Part shown: in pieces, positions 1 through 64,000 of the stretch
How the letters are laid out: every line of letters begins with the position of its first letter
Numbering within the stretch: position 1 is the first letter of the stretch
Origin: Desulfosporosinus youngiae DSM 17734
GTDB taxonomy: Bacteria; Bacillota; Desulfitobacteriia; Desulfitobacteriales; Desulfitobacteriaceae
Direction: 5' to 3'
Assembly (NCBI RefSeq): GCF_000244895.1
Contig: NZ_CM001441.1
Location: 3,120,226-3,184,225, forward strand
Length of the DNA: 64,000 nucleotides
Translations under genes and position numbers: made by a program
Notes under the pieces: model-generated
What the model saw: the letters and a program-made list of their open reading frames with translations, nothing else
Told to the model about the DNA's origin: nothing
The model's database searches: none

Positions 1-260
1 GCTTCCTGGAATTATTGCCAAACGCTGAGGACCCGGCATCAACGGTTATCGCCAATGATGAGATCAACACTATGATTCAAGACTTAAATAAAAACATGTC
101 GAATCTTGAACGCTTAGTGTTTGAACACTACTTCATACAAGGGTTTAAACAACGCGAACTGTCAGAGCATTTAGGGCTTCATCCCAAGTCATTAGACAAT
201 GCTCTCCAGCGCATTCGCCATAAAACAGCGCTCTACCGCTCTCAACAAGCTGCCGGTTAA
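1..260 (+). CDS. SigH-like RNA polymerase sigma factor, C-terminal part (5' end outside window)
   Basis: The open frame runs in from the left edge (first full codon at 3) and stops at 258-260. The visible 85 or so residues are a sigma-70 region 4: a helical stretch with LERLVFEHYF, then a helix-turn-helix ending in KSLDNALQRIRHK. That ending closely resembles the end of the sporulation sigma factor SigH, where the equivalent reads KSIDNALQRVKRK. It would recognise the -35 element of its target promoters. Translation initiation lies upstream, so the apparent TTG at 15 is not the start. The usual sigH neighbours (secE, nusG, ribosomal genes) are not visible on this side, so a SigH paralogue is as likely as SigH itself. 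A strong hairpin follows the stop. Confidence 0.75.
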   Translation, partial: FLELLPNAEDPASTVIANDEINTMIQDLNKNMSNLERLVFEHYFIQGFKQRELSEHLGLHPKSLDNALQRIRHKTALYRSQQAAG

Positions 261-292
261 ATGCCATCCGTAGGGGCAATTCTGACCAGCAA

Positions 293-332
293 AATAAAGA
301 ACCGGGAACTCTATTGTTCCCGGTTCTTTATT
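293..332. terminator. Bidirectional intrinsic terminator
   Basis: A 17-bp inverted repeat (AATAAAGAACCGGGAAC with its complement, 6-nt loop) lies between two convergent genes. T-rich flanks on both sides fit termination in either direction. Confidence 0.85.
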
Positions 333-343
333 TACGCTTAAAT

Positions 344-544
344 TTAGGCAATACCACCGCTTTGATTAATCAATTTGCTGACTTTACTATGGGCATTCGT
401 TGCTTCGTTGGCTAAGCGTAAGTATATATCTCTTAGATTAGCATGATGAGCACGCGTGGCTAAGGTCATGTATCCCATTGCCGCGGCCGCAGCATCTTTT
501 TCGTAATCATAAAGCATATCTAAATCCGTAAATTGACTAGTCAT
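344..544 (-). CDS. Small helical protein, possibly CotF-like spore coat protein
   Basis: A 66-residue protein with a good ribosome binding site (GGAGGG) before ATG at 544. It is predicted to be almost wholly helical. The segment NLRDIYLRLANEAT is reminiscent of CotF-family spore coat proteins and of ferritin-like half domains. It lies 15 nt downstream of a similar-sized helical protein on the same strand, so the two are probably one operon. Each is about half the length of an ordinary CotF protein, and the pair may act together. The family assignment is inference from weak similarity; the gene itself is well supported by start signals and terminator. Confidence 0.6.
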   Translation of the reverse strand: MTSQFTDLDMLYDYEKDAAAAAMGYMTLATRAHHANLRDIYLRLANEATNAHSKVSKLINQSGGIA

Positions 545-559
545 TTCGAACCCTCCTTT

Positions 560-769
560 CTATTGAAGCTCTATCATACCCTTTTTAAAGTATCCTACTA
601 CATCGTCCAAAGCTTTAGATTGTTCTTTAAAAAATCCCTTTACAGCTGGGTCTTTCGCCAGTTCAGTATACATTTGGCACTTTTTCCTAGCGGTATCATT
701 TTCAATGATACTTCTGGTTAACATACCTTGGTCAAGGACTTTTTTCATTTCCATCTCATTCAGTTGCAT
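560..769 (-). CDS. Small helical protein, possible partner of the CotF-like protein
   Basis: A 69-residue, strongly charged, all-helical protein starting at ATG 769 behind a GGAGGG site. The text around FFKEQSKALDDVVGYFKKG suggests a ferritin-like or CotF-like helix pair. It is the first gene of a two-gene unit with the 66-residue protein downstream; the downstream ribosome binding site sits beside this stop codon. No enzymatic motif is visible. Function is unknown; a coat or spore-associated role is only suggested by the neighbour and by the SigH-like gene nearby. Confidence 0.55.
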   Translation of the reverse strand: MQLNEMEMKKVLDQGMLTRSIIENDTARKKCQMYTELAKDPAVKGFFKEQSKALDDVVGYFKKGMIELQ

Positions 770-951
770 CTAGATCCCTCCTTTTTAAAAACTAATTTAC
801 ATAACAGTTTCAGGATGTGTAAAAAAACCTCAAATTATTCTATTTTCATAAATAAACTCGTTTAAAGATTTCAAAAGCGTATTATCTGGACAGATAGGAT
901 CTTAATAAGTTAAACTGGAAAGAAAAAGGAGGCAATTCCTATAATTGAATT

Positions 952-1470
952 ATGGAAATGGAGGAAATGAATTTGGAGGCGCCAGACTTTAAGCGGGTTT
1001 TCCGTGGGTATGATTCAGATGAAGTTGACCAGGCATGGGCTGAAAATGAACGTCAATTATCCGAAGCAAATGCTGTCAATAAAGAATTACGTTTACAAAT
1101 CAATAGTTTAAGAGAACAGAACTTAGAATGGGGAAATCGCCTCAAGGACTATGAACAGATCGAAAAAGACCTTAGAGATGCGCTTGTCAGTGCTCAAAGA
1201 ATCGCTAAGCAGGTTAAAGAGGATGCTGCTAAGCAAGCTGAAGAACTTTTGCAATCAACTCGCAACGAAAGTGAAACAATCCTTAAGGAAACAACACGTC
1301 TTAAGGAAGCCGAAGAAATGGAAACTGAAACATTACTCATTGAAAAGCGCAAGGAGATTGTCCAACTTGAGGCACAAATACAAGAATTAACCGAGCAGAA
1401 AGCAGAGCTCCAAACTATTGTTGAACAGGCTGTTCAATATTTGGATATGATAAAGGACTTAATCAAGTGA
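952..1470 (+). CDS. DivIVA-domain coiled-coil protein
   Basis: A 172-residue protein. Residues about 10-30 hold the DivIVA/GpsB N-terminal signature (DFKRVFRGYDSDEVDQ), which in the family binds membrane at curved sites such as poles and septa. The remainder (about 35-165) is a continuous charged coiled coil with heptad-like Leu/Ile spacing. It is of DivIVA size but lacks an obvious C-terminal tetramerisation signature. The start is uncertain: AAGGAGG at 927-933 is about 18 nt from the first ATG, while ATG codons at 958 and 967 sit close to a second GGAGG. The gene stands alone and ends at a hairpin. A cell-division or polarity scaffold is likely, but the exact paralogue cannot be told. Confidence 0.8.
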   Translation: MEMEEMNLEAPDFKRVFRGYDSDEVDQAWAENERQLSEANAVNKELRLQINSLREQNLEWGNRLKDYEQIEKDLRDALVSAQRIAKQVKEDAAKQAEELLQSTRNESETILKETTRLKEAEEMETETLLIEKRKEIVQLEAQIQELTEQKAELQTIVEQAVQYLDMIKDLIK

Positions 1471-1506
1471 ACCAACTTCCGAAAGCTTTTCAGATTATAG
1501 AATAGT

Positions 1507-1553
1507 AAGGCAGAATTCTTGATCTAGGTTAGTGATCAAGTAATTCTGCCTTT
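1507..1553. terminator. Intrinsic terminator between divIVA-like and ubiD-like genes
   Basis: Long inverted repeat with arms AAGGCAGAATT and AATTCTGCCTT plus inner pairing of CTTGATC with GATCAAG, followed by T-rich sequence. It lies between convergent genes and probably serves both. Confidence 0.8.
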
Positions 1554-1572
1554 AGTGATATAAAAATTGATC

Positions 1573-3345
1573 TTAAAGACAATCAGTTAGTCCATACTCT
1601 TTCCAGCGCTGATTGACAAGGTTTACTGTCGCTTCGTCGGGAACGACTTCGCCAGGATATCCTGGTTTCATCCGTGCATCAATTAGAATCGGACCATGGT
1701 ATACCAGACGATGATTAAGCATCTCTGTCGAAGCATAGATATCATGGGCTGGATCAAAGCGGGTAAAGACTTGCCAGAGAAAGCCAGGAGTGTTCAGAGC
1801 AAGAGTTAGGTCATCGACTAAAATCGCCAGCGGCCAATCTTGGAAAGGAGCCTTTTGGAGATGCTGCAATACATCATCGGCAAGCCCAGGCGAGCTGGTA
1901 AATGAAGGAGCCTCGATGAGCAGGCAGCCTGCACAGAATGGCTTGATCCCCAAGACCCCGGGTAGTGTATTTTCCCTGACCTCACGAGGCAAATCTCTTT
2001 TAGAAGGCCCCAGGCCCAGCATTATTGCTTTGCTTCCATGATTGAGCCGCCGGCCTGTATAATCCAAGGTATCGATGGATGTTTCGTTTAAGATTAAGAG
2101 ATCAGTTTCCGGTTCAAAGCGGGCCAAAACAGTTTCGAGAAGGTTTCTAAAATCTTGTAAGTCAAGCTGAACATCCGTAATGATCAAGAACTTGGTTAAG
2201 GTGAGCTGCCCTTCCCCTAAAATACGAAAAGCATGAGCCAGTGCTTCACGGTGATAACTTTCTCGTACTATAGCAGCCGCCAAAGCATGAAAACCTGTTT
2301 CGGCATACGTCCAGAGTGCTTTAACTCCCGGCATAACAACTGGAAACATCGGAGAAAGCAAGGACTGCAGGTACTCTCCAATAAAATAATCTTCTTGCCG
2401 GGGTTTTCCTACAACTGTAGCCGGATAAATAGCATCCCGGCGGTGGTAAACAGTATGTACATTAAAGATCGGGAAATCATGGGTTAATGAATAATAACCA
2501 TAATGATCACCAAACGGACCTTCCGGTCTGCGGACATGGGCCGGTACAGTTCCACATATAGCAAACTCAGCTTCAGCGATCAGAGCATGGGAATGGGTAG
2601 GCACTTTAACTTGGCTTAGTTTTTCTCCCATTAAAAAAGAAGTGAAAATTAGCTCAGGCAGCATTTCCGGGAGTGGTGCTATGGCAGAAAGAATCAAGGC
2701 CGGCGGCCCCCCCAGGAAAAGCGTTGTAGGGAGATCCTGCCCCAGAAGTTCGGCTTCATGATAGTGAAACCCGCCCCCTTTATGAATCTGCCAGTGGATA
2801 CCGGTTTGGGATGGTTCATGTATTTGAATACGATACATTCCCAAATTATGTTCTCTTGTCACAGGATGTTCTGTGTAGACTAAGGGCAAGGTGACAAACG
2901 GGCCTCCATCATCAGGCCAGCTCGTTAGTACCGGAAGCCGGGTTAAATCGACTGAGCTTTCCCGTATCTCAAGAACCGGAGCATGCTTCGGATTAATCGT
3001 GCGCAGTCCAGTCTTAGCTAAAGAAAGCATCCAATCTTTTTCCTGCCAAAGTACAGAGGGCTTCGGCGGCAGCAAGCGATGCAAAGCCGATACTGCTCGT
3101 TGTACTGTGTCCTCAGGCTTTGGCCCGACAGCGAGATCGACACGCCTGCGGGTTCCGAATAGATTTGTAACTACCGGAAAAGGGCTTCCCTTAACTCGCT
3201 TAAAGAGCAAAGCCGGCCCCTCTTCCTCAATGACACGACGATGGATTTCTGCCAATTCAAGGTATGGGTCAACCTCTGTTTCTATTTCCACAATCTGCTT
3301 TTCTCGTTGGAGGGTTTCAATAAACTGTCGTAAATTTGCGTGCAC
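1573..3345 (-). CDS. UbiD-family prenyl-FMN-dependent decarboxylase
   Basis: A 590-residue UbiD-type (de)carboxylase. The family uses prenylated FMN made by UbiX to decarboxylate aromatic or unsaturated acids. The family signature EGPFGDHYGYYS is near residues 278-289, with the conserved Glu/Arg neighbourhood of the active site around it. At about 590 residues it is longer than E. coli UbiD (about 500) and closer to the longer forms seen in futalosine-pathway menaquinone synthesis and in some aromatic acid decarboxylases. The start is GTG behind AGAGGTGACAC. It is 29 nt downstream of an LpdD-like gene in the same direction, so the two form an operon. The substrate cannot be fixed from sequence; menaquinone precursor decarboxylation and 4-hydroxybenzoate or gallate-type decarboxylation both fit. 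Confidence 0.88.
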   Translation of the reverse strand: MHANLRQFIETLQREKQIVEIETEVDPYLELAEIHRRVIEEEGPALLFKRVKGSPFPVVTNLFGTRRRVDLAVGPKPEDTVQRAVSALHRLLPPKPSVLWQEKDWMLSLAKTGLRTINPKHAPVLEIRESSVDLTRLPVLTSWPDDGGPFVTLPLVYTEHPVTREHNLGMYRIQIHEPSQTGIHWQIHKGGGFHYHEAELLGQDLPTTLFLGGPPALILSAIAPLPEMLPELIFTSFLMGEKLSQVKVPTHSHALIAEAEFAICGTVPAHVRRPEGPFGDHYGYYSLTHDFPIFNVHTVYHRRDAIYPATVVGKPRQEDYFIGEYLQSLLSPMFPVVMPGVKALWTYAETGFHALAAAIVRESYHREALAHAFRILGEGQLTLTKFLIITDVQLDLQDFRNLLETVLARFEPETDLLILNETSIDTLDYTGRRLNHGSKAIMLGLGPSKRDLPREVRENTLPGVLGIKPFCAGCLLIEAPSFTSSPGLADDVLQHLQKAPFQDWPLAILVDDLTLALNTPGFLWQVFTRFDPAHDIYASTEMLNHRLVYHGPILIDARMKPGYPGEVVPDEATVNLVNQRWKEYGLTDCL

Positions 3346-3374
3346 AGTGTCACCTCTTATTAAAATCTTAACCC

Positions 3375-3770
3375 TTACTTCAGGGCAGCTAAGGCATCTT
3401 GAGTCAGTGTTTCACAATGGCAAATTATCTGGCTCAGTTCTTCCGGGGAAAGATTGTCCGAATGAATTCCAGCGGTCACAACGACTGAGCAGCGGAGTTC
3501 ACATGCTAATAAAGCTGCCACCTTTCGTGCAACATCGACATCTTTATGACCAGGCACCGGTGTGATATAAACGTCTGCGCTCCACCCTTCCCCTCTGAGA
3601 CTGGGACGGGGAAGCGCCAGAACGACTCCGCCGACATGGGGTTTTTCTCCGCCGGTCAGAAGGCCATTCAGCCCATTTCCAGTATCCTGGAGAAATAATG
3701 AAATCTGACACCGCCCTTCCCCTGCTTTTCCTTGCCAAATGGGGAAATTAATCAATCTGTTATGGGGCAC
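3375..3770 (-). CDS. LpdD-like prenylated-flavin chaperone domain protein
   Basis: A 131-residue protein with the segment KPHVGGVVLALPRPS near its middle, followed by a VYITPVPGHKD strand, a pattern I associate with LpdD/YclD-like accessory proteins of UbiD decarboxylases. LpdD-type proteins are thought to help deliver or mature prenyl-FMN for their decarboxylase. Here the gene sits immediately upstream of a ubiD-like gene and is co-directional, which supports the assignment. The start is GTG behind GAGGAG. The protein is longer than the about 75-residue YclD; the extra part is N-terminal. No separate ubiX gene is visible in the window, so prenyl-FMN supply must come from elsewhere. Confidence 0.6.
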   Translation of the reverse strand: MPHNRLINFPIWQGKAGEGRCQISLFLQDTGNGLNGLLTGGEKPHVGGVVLALPRPSLRGEGWSADVYITPVPGHKDVDVARKVAALLACELRCSVVVTAGIHSDNLSPEELSQIICHCETLTQDALAALK

Positions 3771-3890
3771 CTAATTCTCCTCGCTTTACTTTTTGACTTA
3801 GCTAACTACATTATACATTCAGTGCCGAAGAGAAGCCAAGTTCCAGATCAAAGTAATCTTTCAAAGGCTGGAATTGAGATTTTAGTACAA

Positions 3891-3934
3891 AAAAGAGAAG
3901 AGAGGCCGAAATTCCAGGCTCTCTTCTCTCTTTT
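3891..3934 (-). terminator. Terminator of the cbpA-clpB operon
   Basis: Hairpin with AGAGAAGAGAG/CTCTCTTCTCT arms just beyond the clpB stop. Read on the minus strand it is followed by a run of T. Confidence 0.75.
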
Positions 3935-3948
3935 GCGTTTCAATCAAA

Positions 3949-6567
3949 TTAAACTCCTTCAAATGTCACTGACTCTTTTCTGACAGTAAACGAGTAATTT
4001 CCGAATTCATCGATATCGACCAGGATTTCCTGCCCTGGCATAAATTCTCCTTGCAAAAGTTTGAGGGCTAAAGGATTCTGCAAACGTTGCTGGATCACAC
4101 GTTTAAGAGGTCTGGCTCCGTAGATAGGGTCATATCCCTCGTTGGTAAGTTGTGCTTTGGCCTTTTCCGACAGTTCCATCGTGAGTTTGCTTTCACCTAA
4201 ACGTTGACGTAACTGACCAAGCTGAATCTCAACGATTTGCCCAATATGCTCACGTCCAAGGGGATGGAAGACAATAGTTTCGTCAAGACGGTTCAGAAAT
4301 TCCGGACGGAAATAGTGCCGAAGTTCTTCATTGATAGCGGTGCGGACTTCTTGCTTCGACGCGTTGCGCTGGGTCAGTTCCTGAATCGTCGGGCTGGCAA
4401 TATTGCTGGTTAGAATAACAACCGTATTCTTAAAGTTGACAATACGACCCTGACCATCGGTCAATCTTCCATCATCTAAAAGCTGCAATAAAACATTATA
4501 AACATCACTATGCGCTTTCTCTACTTCGTCAAAGAGAATGACGCTGTAGGGTTTACGACGAACAGCTTCTGTAAGTTGTCCCCCCTCTTCATACCCTACA
4601 TATCCGGGAGGGGCTCCAATCAAGCGTGAGACAGTATGCTTTTCCATATACTCGGACATGTCAATCCGCACCATTGCTTGTTCATCATCAAAGAGAAACT
4701 CTGCCAATGCTCTTGACAGTTCAGTCTTTCCAACTCCCGTAGGGCCTAAGAAAAGGAAGGACCCTAAAGGGCGGTTGGGGTCCTGCAGTCCGGCACGAGC
4801 CCGGCGTACAGCATCGGAGACAGCTTTAACAGCTTCTTCCTGCCCAATAACCCGTTGATGAATTCGTTCTTCCATACGGACAAGCTTTTGCATTTCACTT
4901 TCCATAAGTTTGGAAACCGGAACATGGGTCCAAGTTGCTACAATTTCCGCAATATCCTGCTCGACCACTTCTTGCTTTAATAAACTATTCTGCTTAACTT
5001 GCAGCTTTTCTTCCGCAGCTTTCAGTTCTTTCTCTAAATTAGGGATTATGCCATACTGAAGCTCCGCCGCCTTATTATAATCTAATTGCTGCTGGGCTTG
5101 TTCCATCAACGTACGAGAACGATCAACGTCTTCTTTAAGTTGTTGAATCCGAATCAGAATTTCCCGTTCCCCTTGCAGCTGAGCTTCCATTCCAGAACGC
5201 TCTTCTTTAAGGTTACCTAACTCTTCCTCGATTTTTGCTAAGCGCTCCTTGCTGGCGTCATCCTTTTCCTTTTTCAAAGCTTCTCGTTCAATTTCCAGCT
5301 GCATTATTCGACGTTTAATCTGATCTAACTCATAAGGATCACTGGTAATTTCCATCCGCATGCGTGCCCCAGCTTCATCAATCAAATCAATGGCCTTATC
5401 CGGGAGGAAACGATCACTAATATAACGATCTGAAAGAACAGCAGCAGCAATAATTGCTCCATCGGTTATTCGAACTCCATGATGGGTTTCATAGCGTTCC
5501 TTAAGGCCACGCAATATTGAAATTGTATCTTGTACTGTGGGCGCTTCCACCATAATTGGCTGAAAACGCCGTTCGAGCGCAGCATCTTTTTCTATATGCT
5601 TGCGGTATTCTGCCAAAGTGGTCGCCCCAAGCATACTGAGTTCTCCGCGAGCAAGCATCGGCTTAAGCATATTACTGGCATCCATTGCTCCTTCGGCAGC
5701 TCCGGCCCCAACAACCGTATGCAATTCGTCAATAAATAAGATGACATCATGACGATCTTGGATTTCTTTAAGCACTGCTTTCAGACGTTCTTCAAATTCT
5801 CCCCGGTATTTCGCTCCGGCAATTAAGGTTCCCAGATCAAGGGCAATCACCTGTTTATCCTTGATTGCCTCCGGAACATCTCCCCTGACAATCCTCTGGG
5901 CTAAACCTTCGACGATGGCTGTTTTACCAACCCCCGGTTCCCCAATAAGGACGGGGTTATTTTTGGTACGCCTGGATAGAGTTTGGATCACTCTGCGGAT
6001 TTCCTCGTCACGTCCAATCACCGGATCAAGCTTTCCGCGCCGTGCTTGCTGCACTAAGTTAAGTCCATACTGTTCCAAAGCAGCGTAGGTACCCTCAGGA
6101 TTAGGACTTGTAACACGTTGGGTTCCTCTGACTTCACGTAAAGCCTGAAGTAACTTTTCCCGATTCAAACCGACTTTCTTGAAGATTTGTTCGACAAACC
6201 CTCCGGCCTTTTCTAAAATACCGAGCAACAAATGCTCAGTACTAACATATTCATCCCCAAAGGGAGCCATCTCATCATGAGCTGCTACTAAGACCGTTCT
6301 TAAACGGGGGGAGATGCTTAATTGCACATTTCCGCCGCTGATACGGGGAAAGCGGTTAATTTCCTGCCGCACAGTCTGGATGAGTGCTCCTACTGCGATC
6401 CCTATCTTAGTCAGTACCTGAGGAACGACACCCTCTCCTTGCTCTAATAAGGAGAGTAAAAGATGTTCGGGCTCAACCAGGCTGTTCCCGTTGCGTTCCG
6501 CCATTGTTTGGGCACCTGTGATTGCTTCCTGGGATTTCTGGGTAAAACGGTTGGTATCAAATGACAT
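3949..6567 (-). CDS. clpB: ClpB disaggregase (Hsp100 ATPase)
   Basis: An 872-residue AAA+ chaperone of normal ClpB length. Residues about 1-145 are the two Clp-N repeats. The first ATPase domain has Walker A GEPGVGKT (about 205) with Walker [11 protein letters not shown] long charged coiled-coil middle domain (about 400-525) is the feature that separates ClpB from ClpA/ClpC. The second ATPase domain has GPTGVGKT (about 605) and the D2 small domain ends near [10 protein letters not shown]. ClpB, with the DnaK system, dissolves protein aggregates in the cytoplasm. It lies 50 nt downstream of a DnaJ-like gene on the same strand, and the pair ends at a terminator. Regulation is probably by the CtsR-like operator upstream of the DnaJ-like gene. 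Confidence 0.97.
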
Positions 6568-6617
6568 AATCTTTCACTCCTTTTCAAGCTAGTTAAACAG
6601 ATGAATTTTTCATTTCT

Positions 6618-7583
6618 TTAGACAATAACTCCTCTTTTAGCTGCCAGGTCATGCAGGGCAGAAATCTCTTGATCGCTCATGTTTTCAGGTAATACAATGG
6701 ACACGACCGCGAAGAGATCTCCTTGCTGACTTGGTTTTTCTAACTTTGGCATACCTTTTCCCTTTAGGCGAAACTTTTTGCCACTTTGGGTATGTGGTGG
6801 TATCTTGAGCAGGACCTCCCCGCTAAGAGTCCGGATACTTACTTCCCCTCCTAAAACGGCTCTGTAGAAATCGACCGGAATTTCAACCCTCAAATCATCT
6901 CCCTCTCGGACAAAATGAGAATGTGGACTAACCGTTATGATCAAATAGAGATTTCCCGCCGGTCCCCCTGAAATCCCAGGACCGCCTTGACCTGTCAGGC
7001 GTACCTTGGAACCGGTCCGAACCCCTTTTGGAATCTTAGCCTCGATTTGTTTCTCACCGCTTCGAATTAACCTGGTCGTTCCTGTATAAGACTCTTCAAG
7101 AGTCACTTGAACATCAACTTCAACGTCCTGACCTGGGCGTGGCCGTCCTGCATGAGGACCGCCTCCTCCAAAGAGAGTTGAGAAGAAATCCGAGTATCCT
7201 TCCCCGCCAAAGTTAAATCCACCCGAACTCCCCGTCCCGCCAAACATTTCGGCAAAATCTTCCGGAGACATGGTGTAGGTAAAACCCCCGCCGCCTCCAC
7301 CTGGATTAGACTGCCAACGATCCCAATTATAATTTCCGCGCCCTCCGCGAGCCTGCCATTGTTGATAATCCTGTCTTAATTCATCATACTTGCGTCGTTT
7401 TTCGGGATCACTAATCGCTTGGTAAGCTTCCGTAGCCTCTTTGAATTTTTCTTCAGCGTTTTTGTCCCCCGGGTTAACATCCGGATGATACTTTTTGGCT
7501 AGTTTCTGGTAAGCTTTCTTGATAGTTTTATCATCCGCATCCGGTGAAACACCCAGGCTTGCGTAATAATCTTTAAAATCCAT
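6618..7583 (-). CDS. cbpA: CbpA-type J-domain cochaperone (DnaJ without zinc finger)
   Basis: A 321-residue type II Hsp40. The J domain (residues 1-70) carries the HPD motif in KKYHPDVNPGDKNAE. A Gly/Phe/Trp-rich linker follows (about 75-145, many GGGG runs), then two C-terminal beta-barrel substrate-binding domains (VRTGSKVRLTGQG; KFRLKGKGMP). The four CxxCxGxG repeats of true DnaJ are absent, which marks it as CbpA/DnaJ2-like. It would deliver clients to DnaK and stimulate its ATPase. Position upstream of clpB suggests a dedicated disaggregation operon. ATG start behind GAGGTGAGAG. A sigma-A promoter and a palindromic operator lie about 110-180 nt upstream. Confidence 0.93.
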   Translation of the reverse strand: MDFKDYYASLGVSPDADDKTIKKAYQKLAKKYHPDVNPGDKNAEEKFKEATEAYQAISDPEKRRKYDELRQDYQQWQARGGRGNYNWDRWQSNPGGGGGGFTYTMSPEDFAEMFGGTGSSGGFNFGGEGYSDFFSTLFGGGGPHAGRPRPGQDVEVDVQVTLEESYTGTTRLIRSGEKQIEAKIPKGVRTGSKVRLTGQGGPGISGGPAGNLYLIITVSPHSHFVREGDDLRVEIPVDFYRAVLGGEVSIRTLSGEVLLKIPPHTQSGKKFRLKGKGMPKLEKPSQQGDLFAVVSIVLPENMSDQEISALHDLAAKRGVIV

Positions 7584-7693
7584 ACTCTCACCTCATATTA
7601 CTGATGGTTTATAAACATACTATCTTTGTAAACAGACATAAAATCTCAGCTTATCTAATTCTGATTATATAGAGTATTTTCCTTGTTATTAAA

Positions 7694-7722
7694 ATTATAG
7701 TCTTTTTTAAGTCGAAGGTCAA
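7694..7722 (-). promoter_or_regulatory. Sigma-A promoter of cbpA-clpB
   Basis: Minus-strand -35 TTGACC (7722-7717), 17-nt spacer, -10 TATAAT (7699-7694). The -35 box lies inside the right-hand arm of the palindromic operator, so a bound repressor would block polymerase. The predicted leader is about 100 nt. Confidence 0.75.
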
Positions 7723-7762
7723 TATTGGTCAGACATTTTCTTGACCAATATTGACCTTCGAC
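7711..7762. promoter_or_regulatory. Palindromic operator with CtsR-like heptad pairs
   Basis: Two perfect 21-bp arms (7711-7731 and 7742-7762) separated by 10 nt. Each arm contains GGTCAAT-N3-GGTCA, close in sequence and exact in spacing to the CtsR box (two GGTCAAA-type heptads 3 nt apart). CtsR boxes are normally direct repeats; here two boxes face each other. Overlap with the -35 of the chaperone operon fits a repressor site. Confidence 0.65.
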
Positions 7763-7842
7763 TCAAAACTATTTACCACTATTCCAAACCTCAGGGCACT
7801 CTCAGATTCCCACTGAAAACAGCGTTAGAGGATACTCTGCTG

Positions 7843-7892
7843 AAACAGGGATAGTTAATTCATAAGCCCTATGAATTAACTATCCCTGTTTA
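7843..7892. terminator. Terminator downstream of the lipid kinase gene
   Basis: Inverted repeat of about 22 bp (arms AACAGGGATAGTTAATTCAT and complement, 5-nt loop) just after the kinase stop, with T-rich ends. Confidence 0.8.
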
Positions 7893-7903
7893 ATTATTCT
7901 TTA

Positions 7904-8833
7904 TCATCCCCATAAACGAAGGATACCCGGTTTAAGTCTAAATTCAATGGGGCCTTGACCGGGTTGTTCTCCGTCAATATCCAGTAAAATCCTTTCATCT
8001 GAAGTAATGACAACAGAACGGCCGCGCTGCACACTGACCCCGGGGATTCTCAGATGAGTTCCCCTATAGATCTTTGGAATATGCCGCAAGATGGTCCAGG
8101 CAGAAAAATCACCCAATACAACCACATCAAACAACCCATCATCCAGCTCGGCCTGCGGCGCAATCATCATCCCGCCGCCAATATACCGGCCGTTTGCTAC
8201 CATAATACTGTTGAGCCGACCATGACAGATTAGTTTTCCATCAATTTCACAGCTCATAACTTTATTGCGATAAGAAAGGATGCTTAGTACGGATCCAATC
8301 AGAAAGGATAATTTACCTCCGAGCAGCTTGCTTTGCCGATTGACGCGCGCAACCGTTTCTCCGCCTAAACCTACGTCTCCTACATTGAGAAAGTAACGCT
8401 GAACCTGCTGCCCCTGGTCATTATAAAACAAGACTTCTCCCAAATCGACCATCCGTTTTCGACCTTGTTTCAGAACTCCAACAAAACCCTCAATCCCTCT
8501 TGGAATTTGTAATGAACGAATAAAGTCACATCCGGTACCATGGGAAAAAACGGCAAGTTCAGCCTCCAAACTGATTAGTTGGTCATTAGAGAAGAAACCA
8601 TTGACGACTTCATTCATAGTCCCGTCTCCACCGACCGAGATGATATGGGTACATCCGTTATTCAAGGCCTGTTGAGTAATTCGGGTTGCATCTCCAGGCT
8701 TAGATGTATAAACAAAATCAATAAGATAGCCTTCATCCTGTAGTCGTTTCAAATAGTGTGGCCATCGTTTTCGAGTGCTGCCATTGGCAGAGTGCGGATT
8801 AACAACGGCGAACCAATGGTCCCTTATATGCAT
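7904..8833 (-). CDS. YegS/DgkB-type lipid kinase
   Basis: A 309-residue protein of the diacylglycerol kinase catalytic family. The nucleotide-binding motif GGDGTMNEVVNG is near residues 73-84, and the second domain shows the usual GGGMMIAP and DGLFDVVV strands. Members phosphorylate diacylglycerol or related lipids with ATP at the membrane surface and recycle lipid released during lipoteichoic acid or phospholipid turnover. Length is normal (about 290-310). ATG start behind GGGAGAG. It lies 112 nt downstream of the phosphohexomutase gene, with no clear terminator between, and is closed by a strong hairpin. The true lipid substrate cannot be told from sequence. Confidence 0.88.
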   Translation of the reverse strand: MHIRDHWFAVVNPHSANGSTRKRWPHYLKRLQDEGYLIDFVYTSKPGDATRITQQALNNGCTHIISVGGDGTMNEVVNGFFSNDQLISLEAELAVFSHGTGCDFIRSLQIPRGIEGFVGVLKQGRKRMVDLGEVLFYNDQGQQVQRYFLNVGDVGLGGETVARVNRQSKLLGGKLSFLIGSVLSILSYRNKVMSCEIDGKLICHGRLNSIMVANGRYIGGGMMIAPQAELDDGLFDVVVLGDFSAWTILRHIPKIYRGTHLRIPGVSVQRGRSVVITSDERILLDIDGEQPGQGPIEFRLKPGILRLWG

Positions 8834-8945
8834 TTGAGAAACTCTCCCTTTTTGGCAGACATTTTAGAGATCTTTCAGCACATATCTGCCCATCCCGGGA
8901 TTATTCGACGTTTAGAACGAAAATCCTTTTCGCAGATCCTGCCCT

Positions 8946-10688
8946 TTAAGCAGACCTTATTTTAGCGATCCGTTCCATAAGCTCTTTTTTAAGTTTGCAG
9001 TTGAGATCATCAGCTTCTGTTCGGGTATCAGCTTTTACTGAAATGTAAAATTTGATTTTAGGTTCCGTTCCAGAGGGTCTTACCATCACAAATCCCCCGT
9101 CACTAAATGAATATCGCAAAACATTTGAACGTGGAAGCTTGAGCGGTTCAGTCTGCCCGGTTCTTAGATTTTTGCTGATTCGTTGCTCATAATCGTCAAA
9201 TCGTTCAATCGTCATTCCGCACAGTTCATGGATCTCCTCTTGACGAAGTGTATTCATGATTAATGCCATTTCTTCTTTACCACGTTTACCTTCGAGGGTA
9301 AGGGACTCCTGATCCTCAACGTAATATCCAAACTGTTGATAGATACTTTCCAGTACATCAAAGAAAGTGCGTCCTTCAACTTGTTGATAATAAAGGGCAG
9401 CTTCAGCCAAGATGACAGAAGCAATAATTGCGTCTTTATCCCGAACAAAATCTCCCGCCAGGTATCCATAACTTTCTTCAAAACCAAATTGGAATGTCCC
9501 CCAACCGCCTTCTTCCATTTCTCTTTCTTTTTCAGCTATAAATTTAAACCCTGTCAGCACGTTTTCAACACGAACATTAAAATAACGAGCAACCTCATCT
9601 GCCAAATCAGTTGAGGCTACTGTTTTGATAATCGCCGCATTATTGGGGAGAGTTCCCAGGGACTTTTTCTGAGATAAGATATAGTAGGTCAGGATTATCC
9701 CAATCTGATTTCCGGTCAGCTGTATATAATCCCCTTGAGGTTTCCGCAAAACCACCCCTAAACGATCCGCATCCGGATCTGTCGCTAAGAGCAAATCTGC
9801 TTTCATCTCGTTTCCGTAGTTTCTGGCTAGTTCAAAGGTCGCCGGAGCCTCCGGATTGGGGTATGGGACAGTTGTAAACTCCGGATCCGGATGTTCTTGT
9901 TCATGTACGACCTGGACTGAACTAAATCCCAGTTCAGATAAGGCCCTGCGGACAAGTATATTCCCTGCTCCATGCAAAGGAGTATAGACGATTTTAAGCT
10001 CCTTCCCTTTCTGAGCATCAAGATCCGGGTACAGCGCAAGTTCTTTGACACGAGAAAGATAGAGTTGATCAATTTCCTCGCCGATGATTTGAAGTAATCC
10101 GCTTCTCTTAGCTTCATCTAGAGACATGGGTTCGATTCCCAGCCAGTTCTCGCGGGCATTGATACGGGCAAGAATTTGATCCGCTTTGACAGGAGGTACC
10201 TGCCCTCCATCATCCCAATAAACTTTATAACCATTATAGGTTTTAGGGTTATGACTCGCAGTTACGACAATCCCCGCTAAAGCCCGCAAATGGCGAACCG
10301 CAAAAGAAAGTTCAGGTGTTGGGCGAAGGGCATCAAAGAGGTACACTTTAATACCATTTTTGGCAAGTATTAACCCAGCCTCCAGCGCGAATTCCGGTGA
10401 ATACTTCCGGGAATCATAAGCAATCACCACCCCCCGCTGCATACCTTCCGGCCCATGATCACAAACACATTCCGCCAACCCTTGGGTTACTTTACGAATC
10501 ACATATTTATTCATGCGATTTGTGCCTGCCGCGATAATTCCTCTTAATCCACCTGTTCCGAATTCTAAATCAGTATAAAAACGGTCCTCAATTTCCTGTG
10601 GATCCGTGATCTCTTTCAGTTCTTGCTGTATTTCTTCCTCGAAATAGGGATTTTCAGACCATAAACGGTAGCGTTCTTGAACATTCAC
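8946..10688 (-). CDS. Phosphoglucomutase/phosphomannomutase (alpha-D-phosphohexomutase)
   Basis: A 580-residue enzyme of the PgcA type. The phosphoserine loop TASHNPKTYNGYK is near residues 143-155, the metal loop DPDADR near 303-308, and the phosphate-binding loop RPSGTEPKIKFY near the C-terminus. It interconverts hexose 1- and 6-phosphates and thereby supplies UDP-glucose precursors; in this window that could feed the beta-1,2-glucan synthase, though the genes are far apart. Length matches Firmicute PgcA (about 575-580). GTG start behind GGAGGGTATTAAG. A promoter with a consensus -10 lies about 80 nt upstream. Confidence 0.93.
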   Translation of the reverse strand: MNVQERYRLWSENPYFEEEIQQELKEITDPQEIEDRFYTDLEFGTGGLRGIIAAGTNRMNKYVIRKVTQGLAECVCDHGPEGMQRGVVIAYDSRKYSPEFALEAGLILAKNGIKVYLFDALRPTPELSFAVRHLRALAGIVVTASHNPKTYNGYKVYWDDGGQVPPVKADQILARINARENWLGIEPMSLDEAKRSGLLQIIGEEIDQLYLSRVKELALYPDLDAQKGKELKIVYTPLHGAGNILVRRALSELGFSSVQVVHEQEHPDPEFTTVPYPNPEAPATFELARNYGNEMKADLLLATDPDADRLGVVLRKPQGDYIQLTGNQIGIILTYYILSQKKSLGTLPNNAAIIKTVASTDLADEVARYFNVRVENVLTGFKFIAEKEREMEEGGWGTFQFGFEESYGYLAGDFVRDKDAIIASVILAEAALYYQQVEGRTFFDVLESIYQQFGYYVEDQESLTLEGKRGKEEMALIMNTLRQEEIHELCGMTIERFDDYEQRISKNLRTGQTEPLKLPRSNVLRYSFSDGGFVMVRPSGTEPKIKFYISVKADTRTEADDLNCKLKKELMERIAKIRSA

Positions 10689-10765
10689 CTTAATACCCTC
10701 CTTTATTTGCGCGAAACTCAGTTATAGATTATTGATTGATATGGATAATATTACCTTTAAAGCTA

Positions 10766-10793
10766 ATTATAACATATAGCATATAACATTCAA
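10766..10793 (-). promoter_or_regulatory. Putative promoter of the phosphohexomutase gene
   Basis: Minus-strand TTGAAT (10793-10788), 16-nt spacer, TATAAT (10771-10766), within an A+T-rich upstream stretch. Confidence 0.5.
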
Positions 10794-10870
10794 ACTAAAC
10801 ACTTAACTCATCAATTTAATCTTACATCATTTATTCAGAAATCAAAAATTATATACTTTCCTGAACAACA

Positions 10871-10898
10871 AACAAAAAGCTCAGTCTAAGACTGAGCT
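10871..10898 (-). terminator. Terminator overlapping the degV stop codon
   Basis: Nine-bp stem AGCTCAGTC/GACTGAGCT with a 3-nt loop and a following T-rich run on the minus strand. The stop codon (10886-10888) lies inside the hairpin, so the last codons form part of the terminator. Confidence 0.75.
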
Positions 10899-11761
10899 GT
10901 AATAACAGGAGATATAATAACACCCACCAGTCCGGGCCCTGTATGAACCCCCATGACCGGGCTGATCTGATTAAATAACAATTCCTTGATATTGGGAAGT
11001 TCTCTAGCCTTTTGCCATAGTTTGCGAGCTTCCTGCTCTGCGCCGCCATGAACAACGGCTACATTATATTGTCCGCCTTGAGTAGATTCAATAAGTATAT
11101 CAAATAATTTTCTGAGAGATTGATCCCGGCCACGGACTTTGGCATATGTAATATATTTGCCTTCGGAATTTATAGAAATAATGGGTTTTATGTTGAGAAG
11201 CTCACCAACCGTACCTGAAACATATCCGATCCGGCCGCCACGTTTAAGATATTCCAATGTAGACAGGACAAAATATAATTTAGTCCGCTGAGATGCGGTC
11301 TTTGCTGCCTTAATCACTGCCTGAAAATTCATTGAACGGCGGAGTTCACGAGCTGCTTCCAATACAGGAAAGCCAAGCCCCATCGAAAGTGCTTTAGAGT
11401 CCAACACTTCAATATCCATTTCTTTATAGTCTTTCGCTACTTGGCAGACTGTTTCATAGGTACCACTCAAGCCGCTTGATATGTGCATCGAAAGAACGTG
11501 TGTAAACTTTTCATCTCGAAGACGATTCAATAAAGCGGAAATTTCCGCTGGAGAAGGTAATGATGTTGTGGGAACTTCAATATCCATATGATCATAAACC
11601 TCATTTGGACTGATATTAACCCCATCGAGATACTCCCGATCTTTATACACAACGTGCAAAGGCAGGATCTCAATCCCAAACTCCTTAGTCATTTCTGAAT
11701 TAAGATCACTTGTACTGTCAGTTACAATAGCAATTTTAGGCGGCGTTGAAGTTTGTTGCAT
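10886..11761 (-). CDS. DegV-family fatty-acid-binding protein
   Basis: A 291-residue DegV (EDD fold) protein. It opens with IAIVTDSTSDLN and has the ligand-site segments ISSGLSGTYET and LEYLKRGGRIG. The family binds a fatty acid; some members (FakB) present it to a FakA kinase for phosphorylation and use in phospholipid synthesis. No fakA is visible here, so it is not certain that this paralogue serves that route. ATG start behind GGAAAGG. Monocistronic, ending in a hairpin that overlaps its own stop codon. Confidence 0.92.
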   Translation of the reverse strand: MQQTSTPPKIAIVTDSTSDLNSEMTKEFGIEILPLHVVYKDREYLDGVNISPNEVYDHMDIEVPTTSLPSPAEISALLNRLRDEKFTHVLSMHISSGLSGTYETVCQVAKDYKEMDIEVLDSKALSMGLGFPVLEAARELRRSMNFQAVIKAAKTASQRTKLYFVLSTLEYLKRGGRIGYVSGTVGELLNIKPIISINSEGKYITYAKVRGRDQSLRKLFDILIESTQGGQYNVAVVHGGAEQEARKLWQKARELPNIKELLFNQISPVMGVHTGPGLVGVIISPVITAQS

Positions 11762-11852
11762 GAGGCAAGTTCCTTTCCATCAAAACTTAAATACATTCAA
11801 ATTAGTATATCATAATAGGCAACAATTCGACTAGTAAGTTTTTTTAAACTAT

Positions 11853-12440
11853 TTAGAACCCCAAAAGACTTTGAGTTGTTTTTCGTACTTCTTCAAATGA
11901 TTCGGGAAATTCATCAATATCCCCAATTTTATCCACTTTGCTAAAAACACAAGATTGCTTAAATTCAATATCCAGCATATGAAAAAACGTCTTCACAGAA
12001 CCTTCGGCGCAGTCGAAAACCTTCGGTAGTTGTGTCCCGGCCGTTGATATGAAAATACCGCTTCTCTCAGGCCCAGATGGTCTGATTAATGTTTGATTAA
12101 GCAAGTATTTGCGCGCCCAGAAGGTTTGCATTCGGTCGATCATGATTTTCGCCTGAGCATTTATACCCATAAAATAAATGGGCGCTGCGAGGATAAAACG
12201 GTCAAAACTAATCAATTTTTCCTGAAGTTTTGGGATATCATCCTTGATTACACAGATTCCTTTAGCCGAACATGCACCGCATCCCTGGCAGGGGCTCATA
12301 TTCAGGTCGGAAAGATACACTAGCTCAGTAATGTGACCCTCAGATTGAGCAGTTTTCATTCCCTCTAAAAGTAATCGTGTCGAGTTGCCATTCCGCCTTG
12401 GGCTGCAAGCAATGCCTAGTACTGATAATGCCATATTCAT
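11853..12440 (-). CDS. Flavodoxin-fold iron-sulfur flavoprotein / NAD(P)H:FMN oxidoreductase
   Basis: A 195-residue protein. The FMN phosphate loop is GIACSPRRNGNSTRLL near residues 9-24. It is followed by a tight cysteine cluster CQGCGACSAKGIC (about 52-64), the hallmark of iron-sulfur flavoproteins that bind a 4Fe-4S cluster next to FMN. Then comes APIYFMGINAQAK, the flavodoxin-like loop contacting the isoalloxazine ring. Such proteins carry electrons in anaerobes, often in redox or oxygen defence. ATG start behind GGACAGGAG. It stands alone; the regulated 31-codon gene lies just upstream on the same strand but ends in its own terminator. Confidence 0.85.
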   Translation of the reverse strand: MNMALSVLGIACSPRRNGNSTRLLLEGMKTAQSEGHITELVYLSDLNMSPCQGCGACSAKGICVIKDDIPKLQEKLISFDRFILAAPIYFMGINAQAKIMIDRMQTFWARKYLLNQTLIRPSGPERSGIFISTAGTQLPKVFDCAEGSVKTFFHMLDIEFKQSCVFSKVDKIGDIDEFPESFEEVRKTTQSLLGF

Positions 12441-12502
12441 ACACTCCTGTCCTTTATTCGATTAGTATTGCTGCTTCCAATCCTTACTATCATTCCAAGT
12501 AT

Positions 12503-12542
12503 AAAAGCGAGGTTCTTAACTAACATAAGAATCTCGCTTTTA
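12503..12542 (-). terminator. Terminator of the 31-codon gene
   Basis: Inverted repeat AAAAGCGAG-TTCTTA with its complement and a 7-nt loop, T-rich on both sides. It lies 100 nt beyond the stop of the small gene and before the flavoprotein gene. Confidence 0.75.
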
Positions 12543-12643
12543 TATTTGGCTGTTTCCGAATGGTTTTAAGCAACTTAGGTTACACTTTAGGATTAGAATC
12601 CGGGTCAAAATACCGCTCCCTTTCTGTAACTACTTATCCTTCA

Positions 12644-12739
12644 TTATGAATTTGCCTTTTGGGTTTGAGTGGTCTTAATGGATTCCAGTCCTATAGACTC
12701 TAAAATCGCATTAATCATTAATGTTTCTTTTTGCTTCAT
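12644..12739 (-). CDS. Unannotated 31-residue peptide gene
   Basis: A 31-codon frame, ATG at 12739-12737 to TAA at 12644. It is preceded by a very good site (AAAGGAG, 6 nt spacing) and an upstream promoter, and is followed by a terminator, so it looks like a complete transcription unit. The peptide begins MKQKETLM, has a short amphipathic helix (INAILESIGLESI) and ends in a polar tail; there is no signal peptide or cysteine. I recognise no family. A palindromic operator overlaps the transcription start. The translation signals are seen directly; function is unknown (small regulator, stress peptide or leader peptide are possible). Confidence 0.55.
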   Translation of the reverse strand: MKQKETLMINAILESIGLESIKTTQTQKANS

Positions 12740-12759
12740 AAATTTCTCCTTTCCACTTA

Positions 12760-12776
12760 CTTGATAACTTACCAAG
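12760..12776. promoter_or_regulatory. Palindromic operator at the start of the 31-codon gene
   Basis: CTTGATAACTTACCAAG, a 17-bp palindrome with one mismatch per arm, directly downstream of and touching the -10 box. The position and the CTTG/CAAG arms suggest a small winged-helix repressor (MarR, HxlR or GntR-like) site. Confidence 0.5.
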
Positions 12777-12803
12777 TATATACCTTTCTTTCTGAATTTA
12801 CAA
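12775..12803 (-). promoter_or_regulatory. Sigma-A promoter of the 31-codon gene
   Basis: Minus-strand TTGTAA (12803-12798), 17-nt spacer, TATACT (12780-12775). Predicted start lies inside the palindromic operator, about 30 nt before the ATG. Confidence 0.65.
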
Positions 12804-12916
12804 GGCTTTTCGAAATAATAATTCTCAACATTCTGCCCATAGTATTCACCAAAAAGCGACCCTCTTTTTGCATCAATTCATCCGGACTTTATTAACTTAT
12901 GTTCAGAGAATCAAGT

Positions 12917-13744
12917 TTATGACAGTTCTACACACATTTCTATTTGTTTTGCATTTGGATTAATCCCAAGCTTTCCGAGCAATGCTGCTATCCAATCATT
13001 GGGTTGGTTGATGAGTGTCAGGGGATCGTCTAATTTGCGGAGCAGAGTCGATAGCACTTCCTCAGCTCCCGCAGAGTCAGCGCTCCAAATATCGAGTAAG
13101 GGCCCCCATTTATCACCGGCAAACAAAGCCCCCGCTGTTCCATTTAGATTTATCAACGCTCTAAGATTATTATGACGTCGCAAATATCCTTCTCTTCGCT
13201 GCCAGGCTGGATTAAAAAAAGCTTGGCTGCGGTTTTTAAAATAATGTTCTACTGGAATCAATACAAGAGGATTGCCCTCGAATGGTTTATTCTGTAAAAG
13301 TTTACGCTTTGAACGGTAAACATTCAGTTGGCGCACACACAGGAAGCCGACGGACTGATATACCAGACGAGCAGGATTCTGTTCCAGTACCTCAAGGAAA
13401 ACCCGTTTTAGCTGAATATAATTAGCCATATTCAGCTGAGTACGCATTAAAACTTTAAAGAGACCGTTTCTTCTATACTCGGGGTCTATACAAGCCCCGG
13501 CAATCCATCCATCTCTGCCATCGATTGATAATAGAGAGAACCCCACAATCTGGTGATTTACATGTACAGCAATCGAATGCCGTAAAGAAACATGACTTAA
13601 TTCAAGCCAAATTTTCATATGCTCATGGGTATACGACATATCGTAATAATATCCGCGCCAACATCTGTTCCACATCTCTGTAATTTCATATAAACTACTA
13701 TGTTCAAGGGTTGTAACCCGAACACGTCTCATGTCTATTTCCAA
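12917..13744 (-). CDS. GNAT-family N-acetyltransferase
   Basis: A 275-residue protein whose N-terminal half is a GNAT domain. Motif A with the acetyl-CoA pyrophosphate loop reads ACIDPEYRRNGLFKVLM at about residues 83-99, and the later strand RLVYQSVGF fits motif B. The C-terminal 120 residues have no family signature that I recognise and may bind the acceptor. Members acetylate small molecules, peptides or proteins. The start may be the TTG at 13744 or the ATG four codons later; neither has a strong site. It is divergent from the aminopeptidase gene (155 nt apart). The substrate is unknown. Confidence 0.8.
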   Translation of the reverse strand: MEIDMRRVRVTTLEHSSLYEITEMWNRCWRGYYYDMSYTHEHMKIWLELSHVSLRHSIAVHVNHQIVGFSLLSIDGRDGWIAGACIDPEYRRNGLFKVLMRTQLNMANYIQLKRVFLEVLEQNPARLVYQSVGFLCVRQLNVYRSKRKLLQNKPFEGNPLVLIPVEHYFKNRSQAFFNPAWQRREGYLRRHNNLRALINLNGTAGALFAGDKWGPLLDIWSADSAGAEEVLSTLLRKLDDPLTLINQPNDWIAALLGKLGINPNAKQIEMCVELS

Positions 13745-13899
13745 TTAACATCCCGCAATTCTATTTTTTAAGTTGATCTTTCAAAAACTTTCTATATAAT
13801 ATGTCTAATATCCTGCTAACCTTCAATGATCTTACCTGAAAACTAAAGAGAAACCCATAAAAAGTATCCTTCGAAATTTCTTGAAAGGCGGTCAAATTC

Positions 13900-15222
13900 A
13901 TGAGTATTTCATATATCAACAATGCTGAACTATTGTTTGCCGGGGAACTTCTAAAGTTTATCGAGGCTAGTCCCTCTTCGTTCCATGCCGTAGAAAGTGT
14001 TAAGAGAATGCTCGTTCCCAAAGGCTTTCGAGAGTTGAACTTCAACGAGAAATGGTCCTTAACTCCTGGAGACAAATGTTTTGTTACTCGAAATAATTCT
14101 GCCCTTCTGGCTTTTGTGGTTGGCCAGGGCGAACTTGAAAATCACGGATTCCGCCTGATTGCAGCCCATACAGACAGCCCCAGCTTTCGTATTAAACCAC
14201 TGCCCGAGATCTCTGTGGAAGGTAGTTATCTGAAATTAAATACTGAAACCTATGGCGGCCCCATCCTTAATACCTGGCTGGACCGTCCTCTTTCTTTAGC
14301 GGGTCGAATAATCCTAAAGGGAGATTCTCCTTTCTCTCCACAAACGAGGCTCTTCCACAGTGATCGTCCTTTACTTATAATACCTAATTTGGCAATTCAT
14401 ATGAACCGAAAGGTTAATGAAGGCTTGGAATTAAATAAACAAAAGGACATGCTCCCATTGTTGGCTCAAATCACAGAGAACTTACAAACAAAGGGGGTAT
14501 TAATGAATCACCTTGCTGAAACCTTGCATTGCCCTGCAGATGATATTCTTGACTTTGACCTTTTTCTCTATGAATCAGAAAAAGGCTGTCTTATTGGGTT
14601 TCAAAATGAATTCATCTCAAGCGCGCGTCTTGATGATTTAGCCATGATACATGCAGGTACCTGGGCGATTACAAAGGCTAAACCAGCTTTATCAACCCAA
14701 GTTCTGGTCTGCTTCGATCATGAAGAATGTGGAAGCACTTCAAAACAGGGTGCTGCTTCCCCACTTCTGGCCCATGTTCTGGAACGGATTCTCTTAGCAC
14801 AAAAAAAGGACCGGGAAACCTATTTCCAAGCCTTAGAGCACTCTTTTCTCATTTCGGCAGATATGGCCCATGCTCTCCACCCCAACTCAAATGAAAAGCA
14901 TGATCCTATTAATCGCCCCATCCTCAATGGCGGTCCGGTAATAAAAATCAGTGCAAACCAGAGTTACACTACTGATGCTGAATCTTCAGCAATAGTTAAG
15001 GCACTCTGTCAATTAGTAAATGTACCTGTCCAACTATTCGTTAATCGCTCCGATGAACGAGGGGGTTCCACGATCGGCCCAATATCCAGCACTCACCTCG
15101 ATATTCGTTCAGTTGATATTGGTAACCCTGTACTGGCAATGCATTCGGCGCGGGAGCTTGGAGGGGTTAAAGATCACCTGGCTATAGCGAAGGTCTTTTC
15201 GGCATTCTTTGAAACCATTTAA
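13900..15222 (+). CDS. apeB: M18-family aspartyl aminopeptidase
   Basis: A 440-residue M18 metallopeptidase of normal length. The zinc ligands fall in the conserved contexts AAHTDSPSFR (about 88-97), FDHEECGS (about 271-278), SADMAHALHPN (about 321-331) and the late AMHSARE. The family forms dodecameric shells that remove N-terminal Asp/Glu or other residues from peptides in the cytoplasm. ATG start behind AAAGGCGG. The gene is monocistronic, and its stop codon overlaps the stop of a convergent small gene. Confidence 0.93.
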   Translation: MSISYINNAELLFAGELLKFIEASPSSFHAVESVKRMLVPKGFRELNFNEKWSLTPGDKCFVTRNNSALLAFVVGQGELENHGFRLIAAHTDSPSFRIKPLPEISVEGSYLKLNTETYGGPILNTWLDRPLSLAGRIILKGDSPFSPQTRLFHSDRPLLIIPNLAIHMNRKVNEGLELNKQKDMLPLLAQITENLQTKGVLMNHLAETLHCPADDILDFDLFLYESEKGCLIGFQNEFISSARLDDLAMIHAGTWAITKAKPALSTQVLVCFDHEECGSTSKQGAASPLLAHVLERILLAQKKDRETYFQALEHSFLISADMAHALHPNSNEKHDPINRPILNGGPVIKISANQSYTTDAESSAIVKALCQLVNVPVQLFVNRSDERGGSTIGPISSTHLDIRSVDIGNPVLAMHSARELGGVKDHLAIAKVFSAFFETI

Positions 15223-15455
15223 AATTGAGCTAACAAACATCTATGCAGGAATTCCGGAGCATGACTCCGGTGTACAGCCATGGCCTGATCTATGGATGAA
15301 CTCAGCGGCAAAAAAATTGCTGCAACTTCATCAAAGTTATAGATCCGCTCTCCGCTGGACTGGCAGATCAAATATCCGTTCTGTTTAAATATAGCCTCTA
15401 GTTTCTGCATGCCGAGAATTCGTTCCGGCAATATCTCAACATCATTATGCTCCAA
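15219..15455 (-). CDS. Hypothetical 78-residue protein
   Basis: A short frame from a TTG start (15455-15453) behind AGGGGATG to a TAA that overlaps the apeB stop: the bases TTAA at 15219-15222 supply both stop codons. The composition looks protein-like, with an N-terminal ILPERILGMQKLEAIF helix, a GYLICQSSGERIYNF strand region and two cysteines. No family is recognised. Because the start is a TTG and the gene is short, it is a plausible but unproven coding region. Confidence 0.45.
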   Translation of the reverse strand: MEHNDVEILPERILGMQKLEAIFKQNGYLICQSSGERIYNFDEVAAIFLPLSSSIDQAMAVHRSHAPEFLHRCLLAQF

Positions 15456-15597
15456 AGTGTCATCCCCTGTCTTGAGTATTTAATGTCTATAGGTTTATTG
15501 TTATTCATTGGGGCCTGAATTATGACGCTGAAAATACGACTAGTGAATTCTGCGGTTTTCTAAGCTGGTAAAATATAGCACGATTCCGGTTGAAGCA

Positions 15598-15626
15598 TTG
15601 ACTAATATTTTCTACTTAGTTATAAT
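15598..15626 (+). promoter_or_regulatory. Sigma-A promoter of the zinc-ribbon gene
   Basis: TTGACT (15598-15603), 17-nt spacer, TATAAT (15621-15626). It predicts a leader of about 105 nt before the ATG at 15738. Confidence 0.75.
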
Positions 15627-15737
15627 TAAGATGCTCGAAGTACTTGAGGATTTCCAAAAAGCTTCTCGATTGCCTAAGGCTCTGGGAAGATACTGAACTT
15701 CCCATGTCGCGGGTAATAAAAAATCGGAGGTTTTTTA

Positions 15738-16046
15738 ATGTTTAATGACAAGATTTTAGTTTGCAAAGAATGCGGTCGTGAATTTGAATTTACAGCTTCT
15801 GAACAAGAATTCTACGCAGAAAAAGGCTTCACTAATGAGCCTGGACGCTGCCCGGAATGCCGTGCTGCTCGAAAAGCTCAGAATAGAAATAACGGCGGTG
15901 GCGGTTATTCCCGCCAACCACGTGAAATGTTCCCAGCAATTTGTGCCACCTGTGGAAAAGAGACTACAGTGCCTTTCCAACCATCAGGTGACAGACCGGT
16001 TTATTGCAGAGACTGCTACCAACCACGTTCACGCAACAATTGGTAA
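15738..16046 (+). CDS. Small double zinc-ribbon protein
   Basis: A 102-residue protein with four CxxC knuckles: CKECGREF and CPECRAAR form the first ribbon (about 9-48), CATCGKET and CRDCYQPR the second (about 73-101). The spacing between the last two is that of the short CxxC-x17-CxxC type domain common in Firmicutes and Chloroflexi. A basic, Asn/Gly-rich linker separates them. It probably binds two zinc ions and perhaps nucleic acid; no enzymatic role is known. RBS GGAGG, ATG start. It has a near-consensus promoter, an unusually long structured leader and a strong terminator, which suggests an abundant, regulated transcript. Confidence 0.8.
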   Translation: MFNDKILVCKECGREFEFTASEQEFYAEKGFTNEPGRCPECRAARKAQNRNNGGGGYSRQPREMFPAICATCGKETTVPFQPSGDRPVYCRDCYQPRSRNNW

Positions 16047-16058
16047 TAAGGTAATAAT

Positions 16059-16095
16059 AAAAACCTTCCCCGACTTTGTCGGGGAAGGTTTTTTA
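16059..16095. terminator. Bidirectional terminator
   Basis: Stem AAAACCTTCCCCGAC/GTCGGGGAAGGTTTT with a 3-nt loop and T-run, between the convergent zinc-ribbon and nitrilase-family genes. Confidence 0.9.
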
Positions 16096-16096
16096 C

Positions 16097-16948
16097 TTAT
16101 TTTTCAGGAATCTCTAATTCCAGTAATTCACGATATAGTTCCTTACGCCGGTCCGCCAAAAAGAAACTATCTCGCATCGAGGAACGCTCAGGCCGGCGTA
16201 TATGATTAATCCGTTCTGCCGAAAGATCAGCGGCCAGAATACCGTCATTACTCATTCGCGCCTGATCAAACAGGTCTCCCTTTGGTCCTATGACTAACGC
16301 GCCCCCACTAAATTCTTTAGACTTACCATTACTGCCGATCAAATTGCACGCTCCAAGATAAACCGAATTATCATAGGCCCGGGCCCCAAGATAACGCAGC
16401 CATATTTGCCTTCGATCACCGGCCACTTTAGGAGAAGCATGAGGCGCAAATAAGATCTCGGCGCCTTTAAGCGAATAGATAGCAGCAGTTTCAGGAAAAT
16501 GCCAATCCCAACAGATTCCTACTGCGAATGAAGTCCCATGGGCTGAGAAAATAGGAAAACTATCTCCGGGCGTAAAATAATCTAATTCGCTTCGCCCCAA
16601 GTGAACTTTACGATAAACCTTAGGCACTTCTCCCGGAGATAAGATAACCTGAGAAATGTAAGGCTTATAAGGTCTTGTGCTTTGTTCAACCATACCAACT
16701 AAGAGGGTTATCCCAAGATCTCCAGAGCACTCACTCAACTGATTAATCCATTTATTATCGATAGTATTGCCGATTTCAGAAGCATCATGGGGGGAATACC
16801 CATCTAAAGCACATTCCGGAAAACACAAAATTGAGATTTCTTGTTTTTGTGCAATCTCCGCCAAATGAGTAATGGTCTGCAGATTCCGTTCAGTCTCCCC
16901 TACGATCGATTCCATCTGAACGAGTCCGATCCGGCAATCCTTTTCCAT
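16097..16948 (-). CDS. Carbon-nitrogen hydrolase (nitrilase superfamily)
   Basis: A 283-residue amidase of the nitrilase superfamily. The catalytic triad is visible: Glu45 in CFPECALDGY, Lys114 in VYRKVHLG and Cys146 in GICWDW. The family hydrolyses amides, nitriles or carbamoyl compounds through a cysteine thioester. It starts 39 nt after the stop of a LysR gene on the same strand, so the two are probably one transcript. The substrate is unknown; N-carbamoyl-putrescine or omega-amide type amidases are the nearest general comparison. ATG start behind AGGAAGG. Confidence 0.9.
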   Translation of the reverse strand: MEKDCRIGLVQMESIVGETERNLQTITHLAEIAQKQEISILCFPECALDGYSPHDASEIGNTIDNKWINQLSECSGDLGITLLVGMVEQSTRPYKPYISQVILSPGEVPKVYRKVHLGRSELDYFTPGDSFPIFSAHGTSFAVGICWDWHFPETAAIYSLKGAEILFAPHASPKVAGDRRQIWLRYLGARAYDNSVYLGACNLIGSNGKSKEFSGGALVIGPKGDLFDQARMSNDGILAADLSAERINHIRRPERSSMRDSFFLADRRKELYRELLELEIPEK

Positions 16949-16987
16949 ATTAACTCGTCCTTCCTACAATTCACTGTACAGAGGTAT

Positions 16988-17929
16988 CTACTCCAGATCC
17001 AAAATTTCGTTATAGTCTCTGCTTAGTACATCAGATAACAACCTATGATCATGGAGTAAGTTGATTAATATTCGTTCATCTTTCGTTTGAGTCGTTCGAG
17101 CATTTGTAAGTATACTAAGGGGACGATAAATCGGTGCATCTTGAATTTTTAACGTTTTAAATAATTTTTGATCCCCTTCCCGACTGACTGTCAATGAAGA
17201 AATAATCGTAATTCCCAGTCCTGCCGAGACCAACTGTTTAATTGCCTGAGTACTACCGAGTTCCATAGACACATTTAATTGATCCGGATCAAGTCCCCTC
17301 TCTAAAAGGGCCATCTCCATGACCTTACGTGTCCCTGAACCATCCTCTCGGGTCACAAGACGCTCATTTGGAAGCTCAGCCAGGGTAATGCTCTTCCTTG
17401 ATGCCCAAGGGTGTAAATTAGAGATTACTACGACTAACTCATCTTCCCAAAAGTTTTCAACATTTAAATCCTTATGCTGAGGGACAGGTCCTTCAATTAA
17501 GCCAATATGCAATTTTTTCTCAAGGACATCTTGAGAAATTGATTCTGTGTTGGCGATTTTAACTTTAAAGTCAACGTCAGGGTGGGTCTTAAACAAGAAT
17601 GCCAGAATATTGGGAAGGATATATTCTCCAATTGTTAGAGTTGCACCAAGGTAAATCAGCCCTCTTTGATCCTTTGCCAAGGCACTTATCTGCTCTTTTG
17701 CATTTGATAGAATATCCAATACACTACGAACATGAGCATAAAAAATTTTGCCTTCTTTTGTTAAAGTAACACCTTTATTAGTACGGTCAAAAAAGCGTGC
17801 ACCATATTGGTTCTCTAAATTCTGAATCTGTAAACTTATGCTGGGTTGACTCATGTGGAGCTTTTTAGCTGCTAACGTAATGTTTCTGGTTTCTGCCACC
17901 TCTTTAAAGACAAGAAGGTGTTGTTCCAT
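16988..17929 (-). CDS. LysR-family transcriptional regulator
   Basis: A 313-residue LysR-type regulator. The winged helix-turn-helix is at residues about 3-60 (VAETRNITLAAKKLHMSQPS), followed by a linker helix and a periplasmic-binding-protein-like effector domain to about 300. It is of CysL/CbbR-like size. LysR proteins usually control a divergent gene, but here the regulator heads the transcript and a nitrilase-family gene follows it. The upstream side is a 395-nt gap before the dsr locus, whose dsrN is transcribed toward it, so local control of dsr is not implied. ATG start behind GGAAGGGG. Effector unknown. Confidence 0.9.
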   Translation of the reverse strand: MEQHLLVFKEVAETRNITLAAKKLHMSQPSISLQIQNLENQYGARFFDRTNKGVTLTKEGKIFYAHVRSVLDILSNAKEQISALAKDQRGLIYLGATLTIGEYILPNILAFLFKTHPDVDFKVKIANTESISQDVLEKKLHIGLIEGPVPQHKDLNVENFWEDELVVVISNLHPWASRKSITLAELPNERLVTREDGSGTRKVMEMALLERGLDPDQLNVSMELGSTQAIKQLVSAGLGITIISSLTVSREGDQKLFKTLKIQDAPIYRPLSILTNARTTQTKDERILINLLHDHRLLSDVLSRDYNEILDLE

Positions 17930-18227
17930 GATGATGTATCCCCTTCCTAGATCCCATATATGATTAGCTCTCGGGAAATGAGAGTGATTGTGGATCGTTT
18001 AAGGTTTAACCAATCTATCCTCCCTCAAATAGTTCTAATCTTTTAATAAGCCTCAATCATAAAATAATATAATGACCAGTAAAGATTATGCTCCTATTTT
18101 CCGAGTGCTCAATAGTTGTTTATGATTGATACACCTTAATTAATATAATATCACCCAAAGGATTTATTAGCCAGATAGTTACTCATTTTTTTCGGGTAAA
18201 AGTTTAATAAACTAACTCAAACATAGA
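17930..18227. other. Intergenic region upstream of the LysR gene
   Basis: About 300 nt without a convincing gene, A+T-rich from 18050 on. It must hold the promoter of the LysR/nitrilase unit, but I could not single out a -35/-10 pair. The dsr terminator hairpin lies at its right end. Confidence 0.4.
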
Positions 18228-18276
18228 AAATGATAGTAAAAAGATTTCCCATCCAGAAAGCTATTTACTATCATTT
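18228..18276 (-). terminator. Hairpin downstream of dsrN
   Basis: Thirteen-bp stem AAATGATAGTAAA/TTTACTATCATTT with a 23-nt loop, about 50 nt beyond the dsrN stop. There is only a short T-run, so termination efficiency is uncertain. Confidence 0.55.
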
Positions 18277-18324
18277 AACATAGCGATTTTTAATATATAA
18301 ATCATTAGAGTTCAACAGGTCATA

Positions 18325-19785
18325 TTAACCTGACATCTTCTCTATCTGTGTCCATTTCGATTGACTGTAAGCAGCAGCTAATTTAATCATACCTTCAGCC
18401 CATTCCGGGCAGCCTAGAGCATGAATATGATTATAAGCGGCGAATACATTCTTATAACATATTCCATCATGCTGGCCATCAATCCCATAACCCCGCTTAA
18501 CTTTCAAGCCAAACTTTGCATAAGGCGCTAAGTTAATAACACGGGAATTATGAAATTCGTGACCCTTTATTTCTGTCTTTTCGTCAAACCAAAGTTGATC
18601 AGCATTCGCTTCCATAATTGTATAGCCATGGCCTTGAGGTTTGCTTTCCATTTTAGTATCGAGTGGAAGTAAGCCGACCATCTCATAGCTTTGCGAGGTC
18701 GTCTGAATTGAGCGGCCAAGATACATGAGCCCGCCACACTCAGCATAAATCGGCAGTCCTTTTTCTCCAGCTAGTCTAATATCTGTTCTCAACGATACAT
18801 TATCCTCAAGTTCAGCGGCAAAGACTTCGGGGAAACCTCCGCCAATGTAAAGACCGTCAAGATCACCCGGGAGCTGCTGATCTAAAAGAGCACTAATAGG
18901 AACTACCTCAGCTCCTAAGGCTTTTAATACCTCAATGTTTTCCGGATAATAAAAACTAAAAGCAGCATCTTGAATAATTCCGATTTTAGGCTTCGAGCCT
19001 CTATTTTTCAAGGAGTATTCAACTGTATCAGGAATAATAGATTCCGAATATCTTGGGAGTTGTGGCGCACTCTGAGCTAAGGTTAAGATTTTATTTAAGT
19101 CGACATGTTTACTGATAACATCGGCAAAATAGTCTAACAACTTATCTATTTCATCAACTTCACCATTAGTAATAAGTCCGAGATGACGATCAGGTATACA
19201 TAGGTTAGCATCTTTGGGAATCGCTCCAACTACAGGAATTTTGCAAAACTCTTCTATGGCTTCTCTAGCCATTTTCTCATGTCGAGCTCGCGCCACTTTA
19301 TTAAGGACAACGCCAACTATTTGGATACCAGGATCAAAGTGCTGATATCCCATCACCATCGCTGCAATACTCCTGGTCTTTCGGGTAGCGTCTACTACAA
19401 ATAAAACCGGCGTACGAGTTATCTTGGCTATTTCAGCAGTAGAGCTGCTGCCTTGCAAATCCAAGCCATCATAAAGTCCCATGGCACCTTCAATAATCGT
19501 AATCTTCTTATCTGTGGATTGATCGAATACGGAACTGCATATTTCACTTTTTTTCATAAAAAACGAATCCAGATTTCGGCAAGTGTTACCTGCAGCGGCA
19601 GTATGCCAACTAGTATCAATATAGTCAGGTCCCTTTTTAAAAGGTTGTACAGCCATCCCTTGCCGTGCAAAAGCTCTGAGTAATCCCAAGGTAAAGGTTG
19701 TTTTCCCGCTTCGCCCCTGAGGTGCTCCAATTACTAAGCGAGGGACATTTTTGATATTCTGTTCATTTTGTGATAATGATAACAT
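18325..19785 (-). CDS. dsrN: DsrN-type siroheme amidase (cobyrinate a,c-diamide synthase family)
   Basis: About 486 residues, CbiA/CobB family: an N-terminal ATP-dependent ligase domain with the P-loop-like GAPQGRSGKTTFTLGL and a C-terminal type 1 glutamine amidotransferase domain with its nucleophile Cys in YAECGGLMYLG. Cobyrinate synthases amidate corrinoid carboxylates using glutamine. In sulfate and sulfur metabolism the homologue encoded next to dsrAB, DsrN, is thought to amidate siroheme to the siroamide found in dissimilatory sulfite reductase. Its place after dsrD supports that role rather than B12 synthesis. I prefer ATG at 19785, behind AAAGGTGTGG, over the GTG three codons earlier. 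A 200-nt gap separates it from dsrD, so it may have its own promoter. Confidence 0.85.
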   Translation of the reverse strand: MLSLSQNEQNIKNVPRLVIGAPQGRSGKTTFTLGLLRAFARQGMAVQPFKKGPDYIDTSWHTAAAGNTCRNLDSFFMKKSEICSSVFDQSTDKKITIIEGAMGLYDGLDLQGSSSTAEIAKITRTPVLFVVDATRKTRSIAAMVMGYQHFDPGIQIVGVVLNKVARARHEKMAREAIEEFCKIPVVGAIPKDANLCIPDRHLGLITNGEVDEIDKLLDYFADVISKHVDLNKILTLAQSAPQLPRYSESIIPDTVEYSLKNRGSKPKIGIIQDAAFSFYYPENIEVLKALGAEVVPISALLDQQLPGDLDGLYIGGGFPEVFAAELEDNVSLRTDIRLAGEKGLPIYAECGGLMYLGRSIQTTSQSYEMVGLLPLDTKMESKPQGHGYTIMEANADQLWFDEKTEIKGHEFHNSRVINLAPYAKFGLKVKRGYGIDGQHDGICYKNVFAAYNHIHALGCPEWAEGMIKLAAAYSQSKWTQIEKMSG

Positions 19786-19867
19786 AATACCCACACCTTT
19801 CTTGGAGAATTTAGTCAGGAGAGAATATTACTTACTGCTAATAGTCAAAGATTTGACAGAAGAAAAA

Positions 19868-19897
19868 TTGACCACCCTGAAATCCCGTTCCTATAAT
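19868..19897 (+). promoter_or_regulatory. Promoter-like sequence on the plus strand in the dsrD-dsrN gap
   Basis: TTGACC (19868-19873), 18-nt spacer, TATAAT (19892-19897), pointing toward dsrD. It would produce RNA antisense to dsrD and dsrB. No plus-strand gene convincingly follows it. Confidence 0.35.
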
Positions 19898-19996
19898 GCA
19901 GAAATGAATCGGCAGCAACAGGAACATCGGGCATTTAGGATGGTCTATATACATGATTAAAATCTTTATATCCGGCCCATCATAAGGTCAACTCGA

Positions 19997-20218
19997 TTAG
20001 TTTGGAGTTTTAACCTTACCTTTTAAGCAAATGAATGTAGTCGTAATGTAGAGATATTCAACGAGGTCCTCAGCAGTAAGTTCTTTTACTGCGTTATCTA
20101 CATCGCTTTTTTTCTCCCCAATAGCAACTGCAACATCTCTACTCTTGGCTTTTTCAACTTTACCAAGATACTCAAGAATCTTCGCTTTGATAGCGGGATC
20201 AGCTGGTCCTCTTGCCAT
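19997..20218 (-). CDS. dsrD: DsrD, small winged-helix partner of sulfite reductase
   Basis: A 73-residue protein of normal DsrD length. The three-helix plus wing pattern is readable: KAKILEYLGKVEKAKSRDVA, a second helix KSDVDNAVKELTAED, then the strand pair LVEYLYITTTFICLKG. DsrD is found with dsrAB in sulfate reducers and has been described as an allosteric stimulator of DsrAB rather than a classical DNA-binding regulator. It lies 36 nt after dsrB and is clearly co-transcribed. No strong ribosome binding site precedes its ATG, so translational coupling is possible. Confidence 0.95.
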   Translation of the reverse strand: MARGPADPAIKAKILEYLGKVEKAKSRDVAVAIGEKKSDVDNAVKELTAEDLVEYLYITTTFICLKGKVKTPN

Positions 20219-20254
20219 TTTAAAATACCAACTTTCTACATTATTCCTTCAGAT

Positions 20255-21313
20255 TTAGAACTTGAATTGTGCTGAAGTACGGAAAGTCTCTCTGGAGAAG
20301 ATATAATCGTCAATCAACATTTCTGAGAATGGAAGCTCAGCCATGGCGAAGAATTTCTCCCAGCCAATCCGTTCAACCCACTCACCCACACGCTCTCCTT
20401 GACGAGCATTAGCAATCCAGAGTTCAACAATTTTGCGAATTGCTTCGGTCGTCTCAGGCCAACGAGGAGCGGTATTGGGAAGGAATGGAATGACCATACG
20501 TGAGAAACTAGGTGCGGTCCGGGCATTGGAGGTTTTACCGCCAATAAGGATCGCAATACCGTCATTCTTAGGATCATAAATTTCCATAGCAGGAGACATT
20601 GTGTAGCAGTTACCGCAATACATGCACTTATCTTCATTAACGATAACGCTCTTGTTCTTCGGATCTGGACGAATAGCTCCTGTCGGGCAGCTAGCTACAA
20701 GACTTGGAATCTCAGTACCTTTACGAATTACATCGTGGTTGATACGAGGAGGAGTTCTATGAACACCTACAATTGCGATATCACTGCAGTGTGCAGCACC
20801 GCACATATTCAAGCAGCAGGCTAAGCCCATTTTTAATTTTGCAGGAAGCTTCATAGTATTGAAGTATTCATACAAGTCATCCATAACTGCTTTTACAACA
20901 CCTGAAGCATCTGTAGCAGGAGTATGACAGTGTACCCATCCTTGTGTGTGTACGATATTGCTTACGGAATGACCTGTTCCACCAACAGATAGTCCTTCAG
21001 CTTCTAATTTAGCGAGCAAAGGATTAAGTTTAGCCTCGTCAGAAACTAAAAACTCGATGTTGTTACGGGTCGTCCAGCGAAGGAATCCATCGCAATATTC
21101 GTCAGCGATAACGCAAACATCACGGATGAAATCAATACTGACCAGACGAGGAGTACCTACACGTACACTATACAGGGCGGCGCCGCTTTCTGCAACATGT
21201 TTTAGGACGCCTGGACGAGGAATTTCGTGATATTTCCACTGTCCATAGTTTTCTTGTACAATCGGAGGAAGCATCTTTTTATAATGCGGAGGTCCTTGAT
21301 CTAAAATTGCCAT
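20255..21313 (-). CDS. dsrB: Dissimilatory sulfite reductase beta subunit
   Basis: A 352-residue DsrB. The siroheme/4Fe-4S ligand cysteines appear in the conserved [16 protein letters not shown] region, and an inserted ferredoxin domain carries CPTGAI and [10 protein letters not shown]. With DsrA it forms an alpha2-beta2 enzyme that reduces sulfite, in the cytoplasm, to the DsrC-bound trisulfide. Length is normal for Gram-positive sulfate reducers. ATG start behind GAGAGGTGG, 37 nt after dsrA, same operon. Subunit identity follows from size, order and the short N-terminus. Confidence 0.97.
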
Positions 21314-21350
21314 CGTTATCCACCTCTCGTTAGCTACTTATTATTTTAAA

Positions 21351-22574
21351 TTAGAGCTTCGATCCGTCAAGTGCGGTTCCGCTTCTGTCAAGATCATCTT
21401 GATTCCAGAATACATACGGGTTAGCACGTGGGCGGAAGACCATTTGCGGTACAGGAGGAACGTCAATACCTTTGAGGAATTTTGTCATTCCTAAGCGATA
21501 AATTGTTTCACCAATACGCTCGCGGGACTTACCATGCTCATCCCACCACTCCCAAATACGACGCATGAGGTCTTTAAACTCTTCAAAATCGTCTTCAGCT
21601 TCCATTTTCATGAATGGAACAATAACCCAAGACATGAAAGCAGACTGAACAATTGTGGATTTACCACCGATTAAAATAGTAGCGCCCTTTTCTTTTCCTG
21701 GTTGAATTGCTTTAGGCATCATATTAATACAATGCATGCAGCGTGTGCAATCCTCGCCTACTACACTGAGCTCCTGTGTCTCAGCATTGAATGTGAGACA
21801 TTTTGTCGGGCATTTGTCACAAACCAGTCCTTGAACATCGTATTTATTTGCAACATACTCTTTAACAGCATCTTGGTCAATTCTGATGGTATCACGCCAA
21901 GTACCGATTACGGAGCAGTCGGAGCGAGCAATAGAAGAAGTACAGTCGTTTGCACAACCAGAGAACTTAATTTTGCTCTTATATGGCCACATAGGACGAT
22001 GAAGCTCATCCATGAATTCGTTCGTAACATTATAACATGCTTCGAGAGTGTCATAGCAAGCATGTTCGCAACGTCCTGGTCCGACGCAGCAGTTAGGAGT
22101 TCTTAGGCAGGAACCTGAACCGCCGAGGTCAAATCCAGCTTCACTAAACTCATCGAAAATAGGTTGAATATGCTCTGTTTTACATCCTAAGAGAATGATA
22201 TCCCCTGTGGAACCATGCATATTGGTCAAACCACTTCCATGTTTCTCCCAAATATCACATACGGTACGAAGTGCTTGAGTATTGTAGAACCATCCAGATG
22301 GTTGAAGTAAACGGATCGTATGGAACTCAGCAACATTCGGGTAAGTTTGAGGCTCATCTACATAACGGCCGATTACGCCGCCGCCGTAACCTCTAACCCC
22401 AACAATTCCACCATGCTTCCAATGTCCTCTGCGCTCTACATAGGATCTTTCCAAGACTTGGAGCAATTCGCCTGCAGCTTCACTCTTCACTGCAGCACGC
22501 TTAATTTCCGTCACAAAACTGGGCCATTTACCTTTTTCCAGCTCGTCCAGTAGTGGCGTTTTCTTTTCTGTCAT
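21351..22574 (-). CDS. dsrA: Dissimilatory sulfite reductase alpha subunit
   Basis: A 407-residue DsrA. The cluster-binding region spans CVGPGRCEHACYDT and KFSGCANDCTSS (about residues 175-230). The ferredoxin insertion has CDKCPTKC and CTRCMHCINMMP (about 250-295). It is slightly shorter than many Gram-negative DsrA proteins (about 430-440), as is usual in Firmicutes. It is the catalytic partner of DsrB in the terminal step of sulfate respiration. ATG start behind CGGAGGG. It follows the small ferredoxin gene by 32 nt, and that gene is probably the first of the operon. Confidence 0.97.
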   Translation of the reverse strand: MTEKKTPLLDELEKGKWPSFVTEIKRAAVKSEAAGELLQVLERSYVERRGHWKHGGIVGVRGYGGGVIGRYVDEPQTYPNVAEFHTIRLLQPSGWFYNTQALRTVCDIWEKHGSGLTNMHGSTGDIILLGCKTEHIQPIFDEFSEAGFDLGGSGSCLRTPNCCVGPGRCEHACYDTLEACYNVTNEFMDELHRPMWPYKSKIKFSGCANDCTSSIARSDCSVIGTWRDTIRIDQDAVKEYVANKYDVQGLVCDKCPTKCLTFNAETQELSVVGEDCTRCMHCINMMPKAIQPGKEKGATILIGGKSTIVQSAFMSWVIVPFMKMEAEDDFEEFKDLMRRIWEWWDEHGKSRERIGETIYRLGMTKFLKGIDVPPVPQMVFRPRANPYVFWNQDDLDRSGTALDGSKL

Positions 22575-22606
22575 GGCACACCCTCCGTCTTCTAGTTTAT
22601 GGGTCC

Positions 22607-22795
22607 TTACATTTCAGTAATGCTGATAGCACCAGTCGGACAAACTGATGTACAACTCTCACAGCCCATGCACTCTGATTCATCACCAGTTACATGAGCC
22701 TTGTCCTCACTAAAGCCAAGCAGGTGAGCTGGGCATCCTTCTGTACAAGAGTCACATCCTGAGCACAGATCTTCATCGATTGATACAATAAACAC
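22607..22795 (-). CDS. 2x[4Fe-4S] ferredoxin heading the dsr operon
   Basis: A 62-residue bacterial-type ferredoxin with two complete cluster motifs, CSGCDSCTEGCP and CMGCESCTSVCP. I place the start at GTG 22795-22793, because AAGGAGG (22810-22804) is 8 nt upstream. The earlier in-frame GTG lies inside that site and would not be used. The gene is 32 nt upstream of dsrA in the same direction and has a 500-nt upstream regulatory region, so it is probably the first gene of the dsrAB operon. An electron donor role to DsrAB or to a sulfur-reducing partner is inferred from position. Confidence 0.88.
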   Translation of the reverse strand: MFIVSIDEDLCSGCDSCTEGCPAHLLGFSEDKAHVTGDESECMGCESCTSVCPTGAISITEM

Positions 22796-22913
22796 AAAAA
22801 ACACCTCCTTAAACTATTAAAGAGAACAAACAAACATGGGACACTGGGAAACTTTTCACTTGTGTAAATTAACACTAGTCCATGTACTTAATTTAACACC
22901 TTGAGTTCCATTC

Positions 22914-22938
22914 GTACAATATATAATACAGATTGTAC
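22914..22938. promoter_or_regulatory. Inverted repeat in the dsr promoter region
   Basis: GTACAAT, 11 nt, ATTGTAC: perfect 7-bp arms with centre-to-centre distance of 18 bp. The left arm overlaps the candidate -10, so it could be a repressor or activator site. Confidence 0.45.
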
Positions 22939-23160
22939 TATATTGAAAACTAATTATGAATCCGTTGCCGGCCACAATCGTTCATCCTGTGACAATGGCC
23001 TATTCTCTGCTTCATTTGATACCGGACATTATGAATACATGGTTTTTCCGGCACTTGCTGCGCCTAAATAGTCCTCTGGCTGTGATCCCTTTTAAAACCA
23101 CTCCCGCAAAGGGGTTTCTGTTTTATAGCGGTTAGTAGGAGCGCATCAATAGCCAGGATA

Positions 23161-23197
23161 AATGGTGGCGTAATAGTGATTGTAATGGTGGTGTAAT
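23161..23197. repeat. Direct repeats upstream of the dsr operon
   Basis: AATGGTGGCGTAAT and AATGGTGGTGTAAT, 13 of 14 identical, start to start 23 bp (about two helical turns). They lie about 220 bp upstream of the candidate dsr promoter, a layout typical of an activator binding site. Confidence 0.45.
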
Positions 23198-23249
23198 TCT
23201 GACATCATTACCGAACTATTGAAATGGGTGCGAATAATAAGGGGTTGAA

Positions 23250-23282
23250 AATGGACCATTCAGAAACTGAAATGGTCCATTC
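23250..23282 (-). terminator. Terminator of dsrMK
   Basis: Stem AATGGACCATT with its complement, extended by CAG/CTG, followed by TTTT on the minus strand, 30 nt after the dsrK stop. Confidence 0.75.
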
Positions 23283-23313
23283 CATAAAATCTTGGGTTCC
23301 AAAATCGATACAA

Positions 23314-24915
23314 TTATTCTAAAAACTCAAGAAATGGTTTTTTCAGACTTACGAGAGCATTTACCATAAGTTCGACTAAACCACCATACTGAAGGTTGAA
23401 CTTTTCGGTTGCATCATAATGCTCTAAGATACCGCGCATTGCACCCTTGCAGTTGGAACATGGCGCACAGATATATTTGGGGGTTGAGGTGTCTTCCATA
23501 GTCCCCTTGAAAGCCCCCAGAATCTGGTTGAATTTCATCCGTGAAGCCACCTGTGTTCTAAACTCCGGGAAGTTCGCGTAATTCATGATAGCAAATCCAC
23601 TTCCCCCGCCGCAACAGTAATTATCGACACCATGAGGAGTCATTTCCCTAAACTGCGGACAGATAGCTTTAAGTGTACTGCGCTGAGGTTCAACAATCCC
23701 CATTTGACGTACCACGTTACAAGGATCGTGAAGAGTTACCGGAAAATTGTTCTTACTGGGATCAAGGATCAAACGTTTAGTCTTCACCATATCCCAAAGA
23801 AGCGGCAAACAACTCTCCACCGGAATTCTGTCAGGCATCATACGATCACCACTAATCATCGAAGCCTTATGGGCATGTCCGCACTCCGCCACCACTAGTC
23901 TCTTTACACCAATTTCTTTGGCTACTTTCATCTGCATCATAGCAATTTTTTTAGCTTGAGCATCATCATACCACAGCCCGTAGTTTACACTGTCATACCC
24001 CATGATCTCACTGCTGAGAGTCCAATTTAAGCCGGCTTCATCAAAGAGAATGGCGAAAGCAACAGGATTTTCCGGCCAAGCCATAAACTCCCCCGCATTA
24101 TGCAGCACTAAGATATCGGCATTCTTCTTATCGACGGGAAACTTAAGTTTAATGCCAAATTTTTCTTCCGTATCTTCTTCTAAAAACTCAAGGGTGTCCA
24201 TAAAAGCGGGTTTACTTAATCCGGTTGAGGAACCGGTTTTTAATTGAAGCATTGTCCCCTTAGTATGAAGAGGCGTGGGGGCAATCCCCATTTCCTGGCT
24301 GAATATCTTCCTGATTTCTTTGGAGAGAATAGAATTATCCAAGCCTAATGGACATGTTTGAGCACAGCGGCGACAAAGATTACAGCGATACGCTAATTCA
24401 CCCAGACGGGCAATGGTTTCCCAATTGACATCGATATCCGCCCCAACAAAGCCACCAAGGAGTCTGCCGCTCGTCGTGAAATATTTCTTGGCAATTTTTC
24501 GCAAAACCTCTGAGCGAAAGATAGGACGGTACATCTCATTGTTACTTGTGGCGGTATAAATATGACAAGCATCCGAACAGGTATTACATTTGGCACAGTA
24601 TTCATAAGACAATAAAAGAGGCTGAAGAACTCCATTATTGGCATCAGAAAAGATCTTTTCCAAGCCGCTAAGGAATTTCCTGACAAATTCATCTTCTTCC
24701 TCTTTCGATTTTGGCCGGGTCAGAGTATCAATTCCCACATAACCATCTAAGGATGTACAGTATTTCTCTTTCCAAGCAGGTTTAGGATCGGTCAGAGGGG
24801 GTTCCATACCAGGCTTATCAAACGGGGCTAATAAAGGCATAAGATTATCCAGCTTAATGAGTTGATCATCGGATCGCCCCATATCTTTTGGACATAGATC
24901 GTTTTGATTTATCAT
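23314..24915 (-). CDS. dsrK: DsrK, HdrD-like iron-sulfur subunit of the DsrMK complex
   Basis: About 533 residues when started at ATG 24915, which has AAAGGAGATC in front; earlier TTG/ATG codons in frame lack a site. Ferredoxin motifs CAKCNTCSDACH and CNLCRRCAQTCP are in the first half. Two CCG-type regions follow (HDPCNVVRQM with NYCCGGGSG, then CAPCSNCKG), as in HdrD/DsrK, where they hold the non-cubane cluster that reduces disulfides. DsrK is thought to pass electrons from DsrM to the DsrC trisulfide or a related thiol carrier. It is downstream of dsrM by 46 nt. dsrJ, dsrO and dsrP are not visible beside it, as usual in Gram-positive sulfate reducers. Confidence 0.94.
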   Translation of the reverse strand: MINQNDLCPKDMGRSDDQLIKLDNLMPLLAPFDKPGMEPPLTDPKPAWKEKYCTSLDGYVGIDTLTRPKSKEEEDEFVRKFLSGLEKIFSDANNGVLQPLLLSYEYCAKCNTCSDACHIYTATSNNEMYRPIFRSEVLRKIAKKYFTTSGRLLGGFVGADIDVNWETIARLGELAYRCNLCRRCAQTCPLGLDNSILSKEIRKIFSQEMGIAPTPLHTKGTMLQLKTGSSTGLSKPAFMDTLEFLEEDTEEKFGIKLKFPVDKKNADILVLHNAGEFMAWPENPVAFAILFDEAGLNWTLSSEIMGYDSVNYGLWYDDAQAKKIAMMQMKVAKEIGVKRLVVAECGHAHKASMISGDRMMPDRIPVESCLPLLWDMVKTKRLILDPSKNNFPVTLHDPCNVVRQMGIVEPQRSTLKAICPQFREMTPHGVDNYCCGGGSGFAIMNYANFPEFRTQVASRMKFNQILGAFKGTMEDTSTPKYICAPCSNCKGAMRGILEHYDATEKFNLQYGGLVELMVNALVSLKKPFLEFLE

Positions 24916-24961
24916 TCTTTGATCTCCTTTTTCCATAAAGTTGACGCACAAGAATCAAAGC

Positions 24962-25852
24962 TTATTTTTCGGGTGTGGCGGGTGGATTAATATGAGGGGC
25001 AGACCAAGATGTCGTCGGACGGAAGGAGGATGCATTTTTTATTTGCTGCTCAACGTCACTACCCTTAAGATTGGGGTTATTATCCCACAAAACCTTATGG
25101 AACGTGAAATACTTTCCAACATAGTGACTCATTTTGCTGATTGGAATATAAATCAACATTATACCGACAAGGACTATATGCAGGGTAAGTAAGCCATTGG
25201 CATCAAAAGGAGTAAAGGTTACGAGGTTCGCCGTCACTTCTCTTGCATACCCAAAGGATAAATCATTGCCCCACGTAAAAATTCCGGTAACTATTGCCGC
25301 AAAGAGCAGCAGAAGGTTAAAATACTCCTGAGGAGTTGTATATTTCTTCAATGTATTATCCGTCAATCGGCGGAGAAACAACAAGCCGGAACCTAACGCA
25401 CCAAGAGCCAGGCCTAAATATCCTACAAATGCCGACACGTAAAAAAGCAACAGCCCCAAGATATTTGAACTGTTTGCTGCAACTTGAATTCCGTCGAGTA
25501 CAAAAAGCGCCCCAATAACCAATAAGATCGTCCAAGCCATTAATAAGTAAATTCCTAAATGCAGAGCGTAAGAAATCCACCAGAACGGGCGTTGGTTTTC
25601 AAATAACTTTTTAATAAATATAATTTCTTTGAGCATTTCTATGATTTCTCTCATGTGAGAAACCTCATGTGGTTTGCTCCACCAAGCTACCTCTTCGTAG
25701 TAAGAACCTCCATGTTCGTACCCTTTTTCTTTAGGGACAGGATAGAGATCCATTCGCCCGTGAAAGGGCATCTTTGCGAATTGGTACGCCTTGTAAATAG
25801 ATATACCTAGGAAAAGAACTATGGAAACATAAGAAATGATACTAAGAATCAC
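24962..25852 (-). CDS. dsrM: DsrM, cytochrome b subunit of the DsrMK complex
   Basis: A 296-residue membrane protein of the NarI-like family with about five to six hydrophobic segments: near residues 1-20, 90-118, 130-160, 185-205 and 215-245. His residues in the helices can ligate two b hemes. It is thought to oxidise menaquinol in the membrane and feed DsrK. It starts with GTG behind AGGAGGTTAGG and is the first gene of a dsrM-dsrK unit, transcribed in the same direction as the ferredoxin-dsrAB operon but separated from it by a terminator and 500 nt. Confidence 0.93.
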   Translation of the reverse strand: MILSIISYVSIVLFLGISIYKAYQFAKMPFHGRMDLYPVPKEKGYEHGGSYYEEVAWWSKPHEVSHMREIIEMLKEIIFIKKLFENQRPFWWISYALHLGIYLLMAWTILLVIGALFVLDGIQVAANSSNILGLLLFYVSAFVGYLGLALGALGSGLLFLRRLTDNTLKKYTTPQEYFNLLLLFAAIVTGIFTWGNDLSFGYAREVTANLVTFTPFDANGLLTLHIVLVGIMLIYIPISKMSHYVGKYFTFHKVLWDNNPNLKGSDVEQQIKNASSFRPTTSWSAPHINPPATPEK

Positions 25853-25932
25853 AACCCTAACCTCCTCTTCTTATTATCTATGCACATTTTAGTTTAAGAT
25901 AGTTTATATAGCTTGTAAAATTATCATTTCTC

Positions 25933-25960
25933 ATTATACTATCGCAGAAATTGATGACCA
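25933..25960 (-). promoter_or_regulatory. Putative promoter of dsrMK
   Basis: Minus-strand TGGTCA (25960-25955), 16-nt spacer, TATAAT (25938-25933), about 80 nt before the dsrM GTG. The -10 is consensus, the -35 weak. Confidence 0.45.
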
Positions 25961-26027
25961 TGAAATTTGAAATATTCAGAGTAAATTTAAGTTTTATTGT
26001 AGTAATTATTCGAATTTTAGCAAAAAC

Positions 26028-26068
26028 AAAGAGCATCTCCGAAGGATACCTTGGCAGAGATGCTCTTT
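26028..26068 (-). terminator. Terminator of the YjcZ-like gene pair
   Basis: Twelve-bp stem AAAGAGCATCTC/GAGATGCTCTTT with a 17-nt loop, 33 nt beyond the stop of the second small gene. Confidence 0.75.
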
Positions 26069-26100
26069 AATACTATCTTTGCTAAATAGCTGCTATTGTT

Positions 26101-26208
26101 CTAGAAGATTACTCCGAGGGCAATCAAAATAAGAATAGCAATCGCAATAATGCCTACGCCGACAAAATTTCCAGTGCTGCCACCGCCACAAACTCCATAT
26201 CCGTACAT
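26101..26208 (-). CDS. YjcZ-like small hydrophobic sporulation protein (35 aa)
   Basis: A 35-codon gene, ATG 26208-26206 to TAG, with AAAGGAGG in front. The peptide starts MYGYGVCGGGSTGNF and ends in one membrane helix (VGIIAIAILILIALGVIF). A glycine-rich head followed by a single hydrophobic helix ending in VIF is the pattern of YjcZ-type sporulation peptides of Firmicutes. It lies 42 nt after a sister gene of the same build, so they are likely one operon. The family is associated with spores or sporangia; the molecular role is not known. Confidence 0.75.
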   Translation of the reverse strand: MYGYGVCGGGSTGNFVGVGIIAIAILILIALGVIF

Positions 26209-26250
26209 ACAGGTTCCTCCTTTCAACTCATGAATAAACCTTAATTTTAA

Positions 26251-26367
26251 CTAGAATACAATCCCCATTGCAATGAGCAGAAGAATGATAACTACGACAA
26301 CTGCAATACCTGATAACCAGTTAGATCCACCGCCACATGCTCCATCGCCAGTTCCGCCAAATGTCAT
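26251..26367 (-). CDS. YjcZ-like small hydrophobic sporulation protein (38 aa)
   Basis: A 38-codon gene, ATG 26367-26365 to TAG, behind ATGGAGG. It has a Gly-rich head with one Cys (GDGACGGGSNW), then a single membrane helix (IAVVVVIILLLIAMGIVF). The same architecture and C-terminal IVF/VIF as the downstream 35-residue gene point to tandem duplication. A mother-cell sigma-factor type promoter is visible about 50 nt upstream, in keeping with sporulation expression. Confidence 0.75.
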   Translation of the reverse strand: MTFGGTGDGACGGGSNWLSGIAVVVVIILLLIAMGIVF

Positions 26368-26414
26368 TTTATATTCCTCCATTTCCTTTTAATTTATGGT
26401 TGATTTGCTTAATT

Positions 26415-26442
26415 TAAAATATGCCTTAGAAGGTATTTTGTT
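26415..26442 (-). promoter_or_regulatory. Possible sigma-K type promoter for the YjcZ-like genes
   Basis: Minus strand AACA (26442-26439), 15-nt spacer, CATATTTTA (26423-26415), matching the sigma-K -10 pattern CATAnnnTA; the spacer is one nt shorter than usual. Confidence 0.4.
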
Positions 26443-26596
26443 ACATATTATGGAAATATTTTTGGATTTAATTTCCTCTTTCCGGATAATGGATTCTGAA
26501 TGCTCTTAGGTTATCAGGGACACTTTATTATTCGTTGGTTTTGGTATAACATAAGAATAGCTTGTATTATGCCGTAAAAACACAAGGAGGAACTCT

Positions 26597-27352
26597 ATGA
26601 AAGCATTGATAACGCTAACCTCAAGTGAATCGAAACGACTTATTGCCAGAGGAATAAAGGGAATGCCCAGTGTACAGAACGCCCTAGAAAAACATACGAT
26701 TATTGTAGCCGGAGGGACATCCAACGCCTTTGTGGCTGAAGAATTACTTAATGTTCAGATTAAGGACAAAACAGGTTATACTATTGGCATCGTCACTAAA
26801 GGCGAGTTGGGAATTAGTCAATCTTCCCAAAAGACTCCTCCCTACGTTATCTGTAAAGGGCAGGCTCTGAACGTTTCCTGGAACGATTATTTACCTAAGC
26901 TGCAAAGCGGTGACATTTTTATAAAAGGCGGAAATGCTGTCGATCATACCGGCTTAGCCGCTGTCATGGTTTCAAGTTTAACGGGAGGAACGATTGGGGC
27001 TGCCCAGGGAATCCTTTATGCCCGGGGCATCGAATTAATCGTGCCTATCGGGCTTGAAAAAATGGTTCCCGATGTTCGTGCAGCGGTTGAATTCATGACT
27101 AAATCCACTGTAGACGAAGCAATTGGACTTAAGGTTGGGCTTATTCCCATGGTTGGAGCAACCGTTGTCACAGAATTGACTGCCCTGGAAACTCTTTATG
27201 ATATTGAAGCCCGTTGTATTGCAGCAGGCGGCGTTGATGGTTCAGAAGGTTCTGTTACAATCGCTATTGAAGGATTAGATGAAGAAGTTCAACGAGCTCT
27301 CCAAGCTGTGAAGTCTTTAAAAGGTGAGCCACCGGTATCGGTTCACTACTAA
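26597..27352 (+). CDS. Conserved hypothetical protein, 251 residues
   Basis: A soluble 251-residue protein that I do not recognise with confidence. It is rich in Gly loops at strand ends: IIVAGGTSNAF (about 34-44), GDIFIKGGNAVDHTG (about 109-123), GGTIGAAQGILYARG (about 133-147) and CIAAGGVDGSEGSVT (about 210-224), which suggests an alpha/beta nucleotide- or cofactor-binding fold. There are no membrane segments or signal peptide. AAGGAGG is well placed before ATG 26597, and a bidirectional terminator follows about 115 nt after the stop. It is monocistronic and divergent from the YjcZ-like pair. Confidence 0.8.
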   Translation: MKALITLTSSESKRLIARGIKGMPSVQNALEKHTIIVAGGTSNAFVAEELLNVQIKDKTGYTIGIVTKGELGISQSSQKTPPYVICKGQALNVSWNDYLPKLQSGDIFIKGGNAVDHTGLAAVMVSSLTGGTIGAAQGILYARGIELIVPIGLEKMVPDVRAAVEFMTKSTVDEAIGLKVGLIPMVGATVVTELTALETLYDIEARCIAAGGVDGSEGSVTIAIEGLDEEVQRALQAVKSLKGEPPVSVHY

Positions 27353-27467
27353 TTCCCGACCAGCCTGATAAAAACTCATTTAGCAAATTGCCTCTATGGC
27401 TATTCAAGAAACTTTAGTGATATAAGAGCCCGTTGCTGCCTTAGCGTAAGGCTCAAAACCCTAATGA

Positions 27468-27516
27468 TAAACAGGGTCTGCCTATTAATGTATATTAATA
27501 AGGCAGACCCTGTTTA
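27468..27516. terminator. Bidirectional terminator
   Basis: Long inverted repeat: AAACAGGGTCTGCC with its complement plus inner TATTAAT pairing, between convergent genes. Confidence 0.85.
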
Positions 27517-27541
27517 TCTTTGGCTAAAGTTTAAATTTCAT

Positions 27542-28711
27542 TTAAGCTTTTCTGTTCTTATCATCCTTCGTGTATGGTTCTCTGGGCGGACGCGGACCAA
27601 AAAATTGAAAATAATGACACTCCAGCCGTCCATTATAGAGCTTGCGACTTTTATCCCAACGCCGTCCGATTAACCGTTCCGGGAATTGGTGAGTCGTAAG
27701 AATATGTAAGGACCAATTATCTAAACCCTTAAATGTTTCACCTAATTCAAGATAAAGCCCCTCAACGTCTTTAGTATCCCCTAGTCGTTCACCATAGGGT
27801 GGATTAGCTATCATATGCCCGTATTTAAATCGGGACCTTACTTCAGCCACAGGCAGTTTCTGAAAATGTATAAGCCCTTCTACGCCCGCCTCGACAGCGT
27901 GGGTTCGAGCTAATGCCAATGCGTTAGGATCAATATCAGAACCGTAGATATGTAATGGAGCACTGCGTTCCCAAAGGTCTAACCCTTCTTGCCACGCTTC
28001 CTGCCAGGCTGCCTTAGGAATATTAGGCCATTTTTCCGCTGCAAAGCTTCTTTTAAGGCCTGGTGCCCGGTTTTGAGCTATCAAAGCAGCTTCGATGGGA
28101 ATCGTCCCGGTTCCGCAAAAAGGGTCAATCAAGGCCCGATCCCTGTTCCAGAAACTTAACTGAATCATAGCTGCTGCTAAGGTTTCTTTAAGGGGGGCCT
28201 GACCGGCGAGCTGCCTGTATCCGCGTTTGTGCAATCCCAACCCTGAGGTGTCAATAGTTAAAGTCACCCGATTATTTAAAAGAGCGACTTCAATCTGGTA
28301 ACGGGGTCCAGTCTCTTCAAACCAGCTGCGGCCGTATTTTTCCTTGAGGCGTTCCACAATCGCCTTTTTGACAATGGCTTGGCAATCTGAAACACTATAC
28401 AGCTTAGATTTTATGGATTTTCCCTGGACCGGGAAATTTGCATCCTCAGGCAGCCATTCTTCCCAAGGAAGGGATTTTGTCTGTTGAAAAAGCTCTTCGA
28501 ACGTCTGGGCTTCAAAGGAGCCCATTTTTAATAAGACACGATCGGATGTTCGTAACCAGAGATTTGTCCGGCAAATTCCCAACTCATCCGTTGTAAACGT
28601 AACTCTCCCATTTTCAACAACCAATTGATCATACCCAAGTTTTTTAAGTTCACGAGCAACGATGGATTCTAAACCAAACGCGGCCGTGGCGATAAGCTCG
28701 ATTTTTGCCAT
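27542..28711 (-). CDS. THUMP-domain rRNA methyltransferase (YpsC/RlmL-like)
   Basis: About 389 residues starting at ATG 28711, behind AGGAGAGG; a TTG three codons earlier is less well placed. It has an N-terminal ferredoxin-like and THUMP RNA-binding part (to about 160) and a C-terminal Rossmann methyltransferase with DPFCGTGTIPIEAAL (SAM-binding motif I, near residue 195) and the catalytic MIANPPYGERLG (near residue 305), the N2-guanine type motif. Members methylate guanine-2445-like positions of 23S rRNA. Length fits the Firmicute YpsC form, shorter than E. coli RlmL, which has a second methyltransferase domain. Confidence 0.9.
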   Translation of the reverse strand: MAKIELIATAAFGLESIVARELKKLGYDQLVVENGRVTFTTDELGICRTNLWLRTSDRVLLKMGSFEAQTFEELFQQTKSLPWEEWLPEDANFPVQGKSIKSKLYSVSDCQAIVKKAIVERLKEKYGRSWFEETGPRYQIEVALLNNRVTLTIDTSGLGLHKRGYRQLAGQAPLKETLAAAMIQLSFWNRDRALIDPFCGTGTIPIEAALIAQNRAPGLKRSFAAEKWPNIPKAAWQEAWQEGLDLWERSAPLHIYGSDIDPNALALARTHAVEAGVEGLIHFQKLPVAEVRSRFKYGHMIANPPYGERLGDTKDVEGLYLELGETFKGLDNWSLHILTTHQFPERLIGRRWDKSRKLYNGRLECHYFQFFGPRPPREPYTKDDKNRKA

Positions 28712-28848
28712 CTGGATCAACCTCTCCTAATTAACCGGATATACGTCTATACCCTTTTGCTTAAAAGGACTTAATTCAGTTTGTGTTTTTTGAACCGCAT
28801 CACTTTCTCTACTATCATAAGTGGTGTTCGTCCAAATGGCAAGTTTGA

Positions 28849-29127
28849 TCAGATTGCGTCTTCTACATCTACGGTTATCCCCACTGTCATAACTTCCAGA
28901 ATCTCCTTGGACTCTATAATCCTTTCGGAGGATTGAGTTACCCATGCTCCTTCTTTATCCTTAACTAAGCATCGGCGATTTTCTTCCACCCTCCAGGTAT
29001 CTTCAAAAATTTTTTCAAAGTACTGCTCTCGTAAGGTTTCTTTCATTAGTTCAACCACATGGTTTAGCATTGAATCGTCATAGTCATCCAAGGCTACATT
29101 AACAAATGCACTTATTGTTTTTTTCAC
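28849..29127 (-). CDS. Hypothetical 92-residue acidic protein
   Basis: A 92-residue protein with a GTG start behind GAGGG. It mixes two helices (VVELMKETLREQYFEKIFEDTW) and a strand-rich C-terminus ending in TVGITVDVEDAI. No family recognised. A second frame overlaps its 3' end but has poor start signals. The gene lies between an alpha/beta hydrolase (upstream, 35 nt) and the methyltransferase (about 140 nt downstream), all on the same strand, so it may be co-transcribed. Confidence 0.55.
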   Translation of the reverse strand: MKKTISAFVNVALDDYDDSMLNHVVELMKETLREQYFEKIFEDTWRVEENRRCLVKDKEGAWVTQSSERIIESKEILEVMTVGITVDVEDAI

Positions 29128-29162
29128 TCATTACCCTCACTCACGCTTGTCATTGATAAATG

Positions 29163-29933
29163 TTATTCTTTAGACGATATTTGAGCTGAAAAGTCACTTA
29201 TAGCTTCATTGACCTGATCCGGCTTTTCCAGCATAACCATATGCCCTGCCTCCGGTATCCGCACTATGGTTGAATAGGATAATTCTTTATGAAGAAACTC
29301 CGAATATTTAAGGGGAGTCATTTGATCATCTTGGCCACAGATGATTAAGGCCGGATTAGAGATATTGTTAATACGATCTATGATATCAAAGTTATTGCAT
29401 GCCCTGAAATCTGCCAGGTAAACATTCGTTGGAATAGTTTTCATTTCTTCGGCGGCTTTTACTAAGACATCCGGGTTAATCTTAGGGGAATACTGGTATT
29501 TTATTGTTTCTATTGGATGCTCACCTCTCGTTAAAGCATCCAGCATCCCGGGATTTACTCTTAACCGTGCCCCGCTGGCAACAATAATCAGGCCATAAGC
29601 TGCTTCGGGATAAGCCAGCCCCAGCTCTAGTGCGATCCCCCCGCCCATAGAATGCCCGGCAATAATAAACTTCTTTAAGTTTAAGGCTTGAGCAAAGCTC
29701 CAAACAAATTCACAATACGCTATTATGTTATCGGCGGCTGATCCTTCCGAACGGCCATGCCCCGGGAGATCAGGGGCAATCAAGTTGCAGCCTTGGATTC
29801 CCCCTAATTGATGCGTCCACTTTTTTCCTGATCCGCCGGCACCATGAACAAATAATACGGTTGGCAAGTCGGCCTGGAAATCGGAATTTTGGTCATAATA
29901 CATGTTCTTTCCCTGAATATTTATGTATGGCAC
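29163..29933 (-). CDS. Alpha/beta-fold hydrolase
   Basis: About 256 residues when started at GTG 29933, which follows GGAAGGGG; a TTG nine codons earlier has no site. The oxyanion loop VHGAGGSG is at about residues 29-36. The nucleophile elbow GHSMGGG holds the catalytic Ser, with acid in the CGQDDQMTP region and His in EAGHMVMLE, completing the triad. It belongs to the broad esterase/haloperoxidase/MenH-like group; the substrate is not predictable. It heads a possible unit with the 92-residue gene downstream. Confidence 0.88.
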   Translation of the reverse strand: MPYINIQGKNMYYDQNSDFQADLPTVLFVHGAGGSGKKWTHQLGGIQGCNLIAPDLPGHGRSEGSAADNIIAYCEFVWSFAQALNLKKFIIAGHSMGGGIALELGLAYPEAAYGLIIVASGARLRVNPGMLDALTRGEHPIETIKYQYSPKINPDVLVKAAEEMKTIPTNVYLADFRACNNFDIIDRINNISNPALIICGQDDQMTPLKYSEFLHKELSYSTIVRIPEAGHMVMLEKPDQVNEAISDFSAQISSKE

Positions 29934-30184
29934 TCCTCTAATCCCCTTCCATTTTCTCAATAAGACTTAGCTCCAAAACTTTCGTAATATTCGGATTACT
30001 AATATTAGGAAATCATATAAAATTCCATTAGTCAAGCACTAATTACGTTTTGTCTCTTAAGCAAGCATTAGATTAACCATTCTGGGAAACCTAAATAAGT
30101 ACATCCGTTCAATCCCTCATGCAGAATCAGTGACTTGAAATCCGGATGTTCCTAAGATTTTGGAAAAGGAGAGAATCACCTGAA

Positions 30185-30313
30185 ATGAGTAATAAGAAAA
30201 CTGACAAGTCGAGAACACATGCCGCTAATCTCGATGATAACCGCCAGAACTCAGATAATGATCAGAAACGATTTCCGACAAATCCTACCAACAAACCTAA
30301 GGACCGTTTCTAA
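30185..30313 (+). CDS. Short hydrophilic protein, 42 residues
   Basis: A 42-codon frame, ATG 30185 to TAA 30313, with AAGGAGAG about 12 nt upstream. The peptide is very polar (many Asn, Asp, Lys, Arg), starts MSNKKTDKSRTHAANLDDN and contains no hydrophobic stretch, so it is probably disordered. A strong terminator follows directly. Such peptides in spore formers are often minor spore proteins, but no known Ssp family is recognised. It converges on another short hydrophilic gene. Confidence 0.5.
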   Translation: MSNKKTDKSRTHAANLDDNRQNSDNDQKRFPTNPTNKPKDRF

Positions 30314-30340
30314 CGATAACATTATCGCAGCATTATTTTA

Positions 30341-30376
30341 AGGGCTGTTAACAACCCCATGGTTGCTAACAGCCCT
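30341..30376. terminator. Bidirectional terminator
   Basis: AGGGCTGTTA with its complement, extended by inner pairs around CCAT. It lies between two convergent short genes. Confidence 0.8.
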
Positions 30377-30397
30377 ATTAATGATAGTATCAATAAT

Positions 30398-30523
30398 TTA
30401 TGATTTTTCCCCTGAGTCTTCTTTGACCTTCTTCTGTTCCTGTTTAAATTCGGCACTTCGGGAATCATACTTGGCACTAGTATACCCCTTAGTATGCTTT
30501 TGTATCTCGCCTGACTTTTTCAT
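30398..30523 (-). CDS. Short hydrophilic protein, 41 residues
   Basis: A 41-codon frame from ATG 30523, which has an excellent site (GGAGGTAAGT), to a stop at 30398. The peptide starts MKKSGEIQKHTKGYTSAKYD and is Lys/Glu/Gln/Ser-rich without hydrophobic segments. An in-frame ATG 19 codons upstream has no ribosome binding site. It shares a terminator with the convergent 42-residue gene. Function unknown; a minor spore or nucleic-acid-associated peptide is conceivable. Confidence 0.6.
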   Translation of the reverse strand: MKKSGEIQKHTKGYTSAKYDSRSAEFKQEQKKVKEDSGEKS

Positions 30524-30681
30524 ACTTACCTCCAGCCTTTTAATTTCTGCAACCAATCTTATTATGTTTCGGGAACACAAATATCATGTAGTTAAGTACT
30601 TCTGTCACCTTTTCTTCTATAAATAAATATCATGCTAACAGAGTAATAAAGCCTTTGATATTACCAGATAGAGGTGATAGC

Positions 30682-32001
30682 GTGAATTTAAGTTTTAAAT
30701 TATCCCGATCGAATTATAGGCATCTGGTTGTAGGTGTTGATACGAAAGTTCCCCTCCAAAACGGACAATACACCACCGCCATCAATTTTGACAACGCAGC
30801 TTCTACCCCTCCCTTTGTATCTGTTATGGAGGAAATCAATCATTTTGCACATATGTATTCTTCAATTCATCGCGGCACAGGGTATAAATCGAGGGTTTCT
30901 TCGAAACTCTTTGAAGAAGCAAGGTCTACCGTTCTTAAATTTGTAAATGCCGACCCCTTTAGAGATACTGTCATTTTTGTCAAAAATACGACAGAAGGGA
31001 TTAACAAATTATCCTATCGACTATGGGATGGAAACAAAAAAAGTGTGATTCTGTCAACTTGGATGGAGCATCATTCCAATGATCTCCCGTGGAGAAACAA
31101 GTTTCAAGTCGATTATGTGCAAACAGATTCCACCGGAAAATTAAGCCTTGAAGATCTCGAGACCCGATTAATAAAGCATAAGGGCAATGTAAAACTCGTA
31201 ACAGTTACCGGGGCTTCTAATGTTACCGGATATGTAAACCCGATACATAAAATTGCTGAACTGACCCACCGCTATCAGGCAAAAATTCTGGTTGATGGCG
31301 CACAATTAGTCCCCCATAACTCAATCAATATGAACCCGAAGAATCCGCTCCAACGCATCGATTATCTCACCTTTTCCGCCCATAAAATGTACGCTCCTTT
31401 TGGAACCGGTGTGCTGATCGGCCCACAAGAAACCTTTCAGAAAGGCGTCTCAGAGTTTGTCGGAGGAGGAACTGCCGAAACTGTGACCCATAATTGGGTA
31501 GTGTGGGAACCTCCCCCCCATAACGAAGAAGCAGGTACTCCTAATCTGATGGGGGTCATTGCGCTTGTGGCAGCGATAAAAACCCTTACGTCTTTAGGTA
31601 TGAAAAATATCGATCATTATGAGAATCAACTCACGACCTATGCCAACTCTAAACTGAAATCGATTCCCGGTATTACTCTTTATTCTCATACGGACCCTGG
31701 CGAGCCTAGAATCGGTGTGATTCCTTTTAATATCAAAGGGATCGCCCATGAGCAGGTTGCCAGAATTCTCTCAAATCAAGCCGGAATTGCAGTACGAACC
31801 GGTTGCTTTTGTACTCAGCCCTATATTCAAAGGTTACTGTCAATTTCGCCAAAACAAATGGATTTCTATCGCAAACGCAGAGATGTTCCCCGCCCCGGTA
31901 TCGTTCGTCTTAGCTTTGGATTATACAATGATTTTAGTGAAATCGATATCCTGACTCAATTGCTTGAACGAATCGTCCGTCATCCAGCATCTTACATTTA
32001 A
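30682..32001 (+). CDS. Cysteine-desulfurase-like class V aminotransferase
   Basis: About 439 residues when started at GTG 30682 behind AGAGGTGAT. A fold-type I PLP enzyme of the class V group. The PLP lysine is about Lys235 in FSAHKMYAPFG, the Asp/Gln pair is in VDGAQLVPH, and a late RTGCFCTQPY segment (Cys375 and Cys377) takes the place of the SufS catalytic RxGxHCAQP loop. These features suggest cysteine desulfurase or selenocysteine lyase activity. The family also includes enzymes with other substrates. A DsrE-like gene follows 71 nt downstream, which supports sulfur transfer. SufU, SufB or IscU genes are not present. Confidence 0.82.
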   Translation: MNLSFKLSRSNYRHLVVGVDTKVPLQNGQYTTAINFDNAASTPPFVSVMEEINHFAHMYSSIHRGTGYKSRVSSKLFEEARSTVLKFVNADPFRDTVIFVKNTTEGINKLSYRLWDGNKKSVILSTWMEHHSNDLPWRNKFQVDYVQTDSTGKLSLEDLETRLIKHKGNVKLVTVTGASNVTGYVNPIHKIAELTHRYQAKILVDGAQLVPHNSINMNPKNPLQRIDYLTFSAHKMYAPFGTGVLIGPQETFQKGVSEFVGGGTAETVTHNWVVWEPPPHNEEAGTPNLMGVIALVAAIKTLTSLGMKNIDHYENQLTTYANSKLKSIPGITLYSHTDPGEPRIGVIPFNIKGIAHEQVARILSNQAGIAVRTGCFCTQPYIQRLLSISPKQMDFYRKRRDVPRPGIVRLSFGLYNDFSEIDILTQLLERIVRHPASYI

Positions 32002-32072
32002 CGCACCTAATATAAATGCCCCTTTCTACTTATAATAGGATTTGTATAAACAATCCTAAAGGGGTGCAAGCA

Positions 32073-32549
32073 TTGAATAAAAAAATGAACTTACTTATGT
32101 TCAGCGGCGACTATGATAAAGCTCTGGCGGCACTGATACTTGCTAATTCTGCCCGTGAGCTGGATGTTGATGTAACGATGTTCTTCGCGTTTTGGGGGCT
32201 CTGTCTGGTTCGCGATCCTGAAAAAGTGACCTCAGAGGATAAGACCGTTTACGAAAAAATGTTCGGGATGGCCACGCCAAAAGGACCGGAAGAGCTGCCT
32301 CTCTCGCGCATGAATATGGTCGGTCTGGGTAAACACATGCTTCTGGAAATGATGGAAGATGAAAAAGCTCCTTCTCTGACGGATTTTCTCAACGGAGCAC
32401 GAAAAAAGGGCGTAAAATTTTATGGCTGCAAGCTCTCGGTTGATGTGATGGGCTTTAAAAAAGAAGAACTGCTCCCAGAAGTTCAAATCATTACCGCGAA
32501 AGACTATTTAGCCGATGCCCTGGAATCAGATATGCAGCTCTTTATCTAA
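32073..32549 (+). CDS. DsrE/DsrF/DrsH-like sulfur-carrier protein
   Basis: About 158 residues, TTG start at 32073 behind AAAGGGGTG. It opens with NLLMFSGDYDKALAALILANSA, the strand-helix of the DsrE/TusD fold. A conserved Cys in KFYGCKLSVDVMG matches the DsrE2 type pattern, where it can hold a persulfide; a second Cys is in WGLCLVRD. Members shuttle sulfane sulfur between donors and acceptors. Its placement directly after a cysteine-desulfurase-like gene suggests a donor/acceptor pair. It is a different branch from DsrE of the dsrEFH complex, so no gene symbol is given. Confidence 0.85.
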   Translation: MNKKMNLLMFSGDYDKALAALILANSARELDVDVTMFFAFWGLCLVRDPEKVTSEDKTVYEKMFGMATPKGPEELPLSRMNMVGLGKHMLLEMMEDEKAPSLTDFLNGARKKGVKFYGCKLSVDVMGFKKEELLPEVQIITAKDYLADALESDMQLFI

Positions 32550-32557
32550 ATCAGCAA

Positions 32558-32580
32558 AACCCCCACCCATGGTGGGGGTT
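32558..32580 (+). terminator. Terminator of the desulfurase-DsrE unit
   Basis: AACCCCCAC and complement with a 5-nt loop (CCATG), immediately after the stop codon. Confidence 0.85.
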
Positions 32581-32581
32581 A

Positions 32582-32761
32582 TTAATCGGGGATATTCCAT
32601 TCTTCGGCACAGGAATCCGCCAACGAATCTACACCTCCGTCGATTCTCTGAAAAAGAAGACTCTCATTTTCATTATCAGATGATGCTGCGCCGGCGGCAT
32701 GGAAGGCTACTCCGAAAAACTCATCCTTAAAAATACCTCTCAAAACCGCCCTGAAGAATCC
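32582..32761 (-). pseudogene. Possible truncated C-terminal gene fragment
   Basis: A minus-strand frame of about 59 codons ends at a TAA (32584-32582). It reads like the end of a real protein, with helix-like FRAVLRGIFKDEFFGVAF and an acidic tail ending EEWNIPD. It has no start codon with a ribosome binding site; a TAG precedes it at 32764-32762, and a TGA in the same frame lies 12 nt further upstream. It may be a remnant cut off by the GC-rich segment next to it. Could also be chance. Confidence 0.3.
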
Positions 32762-32773
32762 CTAGACCCGCAA

Positions 32774-33075
32774 TCAGGGCAGATTCGTCCACAGAAGCGA
32801 ACCCATTGCATGGAGAGGCGTTAAAAGCTCACAAGCCGATGCGGGGATACGGAGCCACGGGTTCACATCAGGTACTACCCTGAGGTTTGGCGAAGTCCCG
32901 CATCGGCGAGTGGGCCAGCCTCGGAGTGCTGCGGTAAGCGGATGTGGGCGAAGCTGCCCGACCCGAGTGACCCCCTTTTCATCCTCTGCCGGTGCCAAGT
33001 TAGCGGCATAGATGGCCAACTCGGCAGAATCCTTTGGTCGTCAAATTGGCCTGCGCAGACCAATTTGGGACAACC
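32774..33075. other. GC-rich, highly structured intergenic segment of unknown nature
   Basis: About 300 nt clearly richer in G+C than its surroundings. It contains a long stem GCCGATGCGGG (32835-32845) pairing with its complement at 32897-32907, an inner TCAGG/CCTGA hairpin (32868-32883), GGGC-AGCTTC-GCCC pairing near 32946-32960, and CAAATTGG/CCAATTTG (33042-33067). GGCGAAG occurs twice. Minus-strand reading frames exist, but their content is Pro/Arg-rich and without start signals. It could be a structured RNA or an insertion remnant in the 3' region of the RNase H gene. Confidence 0.45.
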
Positions 33076-33101
33076 AGGGGAACCCTACTGAACAAACCTT
33101 T

Positions 33102-33731
33102 TCACTTAGTCCTACTTATCCCTAAGGCTTGTTTAGCCAACAGATCAACATAATCATTAAACCGGTCTCCGCTATGACCGGCAACCTTTTGGAATTCGTA
33201 CAGTCCGTGATGCGCCCGCATAAATGCCACATAGGCTTGTGTAAATTTATTTTTTGCCTGCCAATCTCCGGTAACCCAGTGGGAAATTCCAGAATAGTCG
33301 TGGTAGATACGAATACGCACATTAAGAGATTTCGCTTTTTCTACCGCATGGCACACAGCCGCAATTTCACCTGCCACATTCCTCATGCCGGCTGCTTCAA
33401 GGTCTTCCCCGACTCCGTTATTTTCATGAACAATCCGGCCATCTTTCACAAAGGCATATCCATAGGAATATTTGCCTTTTGCATAACTGCCGTCCGTATA
33501 AACATCAAAATCCACATCCCTTGCAGTCTTTGCCCTATCTTCGTTACCGCTGTCCTGGCGAGGGGTCGTGTCCTCACTCCCGTTCAGCCATTCAAGCGCT
33601 TCAGCTTTTGTTTCAAACCCTTTAAATACAGCTCCTTTGTACCCTTTAACAGATGCCTGGCATTCCGCCCAATTATCAAAAATTCCGGTCTTATGTCCCT
33701 TTTTCACTATGTAAAAATTTTTCTTAGCCAA
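33102..33731 (-). CDS. rnhA: Ribonuclease HI with N-terminal viroplasmin (hybrid-binding) domain
   Basis: About 209 residues, started at TTG 33731, which has GGGGGATG 5-8 nt upstream. The new N-terminus MAKKNFYIVKKGHKTGIF is the family-typical opening. Residues 1-50 are the viroplasmin/HBD domain (aromatic WAECQASVKGYKGAVFKGF), which binds RNA-DNA hybrids. The RNase HI domain follows from about residue 70 with catalytic Asp in DVYTDGSYAKG, Glu in GEIAAVCHAVEKA, and later Asp residues in YHDYSG and the C-terminal NDYVDLLA region. It removes RNA from RNA-DNA hybrids at replication and R-loops. It is monocistronic and is followed by the GC-rich segment. Confidence 0.9.
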   Translation of the reverse strand: MAKKNFYIVKKGHKTGIFDNWAECQASVKGYKGAVFKGFETKAEALEWLNGSEDTTPRQDSGNEDRAKTARDVDFDVYTDGSYAKGKYSYGYAFVKDGRIVHENNGVGEDLEAAGMRNVAGEIAAVCHAVEKAKSLNVRIRIYHDYSGISHWVTGDWQAKNKFTQAYVAFMRAHHGLYEFQKVAGHSGDRFNDYVDLLAKQALGISRTK

Positions 33732-33998
33732 GATTTCATCCCCCAATAGAATCTTTCCATACCCCTGTATGCCTGATTAGGAACTATTATTATACACGTT
33801 TGGATAGAAAATGTTAAATACCCATGAACACAAAATACAATCCATTTTTAATGGAATCTTATATCTCAAAATCAAATTGCGAGCATATAATTAAATATAA
33901 TGAATATTCAAAATATTCCCTTAACCGTTTGTTAAGGCTCTTGTCACATTTGATCTTAACCTTATTAGATAAAAAATTCTTGAAGGAGGAGTATCTAA

Positions 33999-34661
33999 AT
34001 GGAAACTTATCGAGTGAAGGTTGGCACCAAAGGAGAAATTGTTTTACCTGTTGAATTGCGGGAACTCTTGGGACTTGTTGAAGAAGATGCTTTGGATTTA
34101 TGCATTGATTCAGAAGGTAAAGTATTTGTACGAACGGCTGAACGATCTGTCCGGCCACTTTGCGATTTCTTTGAAGACTTAATTGTAAATGACCTGCTTG
34201 CTAAGGGCTGCAGCGGGGATTGCCTGAAAAAGAAACTCTTGGAACGCAAATTGAAATTAAGTACCATCCTTGACCGTTTATCTGAAGACAGTTTCAGAGC
34301 ACATAAAAATGGTCAAATAATCAAGTGCTGGGATGCCCAGGCCTTAACATCCTTAGGTATTCAAAAGGTCCCTAAGGGCACATACGATGTAAGAATTACC
34401 GCCCGTGGCATTCATGATCTGGTCGCCCTTCGCAAAGAAGAGCTTAGAGAAATCACAGGAGTATTTGAACGGTTAGAACAAGACCCGTTTGCTTATAAGA
34501 GACTAAGAGGGCCGTATTATGAGACTTATCGTGTTTCTTTCCGCTGTGGAACTAAGGAGTGCCGAGTTGTTTACACCATATTCGAACCTGAAAACTTAAT
34601 TGTTATTATAACGGTTGGCGCGCGTAAAGTCATTTATGAGCGGCTCAATGGCATAGCCTAA
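33999..34661 (+). CDS. AbrB-domain protein fused to a RelE/ParE-like toxin fold
   Basis: A 220-residue single polypeptide. Residues about 1-48 are a SpoVT/AbrB swapped-hairpin domain (YRVKVGTKGEIVLPVELRELL), the DNA-binding module of antitoxins such as MazE. Residues about 50-120 are a Cys-containing helical linker. Residues about 125-215 resemble the RelE/ParE toxin fold: YDVRITARGIHDLVAL, then ITGVFERLEQDPFAYKRL, then YRVSFRCG, CRVVYTIFE and IIITVGARKVIYERL. In ordinary type II systems these are separate genes. ATG start behind AAGGAGGAG. It is alone, divergent from rnhA. Toxic activity is not established; it may be a self-inhibited regulator. Confidence 0.8.
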   Translation: METYRVKVGTKGEIVLPVELRELLGLVEEDALDLCIDSEGKVFVRTAERSVRPLCDFFEDLIVNDLLAKGCSGDCLKKKLLERKLKLSTILDRLSEDSFRAHKNGQIIKCWDAQALTSLGIQKVPKGTYDVRITARGIHDLVALRKEELREITGVFERLEQDPFAYKRLRGPYYETYRVSFRCGTKECRVVYTIFEPENLIVIITVGARKVIYERLNGIA

Positions 34662-34726
34662 AGACTTGAATTGTTTACTGACGAAAACAAGAAAATTAAT
34701 TAACGTTTTGAGATAGTATAAGAGTA

Positions 34727-34755
34727 AGGAAGCCCGAAAAATCGGCCTTCCTTTT
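34727..34755. terminator. Bidirectional terminator
   Basis: AAGGAAG and CCGA with complements around an A-rich loop, T-run to the right. It lies between the AbrB-RelE-like gene and the convergent chemoreceptor gene. Confidence 0.75.
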
Positions 34756-34822
34756 CCATTTCACATAAAACAATTTCATAAAACAACTTAGTTAGACCCG
34801 GCTCAGAATCAAGTTCGCGGTT

Positions 34823-36358
34823 TTAACAGTCGGCACATTCACTGCCACAATTAAGATGACTTTGATTGCTTCCGAACAATCGAATCCCTTTGCCAGTCAT
34901 ATCTTCAACTGCCATGGCTACTTTGTCTAACTGGCCAAAAATGCTCTTAGATAGTTTTTCTGCTCCGCTATAATGTTGTTGAGCCGTTTCTTGCCGACCC
35001 GCTTTAACTGCTTCTATACCCAGCTGCCCAATTTTATGAAACTCACTGTGAATAGTTTCGATTTTTCCCCACTCATCGGCGATTACGCCGTCAGAGATTT
35101 GAACTGCATGATAAAAATGCCCGAAGGCACACTTAGACGCATCAGTCTGCAGCGGATATACCTTCATTTCCTCGACCATTCGTTTAAAGTTTTCCAACCA
35201 ATTGGCATGGGCTTTTTTCGCATTACTTATTGTCGCTAAAAATTCCTGATTGTCCAACGAATTGCTGCTGCCCTGCAGGGCCCGCATTTGTTCCTTAACA
35301 ATAGTGGAAATATCATCATCAATTTTTGCAATCTCCTTGGCATAGTCGGCACTGGCCAAAGCATCTTTGTGAATTATTTGGGTCATTAACGTCAGCTCTT
35401 CCGCATCACGGCTGGACACATCCATTGCTTGATTTATCTCGTTTGTGGCAATTTTTATTCCCTCCATGGATTGATTAATGAGCTGAACATCACTAATGGT
35501 CGTATTCAGCATATCGACGTTTTTTTCCATTGTATCTGTGATCGTATCGATCTTCAGGCTCATTTCCTCAGTTAAGGACATAGTGTTATCCATGCTTTGT
35601 TTTCCTTCTTTGGCAGCTGTTTGAATGTTCCCGACAAACGACTTCATACTTTCAAGGCTTTTCTTAGTATCATCTGCCAATTTCCTTATTTCTTCGGCCA
35701 CAACAGAAAAGCCCCGTCCATTTTCGCCAGCCCTTGCCGCTTCTATGGAAGCGTTTAGTGCCAAGAGATTTGTCTGCTCTGCTATCTCTCCAACGCCCTG
35801 AACGATTGTATTGACTCTGTTCGCCATTTCCACTAACTGAGCTATTTTTTCTCCCATAATATTAGCATCAAGCATAACTCGATCCTTTAATTCATTAACC
35901 TCTCTTAATTGATTTAAACTTACGTGATTGTTTTGAACGAGGTCTTCTGAAGCACCCGCTAATTGGGACAATGTGGTAGAGGTTCTTTCTACGGTAGAAT
36001 TTACTTCGTTCATTCCGGCGTTGGTTTGTTCAACAACGGCTAGATTTGATTCGCTCAGCAAGGCCATTTTTTTAGCGAAATCAATCAATTGATGAGCAAT
36101 ATGGGTCATATTGACATCAAAACTGCTTAAGGTTGCCGCAATATTTAATAATTTTCTTGTTGACAAACCCATTTGTCGTTCATTATCAAACAGTTTTTTA
36201 AAGAAATGGACCATCTTCTTGTGAATTGGGTAGTCTACCTTGGGTTCGACAGCTTCTATCCCCTGTAACCTCTCTTCGACATAGTCAAAAATAAAGGTTG
36301 TTTCTTCGCATGGTGCTTTTTTAGAAAAGATGTTTAATACGTTTCCTATGCTTTTCAT
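34823..36358 (-). CDS. Soluble methyl-accepting chemotaxis protein with CZB domain
   Basis: A 511-residue chemoreceptor with no membrane segment or signal peptide, so it is cytoplasmic. The signalling hairpin tip reads [18 protein letters not shown] (about residues 190-207). A CZB zinc-binding domain follows at about 385-490, with [16 protein letters not shown] and HSEFHKIG giving the expected His-Cys-His-His zinc site. CZB receptors sense oxidants or zinc through the cysteine. The C-terminus ends in a Cys-rich tail (CGSECADC), which is unusual and could add redox sensitivity. ATG start behind GAGAGGGAG. No chemotaxis gene cluster is nearby. Confidence 0.92.
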
Positions 36359-36553
36359 AGTACTATCTCCCTCTCTTTTTCTTGCAATTCTGCTTTTCCT
36401 GCGTACTAAAATTAACTTACGGCATAGGGTTCAGTCGCCATATTTCCATTACTTTCTACTTATTCAACGTATTTTTTAAAATTCCTTTGGTAATGGAAGT
36501 CATATTGAAGATTTTCTCTTTTAGTAGGTATTTAATTTGAGCTTGATCAGCAT

Positions 36554-36603
36554 TAAAAAAAATGATTGCCTTTGTTTAGCCAAACAAAGGCAATCATTTT
36601 TTT
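36554..36603. terminator. Bidirectional terminator
   Basis: AAAAATGATTGCCTTTGTTT and complement with a 5-nt loop, flanked by A- and T-runs. It closes the methyltransferase unit and lies upstream of the chemoreceptor gene. Confidence 0.85.
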
Positions 36604-36637
36604 AATAATGTGTATATTAGGTCCTTAGCTTACTTGG

Positions 36638-37351
36638 TTATACACTTGCAGCTACAATTGTGGCCGGTGAGCTCTCTGTCCACGGGGCTTTATCATAACT
36701 TCCCCACCAACCGGATATCTTCCAGCCGGTCTCCTGCATAGCTTTTTTTAAGAGGTCACTTGTAATAGGGAACAAAATGTTAACTCCGGATACTACCTGT
36801 TTAGTCTCTGGAAACTCGATCTTCATCGAGAAATCAAGTTTTCCATCCTCTCTATAAGTATAGTACCGGTAAAAGGTGAGCTGAGCAGTCTTGATAACAG
36901 GCAATTCCTGGACATGATCAGCTAATATCCTATCATAGTTCACGGTTTGTAATAATAAGCGGGTTCCTTTTTCCCTAAACTGAGCTAAAACCTGATTTAA
37001 CTCTGCTTCTCCGGACACATGAGCTAAGGTATTGCCTAAACACAGGACTCCATCAAATTCTCCCTGTATCTCTCTGAGGTCCCGCATATCAGCTTTGGCA
37101 AAGGTCGCACCGCTTCCTCTCTCCCGTGCTTTTTCTTTGGATATTTCGACCATTTCCTCACTTAGATCCACCCCCAACACCCTTACATCCTTCCGGCTTA
37201 TTTCCAAGGCAAATGTGCCCGTGCCACAGCCGATATCCAGTACGGATGTCAGAGCTTCCTGCTTTAAATAATCATGCAGGAAAAGTTTCTGGGGTTCTTT
37301 TAACGGAAATAGTTCATCATAGTATTCAGATAAGGCGCGGTAGAAATCCAT
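36638..37351 (-). CDS. Class I SAM-dependent methyltransferase
   Basis: A 237-residue Rossmann-fold methyltransferase. Motif I is VLDIGCGTGTFALEIS (about residues 37-52), and the acidic residue binding the SAM ribose is in VLGVDLSEEM (about 57-66). Later GVLCLGNTLAHV is motif IV. The substrate is unknown. It starts 68 nt after the stop of the cyclic glucan synthase gene on the same strand, so it may be co-transcribed, but a functional link is not shown. ATG start behind GAGGAGGG. Confidence 0.85.
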   Translation of the reverse strand: MDFYRALSEYYDELFPLKEPQKLFLHDYLKQEALTSVLDIGCGTGTFALEISRKDVRVLGVDLSEEMVEISKEKARERGSGATFAKADMRDLREIQGEFDGVLCLGNTLAHVSGEAELNQVLAQFREKGTRLLLQTVNYDRILADHVQELPVIKTAQLTFYRYYTYREDGKLDFSMKIEFPETKQVVSGVNILFPITSDLLKKAMQETGWKISGWWGSYDKAPWTESSPATIVAASV

Positions 37352-37419
37352 CCTGTTTCCCTCCTCTCTCTATCCAAGGTGAATTCTCTTTAAACCCGAC
37401 CCGCATAGCCGTTTTCAGG

Positions 37420-40400
37420 TTAGATCGTTAAACGAACCGTATGTGTCCGACCATCATCCTTCAAGTCAATGACAGGCTCAAGTAATTCTTCCTGATCCAA
37501 GGTAAGTTTTACGAACCCGGTCATCCTGGCGGCAGGATTTTCTACGTACAGTTCATAGGTTGTCGTTTTGTACCGGTAAACTAAGCTGAAGCCCGGCCAG
37601 CGGCTGGGGATACACGGTTTTAAGACTAATTTATCTCCCAGACGTTTAAATCCTAAAATCCCCTCCAGTCCCGCTTGATACATCCACCCCGCTGCTCCAG
37701 TATACCATGTCCATCCTCCTCTTCCTACATGTGAAGGAGTGGCATAAACATCGGCTGCCATAACATAGGGTTCCACTTTATAACGATGAACCTCATGTTC
37801 GGTACGAGCATGGTGAATAGGATTTAACATCTGAAAGAGTTCCGCCGCCTTATCTCCCTCGCCTAATGTAGTATAAGCTAAAATTGACCAAATCGCTCCA
37901 TGGGTATACTGCCCGCCATTTTCCCGAACACCCGGAACATACCCTTTTATATAACCGGGATCGGGTAATAATTTGTCAAAGGGCGGAGTCAGCAAAAGAA
38001 GAAGGCCGTCTTCCTTGCGCCATAAATAGTGTTCTAAGGCCAGCATGGCATCCTTAGCCCGAGTGGGTCGCGCCGCCCCGGAAATAACCGACCAGGACTG
38101 TGCCAAAGCGTCAATTTGACATTCCGAATTTTGGGAAGACCCTAAGGGTGTTCCATCATCAAAATAGGCACGCCGATACCACCCTCCATCCCAACCATGG
38201 GCCTCAATATTGGTCTGAAGTTCTTCCGCCAGCTTTCGATACCGGACTCCCCGCTCAAGATCCTGACGCGCATCACATAATTCGGCAAAGTGGATTAAGG
38301 TCAGGTATAAAAACCAACCCAACCAGACACTTTCCCCTTTCCCCTGATGTCCAATCCGGCTAAAGCCGTCATTCCAGTCTCCTGAACCGATCAGAGGTAA
38401 GCCATGTTCCCCAAATCTCAGTCCTCTTTCGATAGCCCGCAGGCAATGTTCGTAAACAGTCCCTTGTTCAGTCGAAATCCTTGGAATTGAGTAGCGTTCA
38501 TCTTCACCTTCTTTTAATGGTTCATCCTCCAGGAACTCAGTCACTTCATCCAAAACACCTATATCCCCCGTACGCTCAATATAATGAGCTGTAACAAAGG
38601 GCAGCCATAACAAGTCATCTGAGAATCTGGTTCGAATCCCTTTGCCTTTTTCTGCGTGCCACCAATGCTGCACATCCCCTTCGATAAACTGATGTCTGCA
38701 ATGGATAAGAATTTGCCGGCGTGTAACCGGGGGATCAGTATAAACAAGGGACATCACATCCTGAAGTTGATCCCTGAAGCCATAGGCACCCCCGGATTGA
38801 TAAAAAGCAGAACGTGCCCATAACCGGCAGACAATCGTTTGATACATCAGCCAGCGATTTATTAGTAAATTCATGGAGATATCCGGGGTTTGAACCTGAA
38901 TGCTTCCCAACAGCTTATCCCAATGCTCCAGGACTTGATTAAATGCCTCATGGATCTTTTCCGGTTGTTCATAGGCGGAAATGAGCTGCCCGGCCTCCTG
39001 GCGATTGGCGGTTTCCCCTAATAGGAACGTAATCTGCTTGCTCTCCCCCGGGGGTATGAAAACCTCCAACTCCAGAGCAGAACATGGATCAAGTCCGGCT
39101 CCTACAGATTCGGACAACGAATCAAGCTTTAATCCCGCGGGATCTGCCAAGCTTCCATTGCGTCCGATAAATTCGGAACGATCTCCGGTATAACCGGTCA
39201 CGTCCGCTCCCAAGACAGTTAAAAACCCAATCCTGCCCTGGTGCTCTTCTTGATAGGTGTTTTGAACATAGAACGTACTGCCTGCTTGATCATACTCAGT
39301 GACTAAATAAGGTGCGGTTTGATCGCGTACAACCCCCATCACCCACTCAACATAGTAAACTACACTTAGGTTTAAGGAACGATCTGAGGTATTGGTCAGG
39401 GTTAACTCAACCATCTTGACAGGGTCAGCCATTGGGACAAAAAGGCGGAGATGTTGTTTCAATCCTCGGCTGCAATGCTCAAAAATCGAGTACCCCTGAC
39501 CATGCCGGATTTTGTATAACCCTTTTTCACGTTTTGGATTAGCCGTAACCGACCAAAACTCACCTGTTTCCTGATCACGCAAGTAAAGTGCTTCCCCCAC
39601 CGGATCGAGAATCGGATCATTTGACCAAGGTGTAAGTTTATACTCCCTGCTGTTCTGAGACCAGGTATACCCGGCCCCAACTTCAGATACTTGAAAACCG
39701 AAGTTTGAATTGGCGATAACGTTAATCCAAGGCAAGGGAGTGTTCATACCTTCCTGCAGCTCGATGATATACTCTTTCCCGTCTTCGCTGAACCCACCAT
39801 AGCCGTTGGAAAAATGCAGCCGGCTTCCGGAGCTTTCTCCTGCTGCTTCCTGAAACTCACTTCGGCTGTCGGTGTTATTTGGGAGGGGTTGGTTTTCTTC
39901 CTTGAAATGCACAGGCTCCCTCAGGCTATGCTTAGCCTTTTTGCGGACTTGAATAGTACAGGACCCTCCTTCTCCGGTAAAGGTTATACGGGCAACCGTA
40001 CAGAGAAGATTAAGGACATCTGCCTGAACATGACCTTTTTGCAGCAGAAAGACACCGCTGGGCTGATTTAATAAATCCCGGGCATGCCCCATGGAGATGA
40101 AATCGCGCAGGTTATCCTGGAAAGCCTGAACATATCCGCTGTCATCTTCATTGAGAATCACAAGGTCGGCAAACAATCCTTTCAGTCTCCAATACTCATG
40201 GATTGTCAAAAGTCTGCGCACCAAATCTAAATGCTCTGTATTCGCGACCCGAACCAAAACAATCGGCAGATCTCCGGAAATGGCATAAGCCCATAAGGCT
40301 GACTGGCCTTTACGATTTTGTTTAATGCATTCCGCCGCATCTCTTCGGCAGGGACTAAGATAAAGCAAATGACCGCCCAGGCTTAATGCTTCATTAGCCT

Positions 40401-43400
40401 GTGCTGCTGTTAAGTTTAAATGACGGAGCTCCATTTTGCTATGTGTCCATGCCAACTCAAAAGCCCGCTTAACGGAAAGAGGATCTTGATATTTATCCGC
40501 AATACGGATTGCCTCTTCACGACTCTCCGCGTATCCAATGGAAAAGGATACCCTGGCTGTTTCTCCCGGACGAATCCTAACCCGCCGGCGCAGGCTCATA
40601 ATAGGGTCCAACACAGCTCCTGCCGTATTCGACAAAGGGTGGTTGGCGTCTAAGGCTTGAGGCTTAGCAAGACTTCTGCCCCGTCCGATAAAGCGCGAGC
40701 GGTCTGTCTCATATTGGAGAGAACCAACCTTTTCTCCCTCTATGCAAACTGTGTGCATAAGCCATAGTCTTGCCTGGTGTTCACTCCGGGGTCTGCGGGA
40801 CGCTAAAAGAGCCTCATGGGCAAATTCAGTTTGAATAAAGAGATTGCTGAAGGCGGGGTGAGCCAGATCTTCGCTTTGCCTGGCTAAAACCACTTCGAAA
40901 TAGCTTGTGACTTCGATAGTTCGATCATGCTTACTATGATTTGTTAAGGAAATACGGCGCATCTCTGCTTGGTCTTCCGGAGAAACCACAATTTCGGTAT
41001 GAGTGGTTATGTTGCCATCCTTGCGGCAGAACTCAACCTGGTCCGGGGCATAGGTTACCTTATAATCCTCGCCGGAATCCCGACAAGGCTGATAAGCTGC
41101 CGACCATACGTCCCCTGAATTTAAGTTTTGGATATAGAAGTATACTCCCCAAGCATCCTGAGTAACGTCTTCTCTCCAACGCGAGAGACTAATCGTCTTA
41201 AACCGGCTGAAGCCGGCTCCCGAGTTGGTCAGCATGACAGAATACTGACCGTTGGAAATACAGTGCGCCACCGGGATAGGGCTATTTACTGTGTTTAAAA
41301 GTGTAAACTGATTTTTCTCCAGTTCAAGATCTTTGCTTCGCTGTTTTGTAACCTGATATTCGTCTTCAGGCTGAGGAATTATCTGGGTAGCCTCCGGCAG
41401 ACGTTCCTGGAGCAAGAGCTCAGTGGCCTGAATCAGCGCTTCACTATGCAAACGCTGCTGCATCACATTTTTAAACACGACATTATCGATGGCTAGTAAA
41501 CTCATCCCCTGGTGATGAGCCATAAAACTCTGGACCAGCTTAAATGGCCGCCCAACTTGAACACGTTCGCTCGTAAAATCGACCGCCTCAAATAAGCCAT
41601 AGCGTCCCCCAAAGCCTTTTTCTTCCATTGCGGAAATATTAGACACGGCTTCACGCGGAGAAACCATGAGAGCTAAGAAGCTGGCATAGGGCGCAATGAC
41701 CAGGTCCTGAATGAGTCCCCGCTTCAAACCCAAGCCCGGCACTCCAAAGGCTTTATACTGATAATTGAGCTGCGGATCAAAGGCATGAAATCCTGACTCA
41801 GAAATACCCCAAGGCACATTTTTCTCCAGGCCATACTTTCTCTGGACTTCAACCACTGAGTGATAGGTTTCATCGAGAAGGGTCGCTTCATAGTTTTTCA
41901 TGACCAGAAGGGGCATTAGGAATTCAAACATTGTTCCGCTCCAGGAAACTAAACTTCGTTTTCCTTTGGTCATGGTCAGCGAACGTCCAAGCTTAAACCA
42001 ATGGCTGGGCGGCACATCTCCCTTGGCAATGGCAAAAAAGCTGGCCTGGCGTGCTTCAGAGGCCAATAAATCATAAAAAGACTTATCGAGTTTGCTTTCG
42101 GAAACATTATAACCAATGGAGAAGAGCTGACGTGATTCGTCATAGAGGGGCAGAAAATCTGTCTTTAAAGCGATCTCCTCCAGCCGCAGCTGCAGCTTTT
42201 CAGACCTGTGAATATAATCCTGAATCTTGCTGAGCGCAGGTTTTAGGATCTTATTGATCTCCGCGGGAAAAGGATCGTTTTTAAGTATCTCTCCATATAA
42301 GCCGGCAAGTTCACGGAGACCAAGGTTCAAAACCTGCTCATTGAGGATCCCCTGGGTCTCCGGATTTTCCTGATCCGTAATCCAGGGGAAGAGCTCTTGC
42401 AATTCTGCATGAATGTTTCGAATCATCCTATCCAGGTTGCCTGCCCAGTATCTGCCCTCCCGGCGTAATTCATGGTCCAGAATGCGGGCCGGCCATAAGG
42501 AGTGGAGATCCATCCAGGTTTTGAGGCTCCATGCTTCATCCGAACTTAAAATCCGATCCAGCTCCTGCCCGAATGGCTTAAGCACTGCCAAGGTATCCTC
42601 GCCCACGTCTTCTGCCAGGAGAGTATAAGTATCTTTCAGCCCGCCGGCATACTGCAGGTCAAAGACAGGCTTGTCTAATAACTCAGCTAACCCGGATTTT
42701 AAGGTCATCAGATACATCACATAGTTCCCGCTGTCAACGGTTGAGATATACCTGGGCTCTAAGGGGGCAAGAGTTTGAGTATCGTACCAATTGTAAAGAT
42801 GTCCTTGCCAATGATCTAATCCCTCCAGGGTTTTAAGGGTTTGCTCTATATTTCCGTATACTCCGGCTAAAGGAATGTACCCGAAATCCCTTGCCGCCAG
42901 ATTCGTTAACAAGGCAAGTCCGATATTGGTTGGTGATGTCCGGTGTGCTACCCCATTAGGCGGATCAATTTGCACATTATCCGGCGGCAGCCAGTGATCC
43001 TCAGCGCAGAGATAGTCTTCAAAAAATGCCCATATCTTTCTGCTATAGCGACGTAAAGAGATCAGTTCCGAAGATGAAAGTTCTATTCTTTTATGCTGAA
43101 TTGGTAAACTTACCTTGTAAGCAACCCATAGGGACACAAGCCAGACAATTCCCACCGGAACAAACCGTCCCAACCTTCCGGGGAAAGCAACGGAAAGGGT
43201 CAATACCGCGAGAAAAACAAATAAAACGACCGGCCACATTGTCTTGAACATAGTTTTCAGGCTGGCATCTAAACGTTTTTCCGCATCTAAGGCCGTTTCC
43301 CATTCCAATAAGTTTCGATGTGAAACAAACTGCCGGTACAGGCTTCTTATGATCGCATCGAGCATTATCCAGGCTTGAAAGGGAATAAACAAAAATTGAA

Positions 43401-45993
43401 GTATGGACTGCAGGGTTAAGGTTAACAGGTCAGAGACCATATTCCCTTTGTCGGCACGTTCATTGAAGAGCTGACTGAGAAGATATAAAAGGATAGGCAA
43501 GAGTAAACTCAAAGAGACGATTCCAAGCCAAACTAAGGGGTCTCTCGTAAGAACTGTAAACCCTAACATAATAAGCAGTAACTGAGCGGGAGCTTCTAAA
43601 CTCCTTCTCAAATTATCAAAAATCTTCCAACGGGCTAAAACCGGACCTTCCTTGAATAACCAGGGGATCAGCTGCCAGTCTCCCCTCACCCAGCGATGCA
43701 GCCGGCACATATAAGCCAGGTAGTTCGCCGGATAACCATCGATCAGCTCTACGTCTGTCACAAGACCGGCCCGCGCATATAATCCTTCAATTAAATCATG
43801 GCTGAGAATGGTGTTTTCAGGAAACCTATGATTGGTTACCTTATGGAAGACTTCAACATCATAAATTCCTTTTCCTGTATAGATACCTTCTCCGAATAAA
43901 TCCTGATATGCATCTGAAACCGCTGTGGTATAAGGATCAACTCCAACTCTGCCGGAAAAAATGCGGGCAAACTTTGAGGCGCCGGCTTTGAGAATAGATA
44001 CTCCCACACGTGGCTGGAGGATCCCATAGCCCTGGACTACTCTCTCTCCATCCGCACTAAGGCGGGGTGCATGCAAAGGATGGGCGATCGTCCCAATTAG
44101 TTTTTTGGCGATTCCCCTCGGCAGCTGGGTATCGGCATCAAGGGTAATCACATAACGAAAGGTTGGCAAAATTGACAAGTCTCCAATTTGCACATTAAAA
44201 CTTGTCCTTCCTTCTTGACGCAATAGTCTATTGAACTCAACCAGCTTGCCGCGCTTTCTCTCCCAGCCCATCCATACCCCTTCAGAATCATTGAATAGCC
44301 GTTGGCGATGAAAAAAATAAAAGCGGTTATCACCATATTTACGGTTTAATCGTTCTATCTCGGAGGTGGCTGCTGATAGGATTTCGTTATCCTCTTCCCT
44401 GATTTCTGTCTTAGCATCGGCAAAATCACTCAGCAAGGCAAAATGTAAATTCTCATCCCGATTGGCGAGAAAATAGACTTCCATCTCATTGATAAGTTCA
44501 TGCACCCTGTTAACATTGGTCAGGAGAGTTGGAATTACAACCATAGTACGCAAGTGCTGGGGAATTCCTTCCCCCAATGCTAATTTCGGCAGAAATGATG
44601 GACGAACCAGTTCTGAAGCAATCCAATTCACCAAAGGAATGACCATGCTGCTTGCCCAAATTAAGAGACCAATGATTAATGGTATATAACTAAAGAAAAG
44701 AGGTGTGTCCTGAATTGCGTATGCTAAAACCAAGCCGGACAGAAGCGCGACCCCAACCAACAAACTGCCGAAATAATATGAGCCAGGCTTCCTGCGAATC
44801 TCACGACGAAGCTCACCCCGGAAGTCCTGTGACTTTCCAAAGTCCTGTTCTAATTCTTGTTCAAGTTCATCACGGCCCGGACCCATCAAGTGGTAACCAA
44901 CATGGGAGGAAACAGTCTCCCCTTGCTCAACCGCCTTCTGCGCCCTCGCTAACACTTTACGGGCAACAACCAGTTCAGACACTCTGAAGTTTCGGGCTAT
45001 CTTTTCCACGCAATGCCGGTAATAATCTCTGGACTGAAAGTCCATTTCTCTATAAACATTACTTGGGTCCTGCTCAAAAACACGTTCTACTAAACTGACC
45101 TCTTCAAAAAAACGCGGCCAATCTTCCGAATTGACAAAATGGAGGCTGGCAATCGCGTGACCCATGGATACCTGGCACATGGTCTGATGCTGACGTTCAA
45201 GCTTTGCCAATTCTTCAATCGTCGTATCTTGTTTGGCTATGGCACGGTCTACCCACTGTAAAAGGGGTACTACGTCTGTACCAAGCTCGCGAATACGTTT
45301 CAGAATCTGCTCTGCATAAGCGGAAGAGTATTCTTCCTGGGCGGCAAGAGATTTTAAGAGTCTATCCCATTCTTCCGGCAGATGTTCGGATTCTAACAAA
45401 GGTAAAACCCAATGATCGGCTGCTTCACGTTCTGCCTGAGTAAATAGAATTTGTTCGGTCAGCCTCCGGATATTTTCCAGCAGAATAATGCGCAGCATAA
45501 TGGGAATTGCCCATAATTCTCCGCTGGATAGGGGGACTTGGACCTGATAGGCGTTAATAAATGCTTTAAGGGTATCACTTTGCAATTGACTGTCCGTGTG
45601 TTCAATGAGTTCAATTAATAACCCATAAATTCTCGGGTATCCCTGGAAATCTCCGCTGGCGTTTAATGGCAATTGGCGTTCAAATTTCTCAGGAAGGCTG
45701 TTCTGAATCTCCGCTCTCAAATCCTTTAAACTATAAAAGTTATCCAGCAGCCAATCAGTGGCAGGCACAATATCCTGTGTTCTGGCATTATAATCTGCAA
45801 TTTCACCATAAGCCTGCTCTAAGAATTTCATATTTTCTTTTACCCGGGGAAGCAAGGATTGTTTTAAGCGGGTTTTTCCCTGGTTGACATCGGATTTGGC
45901 AATTTCTTCAGCATGACTAAGTAAATCTTCACCATGAAGTACAATATCTTTATAGGGTTTATGTTTCGTTGTTGATCGTGTGAAAAACTTCAT
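37420..45993 (-). CDS. Cyclic beta-1,2-glucan synthase (GT84-glucoamylase-GH94 giant enzyme)
   Basis: A 2857-residue membrane enzyme of the NdvB/Cgs type. Domains in order: an alpha-helical N-terminal part (1-400), two membrane helices (about 400-457), a GT84 glycosyltransferase with DADTQLP near 618, HDLIEG and RWVRGDWQ, further membrane helices (about 805-840 and 918-965), a glucoamylase-like domain with SWSGTMFEFLMPLL near 1350, two beta-sandwich/glycan domains, and a GH94 phosphorylase-like domain with GSGDWNDG near 2538. It makes linear beta-1,2-glucans from UDP-glucose, fixes their length by phosphorolysis and cyclises them. The size and order match known synthases. It is best known from alpha-proteobacteria and occurs in some anaerobic Firmicutes. 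RBS GGAGACGGAG; it probably shares a transcript with the methyltransferase. Confidence 0.93.
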   Translation of the reverse strand: MKFFTRSTTKHKPYKDIVLHGEDLLSHAEEIAKSDVNQGKTRLKQSLLPRVKENMKFLEQAYGEIADYNARTQDIVPATDWLLDNFYSLKDLRAEIQNSLPEKFERQLPLNASGDFQGYPRIYGLLIELIEHTDSQLQSDTLKAFINAYQVQVPLSSGELWAIPIMLRIILLENIRRLTEQILFTQAEREAADHWVLPLLESEHLPEEWDRLLKSLAAQEEYSSAYAEQILKRIRELGTDVVPLLQWVDRAIAKQDTTIEELAKLERQHQTMCQVSMGHAIASLHFVNSEDWPRFFEEVSLVERVFEQDPSNVYREMDFQSRDYYRHCVEKIARNFRVSELVVARKVLARAQKAVEQGETVSSHVGYHLMGPGRDELEQELEQDFGKSQDFRGELRREIRRKPGSYYFGSLLVGVALLSGLVLAYAIQDTPLFFSYIPLIIGLLIWASSMVIPLVNWIASELVRPSFLPKLALGEGIPQHLRTMVVIPTLLTNVNRVHELINEMEVYFLANRDENLHFALLSDFADAKTEIREEDNEILSAATSEIERLNRKYGDNRFYFFHRQRLFNDSEGVWMGWERKRGKLVEFNRLLRQEGRTSFNVQIGDLSILPTFRYVITLDADTQLPRGIAKKLIGTIAHPLHAPRLSADGERVVQGYGILQPRVGVSILKAGASKFARIFSGRVGVDPYTTAVSDAYQDLFGEGIYTGKGIYDVEVFHKVTNHRFPENTILSHDLIEGLYARAGLVTDVELIDGYPANYLAYMCRLHRWVRGDWQLIPWLFKEGPVLARWKIFDNLRRSLEAPAQLLLIMLGFTVLTRDPLVWLGIVSLSLLLPILLYLLSQLFNERADKGNMVSDLLTLTLQSILQFLFIPFQAWIMLDAIIRSLYRQFVSHRNLLEWETALDAEKRLDASLKTMFKTMWPVVLFVFLAVLTLSVAFPGRLGRFVPVGIVWLVSLWVAYKVSLPIQHKRIELSSSELISLRRYSRKIWAFFEDYLCAEDHWLPPDNVQIDPPNGVAHRTSPTNIGLALLTNLAARDFGYIPLAGVYGNIEQTLKTLEGLDHWQGHLYNWYDTQTLAPLEPRYISTVDSGNYVMYLMTLKSGLAELLDKPVFDLQYAGGLKDTYTLLAEDVGEDTLAVLKPFGQELDRILSSDEAWSLKTWMDLHSLWPARILDHELRREGRYWAGNLDRMIRNIHAELQELFPWITDQENPETQGILNEQVLNLGLRELAGLYGEILKNDPFPAEINKILKPALSKIQDYIHRSEKLQLRLEEIALKTDFLPLYDESRQLFSIGYNVSESKLDKSFYDLLASEARQASFFAIAKGDVPPSHWFKLGRSLTMTKGKRSLVSWSGTMFEFLMPLLVMKNYEATLLDETYHSVVEVQRKYGLEKNVPWGISESGFHAFDPQLNYQYKAFGVPGLGLKRGLIQDLVIAPYASFLALMVSPREAVSNISAMEEKGFGGRYGLFEAVDFTSERVQVGRPFKLVQSFMAHHQGMSLLAIDNVVFKNVMQQRLHSEALIQATELLLQERLPEATQIIPQPEDEYQVTKQRSKDLELEKNQFTLLNTVNSPIPVAHCISNGQYSVMLTNSGAGFSRFKTISLSRWREDVTQDAWGVYFYIQNLNSGDVWSAAYQPCRDSGEDYKVTYAPDQVEFCRKDGNITTHTEIVVSPEDQAEMRRISLTNHSKHDRTIEVTSYFEVVLARQSEDLAHPAFSNLFIQTEFAHEALLASRRPRSEHQARLWLMHTVCIEGEKVGSLQYETDRSRFIGRGRSLAKPQALDANHPLSNTAGAVLDPIMSLRRRVRIRPGETARVSFSIGYAESREEAIRIADKYQDPLSVKRAFELAWTHSKMELRHLNLTAAQANEALSLGGHLLYLSPCRRDAAECIKQNRKGQSALWAYAISGDLPIVLVRVANTEHLDLVRRLLTIHEYWRLKGLFADLVILNEDDSGYVQAFQDNLRDFISMGHARDLLNQPSGVFLLQKGHVQADVLNLLCTVARITFTGEGGSCTIQVRKKAKHSLREPVHFKEENQPLPNNTDSRSEFQEAAGESSGSRLHFSNGYGGFSEDGKEYIIELQEGMNTPLPWINVIANSNFGFQVSEVGAGYTWSQNSREYKLTPWSNDPILDPVGEALYLRDQETGEFWSVTANPKREKGLYKIRHGQGYSIFEHCSRGLKQHLRLFVPMADPVKMVELTLTNTSDRSLNLSVVYYVEWVMGVVRDQTAPYLVTEYDQAGSTFYVQNTYQEEHQGRIGFLTVLGADVTGYTGDRSEFIGRNGSLADPAGLKLDSLSESVGAGLDPCSALELEVFIPPGESKQITFLLGETANRQEAGQLISAYEQPEKIHEAFNQVLEHWDKLLGSIQVQTPDISMNLLINRWLMYQTIVCRLWARSAFYQSGGAYGFRDQLQDVMSLVYTDPPVTRRQILIHCRHQFIEGDVQHWWHAEKGKGIRTRFSDDLLWLPFVTAHYIERTGDIGVLDEVTEFLEDEPLKEGEDERYSIPRISTEQGTVYEHCLRAIERGLRFGEHGLPLIGSGDWNDGFSRIGHQGKGESVWLGWFLYLTLIHFAELCDARQDLERGVRYRKLAEELQTNIEAHGWDGGWYRRAYFDDGTPLGSSQNSECQIDALAQSWSVISGAARPTRAKDAMLALEHYLWRKEDGLLLLLTPPFDKLLPDPGYIKGYVPGVRENGGQYTHGAIWSILAYTTLGEGDKAAELFQMLNPIHHARTEHEVHRYKVEPYVMAADVYATPSHVGRGGWTWYTGAAGWMYQAGLEGILGFKRLGDKLVLKPCIPSRWPGFSLVYRYKTTTYELYVENPAARMTGFVKLTLDQEELLEPVIDLKDDGRTHTVRLTI

Positions 45994-46069
45994 TCTCCGT
46001 CTCCGTCTTATTTTTATTTTCTATACATCATTTATGCATTATTCCCATTTCTTCTCACTTCATTCATGA

Positions 46070-46108
46070 AGAAACCCCCCTTGCCGCTTCGCGGCAAGGG
46101 GGGTTTCT
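46070..46108 (-). terminator. Strong terminator of the ftsK/spoIIIE gene
   Basis: Arms AAACCCCCCTTGCCGC and complement, TTC loop, followed on the minus strand by TTC-rich sequence. Confidence 0.85.
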
Positions 46109-46116
46109 CTATTCCA

Positions 46117-48726
46117 TTAACTAAAACGTTCATTAAATTCCTCTAAGGTCAGGAGCACCTGCCTCGGCTTGCTTCCTTCGTAGCCTCCCACAACCCCTTG
46201 TTCTTCCAGCATATCCATTAGGCGGGCGGCTCTGGTATACCCTAATTTTAACCTGCGTTGGAGAAAGGATACGGAGGCAATGCCTGTCCTGATAAATAGC
46301 TGCCCTGCGTCTATAAACAAGGCGTCATCCGGGCCATTGCTCTCTTCATTTTTCAGTGTCGTTTCCGCAAAAAGCCTTTCCGGGTCAAGATACTCCGGCT
46401 TGCCCGATTCTTTCCAATGCATGATTACCCGTTGTACTTCCTCATCTGTTACCAAACAGCCTTGAACACGGAGGGCCTTATTCACTCCTAAGGGAGAATA
46501 AAGCATATCTCCCCGTCCCAGAAGTTTCTCTGCGCCGGTGGCGTCAAGAATCGTTCGCGAGTCGATTTGAGATGAAACAGCGAAGGATATCCGGCTGGGT
46601 ATATTGGCCTTGATCACTCCGGTAATCACATCCACGGAGGGACGCTGAGTGGCGATAACCAGATGAATTCCTGCCGCCCGTGCCATTTGAGCCAAGCGGC
46701 AGATGGCTTCTTCGACTTCTCCTGCGGCAACCATCATCAAATCTGCCAGTTCGTCAATAATTACCACCACAAATGGTAAAGCCGGCCTATCGCCGGGAGT
46801 TTCCCCTGCCTTTAATTTATTGTAACGTTCAATATCCCGAACCCCTGAAGCCGCAAAAAGTTCGTACCTGTTTTCCATTTCTTTAACAATCCATTTTAAA
46901 GCACTGGCCGCTTTTTTAGGATCGATGACAACCGGGGCTAATAAGTGAGGGATACCGTTATATTGACTGAGTTCGACCATCTTAGGGTCGACGAGCAAAA
47001 ACTTTACTTCATCCGGAGTTGCATTAAAGAGCAGGGAATTAATAATCGTCGTGATGCAGACACTTTTCCCTGAACCTGTGGCACCCGCGACAAGGAGATG
47101 AGGCATTTTTATCAAATCCGCAATAATAGGCTGATCGGCAATATCTTTCCCTAAGGCAACTTTAAGTTTGGAAGGGTATTGTCCAAAACTGGAGGTTTCC
47201 AACACTTCCCGGAAAGGAACCGAAAGTGCCTGTTTATTCGGGACTTCAATTCCGATGGCTGCTTTTCCCGGGATCGGGGCTTCAATGCGCACGTCCCGTG
47301 CTGCAAGCCCCAACGCTATATCATCGGACAAATTGACAATCTTACTGATTTTGACCCCTGGGGCTGGAGCCAGCTCATAACGAGTAATGACCGGGCCTCT
47401 CGTCACTCGAATTATTTTAGCTTTAACTCCAAAATCTAAGAGGACCTTTTCAAGCTGCCTGGTTGTTTCTGTATCCTGGATGATGGTTCTGGGCGGGATT
47501 GGTTCTAATAAGTCAAAATCAGGTAATCCCCAGGAGTTAACCCTTTCAGCGCTGTGATCAGTCTCCTCAGGAGCCGGCTCGACGAATTCCAAATTCAGAC
47601 CGGAGGCGGCAGCGACCTGAGCCTCTGAAATCATCTTTGCCTTACATGCCGTCTCTGCCAGGACATCCATGGGATCCGACCCTGACAGGTTATCTTCAAC
47701 ATTCCGCCCGGATAGTACTTCACAGGCTGTTTCAAGTCCAAGTTCAGGGTTGGCTTCATATTCGGCTTCAGGCACTAATTCCGGGGTAGGTTCCAGCTCG
47801 GGTTTTAACTCAGGTTCAGGCTTGGGGCTTAGTTCAGTCTCTGTTACAGCTTCTTTCGATGTATGTATGGATATATTCTGTGCTTCAATCTCAGCCCCGG
47901 TCATTGAAGTCTCTATAACTGAGATTTTCGAGACATCATCGGGAGGTTTGTTCTCTGAATTCGATTCTGCCATTGAATCCGGTTCCTGTTCGACAGGGCT
48001 CACATCTTCCTTAAATTGAGCTAAGAATTCTTCCTGTTCCTTTTTAGATTTAAACACCGAAGAAAAAGGCGTTAGTTCATCGGGTCTTTTTTTAAATACC
48101 TTAACAGGCTCGGAGATTTTTTCCCTGGAGATAGGTTGAGTTAATCGTTCTTCTTGATCGACTTCCGCAAAGTAATGATTAAACCCTTTTAATAGGGTCA
48201 GATTGCCATGTTTTTTAGGTAAAACCGCTTTTCCTGTCCCAAAATAAGAAGGAAAATCTCTGCCAATTTCCTTCATTTCTTCAGCCATTTCAATATCCGT
48301 ATTTTTCATTTCTACCCAATCCGGCGAAGAAAAATACTTATTAAATCCCTGTAAACTCACCAGTTTTCCTGGTGGAAGAGGAATCACCTTAGAGTTTTGG
48401 GACTGATCGGCAACCTTTTCCTCATAGTGCTTCCGCCTGTGATTCTTAGGCTGAATTGAATGATTCTTTTTCGCTGGTCTATCTGAATTTCGGGACGATA
48501 TAGAATCAAAAATTGAGGAATTATGCCATACTACAAGAGCTGATACAAAACATATGAAGGGCCCTATCCAAGACAGACCTTTCATAAGATACTTAAACAT
48601 AGAATAAACCGGCGCTCCGATGGCAAAGCCGAAAGCACCCATTAGTCCGGTCAAAGCTAAGACCATTAAAAGTACACTCAATAATTTAAGCCAAAAAGAA
48701 CTTGTTGTATTTCTTCTTTTCGACAC
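46117..48726 (-). CDS. FtsK/SpoIIIE-family DNA translocase
   Basis: About 869 residues started at GTG 48726, with GGGGAGGTGG directly before it; the ATG eight codons earlier is unsupported. There are only two to three hydrophobic segments (about 12-65), fewer than the four usual in SpoIIIE. A long, Glu/Pro-rich linker (about 80-400) holds two copies of a GFN(K/H)YF motif and a PEPELKPELEPTPEL-type run. The motor domain has Walker A GATGSGKSVC near 553 and Walker B VVVIIDELADL. A C-terminal winged-helix gamma domain (FLQRRLKLGYTRAARLMDMLE) reads polar DNA sequences. It pumps DNA through the division or sporulation septum. Confidence 0.93.
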   Translation of the reverse strand: MSKRRNTTSSFWLKLLSVLLMVLALTGLMGAFGFAIGAPVYSMFKYLMKGLSWIGPFICFVSALVVWHNSSIFDSISSRNSDRPAKKNHSIQPKNHRRKHYEEKVADQSQNSKVIPLPPGKLVSLQGFNKYFSSPDWVEMKNTDIEMAEEMKEIGRDFPSYFGTGKAVLPKKHGNLTLLKGFNHYFAEVDQEERLTQPISREKISEPVKVFKKRPDELTPFSSVFKSKKEQEEFLAQFKEDVSPVEQEPDSMAESNSENKPPDDVSKISVIETSMTGAEIEAQNISIHTSKEAVTETELSPKPEPELKPELEPTPELVPEAEYEANPELGLETACEVLSGRNVEDNLSGSDPMDVLAETACKAKMISEAQVAAASGLNLEFVEPAPEETDHSAERVNSWGLPDFDLLEPIPPRTIIQDTETTRQLEKVLLDFGVKAKIIRVTRGPVITRYELAPAPGVKISKIVNLSDDIALGLAARDVRIEAPIPGKAAIGIEVPNKQALSVPFREVLETSSFGQYPSKLKVALGKDIADQPIIADLIKMPHLLVAGATGSGKSVCITTIINSLLFNATPDEVKFLLVDPKMVELSQYNGIPHLLAPVVIDPKKAASALKWIVKEMENRYELFAASGVRDIERYNKLKAGETPGDRPALPFVVVIIDELADLMMVAAGEVEEAICRLAQMARAAGIHLVIATQRPSVDVITGVIKANIPSRISFAVSSQIDSRTILDATGAEKLLGRGDMLYSPLGVNKALRVQGCLVTDEEVQRVIMHWKESGKPEYLDPERLFAETTLKNEESNGPDDALFIDAGQLFIRTGIASVSFLQRRLKLGYTRAARLMDMLEEQGVVGGYEGSKPRQVLLTLEEFNERFS

Positions 48727-48800
48727 AGTTCCACCTCCCCATTTATTCATTATGGTAGATGTGCCAGGTGAATGTCAAAAGGTTTTTTTGGTTCATACGC

Positions 48801-49763
48801 CTAATAACTTAACAGCACACCTTTTTGGTTGGGCAAGGCATGGAATATTTCTTGAGATATTTCCCCATCCAAGTTCAAATAAACGTTTCCAGTGTATAAA
48901 AAATTCCCTTTGGCCCAATAGCGTAAGTCTAAAAACTCCACAATACATTCGTCCGTCTCCGAGGCATGAGCAATAATGTGGCAATAGGGTGTAAACTGAC
49001 TAAAGATTTCCGCCAGATTTCCGGCTAAGGCATTGGCAACCGATGGGTTATCTCCCTTAAATTTGGGCAGAACACGACATATGGATGGTTCTTGATCCCG
49101 AATAATTCCAAAACGCACATAGTCCTCTTCAAAAAGTATAAAGTTCCAGGTAAAAGGATGATACATGGCCGGAATCACTCTTACTTGCTCTTCATCATTT
49201 AGATGGTAGATATCCATAAGGCGGTCTCTTGTTTTAATGCGCCCCAAGTGACGATAAGCTAAATATAACGCGCTTAATAATAAGGCCGTTTGTGAAGAGA
49301 TATTTGCCAATTCGGGCTTGATCAGGGCAATCATAAAAGACACTAAGAGGGAACCAAATACTACCGGGTCAGTCAGCATGATCATGTCAACTGTAATTTT
49401 TTTGCGTGAAAAAGGCCATAATAGCTCTGCACCATAAGAATTCAACAAATCCATTATTCCGTGAGACATAGTCCCTATCAGGGTCCAGAGGATTACGCTC
49501 CACCATGAAGCCGTCGGAAAAATTAAATACAAGGCTGAACCAAGTCCTAGGGCTGAGGCGGTTAAAGCGATCAAGGAATGACTTGCTCCTCTATGGTTTA
49601 ATAGATAATTCAAGCGTCCTTTTACATGAAATATAATATCTAAATCAGGCAGCATGGCGCCTAATGTACAGCCTAAAAAAACAGGATCATTCAGCTGCAT
49701 GGTGTGACCCGAAAGAGTACTAAGGGCAATTCCAATTAAGCCATGGGTTATAGGATCCAACAA
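48801..49763 (-). CDS. Membrane-bound metal-dependent hydrolase (YdjM/DUF457 family)
   Basis: A 320-residue protein. The first part has the family signature MLDPITHGLIGIAL and MLPDLDIIFHVKG, then LLNHRGASHSL, giving the His/Asp residues expected to hold a metal. Three to four hydrophobic helices span about 70-190. The C-terminal 130 residues are soluble. Family members are poorly characterised membrane hydrolases; some are linked to DNA damage responses. It lies 75 nt upstream of the DNA translocase gene on the same strand, so joint transcription is likely. Confidence 0.85.
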   Translation of the reverse strand: MLDPITHGLIGIALSTLSGHTMQLNDPVFLGCTLGAMLPDLDIIFHVKGRLNYLLNHRGASHSLIALTASALGLGSALYLIFPTASWWSVILWTLIGTMSHGIMDLLNSYGAELLWPFSRKKITVDMIMLTDPVVFGSLLVSFMIALIKPELANISSQTALLLSALYLAYRHLGRIKTRDRLMDIYHLNDEEQVRVIPAMYHPFTWNFILFEEDYVRFGIIRDQEPSICRVLPKFKGDNPSVANALAGNLAEIFSQFTPYCHIIAHASETDECIVEFLDLRYWAKGNFLYTGNVYLNLDGEISQEIFHALPNQKGVLLSY

Positions 49764-49909
49764 GGCTCACCTCCGCAATTATTTGGGCACCAATAACTGC
49801 CCTGCTTATCAACAATCCCCATTATAACATGACTCTGCAGCAAAATAGTTAGGTTATATTTTCTCCATTTTCCATTTTATGTTGATTGCAAAATCTTGCC
49901 CGCATTAGA

Positions 49910-49957
49910 CAAAGAGCCCTTTAATCATTTTTAGATAAAACAATTAAAAGGCTCTCA
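49910..49957 (-). terminator. Probable terminator of the PHP-BON unit
   Basis: AGAGCC/GGCTCT arms extended by AATTAAAAG/CTTTAAT pairing with a long A+T-rich loop; only a short T-run. Confidence 0.5.
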
Positions 49958-49977
49958 ATCATCTATTTAAGTTTGGA

Positions 49978-50865
49978 TTATTTGCTGGAATGTGCCGCTA
50001 CTTTGATTGAATTATTAACATCATGTATTTCAGGAATATGCTGAATCATTTTTTCAGCCCATTCACGGTCTTCTTCGGAATACACTTCCCCAGTCAGGAA
50101 AGCGATGCCATTTTGAACGAATGCCCGGATTTGCCCGGAATTTAAGCGATGCTGACCAAGTTTGGCCACCAATTGTTCTGTTAACCATAGATCATCTCCT
50201 TGGGATCTATGACGGGTAAATACTTCACTGACTACCGCTTTTACCCCCGGAACCTGATAAGCTGTCTCTACCGCCCATTCCATGTCTTCCTGGGTGTTAA
50301 CAAGTCCGGATAAGGTTATTAAGCCATTCCGGGCCGTTGTTTTTATCTCATGTGCATCAACCCATGGAGAAGCAACCAACGCATTTTCTACACGGTTCAC
50401 AAGAGTCGCATCATCTACGGCTTTTTCCAGGAACTGAATTTCACTTCTAACCTCTTTAACTCCGCGAACCTGGGAAGCCAGGCGTTTGGCTAACCGTTCT
50501 GTACTCTGGATCTCAAGATGCCCGAGCAGGGTAGCTATACCCCGGCTGACCCGGCAGCCCAGATGCGTAATATCTTCCAAATTTGACCCTTGAAACCGTT
50601 CTATAATCCCTTTTTCTATGTCCTTATCTTTGATCGTTCCATCATTAGCCACTGTTAAGGAATTATCCAGTTCCCGAACCCCGTCGATCCGTCCCACCCT
50701 GCTCCCAAAGAAATCTTTTTCCGCAAGACTATCGACGGTTCCCCAGATTATGGCCCGGTCTCCTTTGACCTTAACATGAATTCCCTGGCCGCTTTCCCCA
50801 AAATGTGTATGAATAAGGTTTTTGATGTCCCGAAGAACATCTATTTCGGCTCGTGAGTTATGCAT
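49978..50865 (-). CDS. BON-domain repeat protein
   Basis: About 295 residues, started at ATG 50865 behind GGAGGGAG (an upstream start without a site would add 13 residues). It consists of about four BON domains, each with the GxVxxxxE and GVxxVxxxI pattern: GTVDSLAEKDFFG, GHLEIQSTERLA, GLVNTQEDMEWA and GEVYSEEDREWA. The last three are regularly spaced. There is no signal peptide, so it is cytoplasmic, unlike OsmY and other periplasmic BON proteins. BON domains bind phospholipid or potassium, but no precise role can be given. It follows a PHP gene by 115 nt. Confidence 0.85.
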   Translation of the reverse strand: MHNSRAEIDVLRDIKNLIHTHFGESGQGIHVKVKGDRAIIWGTVDSLAEKDFFGSRVGRIDGVRELDNSLTVANDGTIKDKDIEKGIIERFQGSNLEDITHLGCRVSRGIATLLGHLEIQSTERLAKRLASQVRGVKEVRSEIQFLEKAVDDATLVNRVENALVASPWVDAHEIKTTARNGLITLSGLVNTQEDMEWAVETAYQVPGVKAVVSEVFTRHRSQGDDLWLTEQLVAKLGQHRLNSGQIRAFVQNGIAFLTGEVYSEEDREWAEKMIQHIPEIHDVNNSIKVAAHSSK

Positions 50866-50980
50866 AAATTCTCCCTCCACATGAAAACTCTTTGCGCTTT
50901 TCACTTAGAGGGTATTTTATCCCAAGTCCTGCTCTTTTACTCTGGCAGAGTTGTGATTGAATGCCAATTTATTGAAAGAC

Positions 50981-51808
50981 TTAAATCCCTAAATAAGATC
51001 TTAATTCAAAAACACACTTATCCGGGACACCCATCTGACCCAGTTTTATATACCCGGAAGGGCCATGATAGTCACTGCCGCCCGTAGCCAGGAGAGCAGA
51101 TTTATTGGCGACTTCGGTATAATATCGAATAAGTTCCGCTTGTCTTTCCCAGTATCCGTAATAAACCTCAAGCCCGATCGGCCGATAAGCTAAAAGCGGA
51201 AATACCATCTCAGGATCTCTGAGCAGTCCCGGATGGGCAACGACAGGGAGGCCGCCGCAAGAGAAAATAAGATCGACGGCATCCTCAAAGGTATGGTTCA
51301 GATAAGGCAGATGGGCAACTCCGCCGGGGCGGAAATGGGCCGCGATTTCCGGCCAGTTTTTCCGGCTATTATCACTTGATTGGTGATAAATCGCCCTCAT
51401 AATATGCCCCTTAGTGACAGCCCCATTGGCTCCGACTTCTTTCTCAACATCCTCCCAGCCTAAAGAAATCCCGCCGCTGTTCAAACATTCGACCATATCA
51501 TGGGCAAGCTCAGTCCGCTGGGCCCGAATCTCTTGCAAGCGGTTTTGCAGCACCGGATGATTTACATGATTGAAATACCCAAGGAGGTGAACCTCATGAC
51601 CTTGATAACTTGTTAACAATTCAACACCCGGAATAACTTTAATATTCAGCTCTTTGGCAAGGCTTTCCGCCTCACTAACCCCTTGGGTACTTTCATGGTC
51701 CGTAATTGCTATGGTTTGAACATTATTAGCATAAGCAAGTTTAATGACCTCTTTAACCGAAAGCAAGCCATCAGATTCATGCGTATGAATGTGTAAATCG
51801 GACCTCAA
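50981..51808 (-). CDS. PHP-domain phosphoesterase
   Basis: A 275-residue PHP protein of the RNase AM/YciV type. It opens with the metal-binding DLHIHTHESDG (His6, His8), then AITDHES, GVELLT and a late GSDYHG, together the trinuclear metal site. Such proteins remove phosphate from 3',5'-bisphosphonucleotides or trim short RNA ends. Length is normal (about 275-290). It starts at TTG behind GGGAGGGG. A BON-domain gene is downstream on the same strand. Confidence 0.88.
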   Translation of the reverse strand: MRSDLHIHTHESDGLLSVKEVIKLAYANNVQTIAITDHESTQGVSEAESLAKELNIKVIPGVELLTSYQGHEVHLLGYFNHVNHPVLQNRLQEIRAQRTELAHDMVECLNSGGISLGWEDVEKEVGANGAVTKGHIMRAIYHQSSDNSRKNWPEIAAHFRPGGVAHLPYLNHTFEDAVDLIFSCGGLPVVAHPGLLRDPEMVFPLLAYRPIGLEVYYGYWERQAELIRYYTEVANKSALLATGGSDYHGPSGYIKLGQMGVPDKCVFELRSYLGI

Positions 51809-52006
51809 AAAAACCCCTCCCTATCCCTATTTCTGTTTATCGTTAGTTAAACGAGTTCACTTAAAGGAATTTTAAAGTTCTGGCAAATCCCAGAAAGAGT
51901 CAATTATTTAACTATTAGTATAGTATGCCTATTCTTTTTTTACTTAAAAAATCCTGCCTGCTTTGGCTGTTTAAATATCAAAATCCTAAATGCTTGAATT
52001 CCCTTA

Positions 52007-52035
52007 TTGACACATTTAGCTTTTTCCGATATAAT
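52007..52035 (+). promoter_or_regulatory. Consensus sigma-A promoter of the tRNA-Trp gene
   Basis: TTGACA (52007-52012), 17-nt spacer, TATAAT (52030-52035): full consensus. Transcription would begin about 15 nt before the mature tRNA. Confidence 0.9.
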
Positions 52036-52056
52036 TCATTTCGTTGCTAAAATTAT

Positions 52057-52130
52057 AGGGGATTAGTTTAATGGTAGAACAGCGGTCTCCAAAACCGTCA
52101 GTGAGGGTTCAACTCCTTCATCCCCTGCCA
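52057..52130 (+). tRNA. tRNA-Trp (anticodon CCA), CCA end encoded
   Basis: Acceptor AGGGGAT (52057-52063) pairs with ATCCCCT (52120-52126), then discriminator G and encoded CCA. The anticodon loop CTCCAAA gives anticodon CCA. The T loop is TTCAACT. It is a single tRNA gene with its own consensus promoter and terminator, not part of an rRNA or tRNA cluster. Confidence 0.97.
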
Positions 52131-52165
52131 AAACGGTAACAAGTCAATAATATCAGTGGTTTAGT

Positions 52166-52195
52166 AGAGTTGGTAAGAAATTACCAGCTCTTTTT
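52166..52195 (+). terminator. Terminator of the tRNA-Trp gene
   Basis: AGAG-TTGGTAA, GAAA loop, TTACCAGCTCT, then TTTTT. It is 35 nt after the tRNA. Confidence 0.85.
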
Positions 52196-52418
52196 GTATG
52201 AATTGTCCTCCTTATTGAAATTGATAGTGTTAAAGCTAAAATAAAATGAGAGAGAATCAGTGTTTCCTGGAGACCATCCACTGTCGTAAAGATATTGAAT
52301 GAACTTAATACCATTTATGGTAATGTATGATACAATTGATTATGGATTATAAGAATGTTATTGCTCAACAAACGGGAAATGTCGATTGTTTTTGGCTAAC
52401 TGTCTGGAGGTGAAATTC

Positions 52419-52892
52419 ATGTATGATCTTGAACCCAAGTTCTGGCAGGAATTATTCCTCATGATCAATGATCTTGAACCGAAATTCTGGCAGGGATTAT
52501 TCCTCATGATCATTATTTTATTATTATTGCTGGTTTCGTTTAATGCGGTAATGAGCAAATTACTAAAGGTTAAAAAGAAGAAATTTTTTTCATATAACTA
52601 TGTTAATGAGAAACATTCCAAAATTGAATGGAAGATTAGGATGACATTTGTAGCCGCCCTGCTAATCGGCAATTTTGTCAATATGACGAGGGACCCTCTG
52701 GATTGGATTTGGTTTTTTAAACCATGGTTTTTAATAATAGGATTTGTTGTTGCGACTGAAGTAACCAGAGCTATTATGGAGTATAAATATGCAGAAAATC
52801 ATAATGACTACAAATTAACAATTAGTCAATTAGCGTTTTTTGTTATTATATTTTTCGCTTTATATTGGACTAATTTTCTAGTGATGGGATAA
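52419..52892 (+). CDS. DUF4181-like membrane protein with duplicated N-terminus
   Basis: About 157 residues started at ATG 52419 behind GGAGGTG. It has four hydrophobic segments (about 25-45, 75-92, 100-120 and 135-155). The text FFSYNYVNEKHSKIEW is like the DUF4181 membrane proteins of Bacillus, whose function is unknown. The first 31 residues contain a 15-residue unit, DLEPKFWQELFLMIN, present twice in tandem. It stands alone between the tRNA gene and a strong bidirectional terminator. Confidence 0.7.
   Translation: MYDLEPKFWQELFLMINDLEPKFWQGLFLMIIILLLLLVSFNAVMSKLLKVKKKKFFSYNYVNEKHSKIEWKIRMTFVAALLIGNFVNMTRDPLDWIWFFKPWFLIIGFVVATEVTRAIMEYKYAENHNDYKLTISQLAFFVIIFFALYWTNFLVMG
52425..52514 (+). 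repeat. 45-bp tandem duplication in the DUF4181-like gene
   Basis: Copy 1 at 52425-52469 and copy 2 at 52470-52514 differ by a handful of bases and keep the reading frame (15 codons each). Confidence 0.9.
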
Positions 52893-52924
52893 TAGTAGAA
52901 GAGATGTACATTAAAAATAAATGG

Positions 52925-52965
52925 AAAATTGACCTCAGCACCAATTTGCTGAGGTCAATTTTTTT
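52925..52965. terminator. Bidirectional terminator
   Basis: AAATTGACCTCAGCA and complement with a short loop and T7 run, between the DUF4181-like gene and the convergent dehydratase-activase gene. Confidence 0.9.
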
Positions 52966-53032
52966 CGCTGGGCAATCCTTTGGTTTAAACCGCTCGGGTC
53001 CGACAGTAAAGCGCCGGTTTAGGGAGAGTAGA

Positions 53033-56000
53033 TTAATCTATTTTGCATCCGATAAACTTGGAATCTGTATTTAACATCATTGTCATTTTGCTTTCCATTA
53101 AATTAGTCTCTAAATCTATGGGTGGTTTAGGTTTCTCCGAATTGCCATTGAGATTTTCCTGAGCCACTGAAAGCATCAGTTTAATGCGGTTGAGTTGATT
53201 GACTTCACTTGCTCCGGGATCATAATCAATGGCAGCAATATTGGCTTTGGGGTAAGATCGTCTGATTTCTCTAATCATACCTTTGCCTGTGATATGGTTC
53301 GGCAAGCAGGCAAAGGGCTGCAAGCAAACAATATTCTCCACCCCGCTTCGAATCAGCTCCACCATCTCTCCTGTCAGAAACCATCCTTCACCGCATTGAT
53401 TGGCAAGAGACAGATGGTTCTGCGCATACTTGGCAATCTCTTCGATAGGTTTTGGGGGTTCAAACCGTCTGCTGGCTTCAAGGGCCTTTTTCATCTCTTT
53501 ACGATAAGCTTCAATTCTGTTAACCGTAAAATACCCGGATACCATCTCCCAGAAGCTGCCTGAAAGCTTTTGGTATTTAATGCGGTTATCAAAAGCACCG
53601 TATAAGAGAAAGTCGGTCAGATCCGGAACCACTGCTTCCGCCCCTTCAGCCTCCAGCAATTCTACGATATTGTTATTGGCTGTAGGATGAAACTTAACAA
53701 GAATTTCCCCAACCACTCCCACCTTAGGCTTGACCAGATCCTCTTGCAGTTCCAGGCTGTCAAAATCTGCCACAATCTGCCAAATATTCTCCGAATGCTC
53801 TCTTTTATCCCCTTTGTGCAAGGATTCATAGCAGCGCTTAACCCAAGATTCGTATAAAAGGTTGGCAGAGCCGGGGAATTTCTCATAGGGACGCACTCTA
53901 TACAGAACCCGCATTAAAAGATCCCCATAGACCAATCCCCGCATGATCTTATTAAACATAGAAATCGTCAATTTGAAGCCTGGGTTCGTTTCTAAGCTTG
54001 AGGAATTTCCCGTGTTTAAGGCTATGACCGGGACCTGGGCCATATTCGCATCCTGCAATGCTTTTCTGATAAACGCGATATAGTTTGTCGCACGGCATCC
54101 GCCGCCGGTTTGGGTCATTATAACTGAAGTGTTATTTATATCATAATCACCTGATTTTAAGGCCTTCATTAACTGACCAACCACAATAATGGCCGGATAG
54201 CACGCATCATTATGCACATACCTTAACCCTTCGTCGATCGCCGACTTATCCACAGAGGGCAGGAATTCAATCTTATACCCCGTATCCTCAAAGGCTGCTT
54301 TAAAGAATTGAAAATGAATCGGGGACATTTGCGGAGCTAAAATAGTGTGAGTTTTCTTCATTTCCTTGGTGAAAAGGACTCTGTCCGGATTATCATAAAG
54401 TTTTTTAGGGATGAAGTTTTTCTTGTCCCGTTCTTTTATGGCCGCGATCAAGGAACGCACACGTATTCTCGCCGCCCCTAAATTATTGATTTCATCAATT
54501 TTTAAAACCGTATAGATCTTCCCATAGGCCTCAAGGATCTCTTTAATCTGATCAGTGGTTACCGCATCAAGGCCGCATCCAAAGGAATTCAATTGAATTA
54601 GTTCTAAATCCTTTTCCTGAGCAACATAACTTGCCGCATGATACTCTCTGGAATGGTACACCCATTGATCGACCACCCGCAAAGGCCTTTTTACTTTGGA
54701 AAGATGCTGGATTGCATCTTCCGATAAAACAGCAAATCCATATGAACTGATCATCTCAGGAATACCGTGATTGACTTCCGGATCAATATGATAAGGTCTT
54801 CCTGCCAGGACAATTCCTTTAATCTTAGTTTCCCGAATATAGTTTAGAGTTTCTTCTCCCTTTAATCTTACCTCTTCCTTATAGCGGTCCAGCTCTGCAT
54901 ACGCCTTGTCCAGCGCACGAGCCAGCTCGTTCTTCGGTATTCCCTCGGGTTCGAGCTCTTCAGCCAATCGTTTCAGCATCCTGCGCGGCATATCTATGGG
55001 CAAAAAAGGATGATAGAACCTGACATTTGGTTCTTTAAGACAATCCATATTGGCATTGATCGTCTCAGGGTAAGACGTAACAATTGGACAATTGTAATGG
55101 TTGTCAGCCTCAGGATCTTCCTGACGGGCATAAGGAATACAAGGATAAAATAACTTGGTAATCCCTTTTTTAATTAAGTCTACAATATGACCGTGCACCA
55201 ATTTGGCTGGATAGCATGCGGAATCTGAAGGGATTGTTTCCATTCCCAATTCATAAATCCGATTAGAGGATCGCCCGGAAATTATCACTCGGTAACCCAA
55301 TTCCGTGAAGAATGTGAACCAGAAAGGATAGTCCTCATAGATATTTAATACTCTGGGAATACCAATGGTTCCTCTGGGGGCCTTGTCGTTGCTCAAGGGT
55401 TTGTAGTTAAAGACTCTTTGATACTTATATTCATAAAGATTAGGAATTTGCTGTTTGACGACATCCTTACCTGCACCCCGTTCACAGCGGTTTCCTGAAA
55501 CATAAATAGTTCCGCCTGGGAATTGTTTGATACTCACCAAGCAATTATTTCCGCATAACCCACAACGTTTCATCGTCGTTTCAGTGGTGAAGTTGAGCAG
55601 CTCTTCCCCTTGCACAAGACTTGTTTTGTAACCGGACTCATATTGATTTCTGGCAATTAATGCCGCACCAAAGGCTCCCATAATACCGGCAATATCCGGT
55701 CGGACCACCTCTTTATTGGTGATTTTCTCAAAAGCCCGCAGGACGGCATCGTTATAAAAGGTCCCCCCTTGAACAACAATCTTCTCGCCAAGTTCATCAA
55801 TATTCCTTAAACGGATCACTTTATAGAGGGCATTCTTGATGACTGAAATGGATATCCCTGCCGAGATATCACTAATCTCAGCACCTTCTTTCTGGGCTTG
55901 TTTTACTTTAGAGTTCATGAAGACCGTACACCGGGTCCCCAGATCTACCGGATGCCGTGAGCTTTGGCTTAAACGGGCAAATTCCTGTACATCCATATTC

Positions 56001-57382
56001 AGAGAATTAGCGAAGGTTTCCACAAAAGAACCGCAGCCGGATGAGCAGGCTTCATTGAGGGTAATGGACTCGATTACTCCATCTCTGACTACTAAGCTTT
56101 TCATATCCTGTCCGCCAATATCCAGAACAAAGTCAACACCCGGCTGAAAAAAGTTAGCCGCCGTATAATGAGCAACGGTTTCAATTTCTCCAATATCGAC
56201 TCTGAGTGCTGCTTTGATCAGATGTTCCCCATATCCTGTAACCGCTGAATTAATAATGTTGGTTCTCTTGTTTAGTTTTCCATATAAATCTTTTAAGGCC
56301 TCAATTGTAGACTCTAAGGGTTTGCCCTTATTGCTGCCGTAATAGGAATACAATAGACTTCCGGTTTCATCGACTAAGGCGATCTTGGTGGTTGTTGAGC
56401 CGGCATCAATGCCCAGATAAGCATTGCCTTCATAACTGTCCAGTTCAACCCGGCTGACTTTATGCAGACCATGCCTCGCTTTAAATTCCTCGTATTCTTC
56501 GTCATTGGCAAATAAGACGTCTAATTTATCCGTCTCGGAATTGTCTGTCTTCAGAATCCCGGGTACTTTTTCAAAAAGCTGCTTAAGAGTCATCGGCGGC
56601 ATATCTCCGGAAGACAATGCCGCTCCGATCGCTACAAAGAATTGGGAGTTCTCGGGGAAGATTACGTTCTTTTCCTCCAGCTTGAGAGTTTCAATAAACC
56701 GTTGTCTCAATTCAGACATAAAATGTAAAGGCCCGCCCAAAAACGCAACATTTCCATTGATGGGACGTCCCTGAGCCAGCCCGCTAATCGTCTGATTCAC
56801 AACAGCCTGAAGAACAGAAACAGCAATGTCCTCCTTGGCGGCACCTTCATTTAACAAGGGCTGCACATCTGTCTTGGCAAACACTCCGCACCTGGAAGCA
56901 ATCGGGTAAATATGCTCATAGTTTTTAGCAAGCTCATTTAACCCCATAGCATCCGTCTGCAGCAAGGATGCCATCTGGTCAATAAAGGCTCCTGTGCCTC
57001 CGGCACAAGTTCCATTCATTCGCTGTTCAACGGATTCCCCGAAATAAGTGATCTTGGCATCCTCGCCCCCAAGTTCTATGGCAGTATGCGTGTCAGGAAT
57101 AATAATTTTAATCGCCTTCGTGCAGGCAATGACTTCCTGAATGAAGGGCACCTCTAATAATTGGGAAACATTATATCCGCCCGAGCCAGTGACCATCAAG
57201 GTCAATAAATGCCCTTGCATGATATCTTTAGTATCCTCAAGTACATTAACAACCGTATTTCTAATGTTGGAAAAATGTCTTGAATACTTCTTATAAATAA
57301 TATTTTTGTGATTATCTAAAACAACTATCTTAACAGTCGTAGAACCAATGTCCAAACCGATATTTAAAACTCTACTGCACAT
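53033..57382 (-). CDS. Fused acyl-CoA dehydratase activase / dehydratase-related protein
   Basis: A 1449-residue fusion of the HgdC/BcrAD/HgdAB superfamily. Two ASKHA ATPase domains are present: the first (about 1-270) with [10 protein letters not shown] and [13 protein letters not shown] near 124, the second (about 320-590) with [10 protein letters not shown] and [11 protein letters not shown] near 444. Their cysteines bind the 4Fe-4S cluster that bridges activase dimers. A CGLCGNNC motif lies near 606, then DUF2229 and HgdB-like parts with further Cys ([40 protein letters not shown]). Activases inject high-energy electrons using ATP. The partner reaction is unknown. RBS GGAGGAAG; a TetR gene lies 122 nt upstream. 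Confidence 0.88.
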
Positions 57383-57503
57383 TTTCTTCCTCCACTATAC
57401 AAAACGTCTAAAGAAAACCCGGCTTCGCCGAGCCTTTAAACGCATACTCTCGATTGAGGCGAACCGTTGGTTGCCCTTATACTTTCCGACAGTACAAAAT
57501 AAC

Positions 57504-58103
57504 TTATTCAGCAATTTTAGAATTATTATAACAGGCTATGCCTTTTGTAAATATTTTAACATAATTTGTAATACATGTCTGAATATCGGTCTCAAAAGTC
57601 AGCTCGTTCATAACCAAAGATGTAAAAAACAAACCAAAATTGGTTGCCAGAAAGTTAACAGCCAATGTTTCAGGATTTTCAGTGATAGCGCCTCTGCTCC
57701 ACATTTCTTCGAAATACCGGATTAATAGTTTCTTAAATTCATTGGGAAACTCAGACAACATAGTTTCAAAATGAGGATGCAATTCTTCGTTTTTCAAATG
57801 CATCAAAATAATCTGTTGATTCCTATATAAGACATCTTGGAAGGAAGAACATATTTTATTCAAATCTGTTTCTAAGTTCCATTCTAAGCTTTCAAACAAC
57901 GATTTAAATTTCGGTGAAAATGCAAATTTATCAAATGCCCTTTCAAATAAATTGTATTTACTTTCGAAGTGCCTGAAGATCGTCATTTCGCTTACGCCTG
58001 CTTTTTTAGCAATCTCCTTCGTTGTAACTGCAGGATAACCTTTTTGGGCGAAAAGGAGGATTGACGCATTTATTATTCTGTCTTCGGTGTCCAAAGTACT
58101 CAT
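57504..58103 (-). CDS. TetR-family transcriptional regulator
   Basis: A 199-residue TetR regulator. The HTH is at about residues 5-55 (ILLFAQKGYPAVTTKEIAKKAGVSEMTIFRHF). The C-terminal helical ligand domain (about 60-195) is of usual length and not conserved. ATG start behind GGAGAAGG. It is transcribed in the same direction as, and 122 nt upstream of, the dehydratase-activase fusion gene, so it may control that gene and itself; acyl-CoA or fatty acid ligands would fit but are not shown. Confidence 0.9.
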   Translation of the reverse strand: MSTLDTEDRIINASILLFAQKGYPAVTTKEIAKKAGVSEMTIFRHFESKYNLFERAFDKFAFSPKFKSLFESLEWNLETDLNKICSSFQDVLYRNQQIILMHLKNEELHPHFETMLSEFPNEFKKLLIRYFEEMWSRGAITENPETLAVNFLATNFGLFFTSLVMNELTFETDIQTCITNYVKIFTKGIACYNNSKIAE

Positions 58104-58261
58104 AGCCCTTCTCCAGTCATGCTCATTAGTTTATGTTAGTTCTTACTAACATGACCCTATTTTATCATTCTCTGTATAGAACTTCAATCGAACATCATGG
58201 GCTAATTACCTTTATTTGTATCATTCTTTAAGAAACTGCGGTCTGGCCATCAGATAGGAGA

Positions 58262-58321
58262 CTGGGGATAAATAAAACGAGGCTGGAACAAACTGTCCAG
58301 CCTCGTTTTATTTATCCCCAG
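58262..58321. terminator. Long perfect inverted repeat, probable terminator of the EF-G-like gene
   Basis: A perfect 26-bp stem with an 8-nt loop, containing GAGGCTGGA and TCCAGCCTC, 80 nt after the EF-G-like stop. It is flanked by A+T-rich runs inside the stem (TTTTATTTAT). Unusually long for a terminator. Confidence 0.7.
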
Positions 58322-58401
58322 ACTTCAACCTCAAAGGGGCAGCGCGCTCCCCTGCTCCGGGTAATCCCAATGTTCAGCTTTAATCTGACAAGTTCACCGC
58401 T

Positions 58402-60423
58402 TTAACGATTTTGAGCGGTTTTTAATTGACTTACCAGAGAATCACTGATTTTACCGGGAACTTCTTCATAGCGAAGGAATTTCATCGTAAATGAGCCTCT
58501 CCCTTGAGTTAAGCTCCTTAAATCAATAGCATAGCGCATCATTTCAGCTTGCGGCACATGGGCCCGGATTAATGGATTTTTTTCACCGGCCTCCATACCC
58601 AGCACTTTTCCCCGTTTGCCATTGAGGTCGGCAATCACATCCCCCATGAAGACTTCCGGCACACTTACTTCGACCTCAACCACAGGCTCAAGCAAAGTGG
58701 GTTTAGCTTGCTCTACCCCTTTGCGGAATGCCATAATCGCGGCAAGTTTAAAGGCCATTTCTGAAGAATCTACAGCATGATAAGAGCCGTCACACAAGGT
58801 AACCTTGATATCTGTCACAGGATAGCCGACCATCGTGCCCTCCATCATGGCCTCTCTGATCCCTTTTTCTACTGCCGGAATATATTGCTTGGGTACAGCC
58901 CCGCCAAAGATCGACTCAGCAAACTCAAAGTCACTTCCGTCAGTGGGTTCAATGTTTATCCATACATGCCCATATTGACCATGTCCGCCTGTTTGCTTCT
59001 TATGTTTTCCTTCCACTTTCACTGCTTTGCGAATCGTCTCACGATAAGGTACGCGAGGCACTTTCAAGGTTACGTCCACCCCGAATTTACGGTTTAGCTT
59101 TTCCTGAAGAATCTCCAGCTGCATTTCTCCCAGCCCGGTTAAGATCAATTCTTTCGTCTCTGTGTTTTTGTGAATTTGGATGGTCGGATCTTCTTCAATT
59201 AAACGGGCCAAGGCACCGCCCAGCTTATCCTCATCCCCTTTGGTTTTCGGTCCGATCGCTACGGATAGAGTAGGAACAGGAAAATCAATTCCCTGAAGTT
59301 CAACAGGTTGTTCCTTGCTGCAGAGCGTATCCCCTGTTCTAACCTCTTGTGATTTGGCGATAACCGCAATATCTCCCGGGAGCACTGAGGCCACCGGTTC
59401 CTGGGTTTTGCCCCGCAGATAAAAAGGCTGCCCGATTTTTTCTTCCAATCCGCGGCTTGAATTATACACGGAGGTTTCAGCTGTGAATTTCCCTCCGTAA
59501 ACCCGAAAGAAGGACATTTTACCTACATAGGGGTCCGTGAGAGTTTTAAAGACTAAAGCCGCTTTTTCCTGAACCGCTTCAGGAGGAGGAGCAAAATCGA
59601 CCAGGAAATTCATCATCTTGGAAATCCCGATATTCTTATTAGCTGAACCGCAAAGCACAGGAATCACAAGATCCTGCTTTAATGCTTTCCCCAAGGCAGT
59701 CTGTAAATCCGACTCAGTTAATCCTTCTCCTTCAAGATACTTCATCAATAGTTCATCATCAGCTTCGGCAACCGCTTCAGCTAAATGTTCTCTCAGACGT
59801 TCTGTCTCTTCTCTGTACTCGGCCGGAACCTCTTGGCTGGAATAAGATCCGCTTCCATCCGCTGCATAGACATAGGCTTTATTCTCGACAATATCGATGA
59901 TCCCCTGGAAACTCTCTTCCTGACCCATAGGTATTTGTAAGGGAACGAGCCTGGCATCGGGATAAGCACTTTTCAGCTGGTCCATTACCTTGCCAAAATT
60001 GGCATTTTTTCGATCAAGTTTGTTGATAAATAGAATCTTGGGCAGTTTCTGCTGTTCCATTAAACCCCAGGTTATTTCCGACTGAACTTCAAGCCCCGCT
60101 ACACCGCATAAGACTAAAACTCCACATTCGACCACGCGTAAGGCACTCTTAACCTCTCCTAAAAAATCCAGATACCCCGGACTATCGAGAACATTGACTT
60201 TAACTCCTTGCCACTCAATCGGAATAAGACTCGTACTAATTGACACTTTGTGCTTTACTTCTTCGGGCAGATAATCTGAGACTGTGTTTCCTTCAGAAAC
60301 TTTGCCGATACGGGTGATTTCACCTGAATTAAACAAAAAGGTTTCCGCCAGGGATGTCTTTCCTGCACCACCATGCCCAACCAGACAGACATTACGAAGA
60401 TGTTCAGTGTCATAGGTTTTCAA
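58402..60423 (-). CDS. Elongation factor G-like GTPase (FusA2-type)
   Basis: A 673-residue translational GTPase. G1 is GHGGAGKTSLAE (about 16-27), G3 LDSPGYLDFLGEV, G4 INKLDRKN. Domains II-V of EF-G follow, with QTGGHGQYGHV in domain IV and the C-terminal GDVIADLNGKRG in domain V. It is slightly shorter than canonical EF-G (about 690) and has the divergent N-terminus of secondary EF-G paralogues. It is unaccompanied by rpsL-rpsG-tuf, so it is not the main fusA. Such proteins may act in ribosome rescue or recycling. TTG start behind AAGGAGG. Confidence 0.9.
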   Translation of the reverse strand: MKTYDTEHLRNVCLVGHGGAGKTSLAETFLFNSGEITRIGKVSEGNTVSDYLPEEVKHKVSISTSLIPIEWQGVKVNVLDSPGYLDFLGEVKSALRVVECGVLVLCGVAGLEVQSEITWGLMEQQKLPKILFINKLDRKNANFGKVMDQLKSAYPDARLVPLQIPMGQEESFQGIIDIVENKAYVYAADGSGSYSSQEVPAEYREETERLREHLAEAVAEADDELLMKYLEGEGLTESDLQTALGKALKQDLVIPVLCGSANKNIGISKMMNFLVDFAPPPEAVQEKAALVFKTLTDPYVGKMSFFRVYGGKFTAETSVYNSSRGLEEKIGQPFYLRGKTQEPVASVLPGDIAVIAKSQEVRTGDTLCSKEQPVELQGIDFPVPTLSVAIGPKTKGDEDKLGGALARLIEEDPTIQIHKNTETKELILTGLGEMQLEILQEKLNRKFGVDVTLKVPRVPYRETIRKAVKVEGKHKKQTGGHGQYGHVWINIEPTDGSDFEFAESIFGGAVPKQYIPAVEKGIREAMMEGTMVGYPVTDIKVTLCDGSYHAVDSSEMAFKLAAIMAFRKGVEQAKPTLLEPVVEVEVSVPEVFMGDVIADLNGKRGKVLGMEAGEKNPLIRAHVPQAEMMRYAIDLRSLTQGRGSFTMKFLRYEEVPGKISDSLVSQLKTAQNR

Positions 60424-60569
60424 GACGATTTCCTCCTTGATTTGTTATTTAAGAAAAAAGACACCTGCCTTTTTACTTGCAACAGATTACTGGAGTTCTA
60501 TGTCTAAAAGATCCTAGCTTTGTACTAATTTATTGATTAAAGTGTGTCAAGTATTCTCAAGTTTGATGA

Positions 60570-61736
60570 TTAATTTCTTGCCTCGTAAGTTCCCCATATC
60601 TGGGTTTGCTTATTGCGGACCATACACTTCCCCATAGCCCAGACATCGTCAACCTGCAAATCGTCATCCAGGACCACCAGGTCGGCATCGTATCCGACAC
60701 GAATCATCCCTTTATTTTTTAAGCGAAGAACATTGGAGACATTCGAAGTGATCGTACGCAAGGCCACTTCTAAAGGGACACCGCCCTGGATAACCGCTTT
60801 ACGTATGTCACGCCACAAAACCTCTACAGAACCAACTCCCATGCCAATAAGCACACCGGCTTCGTTATACTCAGGCATACTCCCATTTCCGTCCGATGTT
60901 ACCGTAACTCTGTCATTAAGGATCTGCCGTTGGTTCAACCTTTTTAAAACCGAAGGCACCTGCAGTTCAACCGGGAAATCGTCACACCCTGCCGTTAAAT
61001 CAATATGCCCTCCGGATAATAAAAACTGAATCCCTTGGTCTAATAATGTATGAGTTCGATTAATATGAGTCGGCACAAATTGAGTAATAGGAATATCGCT
61101 CTGCTCAAGGATTGTCCAAATAGGTTCCAAGCCGCGTTTGCCGTCCCCCAGATGAACATGAACCACTCCCGCTTTGCCTCCGAGCATTCCGCCGACTCGT
61201 GCTTCTGCAGCCAGCTGCTCAAGATCTTTGATTTGGGGTTGGGCAGAACGATGATCCGATATAGCTATTTCTCCTGCACCGATAACTTTTGAAATTAAGA
61301 CCAGATCTTGTTCTAAGGTTGGCAGCAATGTTTCTATAGGAACCCGGTAGGCCCCGCTATAAATATAAGTGCTGATTCCCTCTTCCTGCAGGGCGTTCGC
61401 TTTAACTAAAAGCTCCGCCATGGAGCGTGATACCGAATCTGTCCCCAGGCAGCCGACGACCGTCGTCGTGCCGGCCCGGGTTAATTGAGAAAGCTGAAGT
61501 TCCGGAGTACGGGAGGCCGGTCCCGCTTCTCCTCCGCCTCCGCATATATGTACATGGGCATCGATAAACCCCGGCACGATGGTTTTGCCTTGCAGGTCAA
61601 TCTCTTCCCCCTCGATAAAATCAGGCAGGCTCAGATCGTTGCCGATCGCGGCAATACTCGTTCCCACAACCAACAAGTCGGAATGATCAGTAAATTCGGG
61701 ACAAAAAAGTTTGGCGTTTTTAAGCAATAACCACAT
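60570..61736 (-). CDS. iadA: Isoaspartyl dipeptidase (beta-aspartyl peptidase)
   Basis: A 388-residue amidohydrolase of the IadA group. The metal site begins with DAHVHICGGGGE (His61, His63) and continues in VHVHLGDGK (carboxy-lysine region nearby), PTHINRT and the late catalytic VTSDGNGSMPEY. It removes beta-linked aspartyl residues from dipeptides derived from damaged proteins. Length is the same as the E. coli enzyme (about 390). ATG start behind GAGGGAGAGG. It is divergent from the spoVB-like gene and 146 nt upstream of the EF-G-like gene. Confidence 0.92.
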   Translation of the reverse strand: MWLLLKNAKLFCPEFTDHSDLLVVGTSIAAIGNDLSLPDFIEGEEIDLQGKTIVPGFIDAHVHICGGGGEAGPASRTPELQLSQLTRAGTTTVVGCLGTDSVSRSMAELLVKANALQEEGISTYIYSGAYRVPIETLLPTLEQDLVLISKVIGAGEIAISDHRSAQPQIKDLEQLAAEARVGGMLGGKAGVVHVHLGDGKRGLEPIWTILEQSDIPITQFVPTHINRTHTLLDQGIQFLLSGGHIDLTAGCDDFPVELQVPSVLKRLNQRQILNDRVTVTSDGNGSMPEYNEAGVLIGMGVGSVEVLWRDIRKAVIQGGVPLEVALRTITSNVSNVLRLKNKGMIRVGYDADLVVLDDDLQVDDVWAMGKCMVRNKQTQIWGTYEARN

Positions 61737-61915
61737 TTAGACCTCTCCCTCACGAGGTATCATGCCCTATTCCCGGATCAATATTCCACTTGTTTAATAT
61801 TTCTCGATTGCCGGCCAAAATCCTTTAAACATAAAGAGCCAAACTGTAATTTCCTAAGCATTTCTTTTTTTCCCCAAGCATATGGTTATATATCACTCAG
61901 ATTATGGAGGGCCGC

Positions 61916-63460
61916 ATGTCGAAAAGGACGTTTGTATATGGCGCAACGATACTGCTGGGAGCCAATTTGTTAAACCGCATGTTGGGCTTCGCCTACCAAT
62001 ATTTAATCATGATTAATATTGGCGGTGAAGCCTATGGTTTGTTTAATATGGTTTTTCCGATCTACATGCTGGCTCTGGTTGTTACAACAGCGGGTATCCC
62101 GCTGGCGATTGCCAAGATGGTCTCTGAAGAAGTATCTCTCGGACGATTTGCGAACGCCCGGTCTATCTTTCGCTTATCTCTTTGGCTGCTCAGTATTTCA
62201 GGCGCCATAGTCTCAATTGTTCTTTATGTCCTTTCCCCTTACATAAGTCAGCGGGTTTTTTCCGACCCGCGAGTGTTCAATGTTTTTCTCATCTGCACTC
62301 CGGCAATTTTTGTCGTCTCTGTGTCTTCAGTTTTCCGGGGATACTTTCAAGGTTTACAGAACATGGTCCCTACGGCAATCAGTCAAATTTGCGAACAAAT
62401 TATCCGGGTGGCTGTCGGCTATACCGCAGCCCTCCGGCTCCTCGGTAATGGAGTCGAGTGGGCTGCCGCGGGATTGGCCTTAGGTATGTTAGCCGGAGAA
62501 GTCGTGGGATTAGTGGTTATTATCTTTCAATATCAGAGAGCAAAACCTAAAGTCACCAGTGAAGGTCTGACAGCAACCTATTCCTCCCGCCAAATCTTAA
62601 GCCGGTTATGGCAGCTGGCCTCCCCTGTGACCGTTGGCCGACTGCTGGCCACGGGTTTATCCTCCTTAGATGCTATCATCATCCCTCTTCGGCTTCAAGC
62701 CGCAGGCTATACAGCTCGTGAAGCAGTAACCCTCTTTGGTCAGCTCGGCGGTTCAGCCTTTACCTTACTTACCTTTCCCAGTGTCTTTACCTTTGCCTTA
62801 GCAACGTCCCTGGTACCCGCCATATCCGAAGCAGCCGTAAAACGGCAGTTAAATGTCGTCCGGGCACGCAGCGCTGAAGCCATACGCTTAACCATCCTGA
62901 TTGGTATACCCTGCCTGATCATTTTATTTTACTTTTCCCGTCCGCTGACCGCATTTTTTAAGAGCGATGATATTGCACCTATTTTGCGGCTATTAGCCTT
63001 AGGCGGCATCTTCTCCTATATACAGCAAACCACAACGGGGATCTTGCAAGGACTTGGCAAGGTTCATCTTCCGGTCCTGCATTCCATCATTGCAGCGGTC
63101 ATTCGCATCCCGGCCTTATTCTATCTGACTGCCCTTCCTCAGTGGGGTCTCCGCGGAACAGCCTGGACATTTACACTAGGTTATTTTATTACAGCATGTT
63201 TAAATCTTATGGCAATTTCACGGTATACCGGCATGCCTCTGGACCTTCAGCGCTTTGTTCTCCAGCCTGTTTTTGGAGGGGTGGGCATGCTTATTGTGTT
63301 CCAATTCATGGACCCGTTCTTCAAGGGGCATGTACTTGGCTATCTATGTGAATTCGTCGTTGGTTTAACCCTTTATGGTATCATCTTATTGTTCAACGGC
63401 GGAGTTACTTTCTCAGATTTGAGACGGCTCCCTTGGATCGGGAAATTTCTGCCCCCTTAA
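61916..63460 (+). CDS. spoVB: SpoVB-like lipid flippase (MOP superfamily)
   Basis: About 514 residues. I take ATG 61916, because GGAGGG is just before it; an in-frame ATG four codons earlier has no site. It has fourteen hydrophobic helices of the MurJ/polysaccharide flippase fold, starting FVYGATILLGANLLNRMLGF and continuing with NMVFPIYMLALVVTTAGIPL. The N-terminal and final sections match SpoVB, which acts in spore cortex synthesis, moving peptidoglycan precursors across the outer forespore membrane. Paralogues of the family (YtgP/YkvU/MurJ) are similar, so SpoVB is likely but not certain. It is convergent with an 85-residue membrane protein, 1 nt apart. Confidence 0.85.
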   Translation: MSKRTFVYGATILLGANLLNRMLGFAYQYLIMINIGGEAYGLFNMVFPIYMLALVVTTAGIPLAIAKMVSEEVSLGRFANARSIFRLSLWLLSISGAIVSIVLYVLSPYISQRVFSDPRVFNVFLICTPAIFVVSVSSVFRGYFQGLQNMVPTAISQICEQIIRVAVGYTAALRLLGNGVEWAAAGLALGMLAGEVVGLVVIIFQYQRAKPKVTSEGLTATYSSRQILSRLWQLASPVTVGRLLATGLSSLDAIIIPLRLQAAGYTAREAVTLFGQLGGSAFTLLTFPSVFTFALATSLVPAISEAAVKRQLNVVRARSAEAIRLTILIGIPCLIILFYFSRPLTAFFKSDDIAPILRLLALGGIFSYIQQTTTGILQGLGKVHLPVLHSIIAAVIRIPALFYLTALPQWGLRGTAWTFTLGYFITACLNLMAISRYTGMPLDLQRFVLQPVFGGVGMLIVFQFMDPFFKGHVLGYLCEFVVGLTLYGIILLFNGGVTFSDLRRLPWIGKFLPP

Positions 63461-63461
63461 A

Positions 63462-63719
63462 TCACTTCCACCATCTGCGGATTTGCTGTCCCCATTGCCA
63501 ATATGACAGGACAAAGGTCACAAGGACCAGTAAAATTGCTAAGATCTTATAGACAAAATACACTTTTATCACGGTCAAAAAAACCATACCCAGTCCTAAT
63601 AAAGCCGGTATTGCCAATAATTTAACGATTGACCTTGAATTTTCCTTGTTTCTGAAGCCAGGATAAGAAAAAATCACAACAAATAAGACAAAATAAAATA
63701 TAAACGTTCCAATTATCAT
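63462..63719 (-). CDS. Small membrane protein of unknown function (85 aa)
   Basis: An 85-residue protein with three hydrophobic segments (about 3-20, 33-50 and 55-72) and a basic, Trp-rich C-terminus (YWQWGQQIRRWWK). It has an excellent ribosome binding site (GGAGGAAGC) and ATG. I recognise no family. It converges on spoVB with only one base between the stops, leaving no room for a terminator, so transcripts probably overlap. Confidence 0.7.
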   Translation of the reverse strand: MIIGTFIFYFVLFVVIFSYPGFRNKENSRSIVKLLAIPALLGLGMVFLTVIKVYFVYKILAILLVLVTFVLSYWQWGQQIRRWWK

Positions 63720-63840
63720 CGAAAGCTTCCTCCATTAGTAAAAACACATTAACTATCCATTATTTATGCACCATAAACCATCATCGATCTGTGAATACTA
63801 GAATTGTCGCAGTGAAAAATTTGAGAGGAGATGGTTATAA

Positions 63841-64000
63841 ATGAGCCGGAGATCAAATAAAAACAGCGGTATTTTACCTCAACCGGTATTAGAACAATTC
63901 AAATGGGAAGTCGCCGAGGAATTAGGCTTAAGCTCCAAAATTAAAAGTCAAGGCTGGGAAAACATGACGTCCCGTGAATGCGGGCATGTGGGAGGCCGCA
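63841..64000 (+). CDS. Alpha/beta-type small acid-soluble spore protein (3' end outside window)
   Basis: The ATG at 63841 follows AGGAG with 10-nt spacing. The visible 53 residues are typical of alpha/beta SASPs: polar N-terminus, VLEQFKWEVAEELGL (the helix with the family cleavage-site region), then NMTSRECGHVGGR, the conserved second helix start. SASPs coat spore DNA and protect it. The gene runs out of the window. A forespore sigma-G promoter would be expected upstream; I could not identify one with confidence. Confidence 0.92.
   Translation, partial: MSRRSNKNSGILPQPVLEQFKWEVAEELGLSSKIKSQGWENMTSRECGHVGGR

Follow-up and report, generated by a model that had tools for sequence, protein, structure and literature searches.

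Two-gene pairs of an AbrB antitoxin and a RelE toxin were catalogued in 2009 (Makarova 2009, PMC2701414), and an AbrB-ParE composite, GK2355-GK2354 of Geobacillus, was described in 2019 (PMC6929052). As these sources describe them, the pairs resemble the gene analyzed here in that an AbrB-type antitoxin is followed by a RelE/ParE toxin. However, they are pairs of genes and the likeness is one of description, whereas the gene analyzed here encodes one chain at a fixed locus of a genus.

Single-chain toxin-antitoxin proteins have also been reported. EzeT of E. coli carries an N-terminal antitoxin domain that restrains a C-terminal toxin in cis, and is thought to derive from a fused operon, as we propose for the AbrB-RelE fusion, although its toxin is a zeta-type UDP-N-acetylglucosamine kinase, unlike the RelE domain found here (PMC4826407). 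The same source mentions that Ralstonia eutropha has a Phd-RelE fusion, which is regarded as inactive (PMC4826407). CapRel (a fused toxSAS) is a single chain with autoinhibition, again as proposed here, but its toxin is related to alarmone synthetases and is placed first, and the region of the protein that is least conserved, its antitoxin part, senses a phage capsid protein (PMC9712102). A survey reports 195 fused genes of the RelE/ParE superfamily, including the antitoxin-toxin fusions PrlF-YhaV, YefM-YoeB and ParD-ParE, which share a BECR-fold toxin with the protein described here. Table 2 of that survey has no AbrB-RelE row and gives one prokaryotic and one eukaryotic PrlF-YhaV fusion; its Table S2 may include an AbrB-RelE case (PMC11980606). 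In SymE, a protein of AbrB fold has itself turned toxin (PMC1891008).

The gene analyzed here lies in a stretch of 64,000 nucleotides from the genome of Desulfosporosinus youngiae DSM 17734 (the window). Among the matches listed, drawn mainly from the open-access literature, we found no paper on an AbrB-RelE fusion. PrlF, like the antitoxin part here, is of AbrB type. The PrlF model NF007429 scores 13.9 bits on the window's protein, far below its cut-off of 125, and the Pfam list for this protein at E <= 1 contains no YhaV model. SpoVT of Bacillus also joins an N-terminal AbrB domain to an additional C-terminal domain, but the latter is a GAF domain, not RelE, and the match to SpoVT is weak and confined to the AbrB part. 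Thus, what is new is the AbrB-RelE combination in one chain and its retention at a fixed locus; the ingredients are known. We consider it fairly probable that the gene encodes a RelE ribonuclease restrained in cis, derived from a fused AbrB-RelE operon, inherited with the chromosome and perhaps autoregulated via a palindrome.

A single-chain AbrB-RelE gene at a conserved locus

The features identified at the locus are given in Table 1. Purine-rich sites similar to the AAGGAGG of the window precede the start codons of the relatives in the upstream alignment. The AbrB domain was recognized by TIGR01439 (E 1.4e-7; 31.1 bits, above the curated cut-off of 28.3) and by a phmmer match to an AbrB structure (E 5.5e-5). 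PF04014 remains below its cut-off for the window's protein (16.2 versus 24.7 bits) and reaches E <= 0.01 in 14 of 29 orthologues. An AlphaFold2 model of the whole protein (mean pLDDT 75.9, pTM 0.66) was read domain by domain and is weak in the AbrB part (pLDDT mostly 50-60), which counts against our explanation. The AbrB assignment rests on sequence, because the second-look fold list covers residues 126-220 alone. With the TIGR01439 match at one end and a RelE fold (Z 8.7) at the other, the claim of the first-pass annotation that an AbrB antitoxin and a RelE-type toxin share a chain of 220 residues is borne out.

Table 1. Features at the AbrB-RelE fusion locus, with positions in the window
Feature	Position	Strand	Basis or detail
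RNase H1 with N-terminal hybrid-binding domain, divergent neighbor	33102-33746	-	PF01693, PF00075
Candidate operator, palindrome with 7-bp arms and 3-bp spacer	33902-33918	.	80 bp before ATG
Second inverted repeat CCTTAAC-5-GTTAAGG, abutting the candidate operator	33919-33937	.	minus-strand terminator-like site
Ribosome binding site AAGGAGG	33983-33989	+	read from sequence
Single-chain AbrB-RelE fusion gene	33999-34661	+	intact ORF, ATG start, 220 codons/aa
AbrB/SpoVT looped-hinge DNA-binding domain, residues 5-47	34011-34139	+	TIGR01439; phmmer to AbrB structure
Antitoxin C-terminal tail, residues 49-116, presumed RelE-binding	34143-34346	+	homology to separate AbrB antitoxin tails
True linker at fusion joint, residues 117-128	34347-34382	+	weak constraint, median dN/dS 0.758
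RelE-fold toxin domain, residues 129-220	34383-34658	+	fold match, profile match, conserved R189/R209

The same fusion recurs widely among relatives. In the class, 32 of 82 genomes gave a match; those in G044 and G046 are partial, RelE-side matches with stops, as is a second match in G030. This leaves 30 genomes with the fusion: 23 of the 29 in the genus and seven from other genera, two of which belong to another family. Of the 150 relatives searched, 30 carry the same chain, as one unbroken frame in 29 and in two pieces at contig ends in G004, and we can thus rule out a frame, sequencing or assembly artefact. G004 was left out of the orthologue alignment (hence 29 of 30) and kept in the operator scan. 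Type II toxin-antitoxin systems are defined by two separate genes, for a labile antitoxin and a stable toxin, from which this single chain departs; by the homology of both halves to a two-gene pair it qualifies as a fused toxin-antitoxin, in which the antitoxin half may neutralize the toxin half.

All 18 further genus loci examined (18 besides the window's own, out of 23 genus loci with the fusion) have an RNase H1 gene upstream of the fusion and divergent from it, and in 16 of these the distance to the aligned RNase H segment is about 190-400 bp. L013 and L014 have a gene of 1173-1174 codons between the two. We take this gene, also present in L087-L090, to be a pyruvate:ferredoxin oxidoreductase from its resemblance to that enzyme. 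In most genus loci examined the RNase H1 gene adjoins genes for a DsrE-like protein and a class-V aminotransferase (SufS-like). Three other genera, with one genome each (L018, L077, L080), share a different locus with manganese catalase, DoxX and TrmO, identified by reading and, for L018 only, with Pfam. The g19 pair (L078, L079) has a third locus.

Four of the six fusion-free genus genomes keep the locus and have the oxidoreductase gene (1174 codons) and a transporter-like gene (479-482 codons) in place of the fusion (L087, L088, L089, L090). These absences read as clean loss. The gene is thus dispensable at least there, which counts against our explanation. For the other two fusion-free genomes, whose assemblies are 67% and 92% complete, there was no RNase H match.

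As a yardstick, two of the six free RelE/ParE toxins of the same genome were searched in the genus and found in eight and four of 29 genomes, their own genome counted (thresholds 1e-20 and 1e-15 for the free toxins and 1e-6 and 1e-5 for the fusion, all of whose matches are below 1e-27). The fusion gave no match in plasmids and none in phages, and in viral contigs 15 stretches fit one of two peptide patterns, none of them a relative. We therefore rejected a role as mobile cargo. The protein had been said to stand alone, which holds for the neighboring genes, but six other PF05016 matches above cut-off occur elsewhere in the genome. Three of these six RelE/ParE-type matches (L101, L102, L104) are each overlapped by a small ORF directly upstream, two of which appear YefM-like by eye.

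Two-gene counterparts, tail and linker

We searched a profile of the 29 fused proteins in 398 genomes drawn evenly across the phylum, of which 21 match at E <= 1e-6. A full-length chain without a stop is present in only three of the 21, all of the same genus. Several of the other matches cross a stop codon or split in two and are two-gene pairs, in which an AbrB gene of 112-157 codons lies directly before or slightly overlaps a RelE gene of 93-105 codons. Seven such pairs could be aligned (L049, L050, L051/L067, L053, L057, L060, L061), all with the antitoxin first and a related tail; one more (L100) was detected later and is outside the alignment. These pairs are homologous to the fusion in all parts.

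The tails of the two-gene AbrB proteins align with residues 49-116 of the fusion. Elsewhere in the phylum, stretches homologous to these residues thus form the tails of separate AbrB antitoxins encoded directly 5' of RelE genes. Compared tail against tail, without the AbrB domain, the hhalign probability is 98.4%. Six of the seven two-gene tails outscore all 1400 shuffled tails, and L050 does not (E 0.16, below the best shuffles); the comparison is not fully independent, because the two-gene tails were found by a profile that contained the fused tail. The C-terminal part of AbrB/MazE-type antitoxins is the part that binds the toxin. Judged by this homology, the segment that the first-pass annotation took for a 70-residue helical linker is the antitoxin's own, conserved C-terminal part, and the real linker spans only about 12 residues (117-128).

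Selection on the coding sequence follows the same division. Over the 29 orthologues, the dN/dS medians of AbrB, tail and RelE are 0.085, 0.082 and 0.104, compared with 0.758 for the linker. Of 406 pairs, 96, 29, 23 and 107, respectively, were usable, the others being outside the accepted dS range; we count the small number of usable pairs against our explanation. This pattern speaks for three maintained modules and an unconstrained joint of about 12 residues. None of the 12 linker columns is invariant, which argues against a sequence-specific cleavage site and so against a specific form of the linker cleavage that had been suggested. The cysteines remarked on in the supposed linker are also not maintained as a set: Cys71 is kept in 26 and Cys75 in 16 of the 29 orthologues, Cys35 and Cys183, outside the tail, in 22 and 10, and every other cysteine position in six or fewer. 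We thus rejected a disulfide or metal role.

In a tree of the 29 fused and seven two-gene rows, the fused proteins all fall on one side of a single branch (support 100/99), with the caveat that the two-gene rows are few and on long branches, as the tool warned. The simplest reading is one fusion event followed by descent, and transfer between genera with different loci could also have taken place. From the homology of the tail and the drifting joint at 117-128 it follows, on this reading, that an AbrB-RelE operon was probably fused into one gene, which then descended at a conserved locus.

In L052 and L054, an AbrB-like ORF also precedes RelE, but the tails differ by eye and these were left out of the alignment. 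Thus, AbrB antitoxins may have paired with RelE toxins more than once. For most of the remaining phylum matches, the ORF before RelE is by eye of Phd, RHH or another type; the two-gene reading gave no ORF for L062 and L064.

The RelE domain and the upstream region

Residues 127-220 of the AlphaFold2 model align with RelE structures. The second-look alignment gives Z 8.7 with rmsd 2.1 over 81 residues for E. coli RelE (4fxe) and Z 8.7 with rmsd 2.1 over 79 residues for M. tuberculosis RelE (3g5o). Another M. tuberculosis RelE structure (9g12) likewise gives Z 8.7, and the three range over rmsd 2.1-2.6 and 79-82 residues. Foldseek alone is weaker (best E 1.4e-3, none at E <= 0.001), which counts against our explanation. 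PF05016 is below cut-off for the window's protein by itself (21.2 versus 23 bits) and reaches E <= 0.01 in 26 of 29 orthologues. Using the RelE domain alone, phmmer returned exclusively EZH2 proteins (best E 0.047), which are chance matches, and profiles were thus needed to place the domain. A family profile retrieves solved RelE/YoeB chains. A profile of fused and separate toxins matches 10 distinct solved sequences (E 9.8e-10 to 5.4e-5, the best being Rv2866), each identified as a RelE or YoeB-like toxin from its name or from the complexes given in the fold list. The C-terminal domain therefore models as RelE, rather than as a non-RelE fold.

Residues R189 and R209, which match E. coli RelE R61 and R81 in the profile alignment, are Arg in all 29 orthologues, and residue 213, matching Y87, is Tyr in 26 and Phe in three. 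In E. coli RelE, the changes R61A, R81A and Y87A are reported to reduce mRNA cleavage, K52A, K54A and Y87F to cause no significant loss, and the double change R81A/Y87F nearly to abolish cleavage (PMC2807027). At the K52 position, R178 is Arg in 29 of 29 orthologues. The K54 position is Ser or Ala, and this we count against our explanation. Of the catalytic Arg/Lys/Tyr residues that the first-pass annotation had proposed to check, those matching R61, R81 and Y87 are kept as Arg, Arg and Tyr or Phe, and these positions fit a working ribonuclease, without proving one.

The palindrome before the gene has the form GAATATT-3-AATATTC, and its pattern GAATATTNNNAATATTS has a single exact match in the 5.66 Mb genome. 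Across the 29 genus genomes the pattern occurs at 21 places, and at six of them it precedes the fusion gene by 41-80 bp; by proportion of sequence we would expect far less than one such placement by chance. A g19 orthologue (L048), from another family and at another locus, has a 14/14 match 31 bp before the gene. In a scan of 30 rows, 12 had no shuffle out of 100 as good and the others had 1 to 100; the consensus had been derived from the same upstream regions that were later scored. Part of the genus has a degenerate form of the palindrome, and none was found in genera g3, g4 and g9, which counts against our explanation. We regard the palindrome as a candidate operator. The autoregulation proposed earlier thus has moderate support, from the upstream palindrome, and is weakened by its absence from those three genera.

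The promoter scan gave no convincing promoter for the fusion (four sites versus 3.0 expected); its best site lies on the minus strand, at a position that suits RNase H. The second inverted repeat at 33919-33937 is absent from the relatives by eye in the upstream alignment. In G020, which lacks the fusion, a palindrome match lies beside a stretch that by eye appears tRNA-like, and no related gene follows the match.

Proposed restraint in cis and alternative explanations

The proposed history would begin with an AbrB-RelE operon, antitoxin first and toxin second, that lost the stop between its genes. The resulting chain would comprise an AbrB dimerization and DNA-binding domain, a helical tail, a free linker of 12 residues and a RelE ribonuclease domain. 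Most likely, the tail docks on the active face of RelE, in the same chain or within a dimer, and keeps it inactive. The AbrB domains may dimerize, bind the palindrome and repress the gene, and the RelE domain may strengthen this repression. The gene would be inherited as a chromosomal gene and not as a mobile addiction module. The single chain leaves no separate antitoxin whose decay could arm the toxin. Activation could instead occur via partial proteolysis from the N-terminus, via unfolding, or via a ligand or partner that pulls the tail off. Comparable activation was proposed for EzeT (PMC4826407) and shown for CapRel (PMC9712102).

The covalent fusion takes away the usual route of toxin release. 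The protein could therefore be a domesticated transcription regulator, in which the RelE fold has lost its ribonuclease role and either acts permanently as a co-repressor with the AbrB part or shapes its dimer. The palindrome before the gene and the unkept K54 fit such a role, and E. coli RelE is reported to co-repress with RelB (PMC2812701). However, a purely structural role needs none of the residues at the R61, R81 and Y87 positions, the most important ones for RelE catalysis, which are Arg, Arg and Tyr or Phe throughout the orthologues, though these could instead serve to hold the tail. Moreover, an exact pattern search finds no second palindrome in the host genome, and thus no sign of a wider regulon. 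We consider a purely regulatory protein possible but unlikely. A specific linker cut, or translation that starts internally, could also free the toxin as a protein of its own, which would suit the weakly constrained linker between the halves and the in-frame ATG at residue 132 in 17 of 29 orthologues. Yet no residue of the linker is invariant, initiation at 132 would truncate the first RelE strand (130-133 in the AlphaFold2 model), and four of the 29 orthologues, the window's included, have no in-frame ATG, GTG or TTG at residues 101-140. Internal start codons are thus not conserved, and internal restart was rejected as a general mechanism; we find a freed toxin very improbable overall.

Defense genes usually have a patchy distribution and are mobile, with sensors that evolve rapidly. 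A phage product could in principle bind the antitoxin part and free the RelE domain, as in the fused toxin-antitoxin CapRel (PMC9712102), and fused RelE/ParE genes are discussed alongside phage defense (PMC11980606). In CapRel, however, the sensor is the least conserved region (PMC9712102), whereas the tail of the fusion is conserved to about the same degree as its AbrB part, and the genus keeps the gene at a fixed locus. The window's protein has no match to a PADLOC model at E <= 0.01, and we rejected assignment to a PADLOC defense family on this basis; the 29 orthologues gave one SspG match (0.0014) and one AbiEi match (0.0086). We find an anti-phage sensor of this kind very improbable as well.

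Returning to restraint in cis, the evidence suggests that the toxin has been domesticated and keeps itself restrained. Domestication, one of several outcomes raised by the first-pass annotation, agrees with retention at a conserved locus and with purifying selection; that the domesticated domain still acts as a nuclease would fit the kept catalytic positions. It is a long-standing question whether chromosomal toxin-antitoxin genes are useful to the cell or merely selfish. With both halves locked in one chain, killing of gene-losing cells via antitoxin decay is hard to conceive, yet purifying selection maintains all three modules, and most members of the genus have the gene at a fixed locus. 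One small protein thus allows the idea of a domesticated toxin to be tested directly, and natural controls exist in its two-gene relatives and in sister strains that lack the gene. More tentatively, and with considerable doubt, the protein could be a near-core ribonuclease of Desulfosporosinus and its allies, a captured AbrB-RelE module whose antitoxin has become a permanent cis-regulatory domain that is opened by a signal (a ligand, unfolding or a partner) and not degraded. If so, a former addiction module would act as a reversible, cell-wide switch of RNA decay or growth.

Two further observations concern large open frames. In the phylum search, the RelE-side match of L056 falls in a 798-residue open frame that adjoins a masked stretch, and could be another RelE-containing multidomain protein. 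Near the fusion locus in the window, a minus-strand ORF of 2857 codons (37420-45993) presumably encodes a glycosyltransferase of the cyclic beta-glucan synthetase type, which it resembles.
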